Part shown: in pieces, positions 1 through 64,000 of the stretch
Layout of the letters: every line of letters starts with the position of its first letter
How positions within the stretch are numbered: position 1 is the stretch's first letter
Assembly (NCBI RefSeq): GCF_002158995.1
Contig: NZ_LOHF01000008.1
Coordinates: 93,593-157,592, forward strand
Source: Pseudomonas caspiana
GTDB lineage: Bacteria; Pseudomonadota; Gammaproteobacteria; Pseudomonadales; Pseudomonadaceae
Reading direction: 5' to 3'
Length of the DNA stretch: 64,000 nt
Program-made: the position numbers and the translations under genes
The notes under the pieces: generated by a model
The model's database searches: none
Told to the model about the DNA's origin: nothing
What the model saw: only the letters and a program-made list of their open reading frames with translations

Positions 1-102
1 GTGCCAGGCGAAACGGTTGGAAATACCAAGCACCCATGCGTCATACAGCTTCAGCGTCAGGGGCGAATAAACTGCGGCTCCTGCTTCAGACGATGCGCTC
101 AT
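1..102 (-). CDS. Class I SAM-dependent methyltransferase, N-terminal fragment cut by window edge
   Basis: Thirty-four codons on the minus strand run from an ATG at 102 off the left edge of the window. The visible residues (MSASSEAGAA, then YSPLTLKLYD) match my memory of the N-terminus of a Pseudomonas class I SAM-dependent methyltransferase. The glycine-rich SAM-binding motif would lie outside the window, so the call rests on the N-terminus alone. The ATG sits 7 bp after the stop of the upstream gene at 110-439, so the two are probably one operon. Confidence 0.5.
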   Translation of the reverse strand, partial: MSASSEAGAAVYSPLTLKLYDAWVLGISNRFAWH

Positions 103-109
103 GTACGTC

Positions 110-439
110 TCACTCCTGAATGTCGTTCAGCTCGCAGTATTCAGCCCAGTCCATGCCCAAAGCCTCGGCAACCTGTTGATGGGTGTTGCGGCGAATTTCT
201 TTGAGTTGCTCCGGGGTTTCAGCAATCAGTTGCGCGGCCAACTCCCACGGTTCAATACCCTGAGCTTCAGCCTCGTCTTCGAAGGCCCACTTGATCTGAT
301 CTTCCTGGTCTTTGGCGCTCAAACTCTTGATTTCATCACGCAGGAGAGGGTTGGTCTCAAGGTATTTGGCTTGAGTAACGTCGTTCCATTCGAGCAGATT
401 CATCGGGTTCTCCGGCAGGTGTGCAGCCAAGTCGACCAT
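110..439 (-). CDS. Conserved hypothetical protein, acidic, about 109 aa (possibly DUF6388)
   Basis: An acidic, mostly helical cytoplasmic protein with no signal peptide, membrane segment or cysteine pair. Conserved-looking Trp and Glu residues occur at IKWAFEDE (about 49-56), EPWELAAQ and MDWAEYCEL near the C-terminus. It may belong to the small Pseudomonas family DUF6388, but I recall this only loosely. It lies 7 bp upstream of the methyltransferase start and is probably co-transcribed with it. Function is unknown. Confidence 0.6.
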   Translation of the reverse strand: MVDLAAHLPENPMNLLEWNDVTQAKYLETNPLLRDEIKSLSAKDQEDQIKWAFEDEAEAQGIEPWELAAQLIAETPEQLKEIRRNTHQQVAEALGMDWAEYCELNDIQE

Positions 440-637
440 CTCCGGCGCAAAGACGCCAAAGTGTCGGGGAGGCGCGATTGTGCGTTATTGACGGGTGAGC
501 TGCCAGTGCCGCCGAGCCTTTAGGGTCGCCCCCGCGAAGATGAGATGCATCGAGTGCTGCACGATATTCGTTGCAAGTCGGGTGTGACCCTTAATGCAGT
601 TTTTGACTTGAGCAAGGCACCGGGCCCATACCGGCAG

Positions 638-826
638 TCAATCCGCTATCGCCATCCTCAGTGCTACCGCAGCCTCCAGCAATTTATGCGCTTGAAGCGC
701 CACGCTCGCTGATAATCCTTCGTCGCCAGCGTCCTTTAGCATGAGGACCAGATCCAGCAGCTTTCCGATCTCTGTTTCGATGCTGCGTACGGATTCTGAT
801 ACTTGATACCGGGGTGAATGTGCCAT
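638..826 (-). CDS. Small hypothetical helical protein, 62 aa
   Basis: A 62-residue reading frame with a GGAGATAG ribosome binding site upstream of its ATG. The protein is predicted to be two amphipathic helices (SIETEIGKLLDLVLMLKD and SASVALQAHKLLEAAVALRM) with no cysteines. It resembles the many small DUF3077-like Pseudomonas proteins in size and helicity, but I do not recognise the family. The 14 bases up to and including the start codon are shared with the start of the serine recombinase gene at 3510, which is unexplained. Confidence 0.5.
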   Translation of the reverse strand: MAHSPRYQVSESVRSIETEIGKLLDLVLMLKDAGDEGLSASVALQAHKLLEAAVALRMAIAD

Positions 827-980
827 TGCTTTCTATCTCCGCCGAGCAGGACTCGAATATAGAGCAATGACCGACCGGAAATCACCCCGGCAAACTGCAT
901 CGCCCAATGGCGAAGACGTCGTGGCGATCAGAGTGCAGGCGAGTGTTTTGCTTAAGCACATGAAAATTCTGAAAAAACCT

Positions 981-1009
981 TTGCGTTCGTAAAAGCTTTC
1001 GACTACATT
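981..1009 (+). promoter_or_regulatory. Sigma-70 promoter of tRNA-Ser
   Basis: TTGCGT (981-986) and TACATT (1004-1009) are separated by 17 bp. A GC-rich discriminator (GCGCGCC) follows, as is typical of stringently controlled stable-RNA promoters. The expected start, near 1016, lies about 30 bases before the mature tRNA. Confidence 0.6.
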
Positions 1010-1045
1010 AGCGCGCCTCGACAGACCAACGGTGTGACGAGATAC

Positions 1046-1135
1046 GGTGAAGTGTCCGAGTGGCTTAAGGAGCACGCCTGGAAAGTGTGTATACAAGAAA
1101 TTGTATCGAGAGTTCGAATCTCTCCTTCACCGCCA
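1046..1135 (+). tRNA. tRNA-Ser(GGA)
   Basis: A 90-nt class II tRNA. The acceptor arms GGTGAAG (1046-1052) and CTTCACC (1125-1131) pair, followed by discriminator G and an encoded CCA. The anticodon loop CTGGAAA gives anticodon GGA, which reads UCC/UCU. A long variable arm and a TTCGAAT T-loop are present, as expected for serine. The 3' end is the integration site of the element to the right, and the gene stays intact because the element carries the same 26 bases. Confidence 0.97.
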
Positions 1136-1139
1136 AATT
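1114..1139 (+). repeat. Left attachment repeat (att core, overlaps tRNA 3' end)
   Basis: The 26 bases are identical to 13538-13563 and cover the T-arm, the acceptor 3' strand and CCA, plus four bases beyond. This is the usual crossover site for tyrosine integrases that target tRNA genes. Confidence 0.93.
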
Positions 1140-1143
1140 AAAA

Positions 1144-1177
1144 AACGCCTGTAACTTCAAAGAGTTACGGGCGTTTT
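1144..1177 (+). terminator. Terminator downstream of tRNA-Ser, carried by the element
   Basis: A 13-bp stem (1144-1156 with 1163-1175, one G-T pair) is followed by TTTT. It lies inside the element, so it replaces the original chromosomal terminator, which appears to be the one now displaced to 13575-13612. Confidence 0.8.
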
Positions 1178-1188
1178 GCATTCTGGGC

Positions 1189-1209
1189 TGTACGTAGTAA
1201 TTGTACGTA
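1189..1209 (+). promoter_or_regulatory. Left pair of putative integrase arm sites
   Basis: Two TGTACGTA octamers start at 1189 and 1202, 13 bp apart, about 50 bp inside the left att core. An almost identical pair with the same spacing lies at 13461-13481 inside the right end. Symmetric placement at both ends of the element is what arm-type integrase or excisionase sites look like. Confidence 0.65.
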
Positions 1210-1353
1210 AATCTTGCCTCGCTTCTGCTCTTCTTTCTCCGCTGATCTGCTTTCCATTTTGATACGACTCCCTTCATCAGGTTACTGTTGATCCATACAG
1301 TATGTTTGCTTACCCTCCGCAGAGAACATTTGTACTCTTTGGAGTTGATTACT

Positions 1354-1689
1354 GTGAATGATGATCTGATGGACTGTACTGAATTTGAGGAGCTTGGCGT
1401 GCCATCTGCTCTGGAGTGCTGGAAGCAACAGGCTCACTTACTGGCGGCGGAGATTGGCGACCTGCAACGGGATTTGTCCAGTGCGAGGCGTAGCATTCAC
1501 AAGCTCGTGCTGATGCACTCGGAGGCTTGCAAAGAGCGTGATGCTTTCATGCTGGAACTTGCTAAAACGAAGCGGGATATGAGCGAGCACCTGAGGCTAG
1601 GTAGTATCCGGGAAGCTCAGCGCCTCAATGCTTACGGGTCTGCACATACCATTGGCTATTCGACGCAGAGCAATGACAGTACACGTTGA
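1354..1689 (+). CDS. Hypothetical coiled-coil protein of the element, 111 aa
   Basis: The start is taken as GTG at 1354 because GGAG lies 9 bases upstream (1341-1344). Upstream in-frame codons lack a ribosome binding site. The protein has a long heptad-like helix from about residue 20 to 85 (WKQQAHLLAAEIGDLQRDL onwards), which suggests a coiled coil. It has no membrane segment. Small coiled-coil proteins like this are common in phage-related elements, but I do not recognise the family. It is the leftmost gene of the element and the only one at this end on the plus strand. Confidence 0.5.
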   Translation: MNDDLMDCTEFEELGVPSALECWKQQAHLLAAEIGDLQRDLSSARRSIHKLVLMHSEACKERDAFMLELAKTKRDMSEHLRLGSIREAQRLNAYGSAHTIGYSTQSNDSTR

Positions 1690-1852
1690 ATCAGAGGGGG
1701 GCGCTGTAGGTGGCGATACACGAACCTCAAGAAGGCAAAGATACCGAACCTGGCTGCGAAAATAGTGATCAGCCTGCACATTATGCACTGCATTGGAGTA
1801 GTGCCAGACTTAGGCACGGGCCTCACTAAGTGCAGACCCGCCTTCTTGGAAC

Positions 1853-2557
1853 TCAACTCAACGCTGGCGGTTCTGTGTCACTGCCAAGCAGTGGATTATC
1901 GGCAGAGCCCGGTAGCTGTTCCGCACGAGCCTGTGCCTTCCAGCCAATCTGGGCAATCTCTCGAATTCTGTCAACGAAAGGCTTGGCATCCTTGCCGAGT
2001 TTCCCCATGGCGACACCCGCGTCGCCGAGAAGAGCGTAAAAGTTGTCCACCTCGGAGACTTTATTATTCAACTCCCTCTGCAAAGCCTCCAAGCGCTTGA
2101 ATAAACGCCGCTTGTGGCCGTCATCCAGTTTGGTATCTGCCTGAAGCAGTCCACGTAGCTCGTTGATAAGGGTCTGTAAACGGGAGAGATCGCCATCGGT
2201 GAACTCATAGCCAAACCCGTTCGCGAGACTCACCGCAAACCCTTTCTTAAGCGCTTCCATTTTCTTTGCTGAAGTCTGGCCGACCATCTCCGCTTGGGTA
2301 TCGCTCAGGAACTGCTGCATGTTGTTACAAACTGATCCCATATGCCCTTCTAGGCTAGGCGGGCTATTAAGGTGAGCAATCAACTCATGCTCGGCCAAGC
2401 TGAGAATAACTGCGCAAGCCTCCAGAAGGACTTCGTGGGTTGGCTCGTCCCAGTCTTCACATGCTTGGGACACCCCCAGTGCGTACTTACAGACAGCGAT
2501 GGTGCCTTCAACGGGGTTCTCTCGAACAGTTTGTAATATCGCGGCAGGAATTTGCAT
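1853..2557 (-). CDS. Hypothetical accessory protein, 234 aa
   Basis: ATG at 2557 is chosen because AGGAG lies 5 bases upstream. An in-frame ATG at 2593 has no such site. The N-terminal third is helical with a Cys-containing segment (VCKYALGVSQACEDW). The C-terminal half (RLFKRLEALQREL, then DAGVAMGKLGKDAKPFVDRI) looks like a conserved domain I have seen in accessory-region proteins, but I cannot name it. No catalytic motif or membrane segment is visible. It reads leftwards after the serine recombinase gene, about 330 bp away, and the recombinase's terminator lies between them. Function is unknown. Confidence 0.55.
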   Translation of the reverse strand: MQIPAAILQTVRENPVEGTIAVCKYALGVSQACEDWDEPTHEVLLEACAVILSLAEHELIAHLNSPPSLEGHMGSVCNNMQQFLSDTQAEMVGQTSAKKMEALKKGFAVSLANGFGYEFTDGDLSRLQTLINELRGLLQADTKLDDGHKRRLFKRLEALQRELNNKVSEVDNFYALLGDAGVAMGKLGKDAKPFVDRIREIAQIGWKAQARAEQLPGSADNPLLGSDTEPPALS

Positions 2558-2845
2558 CGGGGCTCCTTGCGGATGGATTGTTTGAGCATTCATCGTATTA
2601 CAAATTAAGCCTCTCAGCTTATTTCCGCCGCCCGGAGAAGATTCTCAAATTCGACGGCGATTACCTTTACTGGCTGGAAAATAATAGCTATTGGTGGGTT
2701 ATTTCCAGAGCCTCTTAACGCTGTGCAGAGGGGGCAAATGGAAGCCTGAGCTTTCTCAAAATAACCTTCTTGAGGCTGGCTGTGGGCGCGCTGGGATGCT
2801 CTCTGTAGCGAGACTGATGTCACTCGTTGGGCCAGGTCCTAGAGA

Positions 2846-2870
2846 CGACAAAGCCCGCTCAAGGCGGGCT
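2846..2870 (-). terminator. Terminator after the serine recombinase gene
   Basis: On the minus strand AGCCCGC and GCGGGCT (forward 2852-2858 and 2864-2870) form a 7-bp GC-rich stem followed by TTTGTC. It lies about 20 bp after the recombinase stop codon. Confidence 0.6.
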
Positions 2871-2889
2871 GTGGTGACACGTATAACAA

Positions 2890-3510
2890 TCAGGCTTTCA
2901 GGTTACGTTTGACACGGTAGACAGTTGCAACACCACATCCGGCGAGCTTGGCTACGTGATCTGTACTCATGGTTGGGTGCTCTTTCAGCAGCTTAGTAAT
3001 GTCATTCCAAAGCTCAGCGTTCTTAGCCTTACCGGGGGGCGTCCAGTCTTCGTTAGCACGCTTGTTCGCCAAGCCTTGGTTGATACGCTCTACACGCTTT
3101 TCTTGGTCCAGTCTCGCCATGGTAGCCATTAGGTCAATCAACATATCGTTGATCACTTTCATGATCTGGCCTGTGATGCCCTTGTCTTCGACCATCATGT
3201 GACTGGTTGGCAAATCATGCACAACAAGGCGAAGACCCTTTGTGTCGATGGTATTACGCAGCACTCGCCAATCAGCTTGGGATAGGCGGGAGAGCCTGTC
3301 TACAGACTCGACCAGAAGAACATCCCCCGGCTGAGCTAACTCCAGCAAGCGGAGCAATTCAGGACGATTTAGCTTGGTGCCGCTGATGTTCTCGCTGTAG
3401 ATGCCAACGATGGTCAGTCCCTTTTCAGCTGCGAACGCCTCAAGTGAAATCTGAGCACGGTCGGCATGTTGATCCTTGGTCGATGCTCTGAGGTACAAAT
3501 GGGCGTTCAT
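2890..3510 (-). CDS. Serine recombinase (resolvase/invertase family), 206 aa
   Basis: A small serine recombinase of the resolvase/invertase class, which makes double-strand breaks through a serine-DNA linkage. The nucleophile is Ser10 in YLRASTKDQ. The SENISGTKLNRPEL and VESVDRLSR blocks match the catalytic domain (about residues 1-135). The long E helix follows, and the C-terminus has a helix-turn-helix (about 165-200, TDHVAKLAGCGVATVYRVKR). The length is normal for the family. AAAGGA lies 9-10 bases before the ATG. Inside a tyrosine-integrase element it may serve as a resolvase or invert a nearby segment, but I found no clear inverted repeat substrate. Confidence 0.9.
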   Translation of the reverse strand: MNAHLYLRASTKDQHADRAQISLEAFAAEKGLTIVGIYSENISGTKLNRPELLRLLELAQPGDVLLVESVDRLSRLSQADWRVLRNTIDTKGLRLVVHDLPTSHMMVEDKGITGQIMKVINDMLIDLMATMARLDQEKRVERINQGLANKRANEDWTPPGKAKNAELWNDITKLLKEHPTMSTDHVAKLAGCGVATVYRVKRNLKA

Positions 3511-3653
3511 TGCTTTCTATCCTTTAGGTTTAAATTAGATAGACAAATGATAATACGATCATATAGCTATCTCCTAAAGTTATTTGATAGCAACCGACGA
3601 GAGGTTATCCCACTACCAATTAAGTAGACCTAAAAGATAGTGGGAATCCCGTT

Positions 3654-3869
3654 CTATTCATCTGTGTGGAGGTCGCTCACGATCTCGCGTCCTGCTGGAG
3701 AGAGACGGACATCCATGTACTCATCGCTGTCTTCGTTGGATGCATTCTTACCAACTGCATATCCCTTACTGATCAACTGGCGAAGCGTGTGGACATCATC
3801 ACCTTTCACCACGGACTGTCCTGCATGGATGGCGAGCAGAAGCTTGATTTCGACCGATAGCAATTCCAT
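3654..3869 (-). CDS. Small winged-helix-like protein, 71 aa
   Basis: GAGGGGA lies 8 bases before the ATG at 3869, supporting translation. The order of a hydrophobic helix (VEIKLLLAIH), a second helix (VHTLRQLISKGYAV) and an LSPAGREIV strand-turn-helix resembles a MarR-type winged helix. It may therefore be a small DNA-binding regulator, which is inference. The opposite strand also carries open frames but without ribosome binding sites. It lies upstream of the recombinase in the same direction, separated by 143 bp containing an imperfect inverted repeat (TCCCACTA and TAGTGGGA). Confidence 0.5.
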   Translation of the reverse strand: MELLSVEIKLLLAIHAGQSVVKGDDVHTLRQLISKGYAVGKNASNEDSDEYMDVRLSPAGREIVSDLHTDE

Positions 3870-4214
3870 ACGACGTTCCCCTCTTGTTTGGAGATTTCAT
3901 CGTACAGCCTTTTGTGAAGACTGTTTTCTGGGGGGAGAGTTAGGCGGGTTGGCAGGCCCTGATGAGGCGTTGTGCTGAGTGGAATGGATTTTTTGAAATT
4001 CAGCCACTATTTATATCGTTAGCTTGCTAATTAACTCTTTTGACAGGCCCCGGCTTATCCATACTCGACCACAAGCCTTGAAGATACTGGGCCGTAGCGT
4101 GGTGAGCACATCAGGCGTAGTGGTTTGCATGGGAATAAACGGGGGGTTTATAGGAGTATTCGCGGGGTTACTGAAGAGTTAGACTGCCATCACTGCACAC
4201 GAACGAGGCGGCAC
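3870..4214. other. Intergenic region without recognised features
   Basis: About 345 bp between the small leftward gene and the rightward AbiJ-like gene. It must hold the divergent promoters, but I see no convincing paired -35 and -10 boxes. No repeat or RNA gene is visible. Confidence 0.4.
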
Positions 4215-5081
4215 ATGGAAGGCGACTTTTCACAGCGAATGGGGCTCCGTCCCGCGTCAAAAAGTATTCAGATAGAGGATATGGATCGCGACCTCAGGAC
4301 AGGCCTGTGGAACGCAGCCTATACGCACTATTGGAACCAGTTTATCCCTTATTATCCCGGGAGCGGTTTGATTGCAAACACTAATATGGAGGAGCTTGCG
4401 TCTCACATCCAGAGTCGTTTCTTAAAATTACGACTGGACCAGTTGCCTATTGATTTTACATCATTTGTTGAGTCACTCGGTTCCATTTATCAAAAGGGTG
4501 AATGGCATAGAGTATACAGCTTCATTGAATTCGTCATTAAGCTCGCCCCGAACTACAATAGCGCTTATGAGGAATTCACTTCTACTGAATTGTTTATCAA
4601 GGAGTGTAACGACGTACTTCAAGCCGAAAGCTCAGCCTATCGGATTGTAAATGGACTAGTTACACGTATTACTGATCCCCAAGAAATCGCTGAAATCGAT
4701 ACGGCAATAGCCTCCGCAAGTGGCTACGCTGGCGTCAAGACGCATCTCCAGACTGCACTCGCAATGCTTACGGATCGACAGAATCCGGACTTTCGAAACT
4801 CCATAAAAGAAAGTATCAGCGCCGTGGAATCACTGGCGAAGCAAATCACCGGTAACCCTCAAACGACGCTCGCTCCAGCATTGAGCGAGCTTGAGCGGCA
4901 TCACGCTCTTCATCCTGCGTTGAAAAGCGCATTTTCATCCCTGTATGGATGGACGTCCAACGCCGATGGAATTCGACATGCTCTAATGGACGTTTCGAAT
5001 CTCTCACACGCCGATGCCCGCTGGATGTTGATCTCGTGCTCCGCTTTCATCAACTTCGCTATTGATACCACTAAGGATTAA
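4215..5081 (+). CDS. AbiJ-like abortive-infection protein with HEPN-type C-terminus, 288 aa
   Basis: The N-terminus FSQRMGLRP followed by MDRDLRTGLWN (residues 5-33) matches the AbiJ N-terminal domain 4 family, found on proteins implicated in phage defence. The C-terminal part, with KESISAVESLAKQI, LHPALKSAFSSLYG and GIRHALMD, matches the HEPN-like domain usually fused to it. The Arg-His pair in the last motif may be the RNase site. The start at 4215 is the ATG nearest the family start, with GAGGCGG upstream. An alternative start at 4125 adds 30 residues unlike the family. The known role is inferred from family and setting: host death or dormancy on infection. Confidence 0.75.
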   Translation: MEGDFSQRMGLRPASKSIQIEDMDRDLRTGLWNAAYTHYWNQFIPYYPGSGLIANTNMEELASHIQSRFLKLRLDQLPIDFTSFVESLGSIYQKGEWHRVYSFIEFVIKLAPNYNSAYEEFTSTELFIKECNDVLQAESSAYRIVNGLVTRITDPQEIAEIDTAIASASGYAGVKTHLQTALAMLTDRQNPDFRNSIKESISAVESLAKQITGNPQTTLAPALSELERHHALHPALKSAFSSLYGWTSNADGIRHALMDVSNLSHADARWMLISCSAFINFAIDTTKD

Positions 5082-5130
5082 ATGAAAATGAAACGGGTAG
5101 AGTAATGCCTAATTAACTAAGTCTCAATTA

Positions 5131-5562
5131 ATGGTGATGCGAATGTTCAAACAATCGGCTCTCGCATTTATTTTGATGGGGACCGCTTCAAACGTAAGCG
5201 CGAATACTCTTACAGAGGAACAGTCCAACCTGACGAAATGTGCTGGTTATCTCTGGGCGGTAAAAGAACTTAGCCCTAATGCGGTTAACAGTTCATTGGA
5301 CATCATTGGAGTAAGGATGAAAGCTGTTTCGCAGAAAGATGATTATCCGATGATGATTTTCGCGACGCTTCGTGATACTGCGAATACTAATTCACAAATC
5401 ATTGTTAGTTACGTGACATCACAATATAACGCCGGGAAAAATCCCGACATCAAAGCGATTTCTATTAAAGGAATAGCTTTGTGTAAGAAAAGTGGGATCA
5501 CGATTGGGTGGCAAAACGATAAGATGTCTGTCTCTCTCGACGATATAGGAGATGTATTATAG
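5131..5562 (+). CDS. Small secreted protein of unknown function
   Basis: The frame begins MVMRMFKQSALAF. Any of the first three Met codons could start it. A signal peptide is clear (FKQSALAFILMGTASNVSA, cleavage after Ala-Asn-Ser-Ala type site before NTL), giving a mature protein of about 118 residues with two cysteines (TKCAGYLW and ALCKKSG) that could form a disulfide. It follows the AbiJ-like gene by 50 bp in the same direction and may be co-transcribed. I do not recognise the family. It could be a periplasmic immunity or sensing partner, which is speculation. Confidence 0.5.
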   Translation: MVMRMFKQSALAFILMGTASNVSANTLTEEQSNLTKCAGYLWAVKELSPNAVNSSLDIIGVRMKAVSQKDDYPMMIFATLRDTANTNSQIIVSYVTSQYNAGKNPDIKAISIKGIALCKKSGITIGWQNDKMSVSLDDIGDVL

Positions 5563-5765
5563 GAGCTATCGCCTTCATAGAGATAGCTCCGCTATGGAAT
5601 GTAACTTTTTACCGGGGTATGAATTGGCTGCAGGCCACTTAGAATAAGGTCTGTAGCGTATTTTAAACTGGTGGGTGCCCTACTCAAAGAGTATAGCAGC
5701 GACCTTGCTACTTTCTCCGTGACAAAGAAAAGCCCCCACCATTGCTGGCAGAGGCTTGATCATTA

Positions 5766-6995
5766 TCACCATGGAAGATGCTCATAACTGGTTTCAGGCT
5801 CAAGGTTGAACAAGGCAGGAACGATGTCGGCTTGTTGGCCGTCCAGCGTGTCAGCGAAAGCCATAGCGAACGCTGGTGATTCGATTCTGGCGAGTAGCAC
5901 AGGGAGCCGAATCGGCTTGTACGCTGGAATGCGTTCCTTATGGGCTGGCCTGTCAAACGTAGTACCGAACCCGTCCTCAAGACTGGCGTAGTCGATCACC
6001 TTGGTGTTTCGTTGCACATAGGCATCGATAACGTGTTGCACATCTTCTACGGCCTTGCCATGGAGTAGATTGAACAGTGCCTGTTCGAAGTCTTGGTCTT
6101 CGGCTTTATCCGTTGAAGCACGGCGGATGTACTCAAGGTGGGGCATGTCTTCGAGCACTTGTGACAGCTCCGGGCGATATTGAGCGTGGCGCTCCAGTTC
6201 CATTACCAGAACGGCGACACGTGAATACCTTACAGTCTTTGGGGACCATCCTTTAGCGTCCTTCCCCTTGAGTTCCGATTGGAGCGTGCTCAGCGCTACG
6301 GTTGTCATCTGCTCCAGGTCTTTCAAGTGACGGGCATGCACTGTGTCTGACGGATTCAGGAATTCACGGAGCCAGCGTAGAAGCGCGTTACGCCGTGTGG
6401 GCTTTATCTTCCCCAGCTTCACAACTTCGTCAATCAATGGCCTGCCTAGGTAATCAACTAGGCGCTCCAGCACATCGCTGTCGCGTTCGTTCTCATGCAC
6501 GGCATGGCGAGGGTGACAGGCTGAGCGAGGGATACAGCGGCCATGCCCATAGTAGGTTGTTCCGTGAGCCTTGTTCGGTTTCTGAGGGCTGAGCACAAGA
6601 TTGTCGGCGTAGTACATTCCGATTTGGCTTTGTCCTTGAGCAGGAGCAATATGGCTAAGCTCGAACAAACGGGCCGTGCCGTATTGGTTGCACTTGAAGG
6701 CAAGAGCTTGAAGCTGGATTACTTCGAGTAGGGATTGTGCTGTGTGGTGTTTGAGAACTTCCAGAGTTCCAGCACGCTTGCATTCCTGCACAAGACGATA
6801 AAACGGTGCTGAATGGCGAGCCTTTTCGATACGGTCAACCTTGGGACGTTTGCTGTTGTCTGTCTTGCGAGAGCATTGCACTGAACAATATTTCTTAGTG
6901 GCAGTGAGAGTAGTAAACACTTTCGAACATTTAGTGCATCTGCGGCTATAGCGTTTCTTAGCCTTGGTGGTTGTTACGGGTGTTGCTTGTTTCAT
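5766..6995 (-). CDS. Zinc-finger protein with HNH-like motif, 409 aa
   Basis: The N-terminus has a C-x2-C...C-x3-C zinc finger of FCS type (CTKCSKVF... then KKYCSVQC). A central block ELSHIAP..., NLVLSPQKPN and AHG has the His, Asn-Leu, Asn order of HNH nucleases. The rest is helical and charged. ATG at 6995 is chosen because GGAG lies 6 bases upstream. A TTG 12 bases earlier is possible. The gene is last in the leftward operon behind the tape-measure gene. A role in packaging, regulation or DNA cleavage is possible. The HNH reading is inference and key metal ligands are not all certain. Confidence 0.55.
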   Translation of the reverse strand: MKQATPVTTTKAKKRYSRRCTKCSKVFTTLTATKKYCSVQCSRKTDNSKRPKVDRIEKARHSAPFYRLVQECKRAGTLEVLKHHTAQSLLEVIQLQALAFKCNQYGTARLFELSHIAPAQGQSQIGMYYADNLVLSPQKPNKAHGTTYYGHGRCIPRSACHPRHAVHENERDSDVLERLVDYLGRPLIDEVVKLGKIKPTRRNALLRWLREFLNPSDTVHARHLKDLEQMTTVALSTLQSELKGKDAKGWSPKTVRYSRVAVLVMELERHAQYRPELSQVLEDMPHLEYIRRASTDKAEDQDFEQALFNLLHGKAVEDVQHVIDAYVQRNTKVIDYASLEDGFGTTFDRPAHKERIPAYKPIRLPVLLARIESPAFAMAFADTLDGQQADIVPALFNLEPETSYEHLPW

Positions 6996-7128
6996 TGATT
7001 GCTCCAATCAGGATAGCGGGAATGGGATAGATGGTCATAAATGCCGTACGGCATGAATTACTACAGAATGGGCGAATACGTTTTGAGGCGTAGACGTGAC
7101 CACAATTTTTACATGTGCAAAATTTCAT
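6958..7128 (-). CDS. Very small zinc-ribbon protein, 56 aa
   Basis: A 56-codon frame begins MKFCTCKNCGHVY and has C-x-C-x2-C, then FCSNSCR, a full FCS-type zinc finger in the first 30 residues. The ATG overlaps the stop of the upstream 60-aa gene as ATGA (7125-7128), with GAGAGG upstream, so it is likely translationally coupled. Its end overlaps the start of the next gene by 38 bp. It resembles the finger of its downstream neighbour and of the 142-aa protein at the operon head. Confidence 0.5.
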   Translation of the reverse strand: MKFCTCKNCGHVYASKRIRPFCSNSCRTAFMTIYPIPAILIGAINETSNTRNNHQG

Positions 7129-7307
7129 GCTGCGAACCTCTCGAATGGAATAGCAGGATTACCGTCAGGATGTGCGACTACCCAACGGCGAAGGCCGTTA
7201 ATGTTGATCACTTCTTTAACGATGAATTTCCTACGGCTGTTGCCGATGAGAGTCATAGCGGCTGACATCGCCGCCCTTTGGGATGTGAATTCGTATGGCG
7301 TAGCCAT
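7125..7307 (-). CDS. Small hypothetical protein of the tail operon, 60 aa
   Basis: ATG at 7307 has an excellent AGGAGA site 8 bases upstream. The frame is open further upstream but without such a site. The product is basic with a compact look (SRRKFIVKEVININGLRRWVV, a likely beta-rich core ending in HPDGNPAIPFERFAA). It has no cysteines and no membrane segment. Its stop overlaps the next ATG. Function is unknown. Confidence 0.55.
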   Translation of the reverse strand: MATPYEFTSQRAAMSAAMTLIGNSRRKFIVKEVININGLRRWVVAHPDGNPAIPFERFAA

Positions 7308-7443
7308 AATGGTTTCTCCTGTATAAGTAAGGTGATGTTGTATGCTGGGCATACATTTGTAACGCATAAATAGCTTGAAACCCTTATGCAGCAAGGGCTA
7401 CAGCGAAGGGGCACCATTATCAAAGATAATAGCAGTAGTGCCG

Positions 7444-7731
7444 TTACTTCTCTTCCATTAGAAGGGGTGAATCACGACGTGCATTGTTGAGTTCAATGGC
7501 ACGTGTGATTTCGCTTGTCGTCTGTATTCGGTCGTACTGCATTTCTCGCTGAATCTGGTTATACATATCGAGAACGCTCGCACTGGTGAAAGCTCGGGCG
7601 TTCTGCTCAGCGAGCAATGCGTAATCACGAGCCATGTCACTGCTGTGAACTTCGAGATAACTTATAGCACCGAGACTTGCCAAAACCTGAAGGGCGGAGC
7701 AGAAGACTAGCGCTTTTAGCCACTTAGCCAT
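7444..7731 (-). CDS. Small membrane-anchored protein, 95 aa
   Basis: One N-terminal membrane segment (about residues 6-26, LKALVFCSALQVLASLGAISY) is followed by a helical, polar domain of about 65 residues. The start overlaps the tape-measure stop codon by one base, so the genes are coupled. The layout (one TM helix, then an extended helical region) recalls phage spanin or moron proteins, but no lipoprotein partner is nearby. The family is not recognised. Confidence 0.55.
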   Translation of the reverse strand: MAKWLKALVFCSALQVLASLGAISYLEVHSSDMARDYALLAEQNARAFTSASVLDMYNQIQREMQYDRIQTTSEITRAIELNNARRDSPLLMEEK

Positions 7732-9905
7732 TACTCTGAATCCTGCGGCAGCTCAAGACTCTGATAGCTCTGGCGAAGTGCGTCTTCAAACACCTTGCGA
7801 ATTACCTTTTCAGACTCTGGAGCATCAAGCGCTGCGGGCGTATTAATCGTTAAGTTCAAGCTGACGTTCGCTGGTTGCACGTTGGTTGTGTTGTTGGTTG
7901 TATTAACAGCAGCCGGGGTTGCAGTTGCAGACTTACCTGTTTGATCGCGTGTAGCACGAGAAGCCAAATCCTTCATGCCCAGTACGGGCGGCATACGTAA
8001 GACTCGATTAAACTTACCGTCAGCCTCTGGTGGTTTAGGGAAACCAACTTCAGGCATTTCGAATGCCCCGTTAAATGTGTACTCGGGATATTCCATCTTA
8101 CTCGCTGAGCCTTTGGAATAATCTTCAATGCCAAAGATACGGCGAACTATCCTATCGATTGGGTCTTCAATGCCTGTACGTTTCGAATCAACTATAGCGC
8201 CTGTCAGCGCGTTTGGATCAATTGCTGGCTTGTCTGGCGATAATGAATCCACTTTCGCGGCTGCGTCTTGTGGTGTGGCGTCCTTGCCCATAGTCCAGCG
8301 GAGGAACCGGGCGGTGAGGCCCATGAACGCTGCGTCTAGTTCTGCACTTGCTTGTCGCAAAGGTTCGAGTGACTGTGTCAGCTCCTGCTCTGCGGCAATC
8401 CGTTTACTAATGGCGTCCACCAGCTCAGGACTGGCGTTAATGTTCTGCTGTTGTAGGTAACTGGCGTTGTCGGAGCGTTGCTGTTGCGCGTCAATCGAGA
8501 CCATCTGACGGGCAAGGGCTTCTTGCTGCTGGGATACGAATAGTGCGAACCCAGCTTCGAAATCTTTAGACAGGACCGAACCTTTCGGGATGGCCTTCAT
8601 AAATGCACCGTCTAGGTTATCGCCCTTGTAGCCTGTACGTTGCCCCCATGCTTGAACGATGGCTTGCTTGATCAGCGGGGCGGCCTCGGCAAAGGTCTTG
8701 ACGTCCTCGGTATCGGCTCTCCCAATGCTGCGCACCTGCTGAAGCTGTATAACTGCCCGTTGCTGTTCGGTCTTGCTCATGCCCGAGGCGCGCATGGCCG
8801 CAAGCTGAGTGCCGTACGTATCCAGCGACTTTTGCATGGCAATGCCGCGAGCCTGTTGGCTAAGCATGAATGTACGAAAGTCCGAAGCAGTTTCGACATT
8901 GTTTGCCATACCGAAACGTTCTGTCATTTCGGCGAATGAATCGCGAGCCCGTTTACCATTGGCAGGGTTCTTACCGCCTATCTGGGCAAAAATATTGCTG
9001 TAGGTCTGGCTTTCGCTTGCCCCCGCCTGACGTTGGTCGAGACGTTGCCCGAGGGCTTGAATAGCGGCTACTACAGCGGCGACACCCGCAGCAGCACCAC
9101 CAACCGCGAGAGCGCCTGTACCAAGCCCCAAAAAGCCTGTAGATGGCTCAGGCTTGTTACGGTTGGCCTCCCACTGGGCTTGTCTTGAGCTGGCCCACTG
9201 GAAGCGCTCCTGACGTTGCTGATGTACTACGTCCTGACGTTGGGCACGTACCTTTGCGGCCTGTTGAGACTCGACAAACTTCTGAGCCTGACGTTGACCA
9301 CGCTCACGAGCTTGCTGCATAGACTGTTCAAGCTTCTGTGTCGCTGTCAGGGTGCGTTGCTGCTGGGCCTGAAGGTTCAGCGTGCGTTGTACTTGTTGAG
9401 CGTGCAGAGCCTCTATACGGGCCTGTCTGGCCTTAGCCTGTGCTAGAGCATCTTCGTTCTTGAAAGCCAGGTTCAGAGTCTTAAGTTTAGCTTGCTCAGC
9501 ACGTTGCTCTTTGGCAGCAAGGACGGCCATTTGCTGGCGATCCTTCAAACCCTGCGTAGTGAGAAACGCTGACTCACGCTGTCCGGCAAATTGGAGCTTC
9601 TGCCCAGCTAGCTCAGCGTTGAACGTTGCCCGCCGTGCTTTCTGTAGCAGAACCTCGCCTCGTAACTCACGATCAAGCGATGTTCTAATTTGCTTTTCGA
9701 GTTTCTCGCGAGCCTTGCTGTCAACTTTGATACCCATCGTTTGCCCGAGCTTCTGTGAAAGCTGGTCAGCTTGTTTGCTCATCGCCAACATTCGCTGACG
9801 TGCTTGTTCAAGTCCCCTCTGGAAACGGTCAAGGCCGCTTAGATCGACATGAAAATTTAGTTGGCCTACTAGCTTAGCGATGACCTCAGTATTAATTCCT
9901 GACAT
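7731..9905 (-). CDS. Phage tail tape-measure protein, 724 aa
   Basis: The tape measure sets tail length and is threaded through the tail tube. The N-terminal 250 residues are charged, Gln/Arg/Ala-rich coiled coil. A Gly/Ala hydrophobic stretch (about 255-285, GLGTGALAVGGAAAGVAAV) follows. Next comes a block (about 300-480) with SQTYSNIFAQIGG, FGMANNVETASDFRTFM, MSKTEQQRAVIQLQQV and PKGSVLSKDFEAGFALF, which matches the conserved tape_meas N-terminal domain family. The C-terminus is Thr/Asn-rich then acidic. It sits between small genes with overlapping starts and stops. At 724 residues it would imply a tail of roughly 100 nm by the usual 1.5 angstrom per residue rule. Confidence 0.85.
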   Translation of the reverse strand: MSGINTEVIAKLVGQLNFHVDLSGLDRFQRGLEQARQRMLAMSKQADQLSQKLGQTMGIKVDSKAREKLEKQIRTSLDRELRGEVLLQKARRATFNAELAGQKLQFAGQRESAFLTTQGLKDRQQMAVLAAKEQRAEQAKLKTLNLAFKNEDALAQAKARQARIEALHAQQVQRTLNLQAQQQRTLTATQKLEQSMQQARERGQRQAQKFVESQQAAKVRAQRQDVVHQQRQERFQWASSRQAQWEANRNKPEPSTGFLGLGTGALAVGGAAAGVAAVVAAIQALGQRLDQRQAGASESQTYSNIFAQIGGKNPANGKRARDSFAEMTERFGMANNVETASDFRTFMLSQQARGIAMQKSLDTYGTQLAAMRASGMSKTEQQRAVIQLQQVRSIGRADTEDVKTFAEAAPLIKQAIVQAWGQRTGYKGDNLDGAFMKAIPKGSVLSKDFEAGFALFVSQQQEALARQMVSIDAQQQRSDNASYLQQQNINASPELVDAISKRIAAEQELTQSLEPLRQASAELDAAFMGLTARFLRWTMGKDATPQDAAAKVDSLSPDKPAIDPNALTGAIVDSKRTGIEDPIDRIVRRIFGIEDYSKGSASKMEYPEYTFNGAFEMPEVGFPKPPEADGKFNRVLRMPPVLGMKDLASRATRDQTGKSATATPAAVNTTNNTTNVQPANVSLNLTINTPAALDAPESEKVIRKVFEDALRQSYQSLELPQDSE

Positions 9906-10285
9906 CAGTAGGACCCTCCATGGCAGCGGCTATTATCGCCGTTCGGCGGCGTGTAACTCAGAAACGATTCACGCAAGGCTCTCTCGAACTTCACTGGCCC
10001 ATGACTTGAGTGAATCGTCTCAAACCCTCGGAAGTAATGCCCATCAAATTCAGTTAGAAACATAGTGAAAAGCTGAACAATCAACATAGGCCCGCTGACA
10101 GACAACACAATGCCGTCAGCAGTTTTGAACCAGAATTCTTTAAAGGGGTATTGTGTTACATCGAGCGCTTTTAATCTTGTGCGAAAAGCTCCGAGCAGAG
10201 TTCTGGCGCTCGTGGTGTCTTTCAGCAATACAGTTTCGAAGTAAGGTCCTGCGGCAAGTAGTCTTGGCAAGTATTTATCAATCAT
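9905..10285 (-). CDS. Tail-operon hypothetical protein, 126 aa
   Basis: A mixed alpha/beta protein without cysteine pairs or membrane segment (a hydrophobic stretch GPMLIVQLFTMFLTEF is short and amphipathic). Its stop overlaps the tape-measure ATG as TGATG, and its start overlaps the upstream gene's stop as ATGA, so translation is coupled. Position directly before the tape measure is where tail tube or assembly-chaperone genes usually lie, but I do not recognise the sequence. Confidence 0.6.
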   Translation of the reverse strand: MIDKYLPRLLAAGPYFETVLLKDTTSARTLLGAFRTRLKALDVTQYPFKEFWFKTADGIVLSVSGPMLIVQLFTMFLTEFDGHYFRGFETIHSSHGPVKFERALRESFLSYTPPNGDNSRCHGGSY

Positions 10286-10506
10286 TCGGTCTCCTTGGTT
10301 TGGTGGGTTTTAAGTTGTCTTTCGAGTGCTGCAACAATCAACTCAGGGAACCCCTGTAGCTTCGCTATGGCGATTCGGGTGTTGAGAGGCAGATCATGTG
10401 CTGCTTTTGTAATTGCGGTTTCTACAGAGGCTTGTGGAGCTTCCTGTAGTAGTTTGTTATCAGGGTCGTACTTCAGAAGTAATGCACGAGTAAGGGCGTC
10501 GATCAT
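10282..10506 (-). CDS. Tail-operon hypothetical protein, 74 aa
   Basis: A short helical protein (LTRALLLKYDP, VETAITKAAHDL, RIAIAKLQGFPELIVAALERQL). Start and stop both overlap the neighbouring genes by 4 bp. The size and position before a tape-measure gene would fit a tail assembly chaperone, which is inference from gene order only. I looked for a slippery sequence that would fuse it to a neighbour and saw none. Confidence 0.55.
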   Translation of the reverse strand: MIDALTRALLLKYDPDNKLLQEAPQASVETAITKAAHDLPLNTRIAIAKLQGFPELIVAALERQLKTHQTKETE

Positions 10507-11015
10507 TTTGCCCCAAATGCTTGGCGAACTTCTTCTGTAATACGATCACGGCGGGCCTGTTCGGCTTCAGCAAGTTGCTTCTGCTCTTGACGAATTTCAC
10601 GTTGTACTTGGGCATCGACTTCCCGCTGTAGAATGCTTGCGTTGTATGCATCCAACTCAGAAACATAGGTTGCTTCAATCTCTTTGAAGAGTACGGCTAG
10701 GTCTTTCTTGATATCAGCTTCAGGGCGAACCATGTAGAATTCGAATGCAATCGGACTGATTGGTGCCAAGCCGAGAGTTTCATGCAGTGTGTAGCCTTGC
10801 GCTATCTTCTCCACGAAGTTTGGGAGGATTGCGTAAACGCTGTTGCACATTACGGCCTCAATCGCTCCTTTGGACGATGCAACTCCACTGCGGTAATAAC
10901 GAAGTTCATCCGCTGCTGCGGCATTGACCCCATTAATGCGGCCTTGGAATTCAAGTTCAGCTTTAGCCTTACGCTCAGCGAGTTCTTTTTTGTCGAATAT
11001 TTTCAATACGGTCAT
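10503..11015 (-). CDS. Tail-operon hypothetical protein with C-terminal coiled coil, 170 aa
   Basis: ATG at 11015 has AGGAG upstream (AGGAGAAATAAAAATG). The longer open frame upstream overlaps the previous gene and is rejected. The N-terminal part is mixed. The C-terminal 60 residues are a highly charged Gln/Glu/Arg helix (from YNASILQREVDAQVQREI on), probably a coiled coil. It stands two genes before the tape measure and overlaps the next gene by 4 bp. No family is recognised, and a structural or chaperone role is plausible. Confidence 0.6.
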   Translation of the reverse strand: MTVLKIFDKKELAERKAKAELEFQGRINGVNAAAADELRYYRSGVASSKGAIEAVMCNSVYAILPNFVEKIAQGYTLHETLGLAPISPIAFEFYMVRPEADIKKDLAVLFKEIEATYVSELDAYNASILQREVDAQVQREIRQEQKQLAEAEQARRDRITEEVRQAFGAK

Positions 11016-11034
11016 TTTTATTTCTCCTGATGAG

Positions 11035-11463
11035 TTATCTAACTTCTTTAACGGTGCGAAGATTTTCGCCAACAAGGCGTTGGGTGCCGGGAAGGCTGAT
11101 GATTTGTTGCAGGGTGAGGTTGGCTTGTTGAGTCCAGCCGTCTTCAAACAAAATGACCGACGGAAAGAGTTTTCCGTGATCTGGAGTAACTTGTCGTGAC
11201 GGCTCAAGTGCTGACACATGAGTTATGAGTTCTGGCCCGAGCGTATCGATGATCGTTCGCCGTAAACTCTCCTTGTCGATGGTTGGGTCAAGATCAACAA
11301 TTTTCAACGTGACTTTACCGAACTGCAGAGTGAGCGTTGTTTCATTTTGCTTCTCTGCCTTGTGGCTCGCCTTGCGGCAGGCGTCCGAGCAGAACTTTGC
11401 ATGCTGTCCTTGCGGGCGTGTGTGAAACTCTTTGTTGCAATAGGCACAATTCTTTTTGGCCAT
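11035..11463 (-). CDS. FCS-type zinc-finger protein, 142 aa, first gene of the leftward operon
   Basis: GGAGG lies 9 bases before the ATG at 11463. Residues 6-30 hold CAYC and FCSDAC with basic spacing, an FCS/MYM-like zinc finger. The rest contains a beta-rich segment (TLTLQFGKVTLKIVDLDP) and a helix. It may bind DNA or RNA and regulate the operon, which is inference. It is first behind the strong promoter at 11836-11864, with a hairpin terminator in between. Confidence 0.6.
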   Translation of the reverse strand: MAKKNCAYCNKEFHTRPQGQHAKFCSDACRKASHKAEKQNETTLTLQFGKVTLKIVDLDPTIDKESLRRTIIDTLGPELITHVSALEPSRQVTPDHGKLFPSVILFEDGWTQQANLTLQQIISLPGTQRLVGENLRTVKEVR

Positions 11464-11530
11464 AGGGGATTACCTCCATTGAAGTATGGTGATTGGGTTC
11501 GTCGCATAGTTTGGGGACTGGGTTACGCCC

Positions 11531-11562
11531 AGACAAAAGAAACCAGACCCGAGGTCTGGTTT
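11531..11562 (-). terminator. Hairpin terminator between the leftward promoter and the first operon gene
   Basis: The near-perfect inverted repeat AAACCAGACC...GGTCTGGTTT (11540-11562) is followed on the minus strand by CTTTTGT. It could terminate the integrase transcript, a short RNA from the promoter at 11836-11864, or both. Genes further left would then need readthrough or another start. Confidence 0.65.
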
Positions 11563-11829
11563 AAGTTGGTGGAGGCACCAGAGAAAAAATGTACCCATGC
11601 CTCAACAAAGGCTTACAGCGCTGGGCAACGCTGGCGAAGGCTTCCGACCTTCTAACAGTACTCGACCTACCTGCACTGCTAGACAGGAGAGGACGTGTTG
11701 GAGTGCACGCGGTCTATCAACTCGAACACAACCATCCTGAGAAGAAGCAGGAGTCGGTTCGAGTTTGAATTTTCATATTACGGAGGGGATACGAGCAGAA
11801 AGAAGGCACTAAATTAGTTTCTGATCTAC
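11540..11829 (-). ncRNA. Candidate leader or small RNA of about 290 nt
   Basis: The region from the predicted start near 11829 to the terminator at 11540-11562 has no open frame with a ribosome binding site. It contains TAAC/ACTCG-rich short repeats but no family I recognise. It could be an untranslated leader with antitermination or a stand-alone regulatory RNA. Evidence is only a promoter and a terminator placed around a non-coding stretch. Confidence 0.35.
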
Positions 11830-11835
11830 ATACTA

Positions 11836-11864
11836 ATTATCGCACGACAAGTGCGTTTTGTCAA
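11836..11864 (-). promoter_or_regulatory. Strong sigma-70 promoter with palindromic operator in its spacer
   Basis: On the minus strand TTGACA (11859-11864) and GATAAT (11836-11841) are exactly 17 bp apart. The spacer contains the inverted repeat CGCAC-TTGTC-GTGCG (11841-11855), which is well placed for a repressor to block RNA polymerase. It drives the tail-like operon leftwards. Confidence 0.75.
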
Positions 11865-11977
11865 GTGATTATCGTTCTCATTTGAAAAAATACTTGCACT
11901 TCCTCTACGCTGCCTGAGATGTAGCCCCCCAGTTAGATATCCAAGCATTACCGCCTAAAATGCGAAACAGTTCTTTG

Positions 11978-13437
11978 TCAGATGCTAAGCTTAGGCAGTT
12001 TCATTACTGCATTGTACTTTTGTATTGCGGAAGCACCACGGGCATAGACATCAAACGTTACGGTGCCAGTGTCATGGCCGACAAGCTCAGCAATCAATGG
12101 GCCGGGAACATCGGCGCGTGCAAGTGCGGTGACGACTGTATTCCGCATAGAGTGAAACACATGCAATGGCCCGAACCCCATCTTTGTGCGAAGCAGACCG
12201 AATGCCTTTGAAAGTGCGTGTGAACGTTTGCCGTGTTTGTTCTGTGTCGTGGTAGGGATCAAGTACCCATCTTTGGAGTCGTTGATCAAACGGTCCACTG
12301 TCACCTTAATAGCATCGTGCACAGGTACAACTCGTTCGGCGTTTTCGTTCTTGCCGCCGATGAAGTCAAAGCTTTGAATACCATCTTGTTCGATGACGTG
12401 TTCAACTCTGAGTTGGCATAGCTGTTCAATCCTTGAGCCAGTATATGCCCCCAACAAAATCAGGTCCGCCAACGGGCCATTGCCAGCATCTAAAGCGCCC
12501 CCGTGTAACTTCTCAAGGTCTCTGGTTGTATACACTTTACGCTTTTCACCCGCAGAGTCTCTGCCACCACCACTGGGTAGCACATGGCCTTTAAACGGGT
12601 TGGCTTGCTCCTTGAAGGCTTCACGCCAGCCAGCGTCATATCTCATAGCCCATTCCCAATACGCTGTACCTGCCATGATGTACTGACTAAGTGTCTTGGG
12701 GGCGCGGTTCAAGGACTTGAGCCACAAGTCTATAGAGTCAAAGTTGAGCGACAGGCCGGACTCTTTGAGAAATGCCGACAGACGCTCCATTTTCCCAACT
12801 TGTTGCTCAATGTGTTTAGAGGAACCGGGACGGCTTTCACGAAACTCCCGATATGCGTTTATCCTTGCAGGGCTGATTGGCGAGCGAGGTTTGCGGGACG
12901 CAGGATCATCGGTAATCGCGCGTATTTCCTCCTGCTGTTGTGGCGTCGGCGTGTACGCCGTCTCATAGCGGCGCACCATCGCTCTACGGAACGACGCTCC
13001 AAGCTCCTCATCAGCTTGATCAACCCCATAGGCGTCTGATGCGCTTTGGCTACCATCTCTTCAAGCATACTCAGCGTTGCCGGGTTGTCCTCCATGTACT
13101 TTGCCACAATAGCCGGGTCGACTTCAGGGACAGGGAAGCTTGGCACTTCCCCAATAGTCGCCAGCTTCGAGGCACGGATAATTCGATCTGCTGTTTCCAA
13201 CGTACCGATTAGGCTGTCTTGCCAATCCGCTGGGAGGGGCGTTCCGGCCCGTGTCTTAGCAATGAGAGTCTTCCATCCGTCGATTATCGATAGACGACGA
13301 GTCATTGCCTCACGGCGTGAACCAGTCTTCAGTGACTGGGAGAAAATCTTCCTCCCCCCGAACGCTTTTTGCACATCCTTGGGAATGGCGAGGCGCGCAT
13401 GCCACGTACCTCCCTGAAGCTCCAAATTGTCTGCCAT
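11978..13437 (-). pseudogene. Tyrosine integrase, interrupted by a frameshift
   Basis: The N-terminal part (from 13437, MADNLELQGGTWHARLAIPK) reads in one frame to about 13015. The rest (ADEELGASFRRAMVRRYE onward) reads in the next frame to 11978. Joined, they give about 486 residues with the usual layout of SAM-like core-binding domain and catalytic domain. The catalytic Arg (TGSRIEQL), HxxR (FHSMRNT), GH and Tyr (FDVYARG) are all present. The shift lies near 13011-13027 and fits a 1-bp deletion. No slippery heptamer is visible, so a mutation or sequencing error is more likely than programmed shifting. It lies at the right end of the element, next to attR, as expected. Confidence 0.85.
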
Positions 13438-13460
13438 TACGCCCGCCGTAGCATGTCTAG

Positions 13461-13481
13461 TGTACGTAAAGATTGTACGTA
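13461..13481 (+). promoter_or_regulatory. Right pair of putative integrase arm sites
   Basis: TGTACGTA occurs at 13461 and 13474, again 13 bp apart and in the same orientation as the left pair. It lies 56 bp inside the right att core and just upstream of the integrase start, where integrase could also autoregulate. Confidence 0.65.
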
Positions 13482-13537
13482 AAATTTTGGTTTAGACCAG
13501 TAAATACGGAGCTATAAGGGCTGGGGAGTGGTAGAAA

Positions 13538-13563
13538 TCGAATCTCTCCTTCACCGCCAAATT
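13538..13563 (+). repeat. Right attachment repeat (att core)
   Basis: Perfect 26-bp copy of 1114-1139, the 3' tail of tRNA-Ser. It marks the right boundary of the element. Confidence 0.93.
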
Positions 13564-13574
13564 CGCTACAAACG

Positions 13575-13612
13575 AAACCCCTGAACTCCTTGAGAGTTCA
13601 GGGGTTTTTCGT
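13575..13612 (+). terminator. Displaced original terminator of tRNA-Ser
   Basis: A 14-bp stem (13575-13588 with 13594-13607) followed by TTTTTC lies directly after attR. Before insertion it would have followed the tRNA gene. It may now also end transcription from the SDR gene on the other strand. Confidence 0.75.
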
Positions 13613-13659
13613 TTCTGGCTTTCCTGCTGCGCAGTGTCAATCAATAGCGCTGCTGTCCA

Positions 13660-14409
13660 TCAAGCCCCAAAACCACCATCAATCGTCAAGCTCGCGCCGG
13701 TGATGTAGCCCGCTTCAGGGCCTGCGAGGTAGGCGACGAAGCTGGCGATCTCTTCTGCATGGCCGTAGCGACCGACGGCCATCAGCGGGATCAGCGATTC
13801 CGCGAAATCACCACTTGCCGGGTTCATGTCAGTGTCTACCGGGCCAGGTTGTACGTTGTTGATGGTGATGCCCCGTGGGCCGAGGTCCCGGGCCAGGCCT
13901 TTAGTCAGGCCGACCAGCGCTGATTTGCTCATGGCGTACACACCGCCACCGGCGAAGGGCATGCGGTCGGCGTTGGTGCTGCCGATGTTGATGATGCGAC
14001 CGCCATCACCCATATGTTTCGCTGCGGCCTGGGAGGCAACGAATACGCTGCGTACGTTGATATCCAGCGTACGGTCGAAGTCTTCCAGGCTGAACTCTTC
14101 GAGCGGACCTATTGCGAGCACGCCTGCGTTGTTGACCAGAATGTCGACGCCACCAAAGCTTTCAACGGTGCGGGTGACGGCGCTGCGAATGGCTTCCGCG
14201 TCTGCGCTGTCGGCCTTGATCGCCAGCGCCTTGCCGCCTTTGCTGGTGATGCTGTCCTGCAGTTCCTGAGCCTTGGCTTCGGAGCTGACGTAGGTGAAGG
14301 CCACGGCGGCGCCTTCTTCGACCAGACGTTTGACGATGGCCGCGCCGATACCGCGTGAGCCGCCTTGAACCAGAGCTACTTTACCGCTGAGAGGTGTGTG
14401 CTGAGTCAT
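13660..14409 (-). CDS. SDR-family NAD(P)-dependent oxidoreductase, 249 aa
   Basis: A classical short-chain dehydrogenase/reductase related to FabG-type 3-oxoacyl reductases. The cofactor motif GGSRGIG (16-22), NNAG (93-96) and catalytic Ser144, Tyr158 and Lys162 (YAMSK) are in place. The C-terminal GYITGASLTIDGGFGA is typical. The substrate cannot be read from sequence. It is divergent from the LysR gene at 14529, 119 bp away, which probably controls it. Confidence 0.92.
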   Translation of the reverse strand: MTQHTPLSGKVALVQGGSRGIGAAIVKRLVEEGAAVAFTYVSSEAKAQELQDSITSKGGKALAIKADSADAEAIRSAVTRTVESFGGVDILVNNAGVLAIGPLEEFSLEDFDRTLDINVRSVFVASQAAAKHMGDGGRIINIGSTNADRMPFAGGGVYAMSKSALVGLTKGLARDLGPRGITINNVQPGPVDTDMNPASGDFAESLIPLMAVGRYGHAEEIASFVAYLAGPEAGYITGASLTIDGGFGA

Positions 14410-14528
14410 GTGATTCTCCTGAACAGTTGGGGTGGAAGTTGATGGGGCTCAGTATCCGGCGCAGATTGCATCCTGTGTAGACGGTAATTGGGCTAGTCTG
14501 TGTAAACCAAAAGTTTAGAATCCTGCTC

Positions 14529-15452
14529 ATGGAAAACTTCAGCAGCATCGAATGCTTTGTCCGCAGTGCCGAGGTGGGGAGCTTTGCCGAAGCAGCACGG
14601 CGTCTGAGTCTGACGCCAGCGGCGGTGGGCAAAAGTGTCGCCAAGCTGGAGGCACGACTGGGCGTGCGCCTGTTCCAGCGTAGTACTCGCAGCCTGACGC
14701 TGACGGAGGCAGGGCAAAGTTTTCTGGTCGAAGTGAGTGCCAGCTTTGCCACCATTCAAAATGCCGTCGCGAACCTGGCCAGTGCGCAAGGTCAGCCAGC
14801 GGGCACGCTTAAAGTCAGCATGGGGACGATATTCGGTCGTCTTTACATCGTGCCGCTGTTGGCGGAGTTCCTGCGTCGTTACCCGGCGATAACTCCGGAC
14901 TGGCATTTTGATAATCGACAGGTCGATCTTGTGGGTCAGGGCTTTGACGCGGCCATTGGCGGCGGCTTCGATCTGCCGCAGGGTGTGGTCGCACGTAAAC
15001 TCGCGCCCGCGCATCGAATATTGGTTGCTTCGCCGGGCTACTTGACCGGGCAGCCGGGTATCGTGCATCCGGATGATCTACAGATACATCCGGGGATTCT
15101 TATCCGTTCGCCACAGACGGGCCGAATCCGCTCTTGGTCGCTGACCAGTCGCGAACACGAGCACAGCCCGTTGAATTTGAAGCCGCGCATGACTATGAGC
15201 GACTCGGAAGCGGCTTGTTCTGCAGCCGAGCAGGGCCTGGGGGTTGCGTTAGTCAGCATGCCGTTTGCCGTGCCGTATCTGCGCAGCGGCCAGCTCCACC
15301 GGGTGTTGCCCGACTGGTACGTCGATGACGGCAATATCTCTCTCTATTACAGTGAGCATAAATTACTGCCAGGCAAGACCCGGGCATTCGTCGATTTTAT
15401 CCTTGAACAGTTTGCCCGGCAGGGTCTGGCATCAGCCTTTAGCGCCGTTTAA
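14529..15452 (+). CDS. LysR-family transcriptional regulator, 307 aa
   Basis: N-terminal winged helix-turn-helix (about 5-65, with FAEAARRLSLTPAAVGKSVAKLE) and a LysR substrate-binding domain of normal length. The subtype with AKLEARLGVRLFQRSTRSLTLTEAG is usual for regulators of divergently placed oxidoreductases. It probably regulates the SDR gene across the shared 119-bp region. The effector is unknown. Confidence 0.93.
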   Translation: MENFSSIECFVRSAEVGSFAEAARRLSLTPAAVGKSVAKLEARLGVRLFQRSTRSLTLTEAGQSFLVEVSASFATIQNAVANLASAQGQPAGTLKVSMGTIFGRLYIVPLLAEFLRRYPAITPDWHFDNRQVDLVGQGFDAAIGGGFDLPQGVVARKLAPAHRILVASPGYLTGQPGIVHPDDLQIHPGILIRSPQTGRIRSWSLTSREHEHSPLNLKPRMTMSDSEAACSAAEQGLGVALVSMPFAVPYLRSGQLHRVLPDWYVDDGNISLYYSEHKLLPGKTRAFVDFILEQFARQGLASAFSAV

Positions 15453-15476
15453 AACCTTCGATAGAGTCAGTTGAAA

Positions 15477-16034
15477 ATGAATATTCACGGCAATGCCGCG
15501 CTGTTGATCATCGATATGCAACAAGGTATCCAGCATCCAAAACTGGGAAGGCGCAACAATTTGCAAGCCGAAGAGCGAATGCTCAAGCTGTTGCGGGCGT
15601 GGCGTACGACCCATCGACCGGTGATTCATATCCGGCATTTTTCCCGCGAGCCTCAATCGGTGTTCTGGCCTGAGCAATCCGGCGTGGAGTATCAGCCGCA
15701 GTTTTCGCCTGTAGACGGGGAGCGAGAGCTACGCAAACAGGTGCCGGATGCATTTTGCAATTCGTCACTCGCACAGTGGTTGAAAGACGATGCCATCACC
15801 CAGCTCGTCATCGTTGGCGTTGTCACCAATAACTCAGTGGAATCCACTGCTCGCACAGGCGGCAACCTGGGGTTTGAGGTCATGGTGCCTCATGACGGAT
15901 GCTTTACTTTCGACACCACAGATTTCTTCGGCACCCCGCGCAGCGCCGAAGACGTACACGCCATGTCGCTCGCGAATCTGCACGGGGAATACGCCACGGT
16001 TGTCGCCAGCGAAGACATATTGCAGCATCTCTGA
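15477..16034 (+). CDS. Isochorismatase-family hydrolase with Ser at the nucleophile position, 185 aa
   Basis: The fold is clear from LLIIDMQ (Asp13), Lys87 region and GVVTNNSVESTA, with GGNLGFEVMVPHD following. In active cysteine hydrolases the third block is T-x2-C-V. Here Ser120 occupies the Cys place. Such Ser variants exist in the family, so the protein may be inactive, non-hydrolytic or use Ser. ATG at 15477 is preferred over TTG at 15471. It starts 24 bp after the LysR stop and may be co-transcribed with it. Confidence 0.85.
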   Translation: MNIHGNAALLIIDMQQGIQHPKLGRRNNLQAEERMLKLLRAWRTTHRPVIHIRHFSREPQSVFWPEQSGVEYQPQFSPVDGERELRKQVPDAFCNSSLAQWLKDDAITQLVIVGVVTNNSVESTARTGGNLGFEVMVPHDGCFTFDTTDFFGTPRSAEDVHAMSLANLHGEYATVVASEDILQHL

Positions 16035-16141
16035 TCAGGGGAGGCTGCAGAAACACTACAGAACCTTTGAATCGTGGATTGTCTTGCAAGGCGGCCGGAG
16101 CAAGCCATTGCCTGTCGCCTGCAAGGTCCCGCTGTTCGTCT

Positions 16142-16681
16142 TTAGACCATTCTCTTGAGCGTGTTGTCTTTGCGCACGAAGTGGTGCCAGATCGCCGCAA
16201 TCACATGCAGGCCAACGACATAGTAGAAAATTGAACCCAGCAGCTTATGCAGATCCTCCAGAGATTCTGCAAAGCGTTCCGAAATCGGGAACGGGGAGGG
16301 GATCAATATTTCTGTCAATGGAACAGGCAGCGCGCCTTTTTCGATCAGAACTGTGAACAACCCCAGCAGCGGTTGCGCAAACAAAAACGCATAAAGCAGG
16401 TAGTGAGAGAGCGTTGCGGCGAGCCGCAGAAAACCTTCGAGTGGAGGCGTGATGTCAGGCGGTGCATGACGACGACGCTCGGCAACACGAAAGAATGCCA
16501 GCGCCAGCACCAGAATGCCGACCCAGAAGTGGCTTTGTACGGCGAACATACGTAGTTCAGAACCGCGGGCAAACTGTGTGCGACTCAGGATCAAAGCGTA
16601 GGCCAGGACGATCAGGATGGCCATGATCCAGTGAAGCCAGCGGGCTTTGTAGCTGTAGCGTGCTGATGAAAGTGTCTTCAC
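16142..16681 (-). CDS. Cytochrome b561 (CybB-type), 179 aa
   Basis: A diheme b-type cytochrome of the inner membrane that passes electrons between quinol and a partner. It has four membrane helices (about 15-35, 47-65, 88-110 and 145-168). Candidate heme ligands His17, His51, His145 and His159 lie in the expected helices. Length is normal. It is convergent with the isochorismatase-family gene and stands alone. Pseudomonads have several paralogs, so the partner is not predictable. Confidence 0.92.
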   Translation of the reverse strand: MKTLSSARYSYKARWLHWIMAILIVLAYALILSRTQFARGSELRMFAVQSHFWVGILVLALAFFRVAERRRHAPPDITPPLEGFLRLAATLSHYLLYAFLFAQPLLGLFTVLIEKGALPVPLTEILIPSPFPISERFAESLEDLHKLLGSIFYYVVGLHVIAAIWHHFVRKDNTLKRMV

Positions 16682-17409
16682 GGTGTTTTCCCTTCATGCC
16701 AGGTTTTTTATGTGCGGCATTGTTTTGTTTTTGGGCTGCCTGGCTCGGGTTGATCCAGGATTGATAAGTTGGCCCAGCTTCCTTATGACCTTCGGTCAGA
16801 CCAGTTTGTTAGCGCGGGCAGGTCGTTAAGTGGCTGTGGAAGTGACGTTTTCTTGACCCCTGAGCGCTCAAATTGTTACAGCAATACCCATGCCTGAACG
16901 ACGCTGCATGCATCCTTGCTGAGGGTGAATGATCATAGCGACACTGGCGCCTTAGGGGGGGGCGAAAAAGACTTCGGATTTAAAATATCGGTAGTTATAT
17001 CTAATTGTGCTGTTAAATGTTGTCTTCATGTTTGACAGTTATTTGAATTGGATTCATCTTGAAGGTCATGATTTTCGTTATTTTTATCTGAGGTTGGAGT
17101 GCCTGATACTTGAGCGGAATTTACTCGGTATTCGATGTTTTTTGTTGGCGCGGGGGCGTTGTACAAGTTTTGAGTGTCGTGCTGTAAGTGCCCAGGTTTT
17201 GTGCTTCAAGGAAAACTATTTTATTTAGTGAGTTGTAGACAGTGCTTCATTTGGGCGGTCGCCGCTCGTATGGGGTAGCTAAGCCTGTTGGCTGGCTTTT
17301 ATAGGGTGAAATAAAACAACGCTATGAGATCACGCCGGATACGGCGCGGCGTATCTTTATGCCCGCGCTGAAACAAGGAGCATCCAAATACGTGTCAGGG
17401 AAAAGAGCA
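16682..17409. other. Non-coding region with an AT-rich block
   Basis: From about 16930 to 17340 the base composition is clearly richer in A and T than the flanks. A 73-codon open frame at 17007-17228 has no ribosome binding site and unusual composition, and I do not regard it as a gene. The block probably holds the promoter region of the next gene and may be part of a transferred segment. Confidence 0.5.
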
Positions 17410-18540
17410 ATGGAAAAGAAAAAATTGATGTTGGTGGGCGGTGGAGATTTGTGCCTGCAGATTCTCAAGATTTTGGTCCCCAGAGATGCATTTATCTTTT
17501 ATGTCGCGGGTCGTGATCTGGAAAAAATAATCCGGAGTTGTAACTTATTGCGTTTGGGATGCCTGCAGATGGGCGGGGTATGCACTATTTATCCAGTGGT
17601 CATGGACCTGGCGGAAGGTCATGTCGAGGAGAATGCTCGAATTATTTATCGAATTCGCCCTGATATCATTTTTAATAGTGCCTCTTTGCAGCCGTGGCGA
17701 TTGATCGGTCATCTGCCGGCTGCGCATTATCAGGCGCTGGATAAAGCCGGGTTTGGACCCTGGCTACCTATGCAGTTAGCGCCTGCCTATGAACTGATGC
17801 GTGCGATAAAAAGTTGCGGGTTAAAAGTTTTAGTGATTAATGCGGCATTTCCTGACGCCGTTAATGTTGTGCTTGATAAAGTAGGCATGGCCCCAGACGC
17901 GGGTATAGGCGGTTTGGCCAATCTCGTGCCTGTTGTTCGGTTATCGATAGCACGTCTGGCGATGCGTCCCCCCGATTGTGTGCAGGTCCGACTGGTGGCG
18001 CAGCAACACTTCTGCCATCAGGTCGCTCAGATTGGCTTACCCAAAATTGCTCATTATCGACTCATTTACTGGGTCGATAACCGGGAATACACGGGTGAGT
18101 TCGACGACGAGGCGATTTTCAATGCTGCGTTCACCCACTTTCGTAGCCTGGGCGGGGTTGATATCAATTTCTTCAATGCGATATCAGCGGTTTCCATGCT
18201 TGAAAATCTGTATGCCGCGCATGAAATCATCACCCATGCGCCGGGCCCAAACGGGCTGCCGGGTGGCTATCCGGTCAGGGTAGGAATGGGGCAAATTTTG
18301 CTGGCGCTTCCCTATGGGGTATCGCGCAGCGAGGCGATCGATGTCAATCAACAAGGCCAACGGCAGGACGGGATTAGCGCCATACGTGCCGATGGCAGCG
18401 TTAGCTTCGAATCCGAGAACATGGCGGTCATGGAGTCCCTGATTGGCTTCACTGTCTCGAACCTCAAGCTTCAGGACGTTCACCAATGTGCTGCAGAACT
18501 GGGGCGCAAGTATAAAAGCTTTGTGAACTCGCTCAGTTAG
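17410..18540 (+). CDS. Rossmann-fold NAD(P)-binding protein, saccharopine-dehydrogenase-like, 376 aa
   Basis: The N-terminus KLMLVGGGDLCLQILKIL is a dinucleotide-binding beta-alpha-beta motif (GGGDxxxQ). The following region has the RPDIIFNSAS and VLVINAAFPDAVN blocks of atypical, saccharopine-dehydrogenase-like NAD(P) domains. The C-terminal domain has HAPGPNGLPGGYPVRVG. ATG at 17410 is chosen, with AGGGAAAAG upstream. An ATG at 17359 lacks a site. The gene is preceded by an AT-rich block and is flanked by unrelated genes, so it may be accessory. The substrate is not known. Confidence 0.6.
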   Translation: MEKKKLMLVGGGDLCLQILKILVPRDAFIFYVAGRDLEKIIRSCNLLRLGCLQMGGVCTIYPVVMDLAEGHVEENARIIYRIRPDIIFNSASLQPWRLIGHLPAAHYQALDKAGFGPWLPMQLAPAYELMRAIKSCGLKVLVINAAFPDAVNVVLDKVGMAPDAGIGGLANLVPVVRLSIARLAMRPPDCVQVRLVAQQHFCHQVAQIGLPKIAHYRLIYWVDNREYTGEFDDEAIFNAAFTHFRSLGGVDINFFNAISAVSMLENLYAAHEIITHAPGPNGLPGGYPVRVGMGQILLALPYGVSRSEAIDVNQQGQRQDGISAIRADGSVSFESENMAVMESLIGFTVSNLKLQDVHQCAAELGRKYKSFVNSLS

Positions 18541-18689
18541 GCCTCAGCCGTAAATCGATAGGGAACCTGTGCCAGTGCCAGGCTTCATATGACTGAACAT
18601 TCATGCCTGAGAGCAGATGTGGATCTCGGCCCGGAGCGTGCCAGAGATACCGCGCACTCAGGCTACGCGCATAGCACTGGACCTCGATC

Positions 18690-19607
18690 ATGAGCGATAT
18701 CCGCATAGGCATCTCCGGATGGCGTTACGTCCCATGGCGGGGTGACTTTTACCCGCCCGGACTGACGCAGAAGAACGAACTCAAGTTTGCTTCCCGGGCT
18801 GTCAACAGCATTGAAATCAATGGCTCGTTCTATGCTCTGCAGACGCCTGAGCGTTATGCAGGCTGGTATGCCGATACGCCTGATGACTTTGTCTTCAGCG
18901 TCAAAGCGCCGCGCTTTATCACTCACGTGCGGCGCTTGAATGAAGTAGAGAACGCCATCGCAAACTTCTTTGCATCGGGTATTTTTCAGCTCAAGAACAA
19001 GCTCGGCCCGATCCTCTGGCAGTTTCCGCCTAGCTTCAAGTTTGATGCCGACAAGTTCGAACACTTTCTGACGTTGCTGCCCCATGACATGAAGCAGGCC
19101 AAGCACTGCGCCTCGGGCTGTGACGAAAAAATGCACAAGCCCGGATACCTGGAAATCCCCAAGACCGGCCGGGTGCGTCACGCGGTGGAAATCCGCCACG
19201 CAAGCTTCAAGGTCCCGGAGTTCATTACCTTATTACGCAAATACAACATTGCGTTGGTGATAGCGGACACCGCAGGCAAGTGGCCGTATATCGAAGACCT
19301 GACCAGCGACTATGTGTATTTGCGTTTGCATGGCGACAAGAAACTCTATGCCAGCGGCTATAGCGACAAGGCCATCAAACATTGGCAGACGCGTATAGAC
19401 GCGTGGCGCAACGGCTCGCAACCCGACGATGCGCAGTTGGTCAGCGCCGCGAACGGTCCGAAACGCAAGACCCGAGACATCTATTGCTACTTCGATAACG
19501 ACATAAAAGTTCGTGCGCCGTACGACGCTCGCCAATTGTTGGAGCGCTTCAATCTCGTCAAAGGGCTTGAAGTGTCCCCGGGCGACCTGCAAGGAGTTAA
19601 GTTTTGA
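18690..19607 (+). CDS. DUF72 domain protein, 305 aa
   Basis: The protein starts [19 protein letters not shown] and has [16 protein letters not shown]-type and [19 protein letters not shown] blocks, all hallmarks of the TIM-barrel DUF72 (YecE-like) family. Its length is normal. Biochemical function is not established for the family. It is the first gene of a four-gene run, because its stop overlaps the TTG start of the next gene. Confidence 0.93.
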
Positions 19608-20389
19608 CCAGTGCCACATCGCCAGTCGGCGTGCGAACAGCCACGCCTGCGAGTACTTCCCTAAATGTGTTGACCATGAACATGCACATGGGATTCGGCT
19701 TCCTCAACCGGCGATTTATTTTGCCCGAACTACGCGACGCGGTACGCACAGTGTCTGCCGATGTGGTGTTTTTGCAGGAAGTGCATGGTGAGCATCAGAA
19801 CCATGCGCAGCGTGTCAAAGACTGGCCCACGACTACCCAGTACGAGTTTCTGGCTGACAGCATGTGGACCGACTTTGCCTACGGTCGCAACGCGGTTTAC
19901 CCCCATGGACACCACGGCAACGCATTGCTGTCCAAGTACCCGATCAGTTATCACGAGAACCTCGACATATCGATCCACGGCACAGAGGAGCGCGGGTTAT
20001 TGCACTGCGTCCTAGAGGTGCCGCATCACGGTCAGGTCCATGCGATCTGCGTGCATCTGGGGTTGCGTGAACATCATCGTCTACAGCAGTTGAAGCTGCT
20101 CGCAGAGCTGCTGGCCCGGTTGCCGGAAGGGGACGCCGTGATCGTCGCCGGTGACTTCAACGATTGGCGTCAGCGCGCAGATGCAGCCTTGGAGGGCACG
20201 GGGTTACAGGAAGTTTTTGTTGAGCACTTCGGCGCTCCCGCGAAAAGTTTTCCTGCGCGCTGGCCGTTACTTCGGCTGGACCGCATTTACATACGTAATG
20301 CCACGAGCGATCGGCCCAAAGTATTGTCCAATCGTCCGTGGTCCCATCTTTCAGATCATGCACCGCTGGCAGTGGAGGTTACCTTATGA
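19604..20389 (+). CDS. ybhP: Endonuclease/exonuclease/phosphatase-family protein, YbhP-like, 261 aa
   Basis: The fold is shown by [52 protein letters not shown] and [10 protein letters not shown], covering the metal and catalytic Asp/His/Asn residues. The order with ClsB and YbhN matches the E. coli ybhPON operon, so YbhP is the likely counterpart. TTG at 19604 overlaps the DUF72 stop (TTGA) with AGGAG 7 bases upstream. A role near phospholipid metabolism is inferred from operon context. Confidence 0.85.
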
Positions 20390-21669
20390 GTGATCAGGCG
20401 AATAACCACGGGCACTGGCAGGAAGGCAATTCGGTTGAGTTGCTCATTAACGGTGAAGATTATTTCAGCCGGGTTTTCGAGTGTATTCGCGCGGCACGCA
20501 AGGAAGTGCTGCTGGAGACGTTCATTATTTTTGAAGACCGGATTGGCGAGGCGCTGCAACAGGCGCTGATCCAGGCGGCAACTAACGGCGCGTATGTGGT
20601 GGTCACGGTCGACGACTATGGCACCTCCGACCTGAGCAAGTCGTTCGTCAGCCGCATGTTGGCTGCGGGCGTGCATATCCAGCTTTTTGACCCGCGGCCT
20701 CGCTTGATGGGCATGCGCACTAATCTGTTCAGGCGTTTGCACCGCAAAGTCGTGGTCATCGACGGCGAGCTGGCGTTCATTGGCGGCATCAACTACAGCG
20801 TCGATCATATGAGCGACACCGGGCTGACCGCCAAGCAGGATTACGCGGTGATGGTGCGGGGTCCCATCGTCGCTGACATCCATCATTCTGCTTTGCGTCT
20901 GCTCAGCGAGGGCGTGCGAGCCAAGGTTCCGGCCTTGCGTGTGGCGACCCAACATGCCGGCAGTGCACGAATGCTGTTGTGCGAACGCGACAACGAAGAA
21001 CACACCACGGACATCGAAGAGCAGTATTTACTGGCGATTCGTAATGCAACCCAGCGGATCACCATCGCCAATGCCTACTTCTTCCCCAGCTACCGTTTTC
21101 TGCGCGAGTTGCGCAATGCGGCGCGGCGCGGCGTCAAGGTCACGCTGATTCTGCAAGGTCAGCCGGACATGCCGTTCGTGCGGGTGTGTTCGCGACTGAC
21201 CTACACCTACTTGTTGCGTGACGGGGTGAAAATTCATGAATACACCCAGCGCGCGCTGCACGGCAAAGTCGCGCTGATCGACCGTGAATGGTCCACCGTT
21301 GGCTCCAGCAACCTTGACCCGTTAAGCCTTGCGCTGAACCTTGAGGTAAACCTGTTCATTCGCGATCAGCAGCTCAATCAGCATCTGCATGAGCACCTGA
21401 CAGGACTGGCGGCGGCCCATAGCAAGGAAATGAGCTTGAAGGGCGCCGCGCGCGGTCAGTGGTGGCGCGCGCCGATGATCTTCTTGTGCTTTCACTTCTT
21501 GCGACACTTTCCGGCTATTGCCGGTTTGTTCCCGGCTCACGGCATGCGCCTCAAACCACTGCGCACCGCTGATGTGATTCCCGAAGCCAGCGTTATTCAG
21601 GACGAGCAGAACGGTGTTGCGCAAACGCTGCAGTCGGGCATGCGATCAGATCAGGAGAAGTCGTTATGA
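20386..21669 (+). CDS. clsB: Cardiolipin synthase B, phospholipase-D family, 427 aa
   Basis: Joins phospholipids to make cardiolipin at the inner membrane. Two HKD motifs are present: LHRKVVVID (His119, Lys121, Asp126) and LHGKVALID with GSSNLDPLS in the second half. The ATG at 20386 overlaps the previous stop as ATGA and has GGAGG upstream. The longer upstream frame is rejected. Length and order match ClsB (YbhO). The last 40 residues are an extension with no clear motif. Confidence 0.92.
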
Positions 21670-22676
21670 GCCAGTCTTATGAGGCCGCGACCGACCCGTC
21701 AGCGGATAACGTCCAGAACAAGCATGGCAACAAATGGAAGTGGGCCAAGCGTGCCTTCAATCTGTTTTTCTTTATTGCCGTGCCGGTGTTGCTGTTTCTG
21801 CTGGTCAAGAATCTCGACTGGCAGGAGGTAAAGCAGGCGCTGCAGTCCTACAAGTTCAGTACCCTGGCCTTGGGCGTGGTCATTGCGCTGTGCAGCTACC
21901 TTACCTATTGCTGCTTTGATGTGTTGGCGCGGTTTTATACCGGGCACAAACTGGCGATCAAGCAGATCGTGCCGGTGGCCTTTGTTTGCTACGCGTTTAA
22001 CCTCAACCTCAGTTCCTGGGTAGGCGGGATCGCTTTGCGCTATCGCCTGTATTCCCGGCTTGGGCTGGATGTGCCGACCATCACCCGCGTTTTGAGTCTG
22101 AGCCTGATTACCAATTGGCTGGGCTACATGATATTGGCGGGTAGCGTTTTCTCCATGGGCTTTCTGGAATTGCCCAAGGACTGGGCGGTAGGTTCAGGAA
22201 CCCTGCGGCTGATCGGTGTAGCGCTGCTGCTGGTGTCCGGTGCCTATTTGCTGGCCTGCCGCTTCTCCAAGCGTCGCTCCTGGACGATCCGTAAACAGGA
22301 AATTAACTTGCCATCGCTGAAGCAGGCGTTGCTGCAAGCGAGCCTTGGCGCGCTGAACTGGTCGCTGATGGCGTTGGTGATCTACACGCTGTTGCCTGAC
22401 AAGGCGTTTTACCCTGCAATCCTCGGGGTGCTGTTGATCAGCAGTATCGCGGGCGTCATCACCCATATTCCGGCGGGACTCGGGGTATTGGAAACGGTGT
22501 TTATCACCCTGCTGCAGGGTCAGTTTTCCAAAGGCACGTTATTGGCGGCGTTGATTGGCTATCGCGCCATCTATTTCCTGCTGCCGCTGGTGATTGCCGT
22601 AGTGGTTTATCTGGTGCTTGAGAAACGCAGCAAGAAGATGGGGGAGAGGAATCAGGCGCAATCCGGGGAGGGATGA
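21666..22676 (+). CDS. ybhN: YbhN/UPF0104-family membrane protein, 336 aa
   Basis: A polytopic inner-membrane protein with about eight membrane segments and a cytoplasmic C-terminus. It belongs to the lysylphosphatidylglycerol-synthetase-related UPF0104 family, seen in SWVGGIALRYRLYSRLGL and HIPAGLGVLE. ATG overlaps the clsB stop (ATGA). In E. coli the gene follows ybhO. It is thought to have a role in lipid handling, but its exact activity is unclear. Confidence 0.9.
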   Translation: MSQSYEAATDPSADNVQNKHGNKWKWAKRAFNLFFFIAVPVLLFLLVKNLDWQEVKQALQSYKFSTLALGVVIALCSYLTYCCFDVLARFYTGHKLAIKQIVPVAFVCYAFNLNLSSWVGGIALRYRLYSRLGLDVPTITRVLSLSLITNWLGYMILAGSVFSMGFLELPKDWAVGSGTLRLIGVALLLVSGAYLLACRFSKRRSWTIRKQEINLPSLKQALLQASLGALNWSLMALVIYTLLPDKAFYPAILGVLLISSIAGVITHIPAGLGVLETVFITLLQGQFSKGTLLAALIGYRAIYFLLPLVIAVVVYLVLEKRSKKMGERNQAQSGEG

Positions 22677-22779
22677 TCAACTGCTTGTCGAGCGTGTTTG
22701 ATCGCTAGGCACCCGGCGCATTTTCAGCGTTGCCGTTCAGGCTCGGGTGCCGTGCAATCAGGCGTGTGGAGCAACAGCC

Positions 22780-23061
22780 TTAGCGATACTCACAAAGATA
22801 AGCCGTGTCCACAGCGACTTTCAGCTGGAACTTGCTATTGGCCGGTACGTTGAAAAGACTGCCGGTCTCGAAGGTTTCCCAATCAGTGCTATCTGGCAGC
22901 TTCACGCTCAGGCTGCCGGAAATGACGTGCATGATTTCCCGTTGCGCAGTACCGAACTCGTATTCACCCGCGGCCATGACACCAATTGTGGCTTGCCCTT
23001 CAGGTTGAGTGAATGCAATGGATTTAACAGTGCCGTCGAAGTACTCGTTGACTTTGAACAT
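22780..23061 (-). CDS. ppnP: Pyrimidine/purine nucleoside phosphorylase PpnP, 93 aa
   Basis: A small cupin that splits nucleosides with phosphate into base and ribose-1-phosphate. The sequence [35 protein letters not shown] and [13 protein letters not shown] is the full family signature at its normal length. It is a single gene, convergent with ybhN. Confidence 0.95.
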
Positions 23062-23149
23062 GGCGATTCCTCGATAAGGGCTGAAAATTGGGCGGCCAGT
23101 ATGCCGAAGCGAATTCTCCTCGTCACCCGCTTTAGAACGCGCGTGCCAT

Positions 23150-23692
23150 TCAGTTGGGAAGAATCAGCGGCAGCAGGCGTGCCGTGTTTCGAGCATCCAC
23201 CAGAGCGCGATGCTGTTGACCGTGAAATTGCATGCCGGCCAGTTGCAGCGCGCCGTTCAGCCCTAAAGGGCGTTGCAGGTGGCGCTCTTTGGCGAAGCGT
23301 TGTTTAAGGTTCACGTGGGGCACACTGCTCAGGAAGCTTGTCAGTTGGTGCTGCCGCCATTCTTGCTCAAGCTGCTGGCGATCGTAATCCCCCCAACTTG
23401 CCCAGCCCACCACTCGCGCCTGATGATGGCTGATCCAGCGCTCAAAGGCCGGCCACACCGTAGTCAGTGGCGCTGCGCTGTCGATGTTGCTTTGGCTGAT
23501 ATGAGTCAGCTCCTTGCAAAAGCTCGTCAGCAGAGGCCGACGCACCGGGCGCACGAAGCGTTCGAAATGATCCAGCTCACGGCCGTCCTGATTGACGAGC
23601 GTCGCCCCGATTTCGATGATCTCCATTTCCGCTACAGGCCAGCCGCCTTCTTCGGTCGTGGCCTCCAGATCAATCACCAACCAGTGCGGCAT
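23150..23692 (-). CDS. 3'-5' exonuclease of the DEDDh superfamily, 180 aa
   Basis: The first motif [10 protein letters not shown] gives Asp8 and Glu10. [16 protein letters not shown] gives the second Asp region. [13 protein letters not shown] supplies the His and final Asp. This is the ExoIII/ERI-1-like exonuclease layout with WP and GG inserts seen in KapD-type proteins. It probably trims RNA or single-stranded DNA. It stands alone. Confidence 0.88.
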
Positions 23693-23743
23693 CTGAAGCT
23701 CCTGTCCAAGTCATTGATCCATTCGGACCAAGCGTAGCTACAT

Positions 23744-24040
23744 TCAGCCGGATACGTCTATCGGCGCGACCTCGAGCACCATCAGTAACTGGCCCTGGCT
23801 GACGGTTGCGCCCTCGCTGATTAATACATCGACAATCGATCCGTCCATCGGTGCCCTGATCGTGCCGCAAAGGACAATATTCGGACTTGCGATGGTGTCA
23901 TGCGTCCGGTCTGTCATTGCGGGCAGCGGGGCGTTGCTGAACATCTCGCGGATACCAGCTTGTTCGAGCTTGCCGAGCAAGTGCTTGGTTTTTGAGGTGG
24001 CGAAAACGATTTCGGACGACCGTTGATCTTCGACTCCACT
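23744..24040 (-). pseudogene. Remnant of a biotin carrier domain of an acyl-CoA carboxylase
   Basis: An open stretch without a proper start codon ends in GTIRAPMDGSIVDVLISEG and GQLLMVLEV, the beta-hammerhead of biotinyl/lipoyl domains. The biotin-accepting EAMKM motif is missing and the frame stops soon after. Upstream residues (KTKHLLGKLEQAGIREMF) may come from the same carboxylase. It looks like the tail of a deleted gene. The TetR gene facing away from it may be its former regulator. Confidence 0.5.
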
Positions 24041-24213
24041 ATTTATTTATTGGCCTAGCGCTTGCTTGGTTGCGCTGGCAAGCATAGATTGCGGGGCTTG
24101 CAGGAGGGTATTTCAACACGGTTGGATTTTGTAGGCGCTTACGAGCAGCGCGAGCTCCTGCAAGATATGGAAGTGGGATCAGGCGTTTCGTGTGTGAGCT
24201 GGGGGAGGCGAAC

Positions 24214-24837
24214 TTGAACGAGCAGCAAGCTTTACAGGTCATGCGCGATTTGGTCGACGCGGGCCAGCTCACTGACCCGCAAAGCGCCCGGGGCAAGTTG
24301 TTGCAGGTATCGGCGCACTTGTTCCGCCACAAAGGTTATGAGCGTACAACCGTGCGCGATCTGGCTAGCGCGGTGGGCATCCAGTCGGGCAGCATCTTTC
24401 ATCACTTCAAAAGCAAGGACGAGATCCTGCGTGCGGTGATGGAGGAAACCATTGTCTACAACACCGCCTTGATGCGCGCTGCGTTGACTGAAGCGAACAC
24501 CGTGCGCGAGCGGTTGCTGGCACTGATCCGCTGCGAGTTGCAGTCGATCATGGGGGGGAGCGGTGAAGCCATGGCGGTGCTGGTTTACGAGTGGCGTTCA
24601 TTGTCGCCGCAGGGCCAGGCGCAGGTTCTGGCGTTGCGTGATCTCTACGAACAGTTGTGGCTACAGGTACTGGGCGAGGCTAAGGAAGCCGGTTTCATCA
24701 AGGGCGATGTGTTCATCACCCGGCGCTTTTTGACGGGCGCGCTGTCCTGGACCACTACGTGGTTCAAACCGCAAGGCAGCATGACACTGGATCAATTGGC
24801 CGATGAAGCCTTGATGATGGCACTTAAGGACAATTAA
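24214..24837 (+). CDS. TetR-family transcriptional regulator, 207 aa
   Basis: N-terminal TetR helix-turn-helix (about 30-75, HLFRHKGYERTTVRDLASAVGIQSGSIFHHF broken across the motif) and a helical effector domain. GGGGGAGG at 24201-24208 sets TTG at 24214 as the best start. GTG at 24190 adds eight residues. The family of this type often controls fatty-acid or branched-chain catabolic operons. The divergent remnant of a biotin carboxylase fits that, but no intact target is left beside it. Confidence 0.88.
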   Translation: MNEQQALQVMRDLVDAGQLTDPQSARGKLLQVSAHLFRHKGYERTTVRDLASAVGIQSGSIFHHFKSKDEILRAVMEETIVYNTALMRAALTEANTVRERLLALIRCELQSIMGGSGEAMAVLVYEWRSLSPQGQAQVLALRDLYEQLWLQVLGEAKEAGFIKGDVFITRRFLTGALSWTTTWFKPQGSMTLDQLADEALMMALKDN

Positions 24838-24914
24838 GGCTGCATTGCTCTATTTGCTGATAGTCTTAACACCAAAAAACACCTAGGGTTGACCAATTTC
24901 AGGGGTGCGCAGTC

Positions 24915-25748
24915 TTGGATTTTTTGTCTGGGCGAACGGTTTCGCGGGCCTTGTTGGTAAGCGCCGCAGCACTGCTGGCATTTCCGGTGAGTGCTGCACA
25001 AGTAGTAAAAATCGGTGCGGCGCATTTCCCGCCCTACACCATCCGACCGGAAAAAGGCGCAGACACCGGTTTGCTGCCTGAACTAGTCGCTGCCCTGAAC
25101 GCTGCTCAGCAAAACTATCAGTTTGTGCTGGTGCCGACGTCGATTCCTCGTCGCTTTCGTGATTTCGAGCAAGGGCGCATCGACATGGCGATCTTTGAGA
25201 ATCCCGAGTGGGACTGGCAGACGATTCCCCACGAATCGGTCGACATGAAACTCGAAGATGCGGAAATTTTCGTCACGCGCAAAGTCGAGGGCCGGGGGCA
25301 GAGTTATTTCAATGACTTGCAGGGCAAGCGTCTCGCGCTGTTCAGTGGCTATCACTATGCGTTTGCGCAGTTCAATGCTGACCCGAAGTACCTCAGCGAA
25401 CACTTCGATACCACGCTGACCTATTCACATGACAGCAACCTGCTGATGGTCATGCGTGACCGCGCCGATATTGCGCTGGTTACACGCTCGTACCTCAGTG
25501 ATTTCATGGCGCGCAACCGCACCGAAGCTGCTCAGCTGCTGGTGTCGGAGCGGGTCGATCAAACGTATCGGCATTTTGCCTTGCTACGTCCGAAATCGCC
25601 GATAAGTGCCGCGCAATTCGAAGACCTGCTGCAGCAACTGCGCGATAACGGGCAGATGCTGAAGATTTTCCAGCCTTATCGAATAGCCGTACTGCCACTG
25701 ACCAGCAATCGGGCCGTGGCAACCGAGCCTAATCACGCAACACGCTAA
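24915..25748 (+). CDS. Periplasmic solute-binding protein (amino-acid-type), 277 aa
   Basis: TTG start with AGGGGTG upstream. A signal peptide (about 1-27, ending FPVSAAQ) is clear. The mature part, VKIGAAHFPPYTIRPEKG, LLPELVAALNAA, RFRDFEQGRIDMAIFE and DIALVTRSYLSDF, is a bacterial extracellular solute-binding protein family 3 domain. No membrane partner genes lie next to it, so it may be an orphan sensor or binding protein. Confidence 0.88.
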   Translation: MDFLSGRTVSRALLVSAAALLAFPVSAAQVVKIGAAHFPPYTIRPEKGADTGLLPELVAALNAAQQNYQFVLVPTSIPRRFRDFEQGRIDMAIFENPEWDWQTIPHESVDMKLEDAEIFVTRKVEGRGQSYFNDLQGKRLALFSGYHYAFAQFNADPKYLSEHFDTTLTYSHDSNLLMVMRDRADIALVTRSYLSDFMARNRTEAAQLLVSERVDQTYRHFALLRPKSPISAAQFEDLLQQLRDNGQMLKIFQPYRIAVLPLTSNRAVATEPNHATR

Positions 25749-25756
25749 ACGAAAAA

Positions 25757-25785
25757 GACGGTGCTTGTTGGCACCGTCTTTTCTG
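25757..25785 (+). terminator. Terminator after the solute-binding protein gene
   Basis: GACGGTGC and GCACCGTC (25757-25764 and 25771-25778) form an 8-bp stem followed by TTTTCTG. A run of A on the other side makes it usable on both strands. Confidence 0.85.
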
Positions 25786-25787
25786 TT

Positions 25788-25955
25788 CTAGCTATCTTTG
25801 GCCTCTTTGGCATCCATCTCGGCATTGCGCTCGTGGACGCGTTTGAGTTGCTCGTCGGTCAGTGGCAGCTTTTGCGCAGACTGGCGCAAGACCATCAAAC
25901 CGCCCACGATCGAACCAATTGCAACCAGCAGAATTAACCAGGCATACCAGGGCAT
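25788..25955 (-). CDS. DUF2897-family small membrane protein, 55 aa
   Basis: Begins MPWYAWLILLVAIGSIVGGL: one membrane helix (about 4-22) followed by a charged cytoplasmic tail (LKRVHERNAEMDAKEAKDS). Size and pattern fit DUF2897, common in pseudomonads. GGAG lies just upstream of the ATG. It lies directly upstream of nothing else on its strand, so it is monocistronic or follows the permease transcript. Confidence 0.75.
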   Translation of the reverse strand: MPWYAWLILLVAIGSIVGGLMVLRQSAQKLPLTDEQLKRVHERNAEMDAKEAKDS

Positions 25956-26040
25956 AGGGCTCTCCTTTTTATGTAACCGTTTGAGCAGCAGCGCCGCTCA
26001 ATGGTTCAAGTCTAGTCCTGTGCCCTGTGTGCGTGGTTAT

Positions 26041-27405
26041 TTAAAGCCCGGTCAGCATCGCATCAGCCGGCGCATCGGCGCGTGATTGCGCCGTCAGGCT
26101 GAAGTAGACGAAGCCCACCACCATGAAACCGAGGAAGATCAGGCCGATCAGAGCGTTGAACCAGGCCATCGCAATCAGGCACACCACGGCGAGCGCCAAA
26201 GCGATGCCAGGCACGATCGGGTAGCCCGGCGCGCGGAAGGTACGTTCCAGACCTGGTTCGGTCTTACGCAGTTTGAACAGGCTGAGCATGCTCATGATGT
26301 ACATCACAATGGCGCCGAAAACCGCCATGGTGATCATCGCTGCGGTCAGGGTCAGACCGTTGAGGTTGATCAGACCATCACTGTAGATCGCTGCAATACC
26401 TATCAGGCCGCCCGCGATGATTGCGCGGTGTGGCGTCTGGAAGCGCGACAGTTTGGCCAGCGAGGAGGGCAGATAACCAGCCCGGGCCAGCGCAAAGAAC
26501 TGTCGCGAGTAGCCCATGATGATGCCGTGGAAACTAGCCACCAGACCGAACAGGCCAATCCAGACCAGCATGTGCAACCAGCCGGAGTTTTCCCCGACCA
26601 CGGTTTTCATTGCCTGTGGCAGCGGGTCGTTGATGTTCGACAGGGTGCGCCAGTCACCCACGCCACCTGCGAACAGCATTACGCCCATGGCCAGCACCAC
26701 CAGGGTCAGAATGCCGCTGACGTAAGCCTTTGGAATGGTGCGCTTTGGGTCTTTGGCTTCTTCAGCCGCCATGGCCGCACCTTCGATGGCCAGGAAGAAC
26801 CAGATTGCGAACGGGATGGCGGCAAACATACCGGCAATTGCCGGCGCACCAAAGGTGTCAGAACCGGCCCAGCCGTTAAGCGCGAAGTTGCTGAAGCTGA
26901 ACGCCGGGGCAACCACACCCATGAACACCAGCAGTTCGGCCACCGCCAGGATGCACACCACCAACTCGAAGGTTGCAGCCAGCTTCACGCCGAGGATGTT
27001 CAGGGTCATGAACACAATGTAGGCGCCAACGGCTGCGTGCTTGGGATCGAGCGCCGGAAACTGCACGTTCAGATACGCACCAATGGCCATCGCAATGGCT
27101 GGGGGCGCAAACACGAATTCGATCAAGGTCGCCAGCCCGGCAATCAGCCCGCCTTTTTCCCCGAATGCTCGACGGCTGTAGGCAAATGGTCCGCCCGCGT
27201 GTGGGATGGCAGTAGTCAGTTCGGTAAAACTGAAGATGAAGCAGGTGTACATCAGCGCAACCATCAGCGATGTGACCAGGAAGCCTAATGTTCCGGCAAC
27301 GCCCCAGCCATAACTCCAGCCGAAGTACTCACCGGAGATCACCAGCCCTACAGCGATCCCCCATAAATGGAGTGTGCCCAGCGTGGGCTTGAGTTGAGTG
27401 TTCAT
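26041..27405 (-). CDS. eat: Amino acid/ethanolamine permease, APC superfamily, 454 aa
   Basis: Twelve predicted membrane helices of the APC type. GIAVGLVISGEYFGWSYGW, AEEAKDPKRTIPKAY and GLVASFHGIIMGYSRQF match ethanolamine permease Eat. ATG at 27405 is chosen, with GGGAG upstream. The open frame extends 29 codons further without a site. It imports ethanolamine or a related amine. No ethanolamine lyase genes are next to it. Confidence 0.85.
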   Translation of the reverse strand: MNTQLKPTLGTLHLWGIAVGLVISGEYFGWSYGWGVAGTLGFLVTSLMVALMYTCFIFSFTELTTAIPHAGGPFAYSRRAFGEKGGLIAGLATLIEFVFAPPAIAMAIGAYLNVQFPALDPKHAAVGAYIVFMTLNILGVKLAATFELVVCILAVAELLVFMGVVAPAFSFSNFALNGWAGSDTFGAPAIAGMFAAIPFAIWFFLAIEGAAMAAEEAKDPKRTIPKAYVSGILTLVVLAMGVMLFAGGVGDWRTLSNINDPLPQAMKTVVGENSGWLHMLVWIGLFGLVASFHGIIMGYSRQFFALARAGYLPSSLAKLSRFQTPHRAIIAGGLIGIAAIYSDGLINLNGLTLTAAMITMAVFGAIVMYIMSMLSLFKLRKTEPGLERTFRAPGYPIVPGIALALAVVCLIAMAWFNALIGLIFLGFMVVGFVYFSLTAQSRADAPADAMLTGL

Positions 27406-27686
27406 GTGCAGCTCCCTGGAGTCTGTGGAATCATCGAAACATCCTGTTGCAGTCGCCATGCCACTCACTGAACCATAGTCGTATTGGTCCAAAATGCGTC
27501 GTTCGCAGAACGGTTCTCGTTTGCGCAGGGCAAGTGGGGGCAGCTTTGGTGCGGGCAGGGCGTTGTGATGTCCGCTTTAGGGCGTATTCATTGGGGAGAA
27601 TCGATTCAGTTCAGCGGTTCGATTACCGTCTGCTGTAAGGTTCGGATACAATGCGCGCCGATTTCGACCTACCAGAGAACCCGCTC

Positions 27687-28388
27687 ATGTCCGCCTGCCA
27701 GACTCCTGTCATCGTCGCCCTGGATTTCCCGACCCGTGACGCCGCTTTGAAACTGGCTGACCAGCTGGACCCCAAGCTGTGCCGCGTCAAAGTCGGCAAA
27801 GAGCTGTTCACCAGCTGCGCTTCGGACATCGTCGAAACCCTGCGCGACAAGGGTTTTGAAGTATTCCTGGACCTCAAATTCCACGATATCCCCAACACCA
27901 CCGCCATGGCTGTGAAAGCAGCGGCCGAGATGGGCGTGTGGATGGTCAACGTGCATTGCTCGGGTGGCCTGCGCATGATGGCGGCCTGTCGTGAAGTGCT
28001 CGACCAGCGCACCGGCCCACAACCGCTGCTGATCGGCGTGACCGTGCTGACCAGCATGGAGCGCGAAGACCTGGCCGGTATTGGTCTGGACGTTGACCCG
28101 CAGGTACAAGTGCTGCGTCTGGCTGCCCTGGCTGAAAAGGCTGGCATGGACGGTCTGGTGTGTTCCGCACTGGAAGCTCAGGCGCTGAAAGCTGCCCACC
28201 CGACGCTGCAACTGGTCACCCCCGGCATCCGCCCAAGCGGCAGCGCCCAGGACGACCAACGCCGCATCCTGACCCCGCGTCAGGCGCTGGACGCAGGCTC
28301 CGATTATCTCGTCATCGGCCGCCCGATCAGCCAGGCGGCCGACCCGGCCAAGGCGCTGGAAGCGGTTGTGGCTGAGTTGGGGCTCTAA
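27687..28388 (+). CDS. pyrF: Orotidine 5'-phosphate decarboxylase
   Basis: Catalyses the last step of UMP synthesis. The catalytic DLKFHDIPNT (Asp62, Lys64, Asp67) and the phosphate loop TPGIRPSG and ending VIGRPI are complete. ATG at 27687 gives the usual length of about 233 residues. An upstream ATG at 27651 would add 12. It is a single gene. Confidence 0.97.
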   Translation: MSACQTPVIVALDFPTRDAALKLADQLDPKLCRVKVGKELFTSCASDIVETLRDKGFEVFLDLKFHDIPNTTAMAVKAAAEMGVWMVNVHCSGGLRMMAACREVLDQRTGPQPLLIGVTVLTSMEREDLAGIGLDVDPQVQVLRLAALAEKAGMDGLVCSALEAQALKAAHPTLQLVTPGIRPSGSAQDDQRRILTPRQALDAGSDYLVIGRPISQAADPAKALEAVVAELGL

Positions 28389-28398
28389 GAACCTTATT

Positions 28399-28430
28399 GA
28401 CCTATAGGGTTCTTTTAAATCCTATAGGTC
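28399..28430 (+). repeat. Inverted repeat after pyrF
   Basis: GACCTATAGG and CCTATAGGTC (28399-28408 and 28421-28430) form a perfect 10-bp stem with 12-nt loop containing TTTT. It may work as a terminator for pyrF, although no T-tract follows. Confidence 0.5.
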
Positions 28431-28482
28431 TGACGGCGCAGTGATACTGGCTGTACACCTGTTCTCTGTGGAATCACTGATG

Positions 28483-28576
28483 ACGTGGGACCGGCTTTAG
28501 CCGGGAAGGGGCCTGTAAATTCAGTACATCTTCATCGTCAGAAATACAGCCTTCCCGGCTAAAGCCGGTCCCACGT
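28483..28576 (+). repeat. Pseudomonas REP-type inverted repeat
   Basis: Two 27-bp arms (28483-28509 and 28550-28576) are perfect reverse complements, starting ACGTGGGACCGGC. The loop is 40 bp. This is a known REP type in the genus and lies between pyrF and a GNAT gene that reads toward it. Confidence 0.8.
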
Positions 28577-28619
28577 CGGCTTGCGGGCGAACATAGAATC
28601 TCCCATAGGTGACCTATGT

Positions 28620-29108
28620 CTACAGGTCCAGCACCAACCGCCGCTCATACCCGATACGGCCCTTGTACGCCTCACCTGTATCCACCCAGCCCTGGCCGAC
28701 ATACAAACTCCGAGCCGCCACATTGTCCGCATCCACTGACAACATCAACTGCCCGATATCCGGCCATGTCGCGCGCGCTACCTCTGGCAAGCCCTGCAAA
28801 AACACTTTGCCCAAGCCTTTACCCTGCACCCGATGATCAATCTGCAGCGCATGCAGCGTCGCTGAACCTTCCACCGCCCAGTGCGGCAAAAACTCCCCAC
28901 GCTTGAGCAATAAAAAACCCACCGGCTTGTCATCCATCAACAGCGCCACACCTTGAATATTCGGACTGGGGCGGACCAGCAACGTATTCAGCGCGCAGTA
29001 GATATCCCCGGAAAACGGCAGTTGCTCCGGCAAAATCTCCAGAGCATCCAGCTGTTGGCGCTGTGTTTCGTTGAGGGTTTCGTAGCTCACAACTTGCGTA
29101 TTTATCAC
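28620..29108 (-). CDS. GNAT-family N-acetyltransferase, 162 aa
   Basis: Acetyl-CoA-dependent acetyltransferase of unknown substrate. Motif A is HRVQGKGLGKVFLQ, with VDADNVAARSLYVGQGWVDTG as motif B. Length is normal. It stands alone and is convergent with pyrF. Confidence 0.9.
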   Translation of the reverse strand: MINTQVVSYETLNETQRQQLDALEILPEQLPFSGDIYCALNTLLVRPSPNIQGVALLMDDKPVGFLLLKRGEFLPHWAVEGSATLHALQIDHRVQGKGLGKVFLQGLPEVARATWPDIGQLMLSVDADNVAARSLYVGQGWVDTGEAYKGRIGYERRLVLDL

Positions 29109-29157
29109 TGCTAAATCGCACCGTCTGACAAGAAAAGTAGGCGGTGCGCAGTATGGC

Positions 29158-29433
29158 TCAGTGTCTTACAGAAGTGCATGGAGAGGGCGGGCTAAATATC
29201 TGCTTCTCGACAACCGTCAGCGCATCGCAACCATCGCTCAGCAACATCAGCGCGGCATTAGCGATGCAACGCACATCGCACTCATCGGCACCGTCCAGCG
29301 TTTCCAGCAGATAGCGCGCCATGCGAATACGCCGGTCAGCACTGGCAAACAGAAAATCCAGCGGCGCATGGCTGTCGATGTGCATCACCGGTGTGTCTGT
29401 GTTGTTGCTCTTGAGCGGAAGGAAGCGACTCAT
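29158..29433 (-). CDS. Small hypothetical protein, 91 aa
   Basis: ATG at 29433 with GGAGG upstream sets the start. The sequence (ADRRIRMARYLLETLDGAD, CIANAALMLLSDGCDALTVVE) is two or three helices with a disordered N-terminus, similar in style to the DUF3077/DUF6124 group of Pseudomonas proteins. Function is unknown. Confidence 0.6.
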   Translation of the reverse strand: MSRFLPLKSNNTDTPVMHIDSHAPLDFLFASADRRIRMARYLLETLDGADECDVRCIANAALMLLSDGCDALTVVEKQIFSPPSPCTSVRH

Positions 29434-29818
29434 GCTGCACCTCCGGGAACCGATGGGGCAGGGGGATTTGGAGTGATCTTGAACATTAATGGCATTCTCT
29501 TTGTGAGGTGGAGCTGCCAAAAACTCACTTCCACATGAGTGGGTGGCAGCTGTGCGCGGGTGTGGAAGACCGGTCAAAGAGAACCCGGCGCACCCGAAGG
29601 TGCCCCAGCACACAGCCGCCATAACACAGCCATCGGACACCTGAAGGCCCCGATGATTGGTAAAGCTTCTGTACTCTTTGAACAGCCGGGCTTCCACACC
29701 CGATCGCTGATGTGCAGCGACGGCGCGACTATAAGCCCCGATCCCGAGCGCTGCAACCCACCCAACCCCCGTCACACAAGTGCTTGAGCCCTATCGAATT
29801 TTTATCCGGCATTACGGG
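29434..29818. other. Intergenic region upstream of ffs
   Basis: About 385 bp. It contains open frames without ribosome binding sites or recognisable products, which I reject. Promoter elements for the leftward gene are not obvious. Confidence 0.4.
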
Positions 29819-29846
29819 TTGTAACTTCGCGCAAGACCGGTACAAT
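29819..29846 (+). promoter_or_regulatory. Promoter of ffs
   Basis: TTGTAA (29819-29824) and TACAAT (29841-29846) with a 16-bp spacer, followed by GC-rich sequence. The start would be near 29853, about 25 bases before the mature RNA. Confidence 0.6.
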
Positions 29847-29878
29847 GGCGCGGCTCGCCGACAGGTGAGTGTCGTTAT

Positions 29879-29988
29879 GGTGACCCCATCGGTCCCCCCG
29901 CAACGATTACCCGTGAACCTGGTCAGATCCGGAAGGAAGCAGCCACAGCGGGAACATTGTGTGCCGGGGTGTGGCTGGTGGGGTTACC
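29879..29988 (+). ncRNA. ffs: 4.5S RNA of the signal recognition particle
   Basis: The RNA part of the signal recognition particle. The conserved domain IV (GTCAGATCCGGAAGGAAGCA) is intact. The ends GGTGACCCCA and TGGGGTTACC pair to close the hairpin, giving about 110 nt, close to the 114 of E. coli. It is the left edge of the island that runs to 36079. Its 3' part is duplicated at the right edge. Confidence 0.95.
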
Positions 29989-30292
29989 ACCTATCTTTCA
30001 GTCCTTGAGTCTTCAAGGATTCGCAGTAAAAATCCTCTAAGTGTGGCAGCGTTTTGGTACACCTAAGCGGTATACCCTGCAGAGCATTTTATTGTCCGTT
30101 GGTTTTTAATTCTGAATCTTGGACTTTGCAGACCCTCCAGTTCATAACTGGTGTACGACTGTCATTCTTTTTTTTTGTGGCGATAAGCTATCATCGTGCT
30201 CGTTTTCTTTCGGTATAAGCCGAAGGAAATAGCCTTACTGTTGGGGGGGGGGATGCTGATTTTGACAGGCTTGCGGATCATGGGGGATGCAC
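29989..30292. other. Left part of the island, non-coding
   Basis: Contains a 7-bp hairpin (30002-30019), a run of nine T (30168-30176) and a run of ten G (30243-30252). The G-run ends 30 bp before the start codon of the next gene and could be a slippage site. No gene is seen. Confidence 0.5.
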
Positions 30293-31162
30293 ATGGAAAG
30301 GATCGACAAAGAGTTTATTCGTGCGACGGATAACAAGCTGATAGATGAGGATGTGTACCTTCATCAGCGGCCATTCCGCATTGTTGTGGAGTGGATGACG
30401 CAGCACGGTCTGGAGGGAGATTTTCTGGATGAGCGTATCTGGGTACCGCTCATGGAGGACTACCGCAAACTATACCCTACCGGTGACTTTTCAATACCCG
30501 CGCTCCTACAAGCAGGAGTTGCGATTAGAGATAGGGTTTACTCTGTCAGAGTTAATGTTGGATATGGCGTCAGCAGCATTCAGCCGCTTGATATGATCGA
30601 TATCTCAAGGCCTGAACTTGAGAGCGTATTTAAAAACTATCCAGACCATGGATGGGCTGCACTATACGGGGTCTGCGATCTTTGGGATTTTGCCTATGGT
30701 GTCGATGATCTTCGACTCCATAAAACGCCAGCGGTGCAACAGCTAAAGAATGCATAGTCAGCTATAGCATCAACTGCTAGCATTCTATCTCAAACTTTAG
30801 ATACTGATTCAGCTGTGCAAACCTGCTGTCTAGCCGCAGAGCTAGCGTTAAAAGGTGTGTTGCTACATTTGGGTGTAGATGCCAAAATAGTCAAGGGCTA
30901 CAGTCACAACTTGCGGAAAAGCGCAGAAAAGCTGGTGGAGCTAAGGCCACACGTCAATGACATTCGTTTGTTAGATGTATGCGAGAAATTTCCCGACTAT
31001 GTTAACAGCCGTTATTCTGCACACGGGCTGACTAAAGTTCAGTTGCTAGCTCTGGCTATGCGTGCTCAATTCGTAGCGGCTGAGGCAGTACGTAGGATTT
31101 CAGATAGAAACCTATCTGGACAGGTGGAAGCAGGCGAAGGCGTGCTGCGTCCACAGTTATGA
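30293..31162 (+). pseudogene. HEPN-domain protein interrupted by an in-frame amber codon
   Basis: ATG at 30293 has GGGGG 6 bases upstream. The first 154 residues end at TAG (30755-30757), but the same frame stays open through SAIASTASILSQTLDTDSAV into a HEPN-like region (AAELALKGVLLHLG, then KGYSHNLRKSAEKL) and stops at 31162. One TAG therefore separates two parts of what looks like a 290-residue protein. A downstream GTG at 30815 could restart. HEPN proteins are commonly RNases or toxins of defence systems. The N-terminal part is not recognised. Confidence 0.6.
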
Positions 31163-31366
31163 TTACATTCCAAATGCTGTTTCAAATCACCCCACCTCCG
31201 GAGTCAAAACATACTATCTATCATGATTCGGATTGCCTTATGAGCGGATAATTGTTTGGAGGTTGGGTTGCGACGTCTACTCAAACGCTAGCATGGTTGG
31301 TATTTATGATACGACTTATTTGCATAGACGGCCACTAACCGCACTTCTCATAAATAGCGAGCTGCC

Positions 31367-31636
31367 ATGAATACCTATAAATACAGACCTTATTATCAAT
31401 ACAATGGCCCGTCAGCCAGCAATCCTCTCAGAGAAATGCTAACAGACGACGAGCAGGAGCGGAGTATCAGCTTGTTCTATACAGATGTACTGAGCAGGTT
31501 CGAAGATGATTACGCAGTCATTTCTAGGGACGCCGAAGGTGTCTTGAGCATACAGACACTTCTTCCCAAACAGGAATGTGACGACCGGATAGCGCAACTA
31601 CTGACTGCCCTTGATTTGTACGGTATCAAGCTTTAA
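31367..31636 (+). CDS. Hypothetical protein, 89 aa
   Basis: A soluble, acidic small protein beginning MNTYKYRPYYQYNG. No clear ribosome binding site, but the frame is closed by a stop 20 bp before the next start and the composition looks coding. It may be co-transcribed with the membrane protein that follows. The family is not recognised. Confidence 0.45.
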   Translation: MNTYKYRPYYQYNGPSASNPLREMLTDDEQERSISLFYTDVLSRFEDDYAVISRDAEGVLSIQTLLPKQECDDRIAQLLTALDLYGIKL

Positions 31637-31655
31637 GAAAACAAGGAAAAAGGAT

Positions 31656-32423
31656 ATGCACCGGAAGCTAGGGCTGATTATCTTTGTCGTCATCGCTATG
31701 AGCGTGACCCTAGTTGTATTGCCATGGGTTGCCACGTTTCACAACGCCCCCTTAAGCACTACGCCTGCTGATTGGGGCGTGTTCGGAGATTACTTTGGGG
31801 GAGTGCTGTCCATTCCAGTGTCCATTTTTGGGTTTGTGGCATTGCTTATAACTATCAAGATACAAAGAGAAGCGATGGAAATGCAAATGGCCGCCCTCAA
31901 GGCTCAATGGAAGAGTATTGAGCAGGATAAGGAAGCGAGGGATGACGAGGTATATAGCAGACAGTCGCTGGAGTGTTTCAACGAGGCACTCAGCAAGCTT
32001 ATAAACCCTACAGATGGGCGTCTATACAGAAACAGAGTGGCTTGGCTTGAATCAGCAAGGCTGATTCTTACGGCAAAAAATTTGTCAGCACGGATCACAA
32101 GCAAAAGTGTTCGTGAAACCTATGAAGCTGCGGAGAAGGTGCTTCGATCAAGGTTCAGTACATTGCTTAACCCTGACAACAACCCTGACACGATACAACC
32201 AACATACTTCTATGTAATGGACTGGGACAGGTGGATGGAGAATCGCAGGCAGCAACCGATAGATAAAACCTCCGCCTTCGTGATTTACCGCTTTGCGAGC
32301 TGGCAACGGGATGAGTTTGACGAGCTGGATGAAATAAGAGATGAAGTTGATCCCCAGCTTATAAATCGAAGATATTTTGGTGCAAGACAGTATGTAGAAC
32401 ATGGGGACATTGATAACTGTTAG
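31656..32423 (+). CDS. Membrane protein resembling putative AbiC-type abortive-infection proteins, 255 aa
   Basis: ATG at 31656 has AAGGA upstream. Two membrane helices (about 4-24 and 45-68) flank DWGVFGDYFGGVLSIP, a motif like the N-terminal part of putative phage abortive infection (putAbiC) proteins. The rest is a cytoplasmic helical domain with many charged residues. The family assignment is from that motif alone. The neighbours are also defence-like. Confidence 0.55.
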   Translation: MHRKLGLIIFVVIAMSVTLVVLPWVATFHNAPLSTTPADWGVFGDYFGGVLSIPVSIFGFVALLITIKIQREAMEMQMAALKAQWKSIEQDKEARDDEVYSRQSLECFNEALSKLINPTDGRLYRNRVAWLESARLILTAKNLSARITSKSVRETYEAAEKVLRSRFSTLLNPDNNPDTIQPTYFYVMDWDRWMENRRQQPIDKTSAFVIYRFASWQRDEFDELDEIRDEVDPQLINRRYFGARQYVEHGDIDNC

Positions 32424-32819
32424 TGTAATTTATTCGCTATAGTGTGGGAGCGGTTTTTAGGTGACTTTCAATTCCCGCACCAAAATTTTCAGTCTGATGT
32501 CGGTAGGCGTCCGGGCATCACGCCTGGCGTGATTAAAACGGTTGCCACTTATGCGGCAGCAACTGATTGATTTCACTCGCCCGCTGCGTCGGCAGGCGCG
32601 TGAGAACATCCTAAAATCTTTTGAGGCTGCTCGAAATTTTCATCAACTATAGTCACCAATGCGGCCGACCCATAACGCGGCCGTCAATATTTAGGGTTCG
32701 CCCGTCAAGGCTTCATTTGATTCGTAAGTGCCCTTTGAAACCCAATCTCGCGAGCCTGCATCCTGCTAAATCGTTTACCTAGAGCGCGGCCGCGAGTAAA
32801 TCTTTAAATTTTTTGGGGA
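32424..32819. other. Non-coding stretch with IS66 relic
   Basis: Between the membrane-protein gene and the ATPase gene (convergent). Apart from the IS66 end described separately I see only GC-rich palindromic bits such as GCGGCCGC and no gene. Confidence 0.5.
32503..32610 (-). mobile_element. Remnant of the end of an IS66-family element
   Basis: On the minus strand the codons read DVLTRLPTQRASEINQLLPH then KWQPF-stop, the conserved C-terminus of IS66 TnpC transposases. GTAGGCGTCC at 32503 resembles the IS66 terminal repeat. Only about 108 bp remain. It marks a past insertion inside the island. Confidence 0.7.
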
Positions 32820-34541
32820 CTACGAATTATTAAGTTCAGTAAGCTTACTTTTGAGGTTTCCATAAGGATGTTTAAGTCGTGACATCGCCTCTTCAAAGAA
32901 GTCAGAGCTTAAAGCACTCATTTTTTCTTCGTTTCGTATGATGCTGTACTCCGAAATATTAATGTTTTCTGGAAGTCGCTCAGCAGCAAGAATGATTTGA
33001 TGGCTCCCGCCTGCGGTCATAGCTAGGATTTCTATCATCTTTCCTAGATTTTTGTCATCTTGGCCTGACTGAGACGGTGTATCGACAACAAAAGGAAATA
33101 GAGGCGTGTCCCCCCACTTCAAGTTTGATGCGAGCATTGCAACATGGATTGCCAATATAGAGCGGGGTGCTGAGCTGCCGCCTGAGGACGACCTGGCGCC
33201 TGGGGTTGGATTGTCCACTTGCTCAGTCGCCGGAATATTTAGAGCTATTGATAGGTGTTCGAGTTGCGAAGAGTAATAGTCGGAGACAGATTTCAGTCGA
33301 TTCTTGTCATCAAACTTTTTCACCTCTCGGTCAAGCTTGCTCTCTTGTATTTCAAGGGTGTCTTTGGCAACGCTCAGCTCCCTACTTACTTGGTGAAAAG
33401 CTGAGTCAAGCGTCTTCTTGCTATACGAGGCCATTACATCTTCGAGCTTTAATCGAGCTCTTTTAGTGTTTAAAAGCATTTCAATTTTATTCGTTGTTTT
33501 TGATGCGCTAATCAGTTCACTGCGGAGCTTGGCTTCCCTTGGTCGTGTTTCTGCTAGTTTTTTACGGAGTTCTGCTTCTAGCGAGCTCATGGTTTCGATG
33601 TCGTTTGAAAGTTCTAGTTTAGCGTGAAAAGAATTTTGATGCTGGGTGCCGCAGGTAGGGCATTCAAGTGTGCTGTTTGGAATCTCTGATAGGAAACCTA
33701 AGTCTGCGGATAACTCCTGTCGAGCCTTGGTGACCAGAGCGACTTCTGAACTTATTTTTTGTCTCTCGTTGACAAGTAGTATTAGCTTGGCTTTTATTTC
33801 TGACTGTTTTTTTTGAAGGCTGTTGGACTGTCGGCCTAATTCATTTAGCTCGTTTCTAAAGACAGAGATGTTTAAGCTTGGAAGTCCTCTGGGAAGCAGC
33901 TCTGCTACTCTTTTGAAGGCGGATTTTTGGGCATCTAGTTCTTTCGCCTTGCTTTTAATCTCCTGCCTTACCGCGTCACGTTTCTGTGTGGCTGCAAAGT
34001 AAGAGTTTGGGCGCATTCCTAGGAAAAGCTGAAAAGTTGGCTTTTTCCACTGAGAGAATTGGGAAAGATTTTCGAAAGTATCCCAGTCGTGTCCCCAGCT
34101 ACCGTCTTGATCTATGTAGAAGGGGATCGTTAGGTAATCCATTCCTGCTCGTGAGAGAGTCTCACCACGAGGCCGCTTGAGTGTAAGATGGAAGCCAAAG
34201 AACTCGCTTATTTCCTTTTCCCAAGCACGAATAGTATCTGCCGCAATGATGATGTTTTCCGACTCATCAAAAAGACCGAAGGTTCTGCCGTCTCTAATCA
34301 CTAAATATTTTTTATCGTTGAAGGTAAACTCTAGGCCAGAGATAGTGTCCGGGTCCCAAGCGCCGACTTGGAATTTAGGAGGGTTACAGCCGAGAGTCCA
34401 GAATAAGGCTTTTGTTATTCTGGACTTTCCAGTTCCGTTACCGCCGAACAGAAGCGTCTTCGGGCCGAATTTCAAGGCTCTTCCTTTTCTCTCCTTCTCT
34501 GATACGAGCCAGAGCCTTTCGAAGATCACTTGCCGGTTCAT
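32820..34541 (-). CDS. Rad50/SMC-like ATPase with zinc hook, second gene of a defence-like pair, 573 aa
   Basis: Walker A GGNGTGKS (33-40), a coiled-coil middle, a CPTC zinc hook (294-297), an ABC-signature-like SSSGGSSAPR (451-460) and Walker B LFPFVVDTPSQSGQD (from 481) give the full layout of a Rad50/SbcC-type ATPase with short coils. The DTP-x-Q-x2-x-D form is usual in conflict-system ATPases (Lamassu LmuB, ABC-three-component). The ATG overlaps the stop of the nuclease gene (ATGA), so the two are coupled. It probably senses a DNA end or structure and licenses the partner. Confidence 0.8.
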   Translation of the reverse strand: MNRQVIFERLWLVSEKERKGRALKFGPKTLLFGGNGTGKSRITKALFWTLGCNPPKFQVGAWDPDTISGLEFTFNDKKYLVIRDGRTFGLFDESENIIIAADTIRAWEKEISEFFGFHLTLKRPRGETLSRAGMDYLTIPFYIDQDGSWGHDWDTFENLSQFSQWKKPTFQLFLGMRPNSYFAATQKRDAVRQEIKSKAKELDAQKSAFKRVAELLPRGLPSLNISVFRNELNELGRQSNSLQKKQSEIKAKLILLVNERQKISSEVALVTKARQELSADLGFLSEIPNSTLECPTCGTQHQNSFHAKLELSNDIETMSSLEAELRKKLAETRPREAKLRSELISASKTTNKIEMLLNTKRARLKLEDVMASYSKKTLDSAFHQVSRELSVAKDTLEIQESKLDREVKKFDDKNRLKSVSDYYSSQLEHLSIALNIPATEQVDNPTPGARSSSGGSSAPRSILAIHVAMLASNLKWGDTPLFPFVVDTPSQSGQDDKNLGKMIEILAMTAGGSHQIILAAERLPENINISEYSIIRNEEKMSALSSDFFEEAMSRLKHPYGNLKSKLTELNNS

Positions 34542-35710
34542 TCTGTTCCCTCAGATTTCTTATCAGCCGAAGTAGAGAGTATGTCGATGTTGATTCCATC
34601 GTTCAGCACCAATAGCGCTAGGGCGCTTAAATAGGGTTTGCTAAGGTTGGCGATCTTCTCTGGATGCGCTTCCAGAGTATTTTTTACAAGTAAATCCATT
34701 AGTTCGCCAAGTGAGTGTGTTGAAGCATTTTTGATTATTAAGCTGAACTCTGAAAGCATTGCGCTAGCTGCCAGTTTAAACTGGATGTTGGTGCGTGTAG
34801 CGGCGTCAGTACAGACTTCGACTTGAAATTTCTTGATTTCCCTTATCGCAAAAAAAGGGTATCTTTCGGAGGTCAATGAAGTAATGGCCTCATCAAAAAT
34901 TGATTGGGTTGGATGTCTGGAGTTAGCGGCCTGCGATAGTATTTTTAGAGCTTCTTCTTTAGATAGTAGGCGAGGCCTCAGCTCCTCAAATGAGGATGCT
35001 AGCGAGGTGCTGGAAGCTTTGCTTTGAATATGTGACGCTAAAACTCGGGCGGCTACTGTAGAGTGGGGCAGTGTAAACGGGAGAATTGAATTGGCTGCAA
35101 GGTCGCTTAGCTTTCCGCCGACAAATAATTCTTGCTGCGCCAGTGGTAGGTTGGTTTTACTGATATAGATATTATCTAGTCCTACAGCAGCGGGTAATAG
35201 TTTAAGTTCAGATGCAATGGCCGAGGTTATAGCGTCTTTATCTTTTTGGGGGAAAGAGTCAAATTTTCCGTTTGAAATAGATATAGATGTGCCTTCCTCA
35301 GACTTTGTTTTGACTCCTATGTTGGAAACGAAGTATAGTTTTACTGGATGCCCAGTAAAACTTGCTCTTCGGCTGTACATTTTTGAGAGTATTGATAGTT
35401 CGTGGCCTGAAGATAGTTTCTTTCCCTTCGCATATAACGAGTTTATCGTCCAGTCAGCTTTTTGTTCGTTTTTCTTGACCTGATATAGCTTTATTCGGGT
35501 GGGGGCTGTTGAGGAGTCTAGGATGGCGACATCCTCTTTGAATTCCAGCACGACTGCAAAATCTGTTTCTGTTTCAAGAAGTTCTGCGACAGTGAGGGCT
35601 GCCCACCACTGCTGGAAGGTAAATCCTAATGTTGCGTTGGCTCCTTTTTTTTCGTCCTCAAAGGAGTCGTGAAGGAGTAGATCTAAGCTGTCACTTTTCT
35701 TGGATCGCAC
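34538..35710 (-). CDS. DUF4297 (Cap4-type) nuclease, effector of a defence-like pair, 390 aa
   Basis: The N-terminus has GFTFQQWWAALTVAELL, VVLEFKEDVAIL (Glu56, Asp60) and IKLYQVKK (Gln77, Lys79), the PD-(D/E)xK core of DUF4297/Cap4 dsDNA endonucleases. The C-terminal two-thirds are helical and probably bind the ATPase. GTG at 35710 is the start, with GAAGAGAG upstream. Effectors of this type cut DNA upon activation in Lamassu and CBASS. Here it is coupled to a Rad50-like ATPase with no separate middle component visible. Confidence 0.75.
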   Translation of the reverse strand: MRSKKSDSLDLLLHDSFEDEKKGANATLGFTFQQWWAALTVAELLETETDFAVVLEFKEDVAILDSSTAPTRIKLYQVKKNEQKADWTINSLYAKGKKLSSGHELSILSKMYSRRASFTGHPVKLYFVSNIGVKTKSEEGTSISISNGKFDSFPQKDKDAITSAIASELKLLPAAVGLDNIYISKTNLPLAQQELFVGGKLSDLAANSILPFTLPHSTVAARVLASHIQSKASSTSLASSFEELRPRLLSKEEALKILSQAANSRHPTQSIFDEAITSLTSERYPFFAIREIKKFQVEVCTDAATRTNIQFKLAASAMLSEFSLIIKNASTHSLGELMDLLVKNTLEAHPEKIANLSKPYLSALALLVLNDGINIDILSTSADKKSEGTE

Positions 35711-35846
35711 GAGGATACTCTCTTCTACCTACAAGCAGTTGAATTGGGTGAGAGTGCTTTTTTGCGAGAGTATCGAGCATCCATGCAAAATCTTCCTTTG
35801 AAAAACTGAGTTCAGCTAGCTTGTGCTGGCAATCTGGTTCTTCATT
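35691..35846 (-). pseudogene. C-terminal fragment of an unidentified upstream gene
   Basis: An open stretch of 52 codons in a frame overlapping the nuclease start by 20 bp. It has protein-like composition (SKEDFAWMLDTLAKKHSHP, then QLLVGRREYPRAI) but no start codon after the preceding stop at 35847-35849. It could be the end of a truncated third gene of the operon. It could also be chance. Confidence 0.3.
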
Positions 35847-36001
35847 TTACTGCTTGTTGGGCCTCATATTGCAAGTAGCCTTTCGAGGACCAGTGTCTTC
35901 AGGGGTTTGGTGCTGCGAGCCCAGATTAATCGGGAAGGCGCTGGTAGCGCCAAGACGAGTATGTGCTAGCTCCACAGGTTGCGCAGGGCTTGGTGAATTC
36001 C

Positions 36002-36079
36002 GGTCAGATCCGGAAGGAGGCAGCCACAGCGGGAACATTGTGTGCCGGGGTGTGGCTGGTGGGGGCACCACCTATCTTT
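36002..36079 (+). repeat. Truncated copy of the 4.5S RNA 3' part
   Basis: Matches 29921-29998 with three differences (a G for A in the domain IV loop region, and GC for TT near the closing stem). It lacks the 5' half, so it cannot fold into a working 4.5S RNA. It is the right boundary of the island. Confidence 0.9.
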
Positions 36080-36192
36080 TAACTCGCTAGCTCTAGTGGG
36101 TATCTGTAAAAAAATCCGGTTTTTGATCAGCGTTCAGGGTTTCCTGAATATCGTGCCGCGTCGTCTGCGAATCCGTTTCACCCTCAATCGCT

Positions 36193-36984
36193 TTAGACAT
36201 AGATCTGCTTCGTCACCTTCTTTGGAAAATACCTGTCCACCAACGCATACAGCGCCGCCGCCGTTTCAGCGTCCACCACGCCATCATATTTTTGCGGGCG
36301 GAAATGCAGCTGGAATGCCCGGATCAGGTTTTTGTATCCACTGTCAGTCATCGCAGGGGTTGGGTCATACCCGTAACGGCCTAGCTTCGCGATCATGTCG
36401 GCTTTGGCGGGCAGGGCGGTGCTGAACTGTGCCTGATAGTTCTGTTTGGTTGCTTCGTCATACCACGCGCCAATACCGGCATCGTGAAGTGCTTTCCAGG
36501 GGAATGCAGCACCGGGATCGCTTTTACGGCCGATGGCGATATCGCTGTGGCCGACGACGTTAACCGGGGTTATATCGGGGTAGCGCTGGAGGATGTTCTT
36601 TGCCAACTCCTTGACTGCCTCTATTTGCGTGGGGTTATAGGGCGGGAAGGTGAAAACGCCTTTGTCTTCGGTGGCCACATAAACGATTTCTACTCCGATG
36701 GCTGTGTCGTTTAGGTTGTAACGCTTCGCCCATCCGCTGACGCCTGCATGCCATGCGCGTTCGCCTTCATCGACGAGGTTGAAAATGCGCATATCGGTGA
36801 AACCCGCGTCGGTGTAGGTTTTATCGCTTGGGTCCGGGACGAGATAATGCGTGCTGACTGAAGGGCCGGTGAGCGCGGCGACTGATTGTCGGAAGTTACA
36901 GGCCGTGTAGTGCATGACCAGAAAACGGGTGCGGTGATTGAAGCTTTTGGTGGCGCGGTAGCTGTTGTAATCGATAGCGTACAT
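36193..36984 (-). CDS. N-acetylmuramoyl-L-alanine amidase with peptidoglycan-binding domain, 263 aa
   Basis: Cleaves the amide bond between muramic acid and the stem peptide. The Ami_2 domain has His25 (MHYTA), the GVEI block and VVGHSDIAIGRKSDPGAAFPW with the zinc His and catalytic Lys. The C-terminal 60 residues form a PG_binding_1-like domain (IRAFQLHFRPQKYDGVVD). No signal peptide is visible in this start. It resembles AmpD/AmiD-type amidases. Confidence 0.9.
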   Translation of the reverse strand: MYAIDYNSYRATKSFNHRTRFLVMHYTACNFRQSVAALTGPSVSTHYLVPDPSDKTYTDAGFTDMRIFNLVDEGERAWHAGVSGWAKRYNLNDTAIGVEIVYVATEDKGVFTFPPYNPTQIEAVKELAKNILQRYPDITPVNVVGHSDIAIGRKSDPGAAFPWKALHDAGIGAWYDEATKQNYQAQFSTALPAKADMIAKLGRYGYDPTPAMTDSGYKNLIRAFQLHFRPQKYDGVVDAETAAALYALVDRYFPKKVTKQIYV

Positions 36985-37301
36985 CGGTGAATCCTGCAGA
37001 GCGTGAATGAGAAATCACGCTAGCATCGAGCGATTTTTGGATGGCTTTAGGTATGTACTACATGTTGGTTTTTTTGGTGTTTAAAGTAGTCACCCTTCGA
37101 TGCCTGGTGTCAGGAACGCTCACCGACGGGGTGGATGCGGCAGGTCGAATAGTCGAGGCGAAGAGCTTCCGAGTATCCTGTAAGCGCGTCAATCGCTTAG
37201 GAACCCTACGTTTACCATGGCCTAAATTTGGCCTACCATCAGGCCAGTCCTCGCGGTAGGACTGGCACGGCTTACGTATGTATTCCTGGAGGCACTGATT
37301 C
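36985..37301. other. Intergenic region upstream of the toxin-antitoxin operon
   Basis: Contains a 6-bp inverted repeat at 37001-37020 and the larger palindrome at 37243-37266 described separately. No gene is seen. Confidence 0.45.
37243..37266 (+). promoter_or_regulatory. Palindrome upstream of the antitoxin gene, possible operator
   Basis: GCCAGTCCT-CGCGGT-AGGACTGGC: perfect 9-bp arms with 6-nt centre, about 35 bp before the antitoxin ATG. Toxin-antitoxin operons are usually self-repressed through such palindromes. A terminator role is less likely because no T-tract follows. Confidence 0.5.
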
Positions 37302-37574
37302 ATGCGCATCGAAACCATCAGCTACTTGAAAAAAAACGCAGCGACACTGGACGTATCTGAACCTATGGTAGTAACGCAAAATGGCATTCCAGCCTATGTG
37401 GTTGAATCGTACACGGAGCGCAAGCGCCGAGATGAAGCCATCGCATTGATCAAGCTCATGGCTTTGGCGTCTCGGGACAAGGAGCAAGGCAAGCTCATCT
37501 CAGGCGATACCCTGATGAGTCGACTGGCCCATCGTTGCCATCAATACCAAGAGGAAAATGATGGCGAAGTTTAA
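37302..37574 (+). CDS. Type II antitoxin, Phd/YefM-like, 90 aa
   Basis: Small antitoxin with N-terminal DNA-binding fold ([30 protein letters not shown]) as in Phd/YefM proteins and a flexible C-terminus that would wrap the toxin. GGAGG lies 9 bases before the ATG. It overlaps the toxin gene by 17 bp, the usual order. Confidence 0.88.
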
Positions 37575-37905
37575 GATCCAATACGCTTCCACTGCTGAGC
37601 AAAGCCTATATTCCCAGATCACCCACCTGCAGCCTTACGTCGGCAATGCTGGCGCACAGCAGAAGCTGTCGCGGTTGATTGTAGAGGTTGAAGCTTTGCT
37701 GTCAGTAAACCCACTTGCTTATCCGATCAGCCCTCAAGCAAGCCTCTTCGGCATCACCCAGTATCGGGAGCTAAATCATGAGGGTTACCGCATTTTTTTC
37801 GAATTTTTCGACAGTGAGCAACTTGTCGTGGTGGGCCTGATCTTGGCGCAAAAGCAAAGCGTCGAAGACCAGTTGATCAACTACTGCCTGATGTTTGACC
37901 GATAG
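37558..37905 (+). CDS. Type II toxin, RelE/ParE superfamily, 115 aa
   Basis: The sequence [50 protein letters not shown] and a C-terminal [15 protein letters not shown] fits the ParE/RelE fold, a ribosome-dependent RNase or gyrase poison. It pairs with the antitoxin upstream. Which activity it has cannot be read. ATG at 37558 or 37561. Confidence 0.85.
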
Positions 37906-37936
37906 AACGTTTCCGCCAAGAGCGCCTGAGGTCGTC

Positions 37937-38197
37937 ATGAGCAAAGTCGAAGACAGCTTACTATCTGACAGAGCCATCGAGTATCTTGAAGCCCTCATCC
38001 CCGAATTGGCCGCTGGTGCGACTCATGCAGCCTATGTCCGGGCTCTTGCAGCAGGTCACACCGTACTGAAGGTTGAAGGCTCAAACGTCGTTGCATCCTG
38101 TGCCGAAGGTCAACAGGTTATTGCCTCTATAAAGCCGCGCCGTAAAGTGCCAGTCGGCGAAGTCATCAAGGTTCGCCGTTTGAATCTCGATATCTAG
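37937..38197 (+). CDS. Hypothetical protein following the toxin gene, 86 aa
   Basis: GAGG lies 6 bases before ATG at 37937. A helical N-terminus and a beta-rich tail (TVLKVEGSNVVASCAEG, IKPRRKVPVGEVIKVRR). It is 31 bp after the toxin stop in the same direction and may belong to the operon as a third component. The family is common in pseudomonads but not named here. Confidence 0.65.
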   Translation: MSKVEDSLLSDRAIEYLEALIPELAAGATHAAYVRALAAGHTVLKVEGSNVVASCAEGQQVIASIKPRRKVPVGEVIKVRRLNLDI

Positions 38198-38236
38198 GCA
38201 TGGAGTATTCGAGATATTTCCCCGTAAGTGCACGCC

Positions 38237-38827
38237 TCAATAAGGCGTCCCCTTCGCCCGCTGATCCCTCAACGCCCGCGCATACCACTCGAACTCGTCC
38301 AGAAACCGGTTCATCTGTTTCAGCGTGCGCGCTTCTGTAGGCTGTCCGTTATCCGCCAGGGCGTCGCCGATGCGGGGGATGGAAAACAGGCTGGGGATGC
38401 TCGGCATGCCCAGTTCTCCCACGATCATGCGCAACTGCATCGCCGCCCGTACTCCGCCAAAACCTCCTGCTGAGTAACAAGTGATCGCCGAGGGGCGCCA
38501 GAAGTACTCCTCCAGGAAGTGGTCGAGCAGGTTTTTCAGTGCCGGCGGGACGCCGTGATTGTATTCGGCGCTGACCAGCAGAAATCCATCGGCGCGGCGA
38601 TAAAGGGTGGCGAGTTGTTCCAGTTCTGCTGGCGCTTGCCCGGCTGGATACTCCTTGTACATCCGGTCCAGCAGAGGCAGGCGCGTCACCATGGGGTCGA
38701 CCAGGACGGCTTCGTGGCCGCGCTGCTCAAGGGCGCTCAAAAGCAGGCGTACGGCTTTGATGCCTTGACGGTCACTGCGCACGGAGCCTAGCAATACAGC
38801 GATGGTCAGAGGTTGGGTGTCGGTCAT
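38237..38827 (-). CDS. NADPH-dependent FMN reductase, 196 aa
   Basis: A flavodoxin-like oxidoreductase with LLGSVRSDRQG for FMN phosphate binding and SAEYNHGVPPALKNLLD. It reduces FMN or quinones. The LysR gene next door (38968) reads the same way, so control is not obvious. Confidence 0.92.
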   Translation of the reverse strand: MTDTQPLTIAVLLGSVRSDRQGIKAVRLLLSALEQRGHEAVLVDPMVTRLPLLDRMYKEYPAGQAPAELEQLATLYRRADGFLLVSAEYNHGVPPALKNLLDHFLEEYFWRPSAITCYSAGGFGGVRAAMQLRMIVGELGMPSIPSLFSIPRIGDALADNGQPTEARTLKQMNRFLDEFEWYARALRDQRAKGTPY

Positions 38828-38967
38828 GGTCGGGGCTCCAAGGGTAGCGTTACGAAACGATCTTCGGAAAAAAGGTCATTTGAGTTTCGTTCAGCCTAGT
38901 CGCTGGAGCGGGGTAGCTAAAAAACAGGCCGTTTAGGCCACGATATTTTTATCGTTTCAGTCCACCG

Positions 38968-39879
38968 TCACGCAGCACCCGCCTCAAAACGTAGATCCTC
39001 CCGCAACGCCTCAACACAAAAATCCACGAATGAGCGCACCTTCGAAGAGCCTCGGCGGCCTTCGAGGTACACCACATGTACCGGCTCCGGTGCGATTTCA
39101 AATGCTTGCAGCACGCATGCGAGCTTTCCGTCCTGCAGGTGTTCGCGTATCTGATAGTGCGGCACTTGGGTCAGCCCCCAATCCTGAACGGTTGCTCTGA
39201 TCGCAGCCTGAAATGACGTCAGGCTGAGCCTTGAGCCCACGTCCACCGAGTAGTCGTGCCCATCTATTCGAAACTGCCATTGAGGGGGCCGTTCTGCTGC
39301 GGAGGTCGAGATGGTCGCGTGCTGCCGCAGGTCATCCGGATGCTGCGGGGTGCCATGTTCGGCCAGATAAGCAGGGGAAGCGCAGACCATGCGGCGCACG
39401 CTGCCGACGGGGATGGCTGTCAACGATGAGTCGGGCAGCGTGCCAATGCGTACGGCGACGTCAACGCCTTCATCCAGCATGGACACGACCCGGTCAACCA
39501 GAATGGCCCGAATCTCCACGGTCGGGTGTCGACTGAGAAACCGGGTCATCAGTGGAGTGACATGCAGCGCGCCGAACATCTGTGGCGCGGTCACCGTCAG
39601 TAGTCCACCCGGGACCGCATGCAGCCCGCCCGCTGCGTTTTCCGCCTCATTGAGGTCGGCAAGTAAACGGCGGCAATCAATGGCGAACCGTTGTCCCGCT
39701 TCGGTGAGCCGCATGTTGCGCGTGTTGCGCACAACCAGCAGCACCCCCAGACGGCTTTCGAGGCTGGCCACGGCCCGTGTGACCGTGGCCGTGGACAGCC
39801 CGACATGGCGAGCCACCCCGGCAAAGCTGGTTTGCTCGGCCAAAGCAGCAAAAAGCGTCATCTCCTGAATCCGATCCAT
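38968..39879 (-). CDS. LysR-family transcriptional regulator, 303 aa
   Basis: Normal length with N-terminal helix-turn-helix (SFAGVARHVGLSTATVTRAVASLE) and effector domain. It is divergent from the hydrolase gene at 40024 with about 145 bp between, so that gene is the likely target. The FMN reductase downstream may be co-transcribed or independent. Confidence 0.93.
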   Translation of the reverse strand: MDRIQEMTLFAALAEQTSFAGVARHVGLSTATVTRAVASLESRLGVLLVVRNTRNMRLTEAGQRFAIDCRRLLADLNEAENAAGGLHAVPGGLLTVTAPQMFGALHVTPLMTRFLSRHPTVEIRAILVDRVVSMLDEGVDVAVRIGTLPDSSLTAIPVGSVRRMVCASPAYLAEHGTPQHPDDLRQHATISTSAAERPPQWQFRIDGHDYSVDVGSRLSLTSFQAAIRATVQDWGLTQVPHYQIREHLQDGKLACVLQAFEIAPEPVHVVYLEGRRGSSKVRSFVDFCVEALREDLRFEAGAA

Positions 39880-40023
39880 ATACCGCTCACCGCGTGATGT
39901 GACTTGCCAGAGATCCTACCAGCATTGCAGAAACGGAAATGGTCAATTGAGTTGGCTGGTCATTCTCTACACCTTACTCAATGAATAGCATTGAGCTCAC
40001 TTCATTCAGAGTGGGTTCTTGTC

Positions 40024-41046
40024 ATGAACAATTCCGATCCAGCGTCTGGCATCAGCCGGCGCAAGGTTTTGCAGGCGTCTGCGGTAGGCGCCGCTTCTGC
40101 TATCGGTGCTTCTTTTGTGAGCGCCGCTTCATCCATCAAAGGTCCTGCGACCAAGGGAAACGATATGGCACTCGATGATGCTTTGCGCGTCACGTATCAC
40201 ACGCAGCAAGTGGGTGAGGTAGAGGTCTTCTACCGTGAAGCCGGCCCCAAGGACGCCCCGGTGCTTTTGCTGCTGCACGGCTTTCCGACAGCGAGCCACA
40301 TGTTCCGTGATCTGATGCCGTTGCTGGCTAGCCAGTACCGTTTGATCGCACCGGATTTGCCCGGTTTCGGTAACACCAAAGCGCCGCAACGCGGGCAGTT
40401 CGCGTACATCTTCGAGAATCTCTACAAAGTGATCGAGGGCTTCACCGAGGCGTTGGGCTTGAAGAAGTACGCGCTGTACATATTCGACTACGGTGCGCCA
40501 ACCGGCTTGCGTCTTGCCGCTGCAAACCCAGAGAAGGTGACGGCGATTATCAGCCAGAATGGCAACGCCTATCTGGAGGGCTTCAGCGATCAATGGGACC
40601 CGTGGCAAGCCTATTGGCGCGATCCGTCCGCCGCCAATCGCGAGGCCTGCCGCCCATCGTTATCACCGCAGACAATCCGTGACTGGCAATATGGCACGGG
40701 TGCAGACCCGCAAAAGCTTTCCCCGGACGGCTATAACCTCGACATCCTGTACATGGCACGGCCCGGCGCAGAAGAAATCCAGCTGGACCTTATTCTCGAT
40801 TACCGCACTAACGTTGCGGCCTATCCTGCATTTCAGGCGTACCTGCGCAAACATCAGCCGCCACTACTGGCTGTTTGGGGCAAGCATGATCCGGCGTTCA
40901 TCCCGCCGGGGGCTGAGGCGTACCGTAAAGATATTCCGGATGCGGAAGTGCATCTGCTGGATGCCGGCCACTTCGCGCTGGAAACCCATGCGCCAGAAGT
41001 TGCTGAGTACATCGGCGAATTTCTCTCGCGCAAGCTGAAGGGGTAA
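40024..41046 (+). CDS. Alpha/beta hydrolase, epoxide hydrolase/dehalogenase type, Tat-exported, 340 aa
   Basis: The N-terminus ISRRKVLQASAVGAASA is a twin-arginine signal, so the folded enzyme is sent to the periplasm. HGFPTASHMFRDLMP is the oxyanion region and DLPGFGNT follows. The nucleophile elbow YIFDYGAPTG carries Asp instead of Ser, as in epoxide hydrolases and haloalkane dehalogenases, and DAGHFALETH has the catalytic His. ATG at 40024 directly precedes the Tat motif, so it is preferred to an upstream start. Substrate unknown. Confidence 0.88.
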   Translation: MNNSDPASGISRRKVLQASAVGAASAIGASFVSAASSIKGPATKGNDMALDDALRVTYHTQQVGEVEVFYREAGPKDAPVLLLLHGFPTASHMFRDLMPLLASQYRLIAPDLPGFGNTKAPQRGQFAYIFENLYKVIEGFTEALGLKKYALYIFDYGAPTGLRLAAANPEKVTAIISQNGNAYLEGFSDQWDPWQAYWRDPSAANREACRPSLSPQTIRDWQYGTGADPQKLSPDGYNLDILYMARPGAEEIQLDLILDYRTNVAAYPAFQAYLRKHQPPLLAVWGKHDPAFIPPGAEAYRKDIPDAEVHLLDAGHFALETHAPEVAEYIGEFLSRKLKG

Positions 41047-41257
41047 GCGGCCTGGGTGCTATGCAGGCGTGCGGTCCACCGGGTGTAAGTGTTCAAACGC
41101 ACGCCTGTTTAATGCAGTATTGACGCTGCGCCTGTTGCTGATATTTAAAGCGGATAGGCGCATGGAGTCAGCAGTGGGTTCTGAAGTTATTAATGGTGCT
41201 TGATTACCTGGAAGGCACTGCGCTTCAACTTGAATTCAAAAGGACTGGAGCGCGCAA

Positions 41258-41728
41258 ATGATGCTTGCCACAACTGATCATCGTCCCGACGTTACTTTGA
41301 CCCCTGCTCAACAAAGCGATCTGGACGACCTGGTCGCCATTCGGATTGAAGCCATGCGCGAAAGTCTGGAGCGGGTAGGGCGATTTGATCCGGTGCGTGC
41401 TCGCGAGCGTTTTGTCAGTGGCTTTGAGGCGGGTAATACGCGTTACATCGAAGTGGCCGGTGAGCGCGTTGGCTTCGTTGTGGTCAAGCAACAGGGCGCT
41501 GAATTGCTGCTTGACCACTTGTACCTGAAGCGGGTCGCGCAAGGTTCAGGTGTAGGCGCTGCGGTGCTGTCGCTGATATTCCAAGAGGCGGATGCTGTTG
41601 CACTGCCGATTAAAGTCGGGGCACTCAAAGAGAGCGATTCGAATCGGTTTTATGTCCGTCACGGCTTTCAGTTTTTAGAAAGTGGCGAGTTCGATCATTA
41701 CTATGTTCGCTTTAACCCTCCTGGCTAA
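41258..41728 (+). CDS. GNAT-family N-acetyltransferase, 156 aa
   Basis: Motif A region (LYLKRVAQGSGVGAAVLSLI) and RFYVRHGFQFLESGE fit the GNAT fold. Substrate unknown. It stands alone, convergent with the GFA gene. Confidence 0.88.
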   Translation: MMLATTDHRPDVTLTPAQQSDLDDLVAIRIEAMRESLERVGRFDPVRARERFVSGFEAGNTRYIEVAGERVGFVVVKQQGAELLLDHLYLKRVAQGSGVGAAVLSLIFQEADAVALPIKVGALKESDSNRFYVRHGFQFLESGEFDHYYVRFNPPG

Positions 41729-41732
41729 CCGA

Positions 41733-42167
41733 TCAACACTTGGCTCCCAGTGCAGTGAGCAGCGACTCCAAAGATTCAGGCGAGGCGTCATAAGCGTTTT
41801 CAGACTGCAACGTATCCCATTGCATCGCGTCGCTCAGGCAATAATCGCCAATGCATTTCATGGCTTGGACTTGCGAATTCAGCAGACCCAGAGGAATCCA
41901 CATATACGGCGAGCCACGCAAGGCATTGGGGACTGTCGAACCGCAGTGTTTGCAGAAATCATTCCTGTAGCCGCTGGGTTTGAGCCATGTGCTGATTTCA
42001 GACTGTCCGGCCTCCCATTGGAAACTGGATTCAGGCACGATTGTCGCGCAGTTATGACCTGTGCCCGTTTGCTTTCGGCAGAGGGAGCAGTGGCATCGAT
42101 AGAAAGAAAGCGGTTCTGTTCTCAGGGAAAAAACCACGGTTGCGCAAAGGCATTGTCCTGTCAGCAT
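41733..42167 (-). CDS. GFA-family zinc protein, 144 aa
   Basis: Glutathione-dependent formaldehyde-activating (GFA) family. Cysteine pairs GQCLCATVVF (Cys6, Cys8), RCHCSLCRK (Cys25, 27, 30) and FCKHCGS form the two zinc sites. Real activity of most members is unknown. It lies 5 bp from the end of the convergent acetyltransferase gene. Confidence 0.92.
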   Translation of the reverse strand: MLTGQCLCATVVFSLRTEPLSFYRCHCSLCRKQTGTGHNCATIVPESSFQWEAGQSEISTWLKPSGYRNDFCKHCGSTVPNALRGSPYMWIPLGLLNSQVQAMKCIGDYCLSDAMQWDTLQSENAYDASPESLESLLTALGAKC

Positions 42168-42182
42168 TTGTACATTCCCTTA

Positions 42183-42701
42183 TCAACGAGCCTGATGATC
42201 ATTCGATAAAAATTGCCGGGTGATTATTGCCACTGCCTCGGTCGCAGACGTTACCGCTGTGTCGATCGTAAACGGAGCTTCATCCCAGGCTTCATATTCA
42301 TGGCTCAATACAGACTGCCAGGCAGGTGGAGTCAACCCGCAAATATCACTTTGCCTGGTTTCAACCCGGCGCTGATGTTCCTGTTTATCAGAGCAAACCA
42401 CTTGAATGTTCACTAGCTGAATACCCGTGTGTGCGGCTACTTCACTCCAGGCGTTTCGGCTTTCCGTTACCGGGTTAACGCAATCAACAACCACCTTACT
42501 GCCAAGCTGAAGGTTGCTCAGCGCAAGTGCGTTCGCAACCCTGTATCCGCTGCGACCAACATCCTTTGCAAGCTCGCCGGAGTTACGGATAGCTTGCTCG
42601 ATCGTATCAATGCGCAGGTACACCGCAGGTATTTGCCTGGCGAGTTCACGCGCAATAGTCGTTTTACCCGTTCCGGGAAGGCCGCTGAAGACAATGAGCA
42701 T
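42183..42701 (-). CDS. AAA-type small kinase-like ATPase, 172 aa
   Basis: FSGLPGTGKTTIARELA (Walker A, 7-14) and VVVDCVNPVTESRNAW (Walker B region) place it with small P-loop kinases of the AAA_33/zeta-like type. ATG at 42701 is near the P-loop as usual. Substrate unknown, possibly a nucleoside, an antibiotic or a polypeptide. Confidence 0.82.
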   Translation of the reverse strand: MLIVFSGLPGTGKTTIARELARQIPAVYLRIDTIEQAIRNSGELAKDVGRSGYRVANALALSNLQLGSKVVVDCVNPVTESRNAWSEVAAHTGIQLVNIQVVCSDKQEHQRRVETRQSDICGLTPPAWQSVLSHEYEAWDEAPFTIDTAVTSATEAVAIITRQFLSNDHQAR

Positions 42702-42739
42702 TGGGTGTCCTGGTGTGAAGTGATAATTCGCGCCAAGTA

Positions 42740-43045
42740 TCAATCGAGCACGGGGCGCATAAAGCTTCGCTCATAGCTGACGATGAATTTCTTCTCCACT
42801 GCCAATGCCACTGCGTCAATGCATTCGGCATCGGTTTCCGCTTCTTTGCGATAGCGTTCGTAGTCCGAGAGACTTGGAAAGCTGAACAGGCAGTACGCGA
42901 TGTTGTTGGCACCTTCGGCCGGAAGGAAGTAGCCATGGTGCAAGCCGCCCATGCGCGTCACCAGACTGATCCATAAGCGTGAATAGTTTTCGAAAGCAGG
43001 GATTTGATACGGATCAATCAGGTACTTCACATGGCAGGTAATCAC
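42740..43045 (-). CDS. NIPSNAP-family protein, 101 aa
   Basis: A ferredoxin-like alpha/beta-barrel protein. VKYLIDPYQIPAFENYSRLW, GGLHHGYFLPAEGANNIAYCLFSF and YERYRKEAE fit NIPSNAP domains. GTG start at 43045. It precedes the kinase gene by 38 bp in the same direction and may be in the same operon. Confidence 0.85.
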   Translation of the reverse strand: MITCHVKYLIDPYQIPAFENYSRLWISLVTRMGGLHHGYFLPAEGANNIAYCLFSFPSLSDYERYRKEAETDAECIDAVALAVEKKFIVSYERSFMRPVLD

Positions 43046-43316
43046 ACGGGCTGTCCTTGTTCGTTAAAAAAGGGGAGGTTATCAATAATTGAGTCTTGAT
43101 CTGAATCCGGCTTGAAAAATAACACTGCCAAAGTCGCTTGCTGTCGGTTTCCCTGCATCATCATGCCCCCTGATATCTGAGTATGCGCAGGGTTAACGCC
43201 CTGGATTTGTTCAAGTGTTCCCACTCTGTGTATGCCGTTTTGTTGTTGTATCTGTATCTAACGTTTTTCGTTTTCGCGACTTACGCTTGCTCCGAATATT
43301 CTCAAGGAGCAACACG

Positions 43317-43952
43317 ATGCCCGAACTGTCCACTGTAGTTGCCTATGGCCTGATCTCGCTCGGCATGGTGTTGACCCCCGGTCCGAACATGATCTACCTG
43401 ATTTCGCGATCGATCTGTCAAGGACCGGTTGCCGGTTTGATTTCCCTGGGCGGCGTTGCGTTGGGTTTTGTGGTGTATATGGTCCTGGCGGCATTGGGCA
43501 TTACTGCGTTGGTTATGGCCGTTCCTTATGCGTACGACGCCCTGCGAATCGGCGGCGCGTTGTATCTGCTGTACCTGGCCTGGCAAGCGGTCAAACCGGG
43601 TGGCCGTTCTGCATTCCAGGTCAAAGATTTGCCCATGGACGGCCCACGAAAGTTGTTCATGATGGGCTTCGTCACCAATCTTCTGAATCCCAAAGTGGCG
43701 GTCATGTATTTGTCGTTGCTGCCCCAGTTCATTGACCCGACTGATCACGGCAGTGTGCTGACGCAATCTTTAGTGCTGGGTTTTACGCAGATATTTATTA
43801 GCGTGAGCGTCAACGCAATGATTGCCATAACGGCGGGTTCAATCGCTGCGTTTTTCGTGGGCAGGCCTTTTTGGCAGGTGGTACAGCGCTGGTTGATGGG
43901 CACGGTACTGATGGGCCTTGCCGTGCGGATGTTAATTGATGGGCGGCGGTAA
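43317..43952 (+). CDS. LysE/RhtB-family amino-acid exporter, 211 aa
   Basis: Six membrane helices and the family opening LISLGMVLTPGPNMIYLISR with GFVTNLLNPKVAVMYLSLLP. ATG at 43317 has AAGGAG upstream. It exports an amino acid or homoserine lactone-like compound, substrate not predictable. Confidence 0.92.
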   Translation: MPELSTVVAYGLISLGMVLTPGPNMIYLISRSICQGPVAGLISLGGVALGFVVYMVLAALGITALVMAVPYAYDALRIGGALYLLYLAWQAVKPGGRSAFQVKDLPMDGPRKLFMMGFVTNLLNPKVAVMYLSLLPQFIDPTDHGSVLTQSLVLGFTQIFISVSVNAMIAITAGSIAAFFVGRPFWQVVQRWLMGTVLMGLAVRMLIDGRR

Positions 43953-43986
43953 AGTAGCCGCGCAGCCTTCAAAGCTGAATACAGTT

Positions 43987-44079
43987 CTGTAGGAACTCAC
44001 CGAAGGTACGAGGCCAGCGATGACGGTTTGTCTGACACACCGCTATCGCTGGCCTCGTACCCTCGGTGAGCTCCTACAG
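43987..44079 (+). repeat. REPIN-like inverted repeat with CTGTAGGAGC cap, copy 1
   Basis: Arms of 35 bp (43987-44021 and 44045-44079) with about three mismatches around a 23-bp loop. The arm ends CTGTAGGA and TCCTACAG. The right arm is followed by tandem CTCCTACAG copies. It lies between the exporter and the lipoprotein gene (convergent). Confidence 0.8.
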
Positions 44080-44102
44080 CTCCTACAGCTCCTGCCGCGT
44101 TC

Positions 44103-45497
44103 TTACTTCACCGACTCAATCCGATAATCGCTGTAATAAAACCGGTTCTTGTCTGTACTGGCCTGGAAGAAATACCCGTAATCGTTCAGGTAGTAAACGT
44201 GGTTAACCCGCTTGTACTGATCCCCTTCTGTGCTGCAGGACAAAGCTTTGGCTGTACCGGAAAGGGCGGCGTTGAGTTCGCTGGCATTCAGTTCGCGTTC
44301 GACTTTGCAGTGGGTGGTTTGAGGCTTGCCCCCGTATTTCCCGACCAGGCTGCTGACCGTTGTCTGGGTGGAGGTGTGGCTAACGGTTTCGCCGACCGGC
44401 AGGGTTTTCCAGTTGCCGCTGAAGCTGAGTTGGCTGGTGGATCTGCTGTCACTTGCACCATTAACGGTGAAGTTTGTTTTGGACACCAGTGGGAGCAGAC
44501 CGCGCCAGCTGACTTGTTGGTTGTCATAGCCTTCAGCGCGTGAGTTGATGCTCAATTGACCACTCGACTTATCGGTGCTGATAAAGCGCTCTTCACTGGC
44601 GGTGCCGCTTTTGCCCTCGAAGTTTGTGGTGCCTTGGGTGCGCACGTAGTTGAGCGTTTGCCGGGGTTGGCCAAGATCAAGTTGTTTGATCGCGTTCAGT
44701 ACGGATGGCTGCACGGCTTCCAGCTTGATCACCAAAGGAGCCTTCTGGCGCGGCTTGAAGGTATCCAGCGCGGCGGTTTTTTCCGCGTTGCCACACGCCA
44801 GGGCGAACAACGCCTGATAGTCAGCATTGCTGCCTACGATCTGCTCGGCGGCGGGGGATGCAGTCACCCGCCCATCGGTCACCCGGTTGTTTGCGTCCAG
44901 ATCGTAACCCGCAAGCATTTTGTAGGTGCCCGCCGCGCAGGACACTGCAAACTGCTCGCGCTTCTGCGCATAAGGGGCGTCATAGGGCACGTCAGTGAGT
45001 ACGGTGGGGCTATCGAAGGCGGCCCAAAAGCGCACTTCGCCGTTGACTGTTTTCACGCTATTGCGGTCAAGCAATGTCCAGTCTTCGCGGTCGTTGGTTT
45101 TCACCACGCGCCAGTCGGGTTTGGGTGTCTGTGCGCAGGCCTGCGTGAACGTCGGGTTGGCCGCGAGCGAAGGATACAGCGTCGGCGATAACTGTCTGGC
45201 TGCGCTGTAGTTGACGGACCCCGCCGGATACGCGCGTTGAGTGCCATGCACATACAGAAAATAGAGCGTGGGCGACGAGCATGCTGCCTCGAACATACCG
45301 GTAACAGGCACCGTGTTAATGGACTGCGGCACGGCAACCTGAAAGGTCAACGCATCGCCTTCACGCATGATGCTGTTCTGTATCAGCGGCTGACCCATGG
45401 TGGCTTGCAGCCCACGTTCGGCGTTATGGGAGTTGGTGGCGCAACCTGCCAGGCTGACGACGCCACAGACAAGCATGACTTGAGCAATAAAACGCAC
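44103..45497 (-). CDS. Lipoprotein of unknown function, 464 aa
   Basis: A lipobox LAGC (Cys19) after a hydrophobic signal gives a membrane-anchored lipoprotein. The rest is a large polar, probably beta-rich domain with several Cys pairs and repeated SFSG/YRIE-like strands. No family is recognised. It is probably exposed in the periplasm or on the outer membrane. Confidence 0.75.
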   Translation of the reverse strand: MRFIAQVMLVCGVVSLAGCATNSHNAERGLQATMGQPLIQNSIMREGDALTFQVAVPQSINTVPVTGMFEAACSSPTLYFLYVHGTQRAYPAGSVNYSAARQLSPTLYPSLAANPTFTQACAQTPKPDWRVVKTNDREDWTLLDRNSVKTVNGEVRFWAAFDSPTVLTDVPYDAPYAQKREQFAVSCAAGTYKMLAGYDLDANNRVTDGRVTASPAAEQIVGSNADYQALFALACGNAEKTAALDTFKPRQKAPLVIKLEAVQPSVLNAIKQLDLGQPRQTLNYVRTQGTTNFEGKSGTASEERFISTDKSSGQLSINSRAEGYDNQQVSWRGLLPLVSKTNFTVNGASDSRSTSQLSFSGNWKTLPVGETVSHTSTQTTVSSLVGKYGGKPQTTHCKVERELNASELNAALSGTAKALSCSTEGDQYKRVNHVYYLNDYGYFFQASTDKNRFYYSDYRIESVK

Positions 45498-45577
45498 GGC
45501 TATCTCTCAGATTCCATTCGGGATGTTGCAGTGTCGATGGGGCAGCACAATTCTTCAAGTGATAAGCGCTGTCAGGC

Positions 45578-45841
45578 TCAGTGTCCATGCACGGTCCATG
45601 CGACCAGCCGGGCAACCATCGGCCTTACAACCAGCACGCAGACGAAGGCTGCGGGCATTGCCACTCGATAGGCATTCATCACATTCCTCAGGTAATCTTC
45701 GTCGAATCCAAACTCCGCCAGGGTGATCACCAGGCACATCAGGAACGCCATGATAGTTGCCATGTAGAGCGCAAAAACGTAAGGCGTTGCGCGTTTTGGA
45801 AAGCGAAGACGCAGGCTGGTTTGGCTCGTTCGAGCTGTCAT
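45578..45841 (-). CDS. DUF2798 small membrane protein, 87 aa
   Basis: Two membrane helices (about 21-43 and 58-80) with PYVFALYMATIMAFLMCLV and YRVAMPAAFVCVLVVRPMV, the DUF2798 pattern. Function unknown. It is divergent from the LysR gene at 45971 and may be its target. Confidence 0.85.
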   Translation of the reverse strand: MTARTSQTSLRLRFPKRATPYVFALYMATIMAFLMCLVITLAEFGFDEDYLRNVMNAYRVAMPAAFVCVLVVRPMVARLVAWTVHGH

Positions 45842-45970
45842 CGGTTAACCTCTTGGATAGTCTGGCGGTAGCCGGAGCCGCTAACCTAACAAGCGGCGGA
45901 ATATGCGGGTAGCCAAGCGGCGCTTGAATCACTCATAAGTAAAGTCAACGAATAGGGCGCCAAAGATTCG

Positions 45971-46897
45971 ATGGATATTCTGGGTTTGATTAATACCTTC
46001 ATCCGCGTGGTGGAAGCGGGCAGCATCGCCGCGGCAGCACGTGCCCAGGGGATGAGCGCCGCCGCAGCGAGCCAGAGCATTACCCGGCTGGAAAAACATC
46101 TGGGCACGCGACTGCTGTCGCGCACCACGCGCAGGATGGCACTCACCGAAAGCGGTACGCGTTACTACGAAAAGGTGCGGCACATCCCGCGCGATATCGA
46201 ACTCGCGTCGCAAGCCGCAGCCGTTGCCACCGAACCTCAAGGGCGGCTGTGTATTGCAACCACGGCGGCGTTTGGACGTCATGTACTGGCGCCGCTGATG
46301 CCCGCGTTCAAGGCCGCCTATCCGCGTATCAGTGTCGAGTTGATCAGTGCCGACCGGCGTGTCGATCATCGGCTGGAAGGTGTGGACGTCAGTATCCGAA
46401 TCCAGGCGCAACTCAGTGATCAGCTGGTTGCCCGCCATATTGCTTCGCTGCCTTTTGTTTTCTGTGCATCGCCCGCTTATCTTGATCGCGCCGGAGTGCC
46501 TGTCACGCCTGACGATTTGAAAGCACACGCCTGCCTGGTGTTTCGCTATCCCACCGACGGGCGTTTTCTGCCGTGGAATTTCATACTCGGGGGCAAGCGT
46601 TTCGAGGCGAAGGTCAATCCGGGTTTTGTCTGTGATGACATCGACATGCTCACGCAGATCGCCCTGAATGGCGGCGGCATTGCGCGACTGGCCAGCTTTA
46701 TTGCGCAGCCGCATATCGCCAGCGGCCGACTGCTGCCGCTGTTCGAGTCAGAAAGCCGCGGCGCTGCGGCGGCTGAGTCTGAACCGATGGATATTTATGC
46801 ATGTGTCACAGAACGGTCGGCATTGAATGCGAAGGTACGTGCGTTCATTGAGTTTCTTGAGGGCGCGCTGCAAGGTGGCTCGACTACGAGTAAATGA
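45971..46897 (+). CDS. LysR-family transcriptional regulator, 308 aa
   Basis: Helix-turn-helix SIAAAARAQGMSAAAASQSITRLE and a normal effector domain. Divergent from DUF2798 with 129 bp between. It probably regulates that gene or the esterase downstream. Confidence 0.93.
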   Translation: MDILGLINTFIRVVEAGSIAAAARAQGMSAAAASQSITRLEKHLGTRLLSRTTRRMALTESGTRYYEKVRHIPRDIELASQAAAVATEPQGRLCIATTAAFGRHVLAPLMPAFKAAYPRISVELISADRRVDHRLEGVDVSIRIQAQLSDQLVARHIASLPFVFCASPAYLDRAGVPVTPDDLKAHACLVFRYPTDGRFLPWNFILGGKRFEAKVNPGFVCDDIDMLTQIALNGGGIARLASFIAQPHIASGRLLPLFESESRGAAAAESEPMDIYACVTERSALNAKVRAFIEFLEGALQGGSTTSK

Positions 46898-46973
46898 AAG
46901 TTGGGTGATCAGAACTCGTAATAAATGTGGCGTTCTACTCATTTCCCGCCAAGCGTTTTGGCGTGCGGTAAAC

Positions 46974-47078
46974 ACGTGACCTGTAGGAGTGAGCTTGCTC
47001 GCGATCGGGTTTTTTCTGTTGATAAGTTATCGACTGACGTAATGCTATCGCGAGCAGGCTCACCCCTACAGGTCACGT
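46974..47078 (+). repeat. REPIN-like inverted repeat with CTGTAGGAG cap, copy 2
   Basis: Arms 46974-47005 and 47047-47078 (32 bp, two mismatches) around a 41-bp loop. It lies immediately upstream of the esterase gene, so it may sit in its leader. Confidence 0.78.
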
Positions 47079-47122
47079 ATTTCAAACCGAAGACTATGCA
47101 TCGTTCGACAGGAGGCCACACA

Positions 47123-48100
47123 TTGGATCACCACGAGCTTCAGGCTTTTACCGAGCATGAAGTCGCAGAAATGCGACGCTTCAATAAAAAGCTCGGCTGG
47201 TTACCGCGTTTTCGAATCCGTAATCGCTTGATGCCTCGTGTAATTCAAACACTCTTGCGAGCGGGGCAAATCGGCGGCGCGAGCAAGCTGGCCAAGCATG
47301 GGCAGCAGGCTGAAAAAAGATCGGTGGGTGTCGACGGCGTATCGGTGCCCGTGCGGATCTTAAGGCCCAAAGGCCAGGCAAAAGGCGTGGTGTTTGATAT
47401 CCATGGTGGTGGCTGGGTTATCGGCAACGCGCAAATGAACGACGACCTTAACCTCGCCCTGGTGAAGGCGTGCGATGTCGCGGTGGTTTCGGTGGACTAC
47501 CGCCTTGCGGTATCAACGCCTGTTGAAGGCTTGATGGATGACTGTCTTTCTGCCGCGCGCTGGCTATTGAGTGCTGCCAATGAAGAATTTGCTGATTTAC
47601 CCGTGATCATCATCGGTGAGTCGGCGGGCGGGCATCTGGCGGCGGCGACGCTGTTGCGGCTAAAAGCCTGGCCGGATTTGCTTCGGCGGGTAAGCGGGGC
47701 AGTTTTGTATTACGGCGTTTACGATCTGACGGGCACTGCGAGTGTGAGGGCCGCAGGCCCTGAAACGCTGGTGCTGGATGGCCCGGGAATGGTCGATGCA
47801 TTGCGTCTGCTTACGCCTGATATCAGCGACGAGGAGCGCCGTCAGCCACCGCTATCGCCTCTGTACGGCGACCTCACGGACATGCCGCCGGCGCTGATGT
47901 TTGCCGGTGAACTGGATCCGCTTCTGGACGACACCGTGCAGATGGCTGATCGATGGGCGAAGTCGGCGGATGTTGAAGTTCACGTGACACCGATTTGTGC
48001 GCATGGGTTTATTCATTTTCCGACGGCGATGACGGGACGTGTTCTTGCGCGCAGCCATCAGTGGATCACGGACCGGATCGGCGCGGTGACCGGTAACTGA
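47123..48100 (+). CDS. Alpha/beta hydrolase of the hormone-sensitive-lipase type, 325 aa
   Basis: HGGG (94-97, FDIHGGGWVIG) oxyanion motif and GESAGG with nucleophile Ser167 define the family IV esterases. ICAHGFIHF supplies the His. TTG at 47123 is chosen because AGGAGG lies 7 bases upstream. The ATG at 47096 has none. Probable carboxylesterase or lipase of unknown substrate. Confidence 0.88.
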   Translation: MDHHELQAFTEHEVAEMRRFNKKLGWLPRFRIRNRLMPRVIQTLLRAGQIGGASKLAKHGQQAEKRSVGVDGVSVPVRILRPKGQAKGVVFDIHGGGWVIGNAQMNDDLNLALVKACDVAVVSVDYRLAVSTPVEGLMDDCLSAARWLLSAANEEFADLPVIIIGESAGGHLAAATLLRLKAWPDLLRRVSGAVLYYGVYDLTGTASVRAAGPETLVLDGPGMVDALRLLTPDISDEERRQPPLSPLYGDLTDMPPALMFAGELDPLLDDTVQMADRWAKSADVEVHVTPICAHGFIHFPTAMTGRVLARSHQWITDRIGAVTGN

Positions 48101-48130
48101 GTACCTGCCCGCGTCTGGCTTGGCAGGCCC

Positions 48131-49009
48131 TTACGCTGAGAGGACTTGCTGTAAATGCGCCACGGCTTCATCAACGAAGGTGCTGACGGCGAGGGGGATT
48201 TGCTTGCGGCTGGGGAAGACGATGAACAGGTCGTTGTTTTGCTGGCCGTAGTCCGGTAGCACTTCTACCAGGCGGCCACTTTTCAAACTCTGGCGCAGGA
48301 CCGATTCGGGCAAAAAGCAGATACCCAAGCCTGCGAGCGTTGCTTTCAACTGAGCTTGTGCGGTGCTCGCACAGAGTCTTCCCACGATATCGACTCGCGC
48401 TGGCCCGGTTGCGCTGGCCAGATTCCATGATGTCTGGCCGGAGGGGTGAGGGAAGCACACGCAGTCATGATGCCCCAGTGCATGAATGTCCTGCGGCACT
48501 CCCCGAGCCGCGAGGTAAGCGGGGCTTGCCGCGAGCAGGCGGCGACCTGTTTTGACCTTTCGGGCAACAAGGCTTGAGTCAGGCATAGCGCCGGCCCTGA
48601 ACGCCAGATCGATGCCTTCAGCGATCAAGTCATTGCGTTGATCGCCCAGCAGGAAGTCCAGTTGGACCCTGGGGTATCGAGCCAGAAAATCCGCCACGAA
48701 ATTCATGTCGAACAATTCGAAAAAATCTGCGGGTGCCGCGACCCTGACTCTACCGGCAGGCTCCTGGCTGCCGTTGAGCAGCTCGCTGCTGATCTCTATC
48801 AGTTGGGTGATCTGCGCGGCGCTTTGCTCATACAAGGATTTGCCCGCATCGGTCAGTGTCAATTTGCGGGTTGATCGATGAAGCAGCCTGGCCCCCAGGT
48901 TTTCCTCCAACTGCTTGATGCGACGGCTGAGTGTATTTGACGGTGCGCCGATACGCCGTGCTGCGCCAGCGATGCTCCCGGCATCGACTACTTGGATGAA
49001 AATTGCCAC
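48131..49009 (-). CDS. LysR-family transcriptional regulator, 292 aa
   Basis: Helix-turn-helix SIAGAARRIGAPSNTLSRRIKQLE and effector domain. The first usable standard start is GTG at 49009. LysR proteins normally begin 5-6 residues earlier, and the codons before it (ATC GAC CTG AAC GAT) read as a typical IDLND opening without an ATG, so an unusual start is possible. It is divergent from the pirin gene (49170), its likely target. Confidence 0.85.
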   Translation of the reverse strand: MAIFIQVVDAGSIAGAARRIGAPSNTLSRRIKQLEENLGARLLHRSTRKLTLTDAGKSLYEQSAAQITQLIEISSELLNGSQEPAGRVRVAAPADFFELFDMNFVADFLARYPRVQLDFLLGDQRNDLIAEGIDLAFRAGAMPDSSLVARKVKTGRRLLAASPAYLAARGVPQDIHALGHHDCVCFPHPSGQTSWNLASATGPARVDIVGRLCASTAQAQLKATLAGLGICFLPESVLRQSLKSGRLVEVLPDYGQQNNDLFIVFPSRKQIPLAVSTFVDEAVAHLQQVLSA

Positions 49010-49169
49010 ATCGTTCAGGTCGATTATTGTATTAAGCCAAAAATGGATGAGTCCAAATCGATTGTAGCGACTAATCAGCGGGATGCCGACTCCCTACCAT
49101 GAGCGCACGCAAACAGTTGCTGCCTGTCCGGGCGGAGCAACGTTCACTCATATTCAAGGAGTCAATTAC

Positions 49170-50054
49170 ATGAATGCATCATCGGTCGTTAACGCAGTCA
49201 CTCCTCGTCCGATCAGCCATCGCACCACGGGTACTGGCCATGGTCCGATCGTCCGGCTGATGAGCCCGTCGGACTATGGGCAACTGATCAAGCCGTTTGT
49301 TTTTCTGGATTTGGTTGAAGGTCCGAAGTCGTTCCTCGGCAGCATGCCAATGCATCCGCACTCCGGTATTGCCACGGTCACCGTGATCACTGAGGGCAAT
49401 GTGCATTTTGATGATCCTGAGGCAGGCCGCGGAACGATTGCCTACGGTGGGGTTGAATGGATGCGTGCCGGTGGCGGCGTGTGGCACGGCAAAGAAATGT
49501 CGGCAGGCACTTCAGATCGGATTCAAGGCTTCCAGCTCTGGCTCGCGTTGGGGCCGGAACTTGAAAACGGTTCTGTTGATAGCCAGTACCTGGAAGCCGA
49601 CGCAATGCCCACTTCGGGTCTGGCGCGGGTGATTGTGGGCCAGTACGAAGGCGTGCAGAGTCCGGTTCGCGCGCCTGAAGGCATCAACTATTTGCTGGTG
49701 ACTATTCCTGCCGGTGAGTCCTGGACCTACACGCCGCCGCAGGGACATGAGTCGCTCTGGATGAGCCTCAGTCGCGGCTCGGTCAGCTCGCCAGATCCAA
49801 TCGTGGCAGGCGAAATGGTGATTTTCGAGCGAGGCAGCCAGGTCGTTACGCTTGAGGCCGGGCAAGCAGGTGCGACCTTTGTCCTCGGTTCGGCCGCGCC
49901 TCATCCTTATGACCTGAAACTCGGCTACTACTCGGTGCACACCAGCGAGGAAGCGCTGCGTGCCGGTGAAGCAAACATCGCTGAAATCGGGAACCGACTG
50001 CGTCAGCAGGCGCAATCTCAAGAGAGTTCGACTTCGGTTCCGGTTTTTAAATAG
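49170..50054 (+). CDS. Pirin-family protein, 294 aa
   Basis: Double cupin. MHPHSGIATVTVITEGNVHF (metal His residues), GGGVWHGKEMS and the C-terminal cupin mark pirins, some with quercetinase activity. ATG at 49170 has AAGGAG upstream. The upstream frame from 49083 is rejected. Confidence 0.93.
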   Translation: MNASSVVNAVTPRPISHRTTGTGHGPIVRLMSPSDYGQLIKPFVFLDLVEGPKSFLGSMPMHPHSGIATVTVITEGNVHFDDPEAGRGTIAYGGVEWMRAGGGVWHGKEMSAGTSDRIQGFQLWLALGPELENGSVDSQYLEADAMPTSGLARVIVGQYEGVQSPVRAPEGINYLLVTIPAGESWTYTPPQGHESLWMSLSRGSVSSPDPIVAGEMVIFERGSQVVTLEAGQAGATFVLGSAAPHPYDLKLGYYSVHTSEEALRAGEANIAEIGNRLRQQAQSQESSTSVPVFK

Positions 50055-50088
50055 GGTCAGGGGTTGATGCAAGCTGATGCTTTAAACC

Positions 50089-50125
50089 TGCGCGTAACCG
50101 GCCGATGGTCGACCGGTTACGCGCA
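50089..50125 (+). terminator. Perfect 13-bp hairpin between convergent genes
   Basis: TGCGCGTAACCGG (50089-50101) and CCGGTTACGCGCA (50113-50125) with 11-nt loop, in the gap between the pirin and aldo-keto reductase genes. No T-tract follows, so a terminator role is likely but not certain. Confidence 0.55.
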
Positions 50126-50142
50126 ACGTTGATCGCCTGCGG

Positions 50143-51024
50143 TCAATCCGCGATGGCGTTCAGCTCTGCCATGATTTCATCCGACAGAACCAATTCGCTC
50201 ACTGCAAGATTCTCTCTTAAGTGGATGACCGAGGATGTGCCGGGGATCAGCAGAATGTTAGGTGAGCGGCGTAACAGCCATGCCAGTGCCAACTGCTTTG
50301 GCGTCACGTCGAGTCGCTGTGCGACCGTCGACAGTGCCGACGATTGAATCGGTGTGAATCCACCCAGTGGGAAAAACGGCACGTAGGCAATTCCGTCACG
50401 GGCCAGCTCGTCGATCATGGCGTTATCGTGTTGGTGGGCGATGTTGTAAAGGTTCTGCACGCAGACGAATTTGGTCAGCTTCCGCGCTTCGGCGACTTGC
50501 GTGGGCGTGACATTGCTGATGCCGATATGGCGAACGAGTCCTTGCTGCTGTAATTCCGCAACGGCGCTCAATTGTTCTTCGATCGAACCTTCGGCTGGTC
50601 CCATTGCGCTGAACATGATGCGCACATTCACTACATCCAGCACGTCCAGGCCCAGATTGCGCAGGTTGTCGTGTACAGCCTGGGTCAGATCTTTTTTCGA
50701 CGTGGCTGGAATCCAGGAGCCGTCTTCGCCGCGAACGGCGCCCACCTTGGTAACTATCGTGAGGTCATCTCGGTAGGGATGCAGTGCTTCGCGAATAATC
50801 TGGTTGGTCACATGCGGCCCGTAAAAGTCGCTGGTGTCGATGTGATCCACGCCAGATTCGACAGCCTCACGCAGGACTGCCACCGCGGCTTGACGATCCT
50901 TGGGCGGACCAAACACACCGGGGCCTGCCAACTGCATTGCGCCGTAACCGATTCGCTTCACCTGGCGGTCGCCGAGATTGAACGTGCCGCTTTTGTTGCC
51001 TCTTTTGTTTAAAGCATCCGTCAT
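50143..51024 (-). CDS. Aldo/keto reductase, 293 aa
   Basis: The NADPH-dependent AKR fold is seen in VDHIDTSDFYGPH (Asp and catalytic Tyr), TKVGA, RHIGISN and LIPGTSS. ATG at 51024 is chosen. A longer start at 51093 is possible. It is divergent from the TetR gene at 51097 across 72 bp, the likely regulator. Confidence 0.92.
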   Translation of the reverse strand: MTDALNKRGNKSGTFNLGDRQVKRIGYGAMQLAGPGVFGPPKDRQAAVAVLREAVESGVDHIDTSDFYGPHVTNQIIREALHPYRDDLTIVTKVGAVRGEDGSWIPATSKKDLTQAVHDNLRNLGLDVLDVVNVRIMFSAMGPAEGSIEEQLSAVAELQQQGLVRHIGISNVTPTQVAEARKLTKFVCVQNLYNIAHQHDNAMIDELARDGIAYVPFFPLGGFTPIQSSALSTVAQRLDVTPKQLALAWLLRRSPNILLIPGTSSVIHLRENLAVSELVLSDEIMAELNAIAD

Positions 51025-51096
51025 ATCTATCGCTCTTGCTTTGCGTGAGGAAAAACTATGATATGAAGGAACCTTCAGGTTTTGAATTCGCATTCC

Positions 51097-51735
51097 ATGA
51101 GCACAGTCAAACCGTCACTAAAGCCAAGAAAATCAGCCGTTCAGGCCCGATCCGTCGCGACGGTTGAGGCGCTTCACACGGCTACCCTTCAGGTTTTGAC
51201 CCAATACGGGCTAACCCGCTGCACCACCACGCGGGTTGCCGAGCGGGCTGGAATGTCGGTTGGCAGCGTCTATCAGTACTACCCGAATCGCGACGCGCTG
51301 CTGGCTGCGGTGCTCGAAAAGCATCTGCAGGAAGTTGTCGACACTGTTGAGCTCGCCTGCGGTCGATGCCACGGTAAAACAGTGGCCGAAATGGCGTCGG
51401 GTTTTATTGTGGCGTTTCTGGCCGTCAAACTGCGTGATCCGGTGGTGTCGAAAGCGCTCTACGCCATCGCAGCAGAGCGGGGTGGAGCCGAACTGGTCGC
51501 CCGCATAAACGCCCGTATGCTAGTCGCGATGACGACCATGCTGACCACGGCGTCTGACGCCCATTTTGATAATCCCGCCTTGATTGCCTCGATCTCGCAT
51601 ACGGCAGTGGTCGGGCCTGTACGTGCCTTGCTCGAAGGGCATGGCAATCCTGACTTCGAGACCTGCCTCGAAGAGCAGTTGACCTTGATGTTGACGGCCT
51701 ATCTTCAAGCTCATCAGAGCGTTAAACGCCCATGA
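51097..51735 (+). CDS. TetR-family transcriptional regulator, 212 aa
   Basis: Helix-turn-helix RCTTTRVAERAGMSVGSVYQYY at the N-terminus and a helical ligand domain. The start is ATG 51097. ATGA overlap with the next gene. It probably represses the aldo/keto reductase gene. Confidence 0.9.
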   Translation: MSTVKPSLKPRKSAVQARSVATVEALHTATLQVLTQYGLTRCTTTRVAERAGMSVGSVYQYYPNRDALLAAVLEKHLQEVVDTVELACGRCHGKTVAEMASGFIVAFLAVKLRDPVVSKALYAIAAERGGAELVARINARMLVAMTTMLTTASDAHFDNPALIASISHTAVVGPVRALLEGHGNPDFETCLEEQLTLMLTAYLQAHQSVKRP

Positions 51736-52226
51736 AGCCTTTTCTAATTCGTGAATTAACCCCAGCCGACACCGAAGCACTGCTGGCCTTTGAAGTGCGT
51801 AACCGTGAGTGGTTTGAATCGCACATTGATGCCCGCGAGCCTGACTTCTATTCGTTGCAAGGTGTCGCAGAGCATATCGACTGCTATCTCGCCGACTTCG
51901 CCATTGGCGTCTGGCATCCATTTGTCATCGAGGATTGCAGTGGGCGAATCGTCGGACGCGCAAATCTCAAAGGCATCAGTTCGTCAGGCCAGACTGCGGA
52001 GGTTGGTTATCGAATTGATCAGGAGGCGTGCGGGCAGGGGCTGGGGACACTGGCGTTGAAGCACCTGATTGAGCAGGCAAGGGCGCGTTGGGGGCTTACG
52101 CAACTGGTCGCTTATGTCTTCGAGGAAAACCTTGGCTCCAGGAAAGTGCTTGAACGGTGCGGGTTCCGGCTGGAACCGCAGATGGGTGACGATACTGCTG
52201 AGTGCCGGTTTGTTCTTTTGGTTTAG
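51732..52226 (+). CDS. GNAT-family N-acetyltransferase (RimJ-type), 164 aa
   Basis: RIDQEACGQGLGTLALKHLIE is motif A and NLGSRKVLERCGFRLE motif B, similar to ribosomal-protein acetyltransferases. Translationally coupled to the TetR gene by a 4-bp overlap. Substrate unknown. Confidence 0.9.
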   Translation: MKPFLIRELTPADTEALLAFEVRNREWFESHIDAREPDFYSLQGVAEHIDCYLADFAIGVWHPFVIEDCSGRIVGRANLKGISSSGQTAEVGYRIDQEACGQGLGTLALKHLIEQARARWGLTQLVAYVFEENLGSRKVLERCGFRLEPQMGDDTAECRFVLLV

Positions 52227-52254
52227 CCGGATCTTACTATGGCAAACCTGGGGC

Positions 52255-52347
52255 CTGTAGGAGCTCACCGAGGTTACGAGGTCAGCGATGGCGGAGTGTC
52301 AGACAAACCGCTATCGCTGACCTCGTAACCTCGGTGAGCTCCTACAG
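52255..52347 (+). repeat. REPIN-like inverted repeat with CTGTAGGAGC cap, copy 3
   Basis: Perfect 35-bp arms (52255-52289 and 52313-52347) around a 23-bp loop. Very similar to copy 1. It lies between the acetyltransferase and DUF3144 genes (convergent). Confidence 0.88.
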
Positions 52348-52430
52348 TCAGTAGTATTTTTCTCATAAGCGTGACTGGAGGCAATCAGCCTCGACGGGCC
52401 AATAAAAAGACCGGTGCTCAGTTATCGCTA

Positions 52431-52730
52431 TCAATCCGGTTTTTGAACCATCATGTACTGGCTGAAATTATTGATGTGATCGTCCAGATTATCCTCAAGC
52501 ATCAGCCGGTACTGATCGCAGAAGTACTTCAGCATCGCCCCACGTGCCTGAGCCATTTCCTCGCCGGACTTGAAGCTGCGCGCACTGACCCAGGCATTGA
52601 ATCGTGTGGTTCCAAACATCATGGATGCACTGACCTGTCCGAGCTTTTCGAACGCTTTAAGCTGCTCGTTGGACAACTCGATGTGCGCGTCTGCGCGGTC
52701 ATAGAATGCTAGGTCGGTGGCGTCTGGCAT
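52431..52730 (-). CDS. DUF3144-family protein, 99 aa
   Basis: ASMMFGTTRFNAWVSAR and MLEDNLDDHINNFSQYM match DUF3144 (small helical proteins, function unknown). Normal length. It stands alone. Confidence 0.85.
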   Translation of the reverse strand: MPDATDLAFYDRADAHIELSNEQLKAFEKLGQVSASMMFGTTRFNAWVSARSFKSGEEMAQARGAMLKYFCDQYRLMLEDNLDDHINNFSQYMMVQKPD

Positions 52731-52856
52731 TGCGGATTTTCCTGATTATGTTTGAGCTGTGATGTATTAAAGCATTTGCGCCATTTGCATCCATCATCAC
52801 AATCGTTTGCTGGGGCTCAACGCCTCTCACGGTGAGGTCTCGTGGCAACGACGAAC

Positions 52857-52936
52857 CTGTAGGAGCGAACTTGTTCGCGAGCCGCTTAACTCGCTGTGGC
52901 AGAAAAACCGTCTCGCCAACACGTTGGCTCCTACAG
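52857..52936 (+). repeat. REPIN-like inverted repeat with CTGTAGGAGC cap, copy 4 (degenerate)
   Basis: Left part 52857-52881 and right part 52911-52936 share CTGTAGGAGCGAAC... and GGCTCCTACAG with several mismatches. It lies just after the end of the HisRS-like gene. Confidence 0.65.
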
Positions 52937-52951
52937 ATCACTCAGATCCAG

Positions 52952-53579
52952 TCAACGCAGAGCCAGGACCAGCCTCTCAAGCCCAATGCCAAAACCCGCC
53001 CCCTCTCGATAGGCACCGCCGCCGACAACTTGTTGCTGTGCGCCCAAGGCGGGGCATCGCACTTCGAAGCCATTGCCCTCCAGGTAGTAACTCAGCCCTC
53101 GTTTCACCGCCAGATTGAGTTCATAGTCGAGCCCCAGCGAGTCAAGGAAACCGATGCAAATAGCCTGACTACGCTGCAAAGCCTGCGCAGGGTCGGCACT
53201 CAGGATTTCGAGACCCAGTTGGGTGAACTCGCGGTACCGGCCAGCTTGAGGGCGCTCATATCGATAGCATCGAGCTACGTAGAAAAACATTGCTTCTTCC
53301 CGCGATCCGAGAAGTACATCGTTGCGCTCCTGAAAAAGCGCGGTTGCCTCCGGGATGAGGCAGCAGGGACGTCCGGCCTTATCATCGAAGGCCCACATTT
53401 GCCCGATTATTTCACTTCCGCCGGCCTTTTCGATAAAAGTGTCCTGACCCCATAACGCTGGAACAATCGCTTCCTCAGCTCCAGCTTCGATGAAGACAGC
53501 TCCGAAAACGGCCTTCTACTTCGCGCATGATTGCTGCTTCTTTCCCGGTTACTATTCGCGTTCCACGTAGCATTGTCAT
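52952..53579 (-). pseudogene. Short histidyl-tRNA-synthetase-like gene with +1 frameshift
   Basis: ATG at 53579 with GGAG 9 bases upstream starts TMLRGTRIVTGKEAAIMREV. At the TTTT run near 53505-53508 the frame changes. If one T is removed the reading GRFGAVFIEAGAEEAIV and on through WGQDTFIEKAGG is perfect, giving about 208 residues. Class II motif 2 (RYERPQAGRYREFTQLGLEI) and motif 3 (GAGFGIGLERLVLALR) are intact. The anticodon-binding domain is missing, so it is a catalytic-core paralog, perhaps charging a carrier or small molecule. A sequencing error is possible. Confidence 0.75.
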
Positions 53580-53604
53580 TTTTGTGATCTCCAATTTACA
53601 GGCA

Positions 53605-53629
53605 ATAAAAAAGGCGCCATGGGCGCCTT
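53605..53629 (-). terminator. Attenuator terminator upstream of the HisRS-like gene
   Basis: On the minus strand AAGGCGCC-CAT-GGCGCCTT is followed by six T. The perfect 8-bp GC-rich stem lies 26 bp before the HisRS-like ATG and 19 bp after the leader-peptide stop. GGUGCC in the leader (forward 53699-53704) can pair with the GGCGCC arm of the stem with one wobble, a possible antiterminator. Confidence 0.8.
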
Positions 53630-53648
53630 GGTTTTGTTCATTGAGTCG

Positions 53649-53756
53649 TCAGAACAAGTGGTTTGAGTTCTGATGAATCGATGAGCATGAGCAACCGCGG
53701 CACCTTGAGCGAGGTCCGTGATGGTGATGTCGGTTGCATGGAATAGAGTTGGTCAT
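53649..53756 (-). CDS. Histidine-rich leader peptide, 35 aa
   Basis: The minus-strand frame from ATG 53756 (AAGGA 7 bases upstream) codes for MTNSIPCNR followed by four consecutive His codons (residues 10-13), with two more His at 28 and 33, and stops at 53649. A run of His codons before a terminator is the mark of histidine attenuation. When charged His-tRNA is scarce the ribosome would stall there and the terminator would not form. It is a regulatory peptide, not expected to have another role. Confidence 0.75.
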   Translation of the reverse strand: MTNSIPCNRHHHHGPRSRCRGCSCSSIHQNSNHLF

Positions 53757-53845
53757 GGCCAATCCTTGCACAGAACCGGGAGCGCCGACAAGGGCACCTC
53801 ATTCATGACAAACCAAACATGAGAACAGTTGGAGCACGAGTACGC

Positions 53846-54283
53846 ATGACTGAATGGGACATTTTCGAAACGGAACACTGGCGAGTCAGCCATCGCCGCG
53901 ATGCACGTCATAGCGGTTACCTGATGGTCAGCTCAATCGCTGCTGCTTCGGATTTCATGGACCTCAGCGATTCAGCACTGGCCTCACTCGGCGACGTCCT
54001 GCGGCAAACCGAGCAACTTCTTTTTCAGGCCTTTGAGCCCTGGAAGGTTGTTGTCTACAAGTTGGGTTTTTCTGCAGGTTTCAATCTGCATTTTCATGTG
54101 GTTCCTGTTACGCATTCACTGTTGGCAGAAGTTGGACGGCACCCGGATTACCCTAGCGAACCTGACGGGAATGACACCATCCTTTTCTTGAGTCGCGAGT
54201 ATTGCGAGCGGGCATTGAGTAAAGAAGAGTGTGAAGTTCAGCACAAGACAGTGATTAATCTCCGGGAGCTTTACCGCGCATAA
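53846..54283 (+). CDS. HIT-family protein, 145 aa
   Basis: The active-site block FNLHFHVVPVTH corresponds to the HIT histidine triad, but the first His of the triad is Asn80, while His82 (catalytic) and His84 remain. HIT proteins cleave nucleotide phosphoramidates and aminoacyl-adenylates. ATG at 53846 with GGAG 11 bases upstream. It is divergent from the HisRS-like gene. Confidence 0.82.
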   Translation: MTEWDIFETEHWRVSHRRDARHSGYLMVSSIAAASDFMDLSDSALASLGDVLRQTEQLLFQAFEPWKVVVYKLGFSAGFNLHFHVVPVTHSLLAEVGRHPDYPSEPDGNDTILFLSREYCERALSKEECEVQHKTVINLRELYRA

Positions 54284-54500
54284 ATAGCTTGATCAAGATA
54301 CTTATTCTTACCCCATCGCCGCGGATAATCGTCTCGGTTTGCCAGATAACACGCGCTATCGTTCTTCGTGGAAAAACTCGCACAGGATTTACGCAACCCG
54401 TAGGCAAACAATAAGCTGGGTCATCGACGGCTAGCCCGTTGCGCGTCCATAATCGAGTCATCTCGCTTTCCCAATAACTACAAAAATTCAGGAGTCATCG

Positions 54501-55427
54501 ATGCAACCGATCCGTCTCGGTCTGGTGGGCTACGGCAAGATTGCCCAGGATCAGCACGTGCCCGCTATTACCGCTAACCCCGCGTTCCAGTTGGTGGCTG
54601 TTGCGACGCAAGGGCAGCCTTGTGCCGGGGTAGAGAACTTTCAGTCCTTGAGTGAGTTGCTGGAAAAAGGTCCGTATGTCGATGCGATTGCGTTTTGCAC
54701 GCCACCGCAGGGGCGATTTGCGCTGGTGCGACAGGCGTTGGCTGCGGGGAAACACGTGTTGGTCGAGAAGCCGCCGTGTGCCACGTTGGGCGAAGCGATG
54801 GCGTTGGCGAGTCAGGCTGCGGAGGAGGGCGTCAGCGGCTTGTTCGCCTGGCATTCGCGTTATGCACCCGGGATCGAAGCTGCGCGTGACTGGCTGGCCA
54901 CTCGCACGCTGCAAAGCGTGCAGATCGACTGGAAAGAGGACGTGCGTAAATGGCATCCCGGTCAGGCATGGATCTGGCAGCCGGGCGGTCTGGGCGTTTT
55001 TGATCCCGGCATCAATGCGTTGTCGATTGCGACCTATCTTTTGCCGTTGCCGCTGTTCGTTGAGTCCGCCGAACTGCGAGTCCCGAGTAACTGTCAGTCG
55101 CCTATCGCTGCATCCATTAAAATGTCTGATGCGCGCCAGCTCGACGTGCGCGCGGAGTTCGACTTTGACCATGGTCATGATGAGCTCTGGAGTATCGAAA
55201 TTCGCTGTGCCGAAGGTGTTTTGCGGCTGGACAACGGTGGTGCGCTGTTGAGCATTGACGGCGTGCGACAGGCTGATTCGGAGGAGGGCGAGTACGCGGC
55301 GGTGTATCGGCATTTTCAGCAGTTGATTGGCAGCAAAGCCAGTGATCTGGATTTGCAGCCGTTGCGATTAGTCGCGGACAGTTTCTTTGTTGGTAGTCGG
55401 ACGTCGGTAGAGCCGTTTTACGATTAA
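54501..55427 (+). CDS. gal: D-galactose 1-dehydrogenase, Gfo/Idh/MocA family, 308 aa
   Basis: NAD(P) motif RLGLVGYGKIA and VLVEKPPCATLGEA (Lys in EKP) of Gfo/Idh/MocA enzymes. WHSRYAPGIEAARDWLA and QIDWKEDVRKWHPGQAWIW follow. This pattern matches Pseudomonas galactose 1-dehydrogenase, which oxidises galactose to galactonolactone. No other galactose genes are beside it. Confidence 0.85.
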   Translation: MQPIRLGLVGYGKIAQDQHVPAITANPAFQLVAVATQGQPCAGVENFQSLSELLEKGPYVDAIAFCTPPQGRFALVRQALAAGKHVLVEKPPCATLGEAMALASQAAEEGVSGLFAWHSRYAPGIEAARDWLATRTLQSVQIDWKEDVRKWHPGQAWIWQPGGLGVFDPGINALSIATYLLPLPLFVESAELRVPSNCQSPIAASIKMSDARQLDVRAEFDFDHGHDELWSIEIRCAEGVLRLDNGGALLSIDGVRQADSEEGEYAAVYRHFQQLIGSKASDLDLQPLRLVADSFFVGSRTSVEPFYD

Positions 55428-55488
55428 GTGTGACTTGACCTGAACCCCGGCGGTGCATGTCCGTTTCTGTAGGACTGCCAAACGCTTT

Positions 55489-55579
55489 CTGTATAAGCGC
55501 ACGAGCAATGCGAGGCCGCGATGGCTTTCCGCCTGACACACCGCCATCGCGGCCTCGCGTTGCTCGTGCGCTCCTACAG
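55489..55579 (+). repeat. REPIN-like inverted repeat, copy 5
   Basis: Arms 55489-55524 and 55544-55579 (36 bp with a few mismatches) around a 19-bp loop. The outer right end TCCTACAG and the left CTGTA match the same cap, with different inner sequence. Confidence 0.75.
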
Positions 55580-55639
55580 ATAGGTGTCCGCTGCGCTAAA
55601 GTGCCGTGTTAGAAGCACACGGCGATCTCCTGCAATGTC

Positions 55640-56230
55640 TTACTTTGCGCTTTTGACAGGCCGATCAAGAGAGGCCCGGCCGTTTTCCGGGTTGCTCAAC
55701 CACTCAGCACGCGTCATCTCCCATATTTCCTTGAGTATCGGTCCCGAGACAAAGTGGCCTTCTGTTGTCCCGATCAGGCGCATGCCCTCACGCTGTGAGA
55801 CCTTGCGCGAGGCCTGATTTTCGACTGCTTTGGGCACTTGCATGACCGGACGCGCCAGTGTTTCGAACCAGTATCTGTTGATGACCTCGCAGGCCTCACG
55901 CATGTAGCCTTTGCCCTGCCATCGCGGGGCGAGCCAGAATCCCCGGTTGTTGCCAGGCTGGTCGTACAGGCTGATGCTGCCAATGCTTTGCCCTGACTCT
56001 GAACCCAGACGGATCATCCAGTGCCACTCGCGTCCTGCCGCGATGGCCGGGAGCACTACGTCACGAACATACGTCAGCGCGCCATCATCCGGGTAAGGCC
56101 ATGGCACCCGACGGTCGAGGTAGCGGACCACTTCCCAGTGGGGGAACAACTGCTGGATATCGGAGGCGTCGGTCAGTTGCAGTGGAGTGAGTGTCAAGCG
56201 AGCGGTTTGCAGTGTATGCGGGCTTTCCAT
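55640..56230 (-). CDS. GNAT-family N-acetyltransferase (RimJ/RimL-like), 196 aa
   Basis: TARLTLTPLQLTDASDIQQLF, GFWLAPRWQGKGYMREACEV and ENQASRKVSQREGMRL are typical. Normal length. It reads toward the galactose dehydrogenase gene. Confidence 0.9.
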   Translation of the reverse strand: MESPHTLQTARLTLTPLQLTDASDIQQLFPHWEVVRYLDRRVPWPYPDDGALTYVRDVVLPAIAAGREWHWMIRLGSESGQSIGSISLYDQPGNNRGFWLAPRWQGKGYMREACEVINRYWFETLARPVMQVPKAVENQASRKVSQREGMRLIGTTEGHFVSGPILKEIWEMTRAEWLSNPENGRASLDRPVKSAK

Positions 56231-56471
56231 GGCGCGAGGTCCTTAAAGCGGTATCACCAGATCGACTCACACTCTTGCAGAATGTGAGCCTGGATGTCGA
56301 GTGCTGCCAGCGAGTGATGGGCGATTGTTCTGCTTGACTCTTAGCCGGTTCAATCAAGACGATTGCATTCGCAGCACTGAACCGCCGGGCACTGACCCAG
56401 CTTAGAAGTACCCAAGGCCGATGGTGATGGAGATACTCAACTCGTCGACGGTGAAAAAGAAGGAAAGCCAC

Positions 56472-56930
56472 ATGCCCCGCCTGATCTGGCTGCGCGACGA
56501 TATGCAGTACAGCAACACTTTCGCACAGTGGCTGCACGAACAATTTGCATATGAATACGTCGGTCAATCATTGAGTGACTGGCAGCGTGAATTTGCCGAA
56601 GGGCAGGTTAATGGTGACTGGCAATGCCTGATTGCCGTCGAGGATGGGCAACTGCTGGGCGGCGCTGCGCTGGCTAGAAATGACCTGGCTGAACGCCCGG
56701 AGCTGGGCCCATGGCTGGCCTGTGTTTTCATCGCCCCGCATGCGCGACAGCGAGGTCTGGCGGAACAACTGATCGAGGGCATTTGCACCGCAGCGAAGGC
56801 TAACGGCAACACGCGGCTGTGTCTGCACACCCATGACCGCCATGAGTACTACGCCAAGCGCGGCTGGCAGGTTCTGGAGTGTTTTCAGGCGTGGGATAAA
56901 GAACACTGGCTGATGGGGCGGGATCTTTGA
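56472..56930 (+). CDS. GNAT-family N-acetyltransferase, 152 aa
   Basis: ACVFIAPHARQRGLAEQLIEG is motif A. ATG at 56472 has AAGGA upstream. An upstream ATG at 56421 is less likely. Substrate unknown. It precedes the kinase gene by 48 bp and may be co-transcribed. Confidence 0.88.
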   Translation: MPRLIWLRDDMQYSNTFAQWLHEQFAYEYVGQSLSDWQREFAEGQVNGDWQCLIAVEDGQLLGGAALARNDLAERPELGPWLACVFIAPHARQRGLAEQLIEGICTAAKANGNTRLCLHTHDRHEYYAKRGWQVLECFQAWDKEHWLMGRDL

Positions 56931-56978
56931 ATGTGCTTCAAGCAGATACCCACCACATTTTGAAAACAGGACAGCTCG

Positions 56979-57464
56979 ATGACTACTGCGAAACTTCATC
57001 TCATGTGCGGCAAGATCGCTTCCGGCAAATCAACACTTGCCAAGGCACTCGTCGCTGAGCATTCAGCAATCCTGCTGAGTGAGGATCATTGGCTTGCCAG
57101 GCTTTATCCTGGCGAGATCAAGTCAGTGACCGACTATGTGCAATTCGCCCGTCGAATTCGCGATGTCGTTGGCCCGCTAGTCAGCACCATGCTGAAGTCG
57201 GGTATCAGTGTGGTTCTGGATTTTCCCGGCAATACTCGTGCAGACCGCGAGTGGTTGCGGGGCTTGGCGGAAGCGGGTGAGGTGAAGCACTGTTTGCACT
57301 ATCTGGACGTGGAGGATGATGTTTGCCGTGCTCGACTGCGCGCCCGCAACGTACGCGGTGAGCATGACTTCGCGGCAACCGACGCGGAGTTTGATTTGAT
57401 CACCCGATATTTTCAGGCACCAACGCCGGAGGAGGGGCTGGATATTCAGATTCACCGCCTGTAA
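56979..57464 (+). CDS. AAA/zeta-like small P-loop kinase, 161 aa
   Basis: LMCGKIASGKSTLAKAL (Walker A at about 11-18) and VVLDFPGNTRADREW (Walker B region) with a lid RARLRARNVRGEHDF. It belongs to the small kinase group that includes zeta-toxin-like and aminoglycoside-type enzymes. Substrate unknown. Confidence 0.85.
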   Translation: MTTAKLHLMCGKIASGKSTLAKALVAEHSAILLSEDHWLARLYPGEIKSVTDYVQFARRIRDVVGPLVSTMLKSGISVVLDFPGNTRADREWLRGLAEAGEVKHCLHYLDVEDDVCRARLRARNVRGEHDFAATDAEFDLITRYFQAPTPEEGLDIQIHRL

Positions 57465-57535
57465 TTCCCCCCATTTTTTGCGCCCGTTTTGGGAGAGGCA
57501 CTGTTCTGCCGGAAAATACGTGCGCAGTTCACCCA

Positions 57536-58333
57536 TCAGGCAAACGGCAACGGCCCAGGGAATTTGCCGATCGGCACCCAATGAGTGATAAGCCCCGTAT
57601 CAGGTTTCCAGTGATGCAAAAGCAGGGCTGGCGGCTCTACGTAAGAGGCTTGCGGAGCATTTGCGTCCAGCGCCAACGCGATGGCTGTGGTTGTACTGGG
57701 GGCGGTGCACAACAAGGAGCCGCCAAAGCGCAGTTGCATGGATCGGTGGATGTGCCCGCAGACTATTCGTTCGATGGCGGGGTAGCGCTCCACCACCTGA
57801 GCAAGCCGGTGCGCATTGATACACGCATACGTATCGATGTAAGGAATGCCGCTCAAGAATGGCGGCTGGTGGAGCATGATCAGCGTTGGTCGATCCGGCT
57901 CTTCTGCCAGGGCAGCTTCCAGCCATGCCTGTGCTGCTTCGGTCATGTCACCGTGATGTTCGCCGGGCACGGTGATATCCAGTCCAATGATGCGGACAGG
58001 GCCAAGATGTGACGCAACAAAGTGCAACGGCCCTTCGCGTGTAGCACTTTCTGCCTGGACAAACGCAGACCTGAACAACTCGCGGTCGTCATGATTGCCA
58101 GGGATCATCAACAGTGGTTGTTCAATCTCCGCCAAAAGTGCGCGGGCCATTTCGTACTCGGCCGGTTGTCCTTCATCCACCAGATCGCCGGTGATGATCA
58201 CCACGTCCGGGCGCGGATGCAGGGCGTTCAAGTGCTCGATGGCTTGTTTGCACATCGTGTTTGAATCCACCAACCCTTTGTAGAGCGCGCCTTGTGGCCG
58301 GATGTGCAAGTCTGACAGGTGAGCGATGAGCAC
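57536..58333 (-). CDS. Metallophosphoesterase of the CpdA type, 265 aa
   Basis: HLSDLHIRPQG (Asp8, His10), ITGDLVDEGQ, MIPGNHDDRE and VCGHIHR are the metal-binding motifs of class III cyclic nucleotide phosphodiesterases. GTG at 58333 with GGAGG 7 bases upstream. It probably hydrolyses cAMP or another cyclic nucleotide or phosphodiester. Confidence 0.88.
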   Translation of the reverse strand: MLIAHLSDLHIRPQGALYKGLVDSNTMCKQAIEHLNALHPRPDVVIITGDLVDEGQPAEYEMARALLAEIEQPLLMIPGNHDDRELFRSAFVQAESATREGPLHFVASHLGPVRIIGLDITVPGEHHGDMTEAAQAWLEAALAEEPDRPTLIMLHQPPFLSGIPYIDTYACINAHRLAQVVERYPAIERIVCGHIHRSMQLRFGGSLLCTAPSTTTAIALALDANAPQASYVEPPALLLHHWKPDTGLITHWVPIGKFPGPLPFA

Positions 58334-58387
58334 TGGATGTCCTCCGTGGAAAATGACTGGCTGTGGATGACAGCCACGGCTAACCAT

Positions 58388-58714
58388 TCAAACAATGAAG
58401 GCGAGCGCTAGAAGTGGAGCGCCAGCCGCCTCAACGGCGCGCCAGTTTACAAAAGCCGCGCACTCCACCAGCGCTGCAAATTGTTCAGGGCAGCGATGCT
58501 TGAAGCTCTGAGCATTGTCGATGACCAGTGATAGCGTTTGTCCGTATTGAACATGCACTGACGACATTTCTGCGCCGGGGTCATCAAGGTACGAGAGGCA
58601 ATCAATCCAGGCGTCCATATTGCAGCCGTAGAAGCCAGGGAAGCCGAACACATCCGAAAAAACCGTGTGGAATGTCTGCCAGTCAGTAATCAGATCTGCG
58701 TTCACTCGTACCAT
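58388..58714 (-). CDS. Barstar-family protein, 108 aa
   Basis: DVFGFPGFYGCNMDAWIDCLSYL is the barstar fold signature (barnase inhibitor). No barnase-type RNase gene is adjacent. It may be an orphan immunity protein or have another partner. It lies 54 bp upstream of the phosphodiesterase gene in the same direction. Confidence 0.9.
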   Translation of the reverse strand: MVRVNADLITDWQTFHTVFSDVFGFPGFYGCNMDAWIDCLSYLDDPGAEMSSVHVQYGQTLSLVIDNAQSFKHRCPEQFAALVECAAFVNWRAVEAAGAPLLALAFIV

Positions 58715-58868
58715 TGATAGAACCCTTTTACTGCGCTGTCTTCAGGAAGTTGAACTGAATATTCCTGCCTGCGACTGATGAGCTTCTGACTGCCCGCGTG
58801 CAGGGGCCGCGCATCATGCGTGGCCCCTTCGCGTCGTGTACCCATAGGCGACGTTTGTACCTGCCAAG

Positions 58869-60722
58869 CTACTCCATCGCCTCAGCCACGCCCTGATCCT
58901 CGCCCAGAAATCCACCGCTCTGGTGCTGCCACAGTCGCGCATAGGTACCGTTCTTCTCGAGCAGTTCGGCGTGGGTGCCTTGTTCGATTATGCGTCCGTC
59001 ATCCATGACAATGAGCCGGTCCATGGCCGCAATCGTCGACAGCCGATGGGCGATGGCGATAACGGTTTTGCCCTGCATCATTTCATCGAGACTTTCCTGA
59101 ATGGCCACTTCGACTTCTGAATCCAGTGCGCTGGTGGCCTCGTCAAGGAGCAGGATCGGAGCATTTTTGAGCATCACCCGGGCAATCGCGACGCGTTGAC
59201 GCTGCCCGCCGGACAGCTTGATGCCACGCTCACCCACCAGAGTGTCGTAGCCTGAATGGCCTTGTTTATCGCTCAGTTGGCTGATGAAACCATCGGCCTG
59301 GGCGTTGGCGGCAGCGGTACGAATTTGCGCGTCGGTCGCATCAGGGCGTCCATAAGCGATGTTGTCGCGAATCGAGCGGTGCAGCAGGGACGTATCCTGA
59401 GTGACCATGCCGATGGCGCTGCGCAAGCTGTCTTGCGTGACGTGCGCGATGTTTTGCCCATCGATGCGAATCTCACCTTCGTCCACGTCGTAGAAGCGCA
59501 ACAGCAGGTTGATGAGTGTGGATTTGCCCGCGCCTGAGCGACCCACCAGACCGATTTTTTCGCCCGGACGAATAGTCAGGCTCAGGTTGTCGAGCACCTG
59601 CCGTTCGCCATTGTAGTTGAAACTCACCTTGTCGAACGTCACTGCGCCACCGGTGGTGACCAGCGCTGTCGCGTCCGGCGCATCTTGCACTTTCGGGCCT
59701 TGGGTCAAGGTTGCCATGCCATCCTGCACGGTGCCGATGTTCTCGAACAGAGACGTCATTTGCCACATGATCCAGTGCGACATGCCGTTGATCCGCAACG
59801 CCATGGCAGTAATTGCAGCTACCGCCCCGGTACCGACTTCACCTAGGTGCCACAGCCATAGGGCATAACCGCCTGCGCCCATGATCAACGCAACCACCAA
59901 CGCCTGATTGACGATTTCGAACTGGCTGACCAGACGCATCTGACGAAAGCCGGTTATTTTGAAATCCTCCATCGCCGCGCGAGCGAAATGCGCTTCACGT
60001 TTGGAGTGGGAGAATAGTTTCACCGTCGTGATGTTGGTGTAGGCGTCCGAGATCCGTCCGGTCATCGAGGAGCGCGCATTGGCCTGTTCCTGGCCGACTT
60101 TTCCAAGGCGGGGCACGAAGTAGCGCATGGCCAGACCGAACAACACTACCCAAGCTATAAACGGCAACATCAGCCTCAGGTCGAAGCCGCCGGCCAGTGC
60201 GATGATCGCGATGAAATACACCCCGATTCCGGGGGCGATTTCGATAATGGTGAACAGGACTTCACGCACGGACAACGCCGTTTGCATCACCTTGGTGGTC
60301 ACCCGACCGGAGAACTCATCGGAAAAGAACGAAAGGCTTTGTCGCAGCATCAGCCGATGGAAGTCCCAGCGCAGCCGTAGCGGTAAGTTAATCGCCAATA
60401 CCTGGTGCTGCACCATGGTGCGCAACGCCACAAGCCCAATGCTGGTCACGAGGACTATGCCGATGCCCCATAGCACTCGACTTTCCTGCCCGGCCGTATC
60501 GCCGCCTGTTTGCCAGGTCGATAGCAAGTCTACGACTTGCCCGAGGAAAGAAAACAGCCAGGCTTCGTAAATCGACACACCGGCACTGAGCAGTGCAAAC
60601 GCAAAAATATAGCCGCGGGCACCCCGGGTACAGGCCCACAAAAACCGCCCTAAACCCTCAGGCGGTGGCGGGGCCTCGTCGGGTGGAAAAGGGTCGAGCC
60701 GTTGTTCAAACGCGCGAAGCAT
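58869..60722 (-). CDS. ABC transporter, fused permease and ATPase (exporter type), 617 aa
   Basis: Five to six membrane helices in the first 330 residues. GLVGRSGAGKST (Walker A), LSGGQRQRVAIAR (signature) and ILLLDEATSALD (Walker B) are complete. ATG at 60722 with GGAG upstream. Half-size type I exporter, probably a homodimer. Substrate unknown. Confidence 0.93.
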   Translation of the reverse strand: MLRAFEQRLDPFPPDEAPPPPEGLGRFLWACTRGARGYIFAFALLSAGVSIYEAWLFSFLGQVVDLLSTWQTGGDTAGQESRVLWGIGIVLVTSIGLVALRTMVQHQVLAINLPLRLRWDFHRLMLRQSLSFFSDEFSGRVTTKVMQTALSVREVLFTIIEIAPGIGVYFIAIIALAGGFDLRLMLPFIAWVVLFGLAMRYFVPRLGKVGQEQANARSSMTGRISDAYTNITTVKLFSHSKREAHFARAAMEDFKITGFRQMRLVSQFEIVNQALVVALIMGAGGYALWLWHLGEVGTGAVAAITAMALRINGMSHWIMWQMTSLFENIGTVQDGMATLTQGPKVQDAPDATALVTTGGAVTFDKVSFNYNGERQVLDNLSLTIRPGEKIGLVGRSGAGKSTLINLLLRFYDVDEGEIRIDGQNIAHVTQDSLRSAIGMVTQDTSLLHRSIRDNIAYGRPDATDAQIRTAAANAQADGFISQLSDKQGHSGYDTLVGERGIKLSGGQRQRVAIARVMLKNAPILLLDEATSALDSEVEVAIQESLDEMMQGKTVIAIAHRLSTIAAMDRLIVMDDGRIIEQGTHAELLEKNGTYARLWQHQSGGFLGEDQGVAEAME

Positions 60723-60972
60723 GATGATCTCCAAAACGAGCTAGTGGGGAGATTCTGGCACTTAAAGGCCACTTTGAGGGTTTTGCAGGGATAAATGTCT
60801 GCTCCGTATAGCTTAATGGCCAGAGCAGATTCGATTTTTTAGGTGGGGCGATTTTTTCAGTAGAGACGCTTTGTGTGAGCGATGACCTCCGCGCCGCGAA
60901 CCAGGATCGACTGTTTTCAACAGAATCAGCCGATTGCAGTCGGTAACGTTGGCGTCAAGGGGCACTCATGAG

Positions 60973-61917
60973 TCAGATAGCCGGGGAGGGGAGTGGAGCA
61001 CGATAGCAATTCAGACACCAGACAACACCGGTGAGCAGCAACGCGATGGCCGCCAGCTCATACCCGTCGGGCAGGCGATGGCTCCATAGAAAGCCAAATA
61101 AGAGCGCCGCCAGCGTTTCAATCACGAGTACTTGTCCACTGAGTGCCAACGGTAGAAGTCGGCTCGCCTGGTTCCAGCACGCGCCACCCACAACCGAAGA
61201 CAAAAGAGCTACACCACCGGCTACCAAGAGGAAGCCTCGCCATTCGGCGATGCCATGCGTATCTGTCTGAAAACCCAAGACAGGCACCGCCAGAAGCAGT
61301 GACTGAGCGCCGGTCATGATCCCTGTCAGCAGTGCCCAGTCATGCGAGGAAACGCTGGCAACCTGAAGCAGGCGCCGGGCATTGCTCACGGCGAACCAAC
61401 TCCACGTAACCAGTGCGCCTGTTGCGCATAAAATTCCGGCGATGCTTGTCAATGCATCTGGCCTGTCGCCGTTGATCAGTGCATGCCAGCTGATAAGCAA
61501 GACCCCAGCTACTGCACAGCACAGCGAGGGTAAGAGCTTGCGCAAAGGCACTGCGTTTGCGTCGTTACGCCCCGCCAGAGTGACGAGCACGGGGATAAGT
61601 CCGACAATCAGGGACGTCGTAGCAATGCCAACCAACTGCACGCCGGTGCCCACCAACGTGTAGTAGACGAGATTACCAATCAGGCTAAGCCAGAAGAGTG
61701 ACTGCCAATCGGCCATGGTGAGATTAATGCAGACACGCCGCCAGCGGGGCATAAGCAAAGCTGCCGAGATCGCGCCGTAGCAGAGGAATCTCAGCACTGC
61801 GAACTGCAGGCCGCTCAATTCCGGGGTCAACTGCGGCCCGAGGAAAATCACGCCCCAGCACAGTCCCGCGCACACCCCATAGCCGATGCCTTTCAGCAGT
61901 GATCGATCAGCAAACAT
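60973..61917 (-). CDS. EamA/DMT-family transporter, 314 aa
   Basis: Ten membrane helices in two EamA repeats. GVIFLGPQL and FWLSLIGNLVYYTLVGTGVQ belong to the drug/metabolite transporter group. Substrate unknown. Next to an AraC regulator that reads the same way. Confidence 0.9.
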   Translation of the reverse strand: MFADRSLLKGIGYGVCAGLCWGVIFLGPQLTPELSGLQFAVLRFLCYGAISAALLMPRWRRVCINLTMADWQSLFWLSLIGNLVYYTLVGTGVQLVGIATTSLIVGLIPVLVTLAGRNDANAVPLRKLLPSLCCAVAGVLLISWHALINGDRPDALTSIAGILCATGALVTWSWFAVSNARRLLQVASVSSHDWALLTGIMTGAQSLLLAVPVLGFQTDTHGIAEWRGFLLVAGGVALLSSVVGGACWNQASRLLPLALSGQVLVIETLAALLFGFLWSHRLPDGYELAAIALLLTGVVWCLNCYRAPLPSPAI

Positions 61918-61995
61918 TTAACCACCGCTCCAAACGTAAAACACGAAGTCTGGAGCAGTTGGCTCGGAGGGTATTGTCGTTAACTGTTGAGTTTT

Positions 61996-62724
61996 TTACC
62001 GAGGCTGTTTTTGGGCTTTGCGATAAGCCGCCGGAGACGTAGCGCTCACACGTTGCATGGTACGGGTGAGCGATGCCTGGTCGGAAAAACCTGCCAGCGA
62101 GGCAATTTCAGTTATTGGTAGTGAGGTTCCACGCAGCAATCGTTGAGCTTCTTGTACGCGTAAATCAGTCAACCAGGCTTGAGGACTCATCTTGAACAAT
62201 TGCCGGAATCGCTGGTGCAGTTGACTCATGCTCATGTTCGCTACTTGAGCCATGGCCTCGTTGTTCCAGTGTATTCCAGGATTTGCCCGCAGACGGTTGA
62301 TCAACCGTTCCATGGGGGGCGAAACACGGGGTGTGTCCGAACCCAGGGACGACAGGAGCAGAGGGCCCAATTGCGGGGCGCTGACGGACAATTGCTCGCT
62401 ACCTATCAACTCCGCGAACTCGATAAGCCGACGTGTTGCCGGAAGAATAGGCACATAGATTCTTTCAGCCAGACGCCCCATGTGTAATGCCTCCAGCATT
62501 GTCGGCGCACAGTCCAGGACCAGAAAACGGCTGTCGATATCGGTGAGCTGCGAGTGCTCCGAGCCAGGTGCTACAAGCGCTGCCATTGACTGATCGATGC
62601 ATCCCCCACGACCCTCCACGTCGATATCCATTCGGCCGCGCAGTGGCAGCACCAATTGAACATGGTCATGTTGGTGATAAGGGTTTTCTCCGTCGTAGCT
62701 GCGAACTTCGAGGCTGAGAAACAT
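61996..62724 (-). CDS. AraC-family transcriptional regulator, 242 aa
   Basis: Cupin-like sensing domain at the N-terminus (PYHQHDHVQLVLPLRGRMDI) and two helix-turn-helices at the C-terminus (MSMSQLHQRFRQLFKMSPQAWL, TEIASLAGFSDQASLTR). It lies 79 bp upstream of the EamA gene and may control it. Confidence 0.92.
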   Translation of the reverse strand: MFLSLEVRSYDGENPYHQHDHVQLVLPLRGRMDIDVEGRGGCIDQSMAALVAPGSEHSQLTDIDSRFLVLDCAPTMLEALHMGRLAERIYVPILPATRRLIEFAELIGSEQLSVSAPQLGPLLLSSLGSDTPRVSPPMERLINRLRANPGIHWNNEAMAQVANMSMSQLHQRFRQLFKMSPQAWLTDLRVQEAQRLLRGTSLPITEIASLAGFSDQASLTRTMQRVSATSPAAYRKAQKQPR

Positions 62725-62956
62725 TGGCGCACCATTCAGTCAGTTTGGTGATTCGGGGGCTGGCGTTCAGCAGCAAGTGAGGCGCAGGACGCCCTATGCC
62801 AAGGCCTGTCGATCAAGCTGGTAATCATACAAGCTGCGTTGGCGCGGTGCTTAACCAGAATGGCGTTCAGGGCTGCGTCACACTAATGAGTCAGCGCAAT
62901 CAGGTGTGCCTTGCCTCTGGTAGAATGCTACCCCTTTACACGCAGAGTGGCATCCA

Positions 62957-63991
62957 ATGAGCGCATCGGTCCGTTTGACCCAATACAGCCACGGCGCCGG
63001 CTGCGGTTGCAAGATTTCGCCTCAAGTGCTTGAGGTGATCCTCGCTGGCAGCGGCGCCCAAAATCTCGATCCAAAGCTTTGGGTGGGCAATGCTTCGCGA
63101 GACGACGCGGCGGTCTACGCGATTGATGAAGAGCGCGGAGTCGTCTCAACTACCGACTTCTTCATGCCTATCGTCGACGACCCCTACGATTTCGGCCGCA
63201 TTGCCGCCACCAACGCCATTAGCGATATCTACGCCATGGGCGGAGATCCAATCATGGCTATCGCTATTCTCGGCTGGCCGGTCAACGTGCTTGCTCCGGA
63301 AATTGCTCGCGAAGTGATTCGCGGTGGCCGAGCAGTGTGTGATGCTGCGGGTATCCCGTTGGCCGGTGGACACTCCATCGATGCGCCAGAACCGATCTTT
63401 GGCCTTGCGGTCACGGGGCTGGTCGAAAAGCGCTTCATGAAACGTAACGACACCGCCACCTTAGGCTGTACGCTTTATCTGACCAAGCCATTGGGGATCG
63501 GTGTGCTAACCACCGCCGAGAAACAAGGCTTGTTGCGCGACGCCGATATAGACGTCGCGCGCGACCAGATGTGCATTCTCAATACGGTCGGCAGCCGCTT
63601 CGGCAAGCTTGCCGGGGTCACCGCGATGACTGATGTCACTGGTTTCGGCCTGCTGGGTCATTTGGTGGAAATGGCTGACGGCAGCCGATTGACCGCACGT
63701 ATCGAGGCGAGCGCTGTGCCGCGCCTGGACAGTGTTGATTATTACCTTGAGCGGGGGTGCGTACCGGGAGGCACGCAGCGCAATTTTGACAGCTACGGTG
63801 GCCGCATTGGTAAATTGACCGACTGGCAGAAACATCTGCTATGCGACCCGCAAACAAGTGGCGGCCTGCTGGTCGCGGTAGCGCCAGAGGGCCAGGCGCA
63901 GTTTCTGCAGACCGCCACCGATCTTGGCCTGAGCTTGCGCCCCATAGGCACGCTAATCGAGCGCCAGGCCAACGCCGTTGAGGTGTTCTGA
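62957..63991 (+). CDS. selD: Selenide, water dikinase
   Basis: Makes selenophosphate from selenide and ATP for selenocysteine and selenouridine. The active-site GCGCK has Cys16, Cys18 and Lys19 near the N-terminus. ATP-binding blocks DDAAVYAID and [18 protein letters not shown] follow. Full length of 344. The next gene overlaps its stop as TGATG. Confidence 0.96.
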
Positions 63992-64000
63992 TGCGCGACA
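63991..64000 (+). CDS. mnmH: Start of mnmH (tRNA 2-selenouridine synthase), cut by window edge
   Basis: Only MRD is visible, overlapping the selD stop. The gene order selD-mnmH is standard in pseudomonads, so the identity rests on context alone. Confidence 0.6.

Follow-up and report, generated by a model that had tools for sequence, protein, structure and literature searches.

The mini-HisRS gene of Pseudomonas caspiana is not one open frame. In the window, by which we mean the whole 64,000-nucleotide stretch of DNA analysed here, the start of the protein is encoded in frame 0 and the remainder in the +1 frame, which was overlooked in the preliminary description of the locus. The break lies at a CTT-CAT codon pair behind a Shine-Dalgarno (SD)-like element, the gene is preceded by a leader with a run of His codons, an intrinsic terminator and an antiterminator strand (Table 1), and the coding sequence is under purifying selection. 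We put at roughly three in four the probability that the family encodes a compact HisRS-like enzyme whose expression is coupled to the supply of His-tRNA(His) at both the transcription and the translation step. From sequence we infer three things: shifting of ribosomes at the break, an efficiency of shifting that varies with His-tRNA, and charging of tRNA-His by the enzyme.

Table 1 Features of the mini-HisRS locus in the window
Feature	Position	Strand	Details
Leader peptide ORF	53649..53756	-	35 codons, MTNSIPCNRHHHHGPRSRCRGCSCSSIHQNSNHLF followed by stop; HHHH at 53718-53729 (His run), and two His codons outside it
Antiterminator strand	53698..53705	-	AGGTGCCG, 12 nt past the His run; partner is the terminator arm or the His-codon side
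Intrinsic terminator	53605..53629	-	AAGGCGCC-CAT-GGCGCCTT and T run; also in relatives
0-frame start ORF of mini-HisRS gene	53475..53579	-	MTMLRGTRIVTGKEAAIMREVEGRFRSCLHRSWS followed by stop; ends at TGA 53477-53475
Internal SD-like element	53500..53504	-	CGGAG; 4 nt between its end and the shift codon
Predicted frameshift site	53490..53495	-	CTT-CAT; P-site Leu codon 53495-53493, A-site His codon 53492-53490
+1-frame body of mini-HisRS	52952..53491	-	IEAGAEEAIVPALWGQDTF..., stop included; trans-frame product P0002, 208 aa

The species-level genome collection contains 72 loci, 69 of which belong to the mini-HisRS family, with hosts in Pseudomonas, Burkholderia, Paraburkholderia, Trinickia, Chromobacterium, Chitinimonas, Parachitinimonas, Andreprevotia, Massilia and one Burkholderiales MAG. 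A profile search across the phylum gave matches in 2 of 398 genomes, one of them the window's own, and added L139 only. Bacterial counts refer to the 68 loci with a readable 5′ end, namely the window, 65 loci of the genome collection and the plasmid loci L103 and L104. Left out of the 68 are L068, L096 and L099, which have no 5′ part, the unbroken L098, L108, in which the region of the site is missing, the weaker matches L100-L102 (30-42% identical), taken as ordinary HisRS, the duplicate sequences L002, L003 and L005, and two further records of the window itself, L001 and L138. L004, which is not a duplicate, carries the same cassette and also stands outside the 68. The virus relatives comprise Sinorhizobium phage Phosso and 29 IMG/VR loci, 15 on contigs of at least 250 kb; the sample omits one further phage match (H23) and most weaker matches, and in the compared stretch L128 equals L127, L118 equals L117 and L126 equals L125.

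The frame break is present in all 68 bacterial loci and in 19 of the 30 virus relatives. Bacterial genes begin with MTMLRGTRIVTGKEAAIMREVEGRF... in frame 0, an ATG stands 78 nt ahead of the P-site codon in 68/68 loci and another 84 nt ahead in 66, and frame 0 stops at the sixth codon past the P-site codon in 40 loci and at the second in 28. A recheck of 21 loci, which required (C/G)TTCAY and found it in all of them, recovered the break in 21/21, nine with sequences outside the set, and the His run in 19/21. In the 55 codons that open the +1 part, comparison of the window with the Pseudomonas loci L034, L046, L061 and L089 gives a dN of 0.008-0.032 versus a dS of 1.95-2.39, and comparison with four more distant loci gives a dN of 0.06-0.14 with dS saturated or not computable. 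Constraint is weaker in the 0-frame part, where dN is 0.09-0.26 and dS 0.67-1.26 for the same four Pseudomonas loci. The codon-phase entropy changes frame at the site: before it, the third position of the 0 frame has 1.36 bits, and after it the third position of the +1 frame has 1.21 bits (65 of the 68 loci). A programmed +1 shift almost certainly exists in this family, judging from these patterns.

The junction reads (C/G)TT-CA(T/C) in 87/87 frame-broken genes, as CTTCAT in 75, CTTCAC in 3, GTTCAT in 4 and GTTCAC in 5. In the window and the 65 collection loci the sites were found by an upstream TTY/TAC-[CA]GG pattern, for which CTT-CAY was no criterion, and in L103, L104, L105 and the phages by a CTT/NTT-CAY pair in the right frame. 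Bacteria have CTT-CAT (65/68) or CTT-CAC (3/68), and the 19 phages have CTT-CAT (10), GTT-CAT (4) or GTT-CAC (5), so that the P-site codon is CTT in 78/87 and GTT in 9/87, and the A-site codon is His in every gene. Exchange of CAT for CAC leaves His in frame 0 and puts Thr in place of Ile in frame +1. The +1 frame also constrains CTTCAT in part, since it contributes to Phe-Ile there. A control covered 64 degenerate conserved columns of the +1 part (86 of the 87 genes): every one uses more than one codon, with a top share of 86% and a median of 53%; in the five other conserved Phe columns the share of TTC is 41-86% and the wobble base varies at all of them. GUU re-pairs with UUC worse than CUU does, which makes a +1 slip less obvious at the GTT sites. 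Taken with the control, the invariance of the pair makes (C/G)UU-CAY very likely to be the place of the shift.

Upstream of the shift codon lies an SD-like element, [C/A]GGAG in the majority of bacteria; phages frequently have GGGGG or GGAGG there, as in the site CTT AGG GGG TCT CTT CAT TGA (L110). Its GG is invariant in 68/68 bacteria. In bacteria, Arg three codons ahead of the site is invariably encoded by CGG or AGG; CGT and CGC predominate at two other invariant Arg columns. For 8-mers starting at -12 to -8, the mean anti-SD energy is -5.4 to -6.0 kcal/mol in bacteria (67 of the 68, with an overall mean probably distorted by the N's in L095) and -4.8 to -8.0 kcal/mol in the 19 phages. In both groups these 8-mers have the lowest mean of the scanned stretch; near rivals are found at +71 and +162 in bacteria (-5.5) and at +113 in phages (-6.8). 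Of the later 8-mers, a mean share of 4.5% in bacteria and 7.1% in phages is equally strong. The element is about as strong as the gene's own ribosome-binding site in bacteria and stronger than it in phages; it is weak in phages L113, L125 and L126 and absent in L122.

The leader in front of the gene agrees with what the preliminary description had reported: a 35-codon peptide with an SD site (AAGGAT, ahead of the ATG), four consecutive His codons and two more. The reported geometry was likewise borne out, with 19 nt between the leader stop and the GC stem of the terminator, followed by a T run and, about 25 nt further on, the mini-HisRS ATG at 53579. By sequence, the His-run ORF and the SD-like element, seen in the window, have the make-up of a leader peptide. 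Loss of the His run or of the hairpin in relatives had been named beforehand as the finding that would speak against attenuation, and nearly all loci with a readable 5′ end show the opposite. At least three consecutive His codons, in any frame, precede the gene in 57/68 bacterial loci, for 1.98 expected from first-order Markov shuffles, and several of the remaining leaders have interrupted runs such as HHPH. The terminator stem and T run are found in 67/68, L083 being the exception. The proposed pairing of GGUGCC with the terminator arm recurs as a strand of the same type at a fixed offset: the best partner of the terminator 5′ arm begins 11-14 nt after the His-codon window in 59/65 parsed leaders, and its pairing with that arm averages -10.6 kcal/mol versus -8.7 kcal/mol in shuffles, beating the shuffle mean in 61/65.

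The leader of the window folds with a z of -4.56. With the His-codon side available, it is predicted to form a hairpin with the GGUGCC strand together with the terminator, and without that side GGUGCC is predicted to pair with the terminator arm, with loss of the terminator. A mutually exclusive antiterminator that stalling at the His codons would free is thereby found in silico. Within the main group the antiterminator cannot be proved by covariation, as arm 3 of the terminator is nearly constant. The in-frame relatives L098 and L107, whose sequences are quite different, show the same logic in other letters, with GCTGGGAG pairing CTCCCAGC. The conservation of leader and terminator, the offset of the antiterminator and the predicted fold switch support the attenuation reading of the preliminary description, and we have good confidence that the attenuator works in this way, with stalling at the His codons leading to the antiterminator and to readthrough.

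The preliminary description erred in calling the HisRS-like ORF truncated: its start and body are in different frames, and its small size is typical of the family. A shift at CTT-CAT would give a product of 208 residues, which aligns with in-frame relatives without a gap at the junction. The predicted structure has a mean pLDDT of 89.3, and one helix (residues 12-31) bridges the junction. The top 19 Foldseek matches are HisRS chains, with TM scores of 0.81-0.89 normalised by the model. The product has the catalytic core fold and motifs of HisRS; the insertion and anticodon-binding domains are absent. Scored over the +1 part only, it reaches 102.4 bits for HisRS (TIGR00442), below the cut-off of 286.75, and 45.6 bits for HisZ (TIGR00443), below the cut-off of 271.65. 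E77, R106, Q120, E124, R160, Y164, Y165 and R202 of P0002, which we take to be HisRS active-site residues, are invariant in an alignment of 11. A HisRS-like ORF of normal length (432 aa) is present elsewhere in the same genome.

Frame-broken mini-HisRS genes are carried by phages L109-L126 and L105, many of which have long tRNA arrays. A tRNA-His gene lies within 2 kb of mini-HisRS in 13 of these 19 phages, directly behind it in L109, L110, L111 and L115, and was absent from the scanned stretch of L112, L113, L122, L123, L125 and L126. Since so many of these phages have long arrays, this proximity is only suggestive. A scan of the window and of 23 bacterial loci gave no tRNA-His, and the proposal that the protein charges tRNA-His thus leans on the phage context and the catalytic residues; from these, it may well do so.

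Leader and frameshift are distributed independently enough to give every combination. The bacterial genes have both, with a full His run in 57/68. A leader without a frameshift is found in L098 (Massilia) and L107 (a Pseudomonas silesiensis plasmid), both with HHH and with terminator and antiterminator letters of their own. The 19 frame-broken phage genes have no His-run leader in the 330 nt before them, and most in-frame phages have neither feature, a His-codon triplet at -235 in L132 belonging to an unconvincing leader. (C/G)TT-CAY is absent from 11 of 13 in-frame genes over 150 nt from the ATG; in the other two, L129 and L133, it occurs only at least 101 nt from the ATG, past the place of the junction at about 78. 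A tree was built from 51 proteins: 12 in-frame ones, 19 from phages and those of 20 of the 68 bacteria, without the phage fragment L133. Every frame-broken member falls in one supported part of 41 rows, which includes the in-frame L127 and L129, and three changes of the frame-break label suffice, for example one gain and two losses. The GTT and CTT forms are intermixed in the phage part of the tree, and the His codon is constant. Two relatives look incomplete. The in-frame phage relative L133 (2911-3129) reads CGGGAGACCCTT and then CGT in place of a His codon and keeps an open frame of only 104 aa; it may be degraded or hold another break. L108 (about 2800-3100), on a Paraburkholderia caribensis plasmid, has kept the His leader and lacks the terminator, the start of the gene and the shift site; it looks like a decayed copy.

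The proposed mechanism has two steps. When His-tRNA is scarce, a ribosome would stall at the four His codons of the leader; GGUGCC would then bind the terminator arms and not the His-codon side, letting RNA polymerase read through. About 28 codons into the gene, the P site of a ribosome would hold CUU, or GUU in some phages, and the A site the His codon, with the SD-like element about 3-4 nt upstream of the P-site codon acting in the fashion of prfB. With plentiful His-tRNA, CAU would be decoded and the 0 frame would terminate within six codons, giving a dead peptide; with scarce His-tRNA, the P-site tRNA would slip from CUU to UUC, AUC or AUU would be read next, and the 208-residue protein would be made. 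As an auxiliary HisRS, the product would raise the charging of His-tRNA and close a feedback loop like that of RF2 on prfB.

Other explanations bear on different parts of this scheme. Mechanical ORF calling yields two ORFs, as would be expected of a pseudogene or of two ORFs translated separately, and the annotation of two plasmid genes (2956-3567 in both L103 and L104, named 'ATP phosphoribosyltransferase regulatory subunit') starts at a +1-frame TTG 53 nt upstream of the shift codon. A GTG or TTG in the +1 frame is available in 27/68 bacteria, and some start codon in 12/19 phages (ATG in 5). However, ATG, GTG and TTG are all missing from the +1 frame in 41/68 bacteria, and ATG is missing in all 68; the 0-frame part codes for conserved residues that in unbroken relatives belong to the single frame; and the low dN with high dS, together with the same break in every bacterial locus, leaves these readings barely credible. 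A pseudogene also sits badly with purifying selection and with the colinearity to unbroken relatives, and was rejected on dN/dS and conservation. A +1 shift four codons earlier, at TT(T/C)-CGG and unrelated to the His codon, would suit the near-invariance of that site in bacteria (TTY 67/68, CGG/AGG 68/68), and UUU-C is a plausible +1 slip. This was our initial reading, and it was dropped after phage Phosso and the wider phage set had been compared. Phages have CTC CGA, CTG CGG, TTG AGG, GTA CGA and others at the early site, whereas (C/G)TT-CAY persists; the largest variation between the two sites falls at -4, -2 and -1, none of them a wobble position of the +1 frame, and the +1-frame wobble positions 0 and +3 are invariant. 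The in-frame phage sequence TLRVTCKARGF (L127) also fits the product of the late shift, TLRVCL|IEAGF (L111), better than that of the early one, TLGCVFIEAGF. An early shift is distinctly improbable.

If the shift takes place at CUU-CAY, it could still be constitutive and set a fixed ratio of products, with the His codon kept for other reasons. The strong SD-like elements of some phages might indeed drive high shifting whatever the A-site codon. We consider a fixed ratio unlikely, given that the A-site codon is His in 87/87 genes, that CAT and CAC exchange despite the Ile-to-Thr cost, that the gene is HisRS-like and that the bacterial copies stand behind a His attenuator; a shift that senses His-tRNA is the likely reading of the same facts. 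The function of the product is a separate matter. It might be no tRNA synthetase and instead make histidyl-adenylate for another acceptor, or be a HisZ-like regulator, with the His sensors serving that role. The missing anticodon-binding and insertion domains and the weak similarity to HisZ would suit this, as would a sporadic distribution (relatives in 22 of 298 Pseudomonas genomes) and the lack of a conserved bacterial neighbourhood, the most widely shared neighbour, with gene-overlapping ORFs excluded, occurring in 9 loci. Against it stand the phage relatives, often set in tRNA arrays with a nearby tRNA-His gene as counted above, and the invariance of the eight residues taken to be those of the HisRS active site. 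A non-synthetase role is possible but rather doubtful.

A compact HisRS under two His-tRNA sensors has parallels in several known systems. Enterobacterial his operons are controlled by an attenuator with a His leader peptide, represented in Rfam as His_leader. The mini-HisRS leader resembles it in its His run, terminator and alternative antiterminator, and differs in that a stand-alone HisRS paralog is controlled and in giving no Rfam match at gathering threshold. In Streptomyces, an auxiliary, antibiotic-resistant aminoacyl-tRNA synthetase is under ribosome-mediated attenuation. There too a second synthetase is induced by shortage of its charged tRNA; that system concerns tryptophan, has no frameshift and makes a full-length enzyme. 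The leader also has counterparts in bacilli, where His leaders stand before hisS* and hisZ, as given in a section of Naville and Gautheret 2010 (PMC2965389), and thus likewise before a HisRS-family paralog. Those leaders belong to Firmicutes, the section on them mentions no frameshift, and the authors state in it that Firmicute and proteobacterial leaders have no sequence similarity (PMC2965389). The preliminary description knew of no such attenuator. The mini-HisRS locus has no Rfam match at gathering threshold (three matches lie elsewhere in the window), and leaders before hisS paralogs are described in that section on bacilli (PMC2965389). The attenuator by itself is of modest novelty, and the frameshift is what is new.

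The frameshift has a counterpart in the same genome, where prfB reads CGG GGG TAT CTT TGA C and mini-HisRS reads CGG AGC TGT CTT CAT CGA. Passages of a survey give for prfB the element AGGGGG, three nucleotides and CTTTGA, and describe unbroken prfB genes without the motif (PMC12421855). On the strength of those passages, mini-HisRS shares with prfB (RF2) the SD-like purines, a spacer of about 3 nt, the slippery codon CTT and a slow A-site codon, as well as 0-frame termination, a +1 body and unbroken relatives that lack the motif (PMC12421855). It differs in having His (CAY) instead of UGA/UAA in the A site, so that the quantity sensed would be His-tRNA and not RF2, in the GTT P-site codon of nine phage loci and in the weaker SD-like element of bacteria (GGAG). 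By this comparison mini-HisRS would work like the prfB type and is not a member of it, as the RF2 stop codon is absent from the A site. The shift at an A-site codon short of charged tRNA would also be like hungry-codon frameshifting in E. coli (Gallant), on which there is extensive work and which has been studied as a starvation effect, according to parts of a 2016 review (PMC5009743). The same parts allow that starvation-specific proteins could be made by a hungry-codon shift and add that 'no examples are known' (PMC5009743). A large frameshift survey picked its recoding set by seven A-rich heptamers, as far as its main text shows, and the word histidyl is absent from that text (PMC3711429). 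Its Table 2 holds one +1 'tRNA synthetase' cluster, with 215 genes in 81 genera, 60% with poly-AT near the shift, and the label phase variation; the table leaves the members unnamed, and the size, genera and poly-AT content do not fit the mini-HisRS family (PMC3711429). A literature search over titles and the beginnings of abstracts, with subscription journals mostly outside it, found no description of a frameshift in a HisRS-like gene.

We regard it as fairly likely that mini-HisRS is the first natural gene family whose programmed frameshift reads aminoacyl-tRNA supply, by a prfB-like +1 cassette in which a His codon replaces the stop. The cassette occurs in Pseudomonas, in relatives from Burkholderia and Chromobacterium, and in large phages that carry tRNAs; the bacterial copies stand behind a His attenuator for the same signal. 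If true, this would provide an example of a starvation-specific trans-frame protein in a host amenable to genetics, for which the in-frame relatives serve as natural controls, and would extend autoregulation of the prfB type from a release factor to an amino acid. The cassette would be a ready-made translational sensor of aminoacyl-tRNA, and one mRNA would carry two independent sensors of one tRNA. It would also rescue a gene family that is mis-started in two annotated records and could pass for pseudogenes.

Some other features of the window were seen in passing. Divergent from the mini-HisRS locus, an ORF at 53819-54283 (+) is HIT-like by eye and has no Pfam or NCBIfam match; it was rejected as a partner of mini-HisRS, being a neighbour in four loci only. 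Near the locus, at 52830-52935 and 55470-55580, are long imperfect palindromes with CTGTAGGAGC / GCTCCTACAG, REP-like by eye. Further away, a C4 antisense RNA at 29539-29734 (-) and an a1/b1 target element at 29887-29983 (+) adjoin the SRP RNA gene. C4 antisense RNAs with an a1/b1 target are known from P1/P4-type phages, and the pair beside the SRP RNA gene suggests a phage or satellite insertion there.
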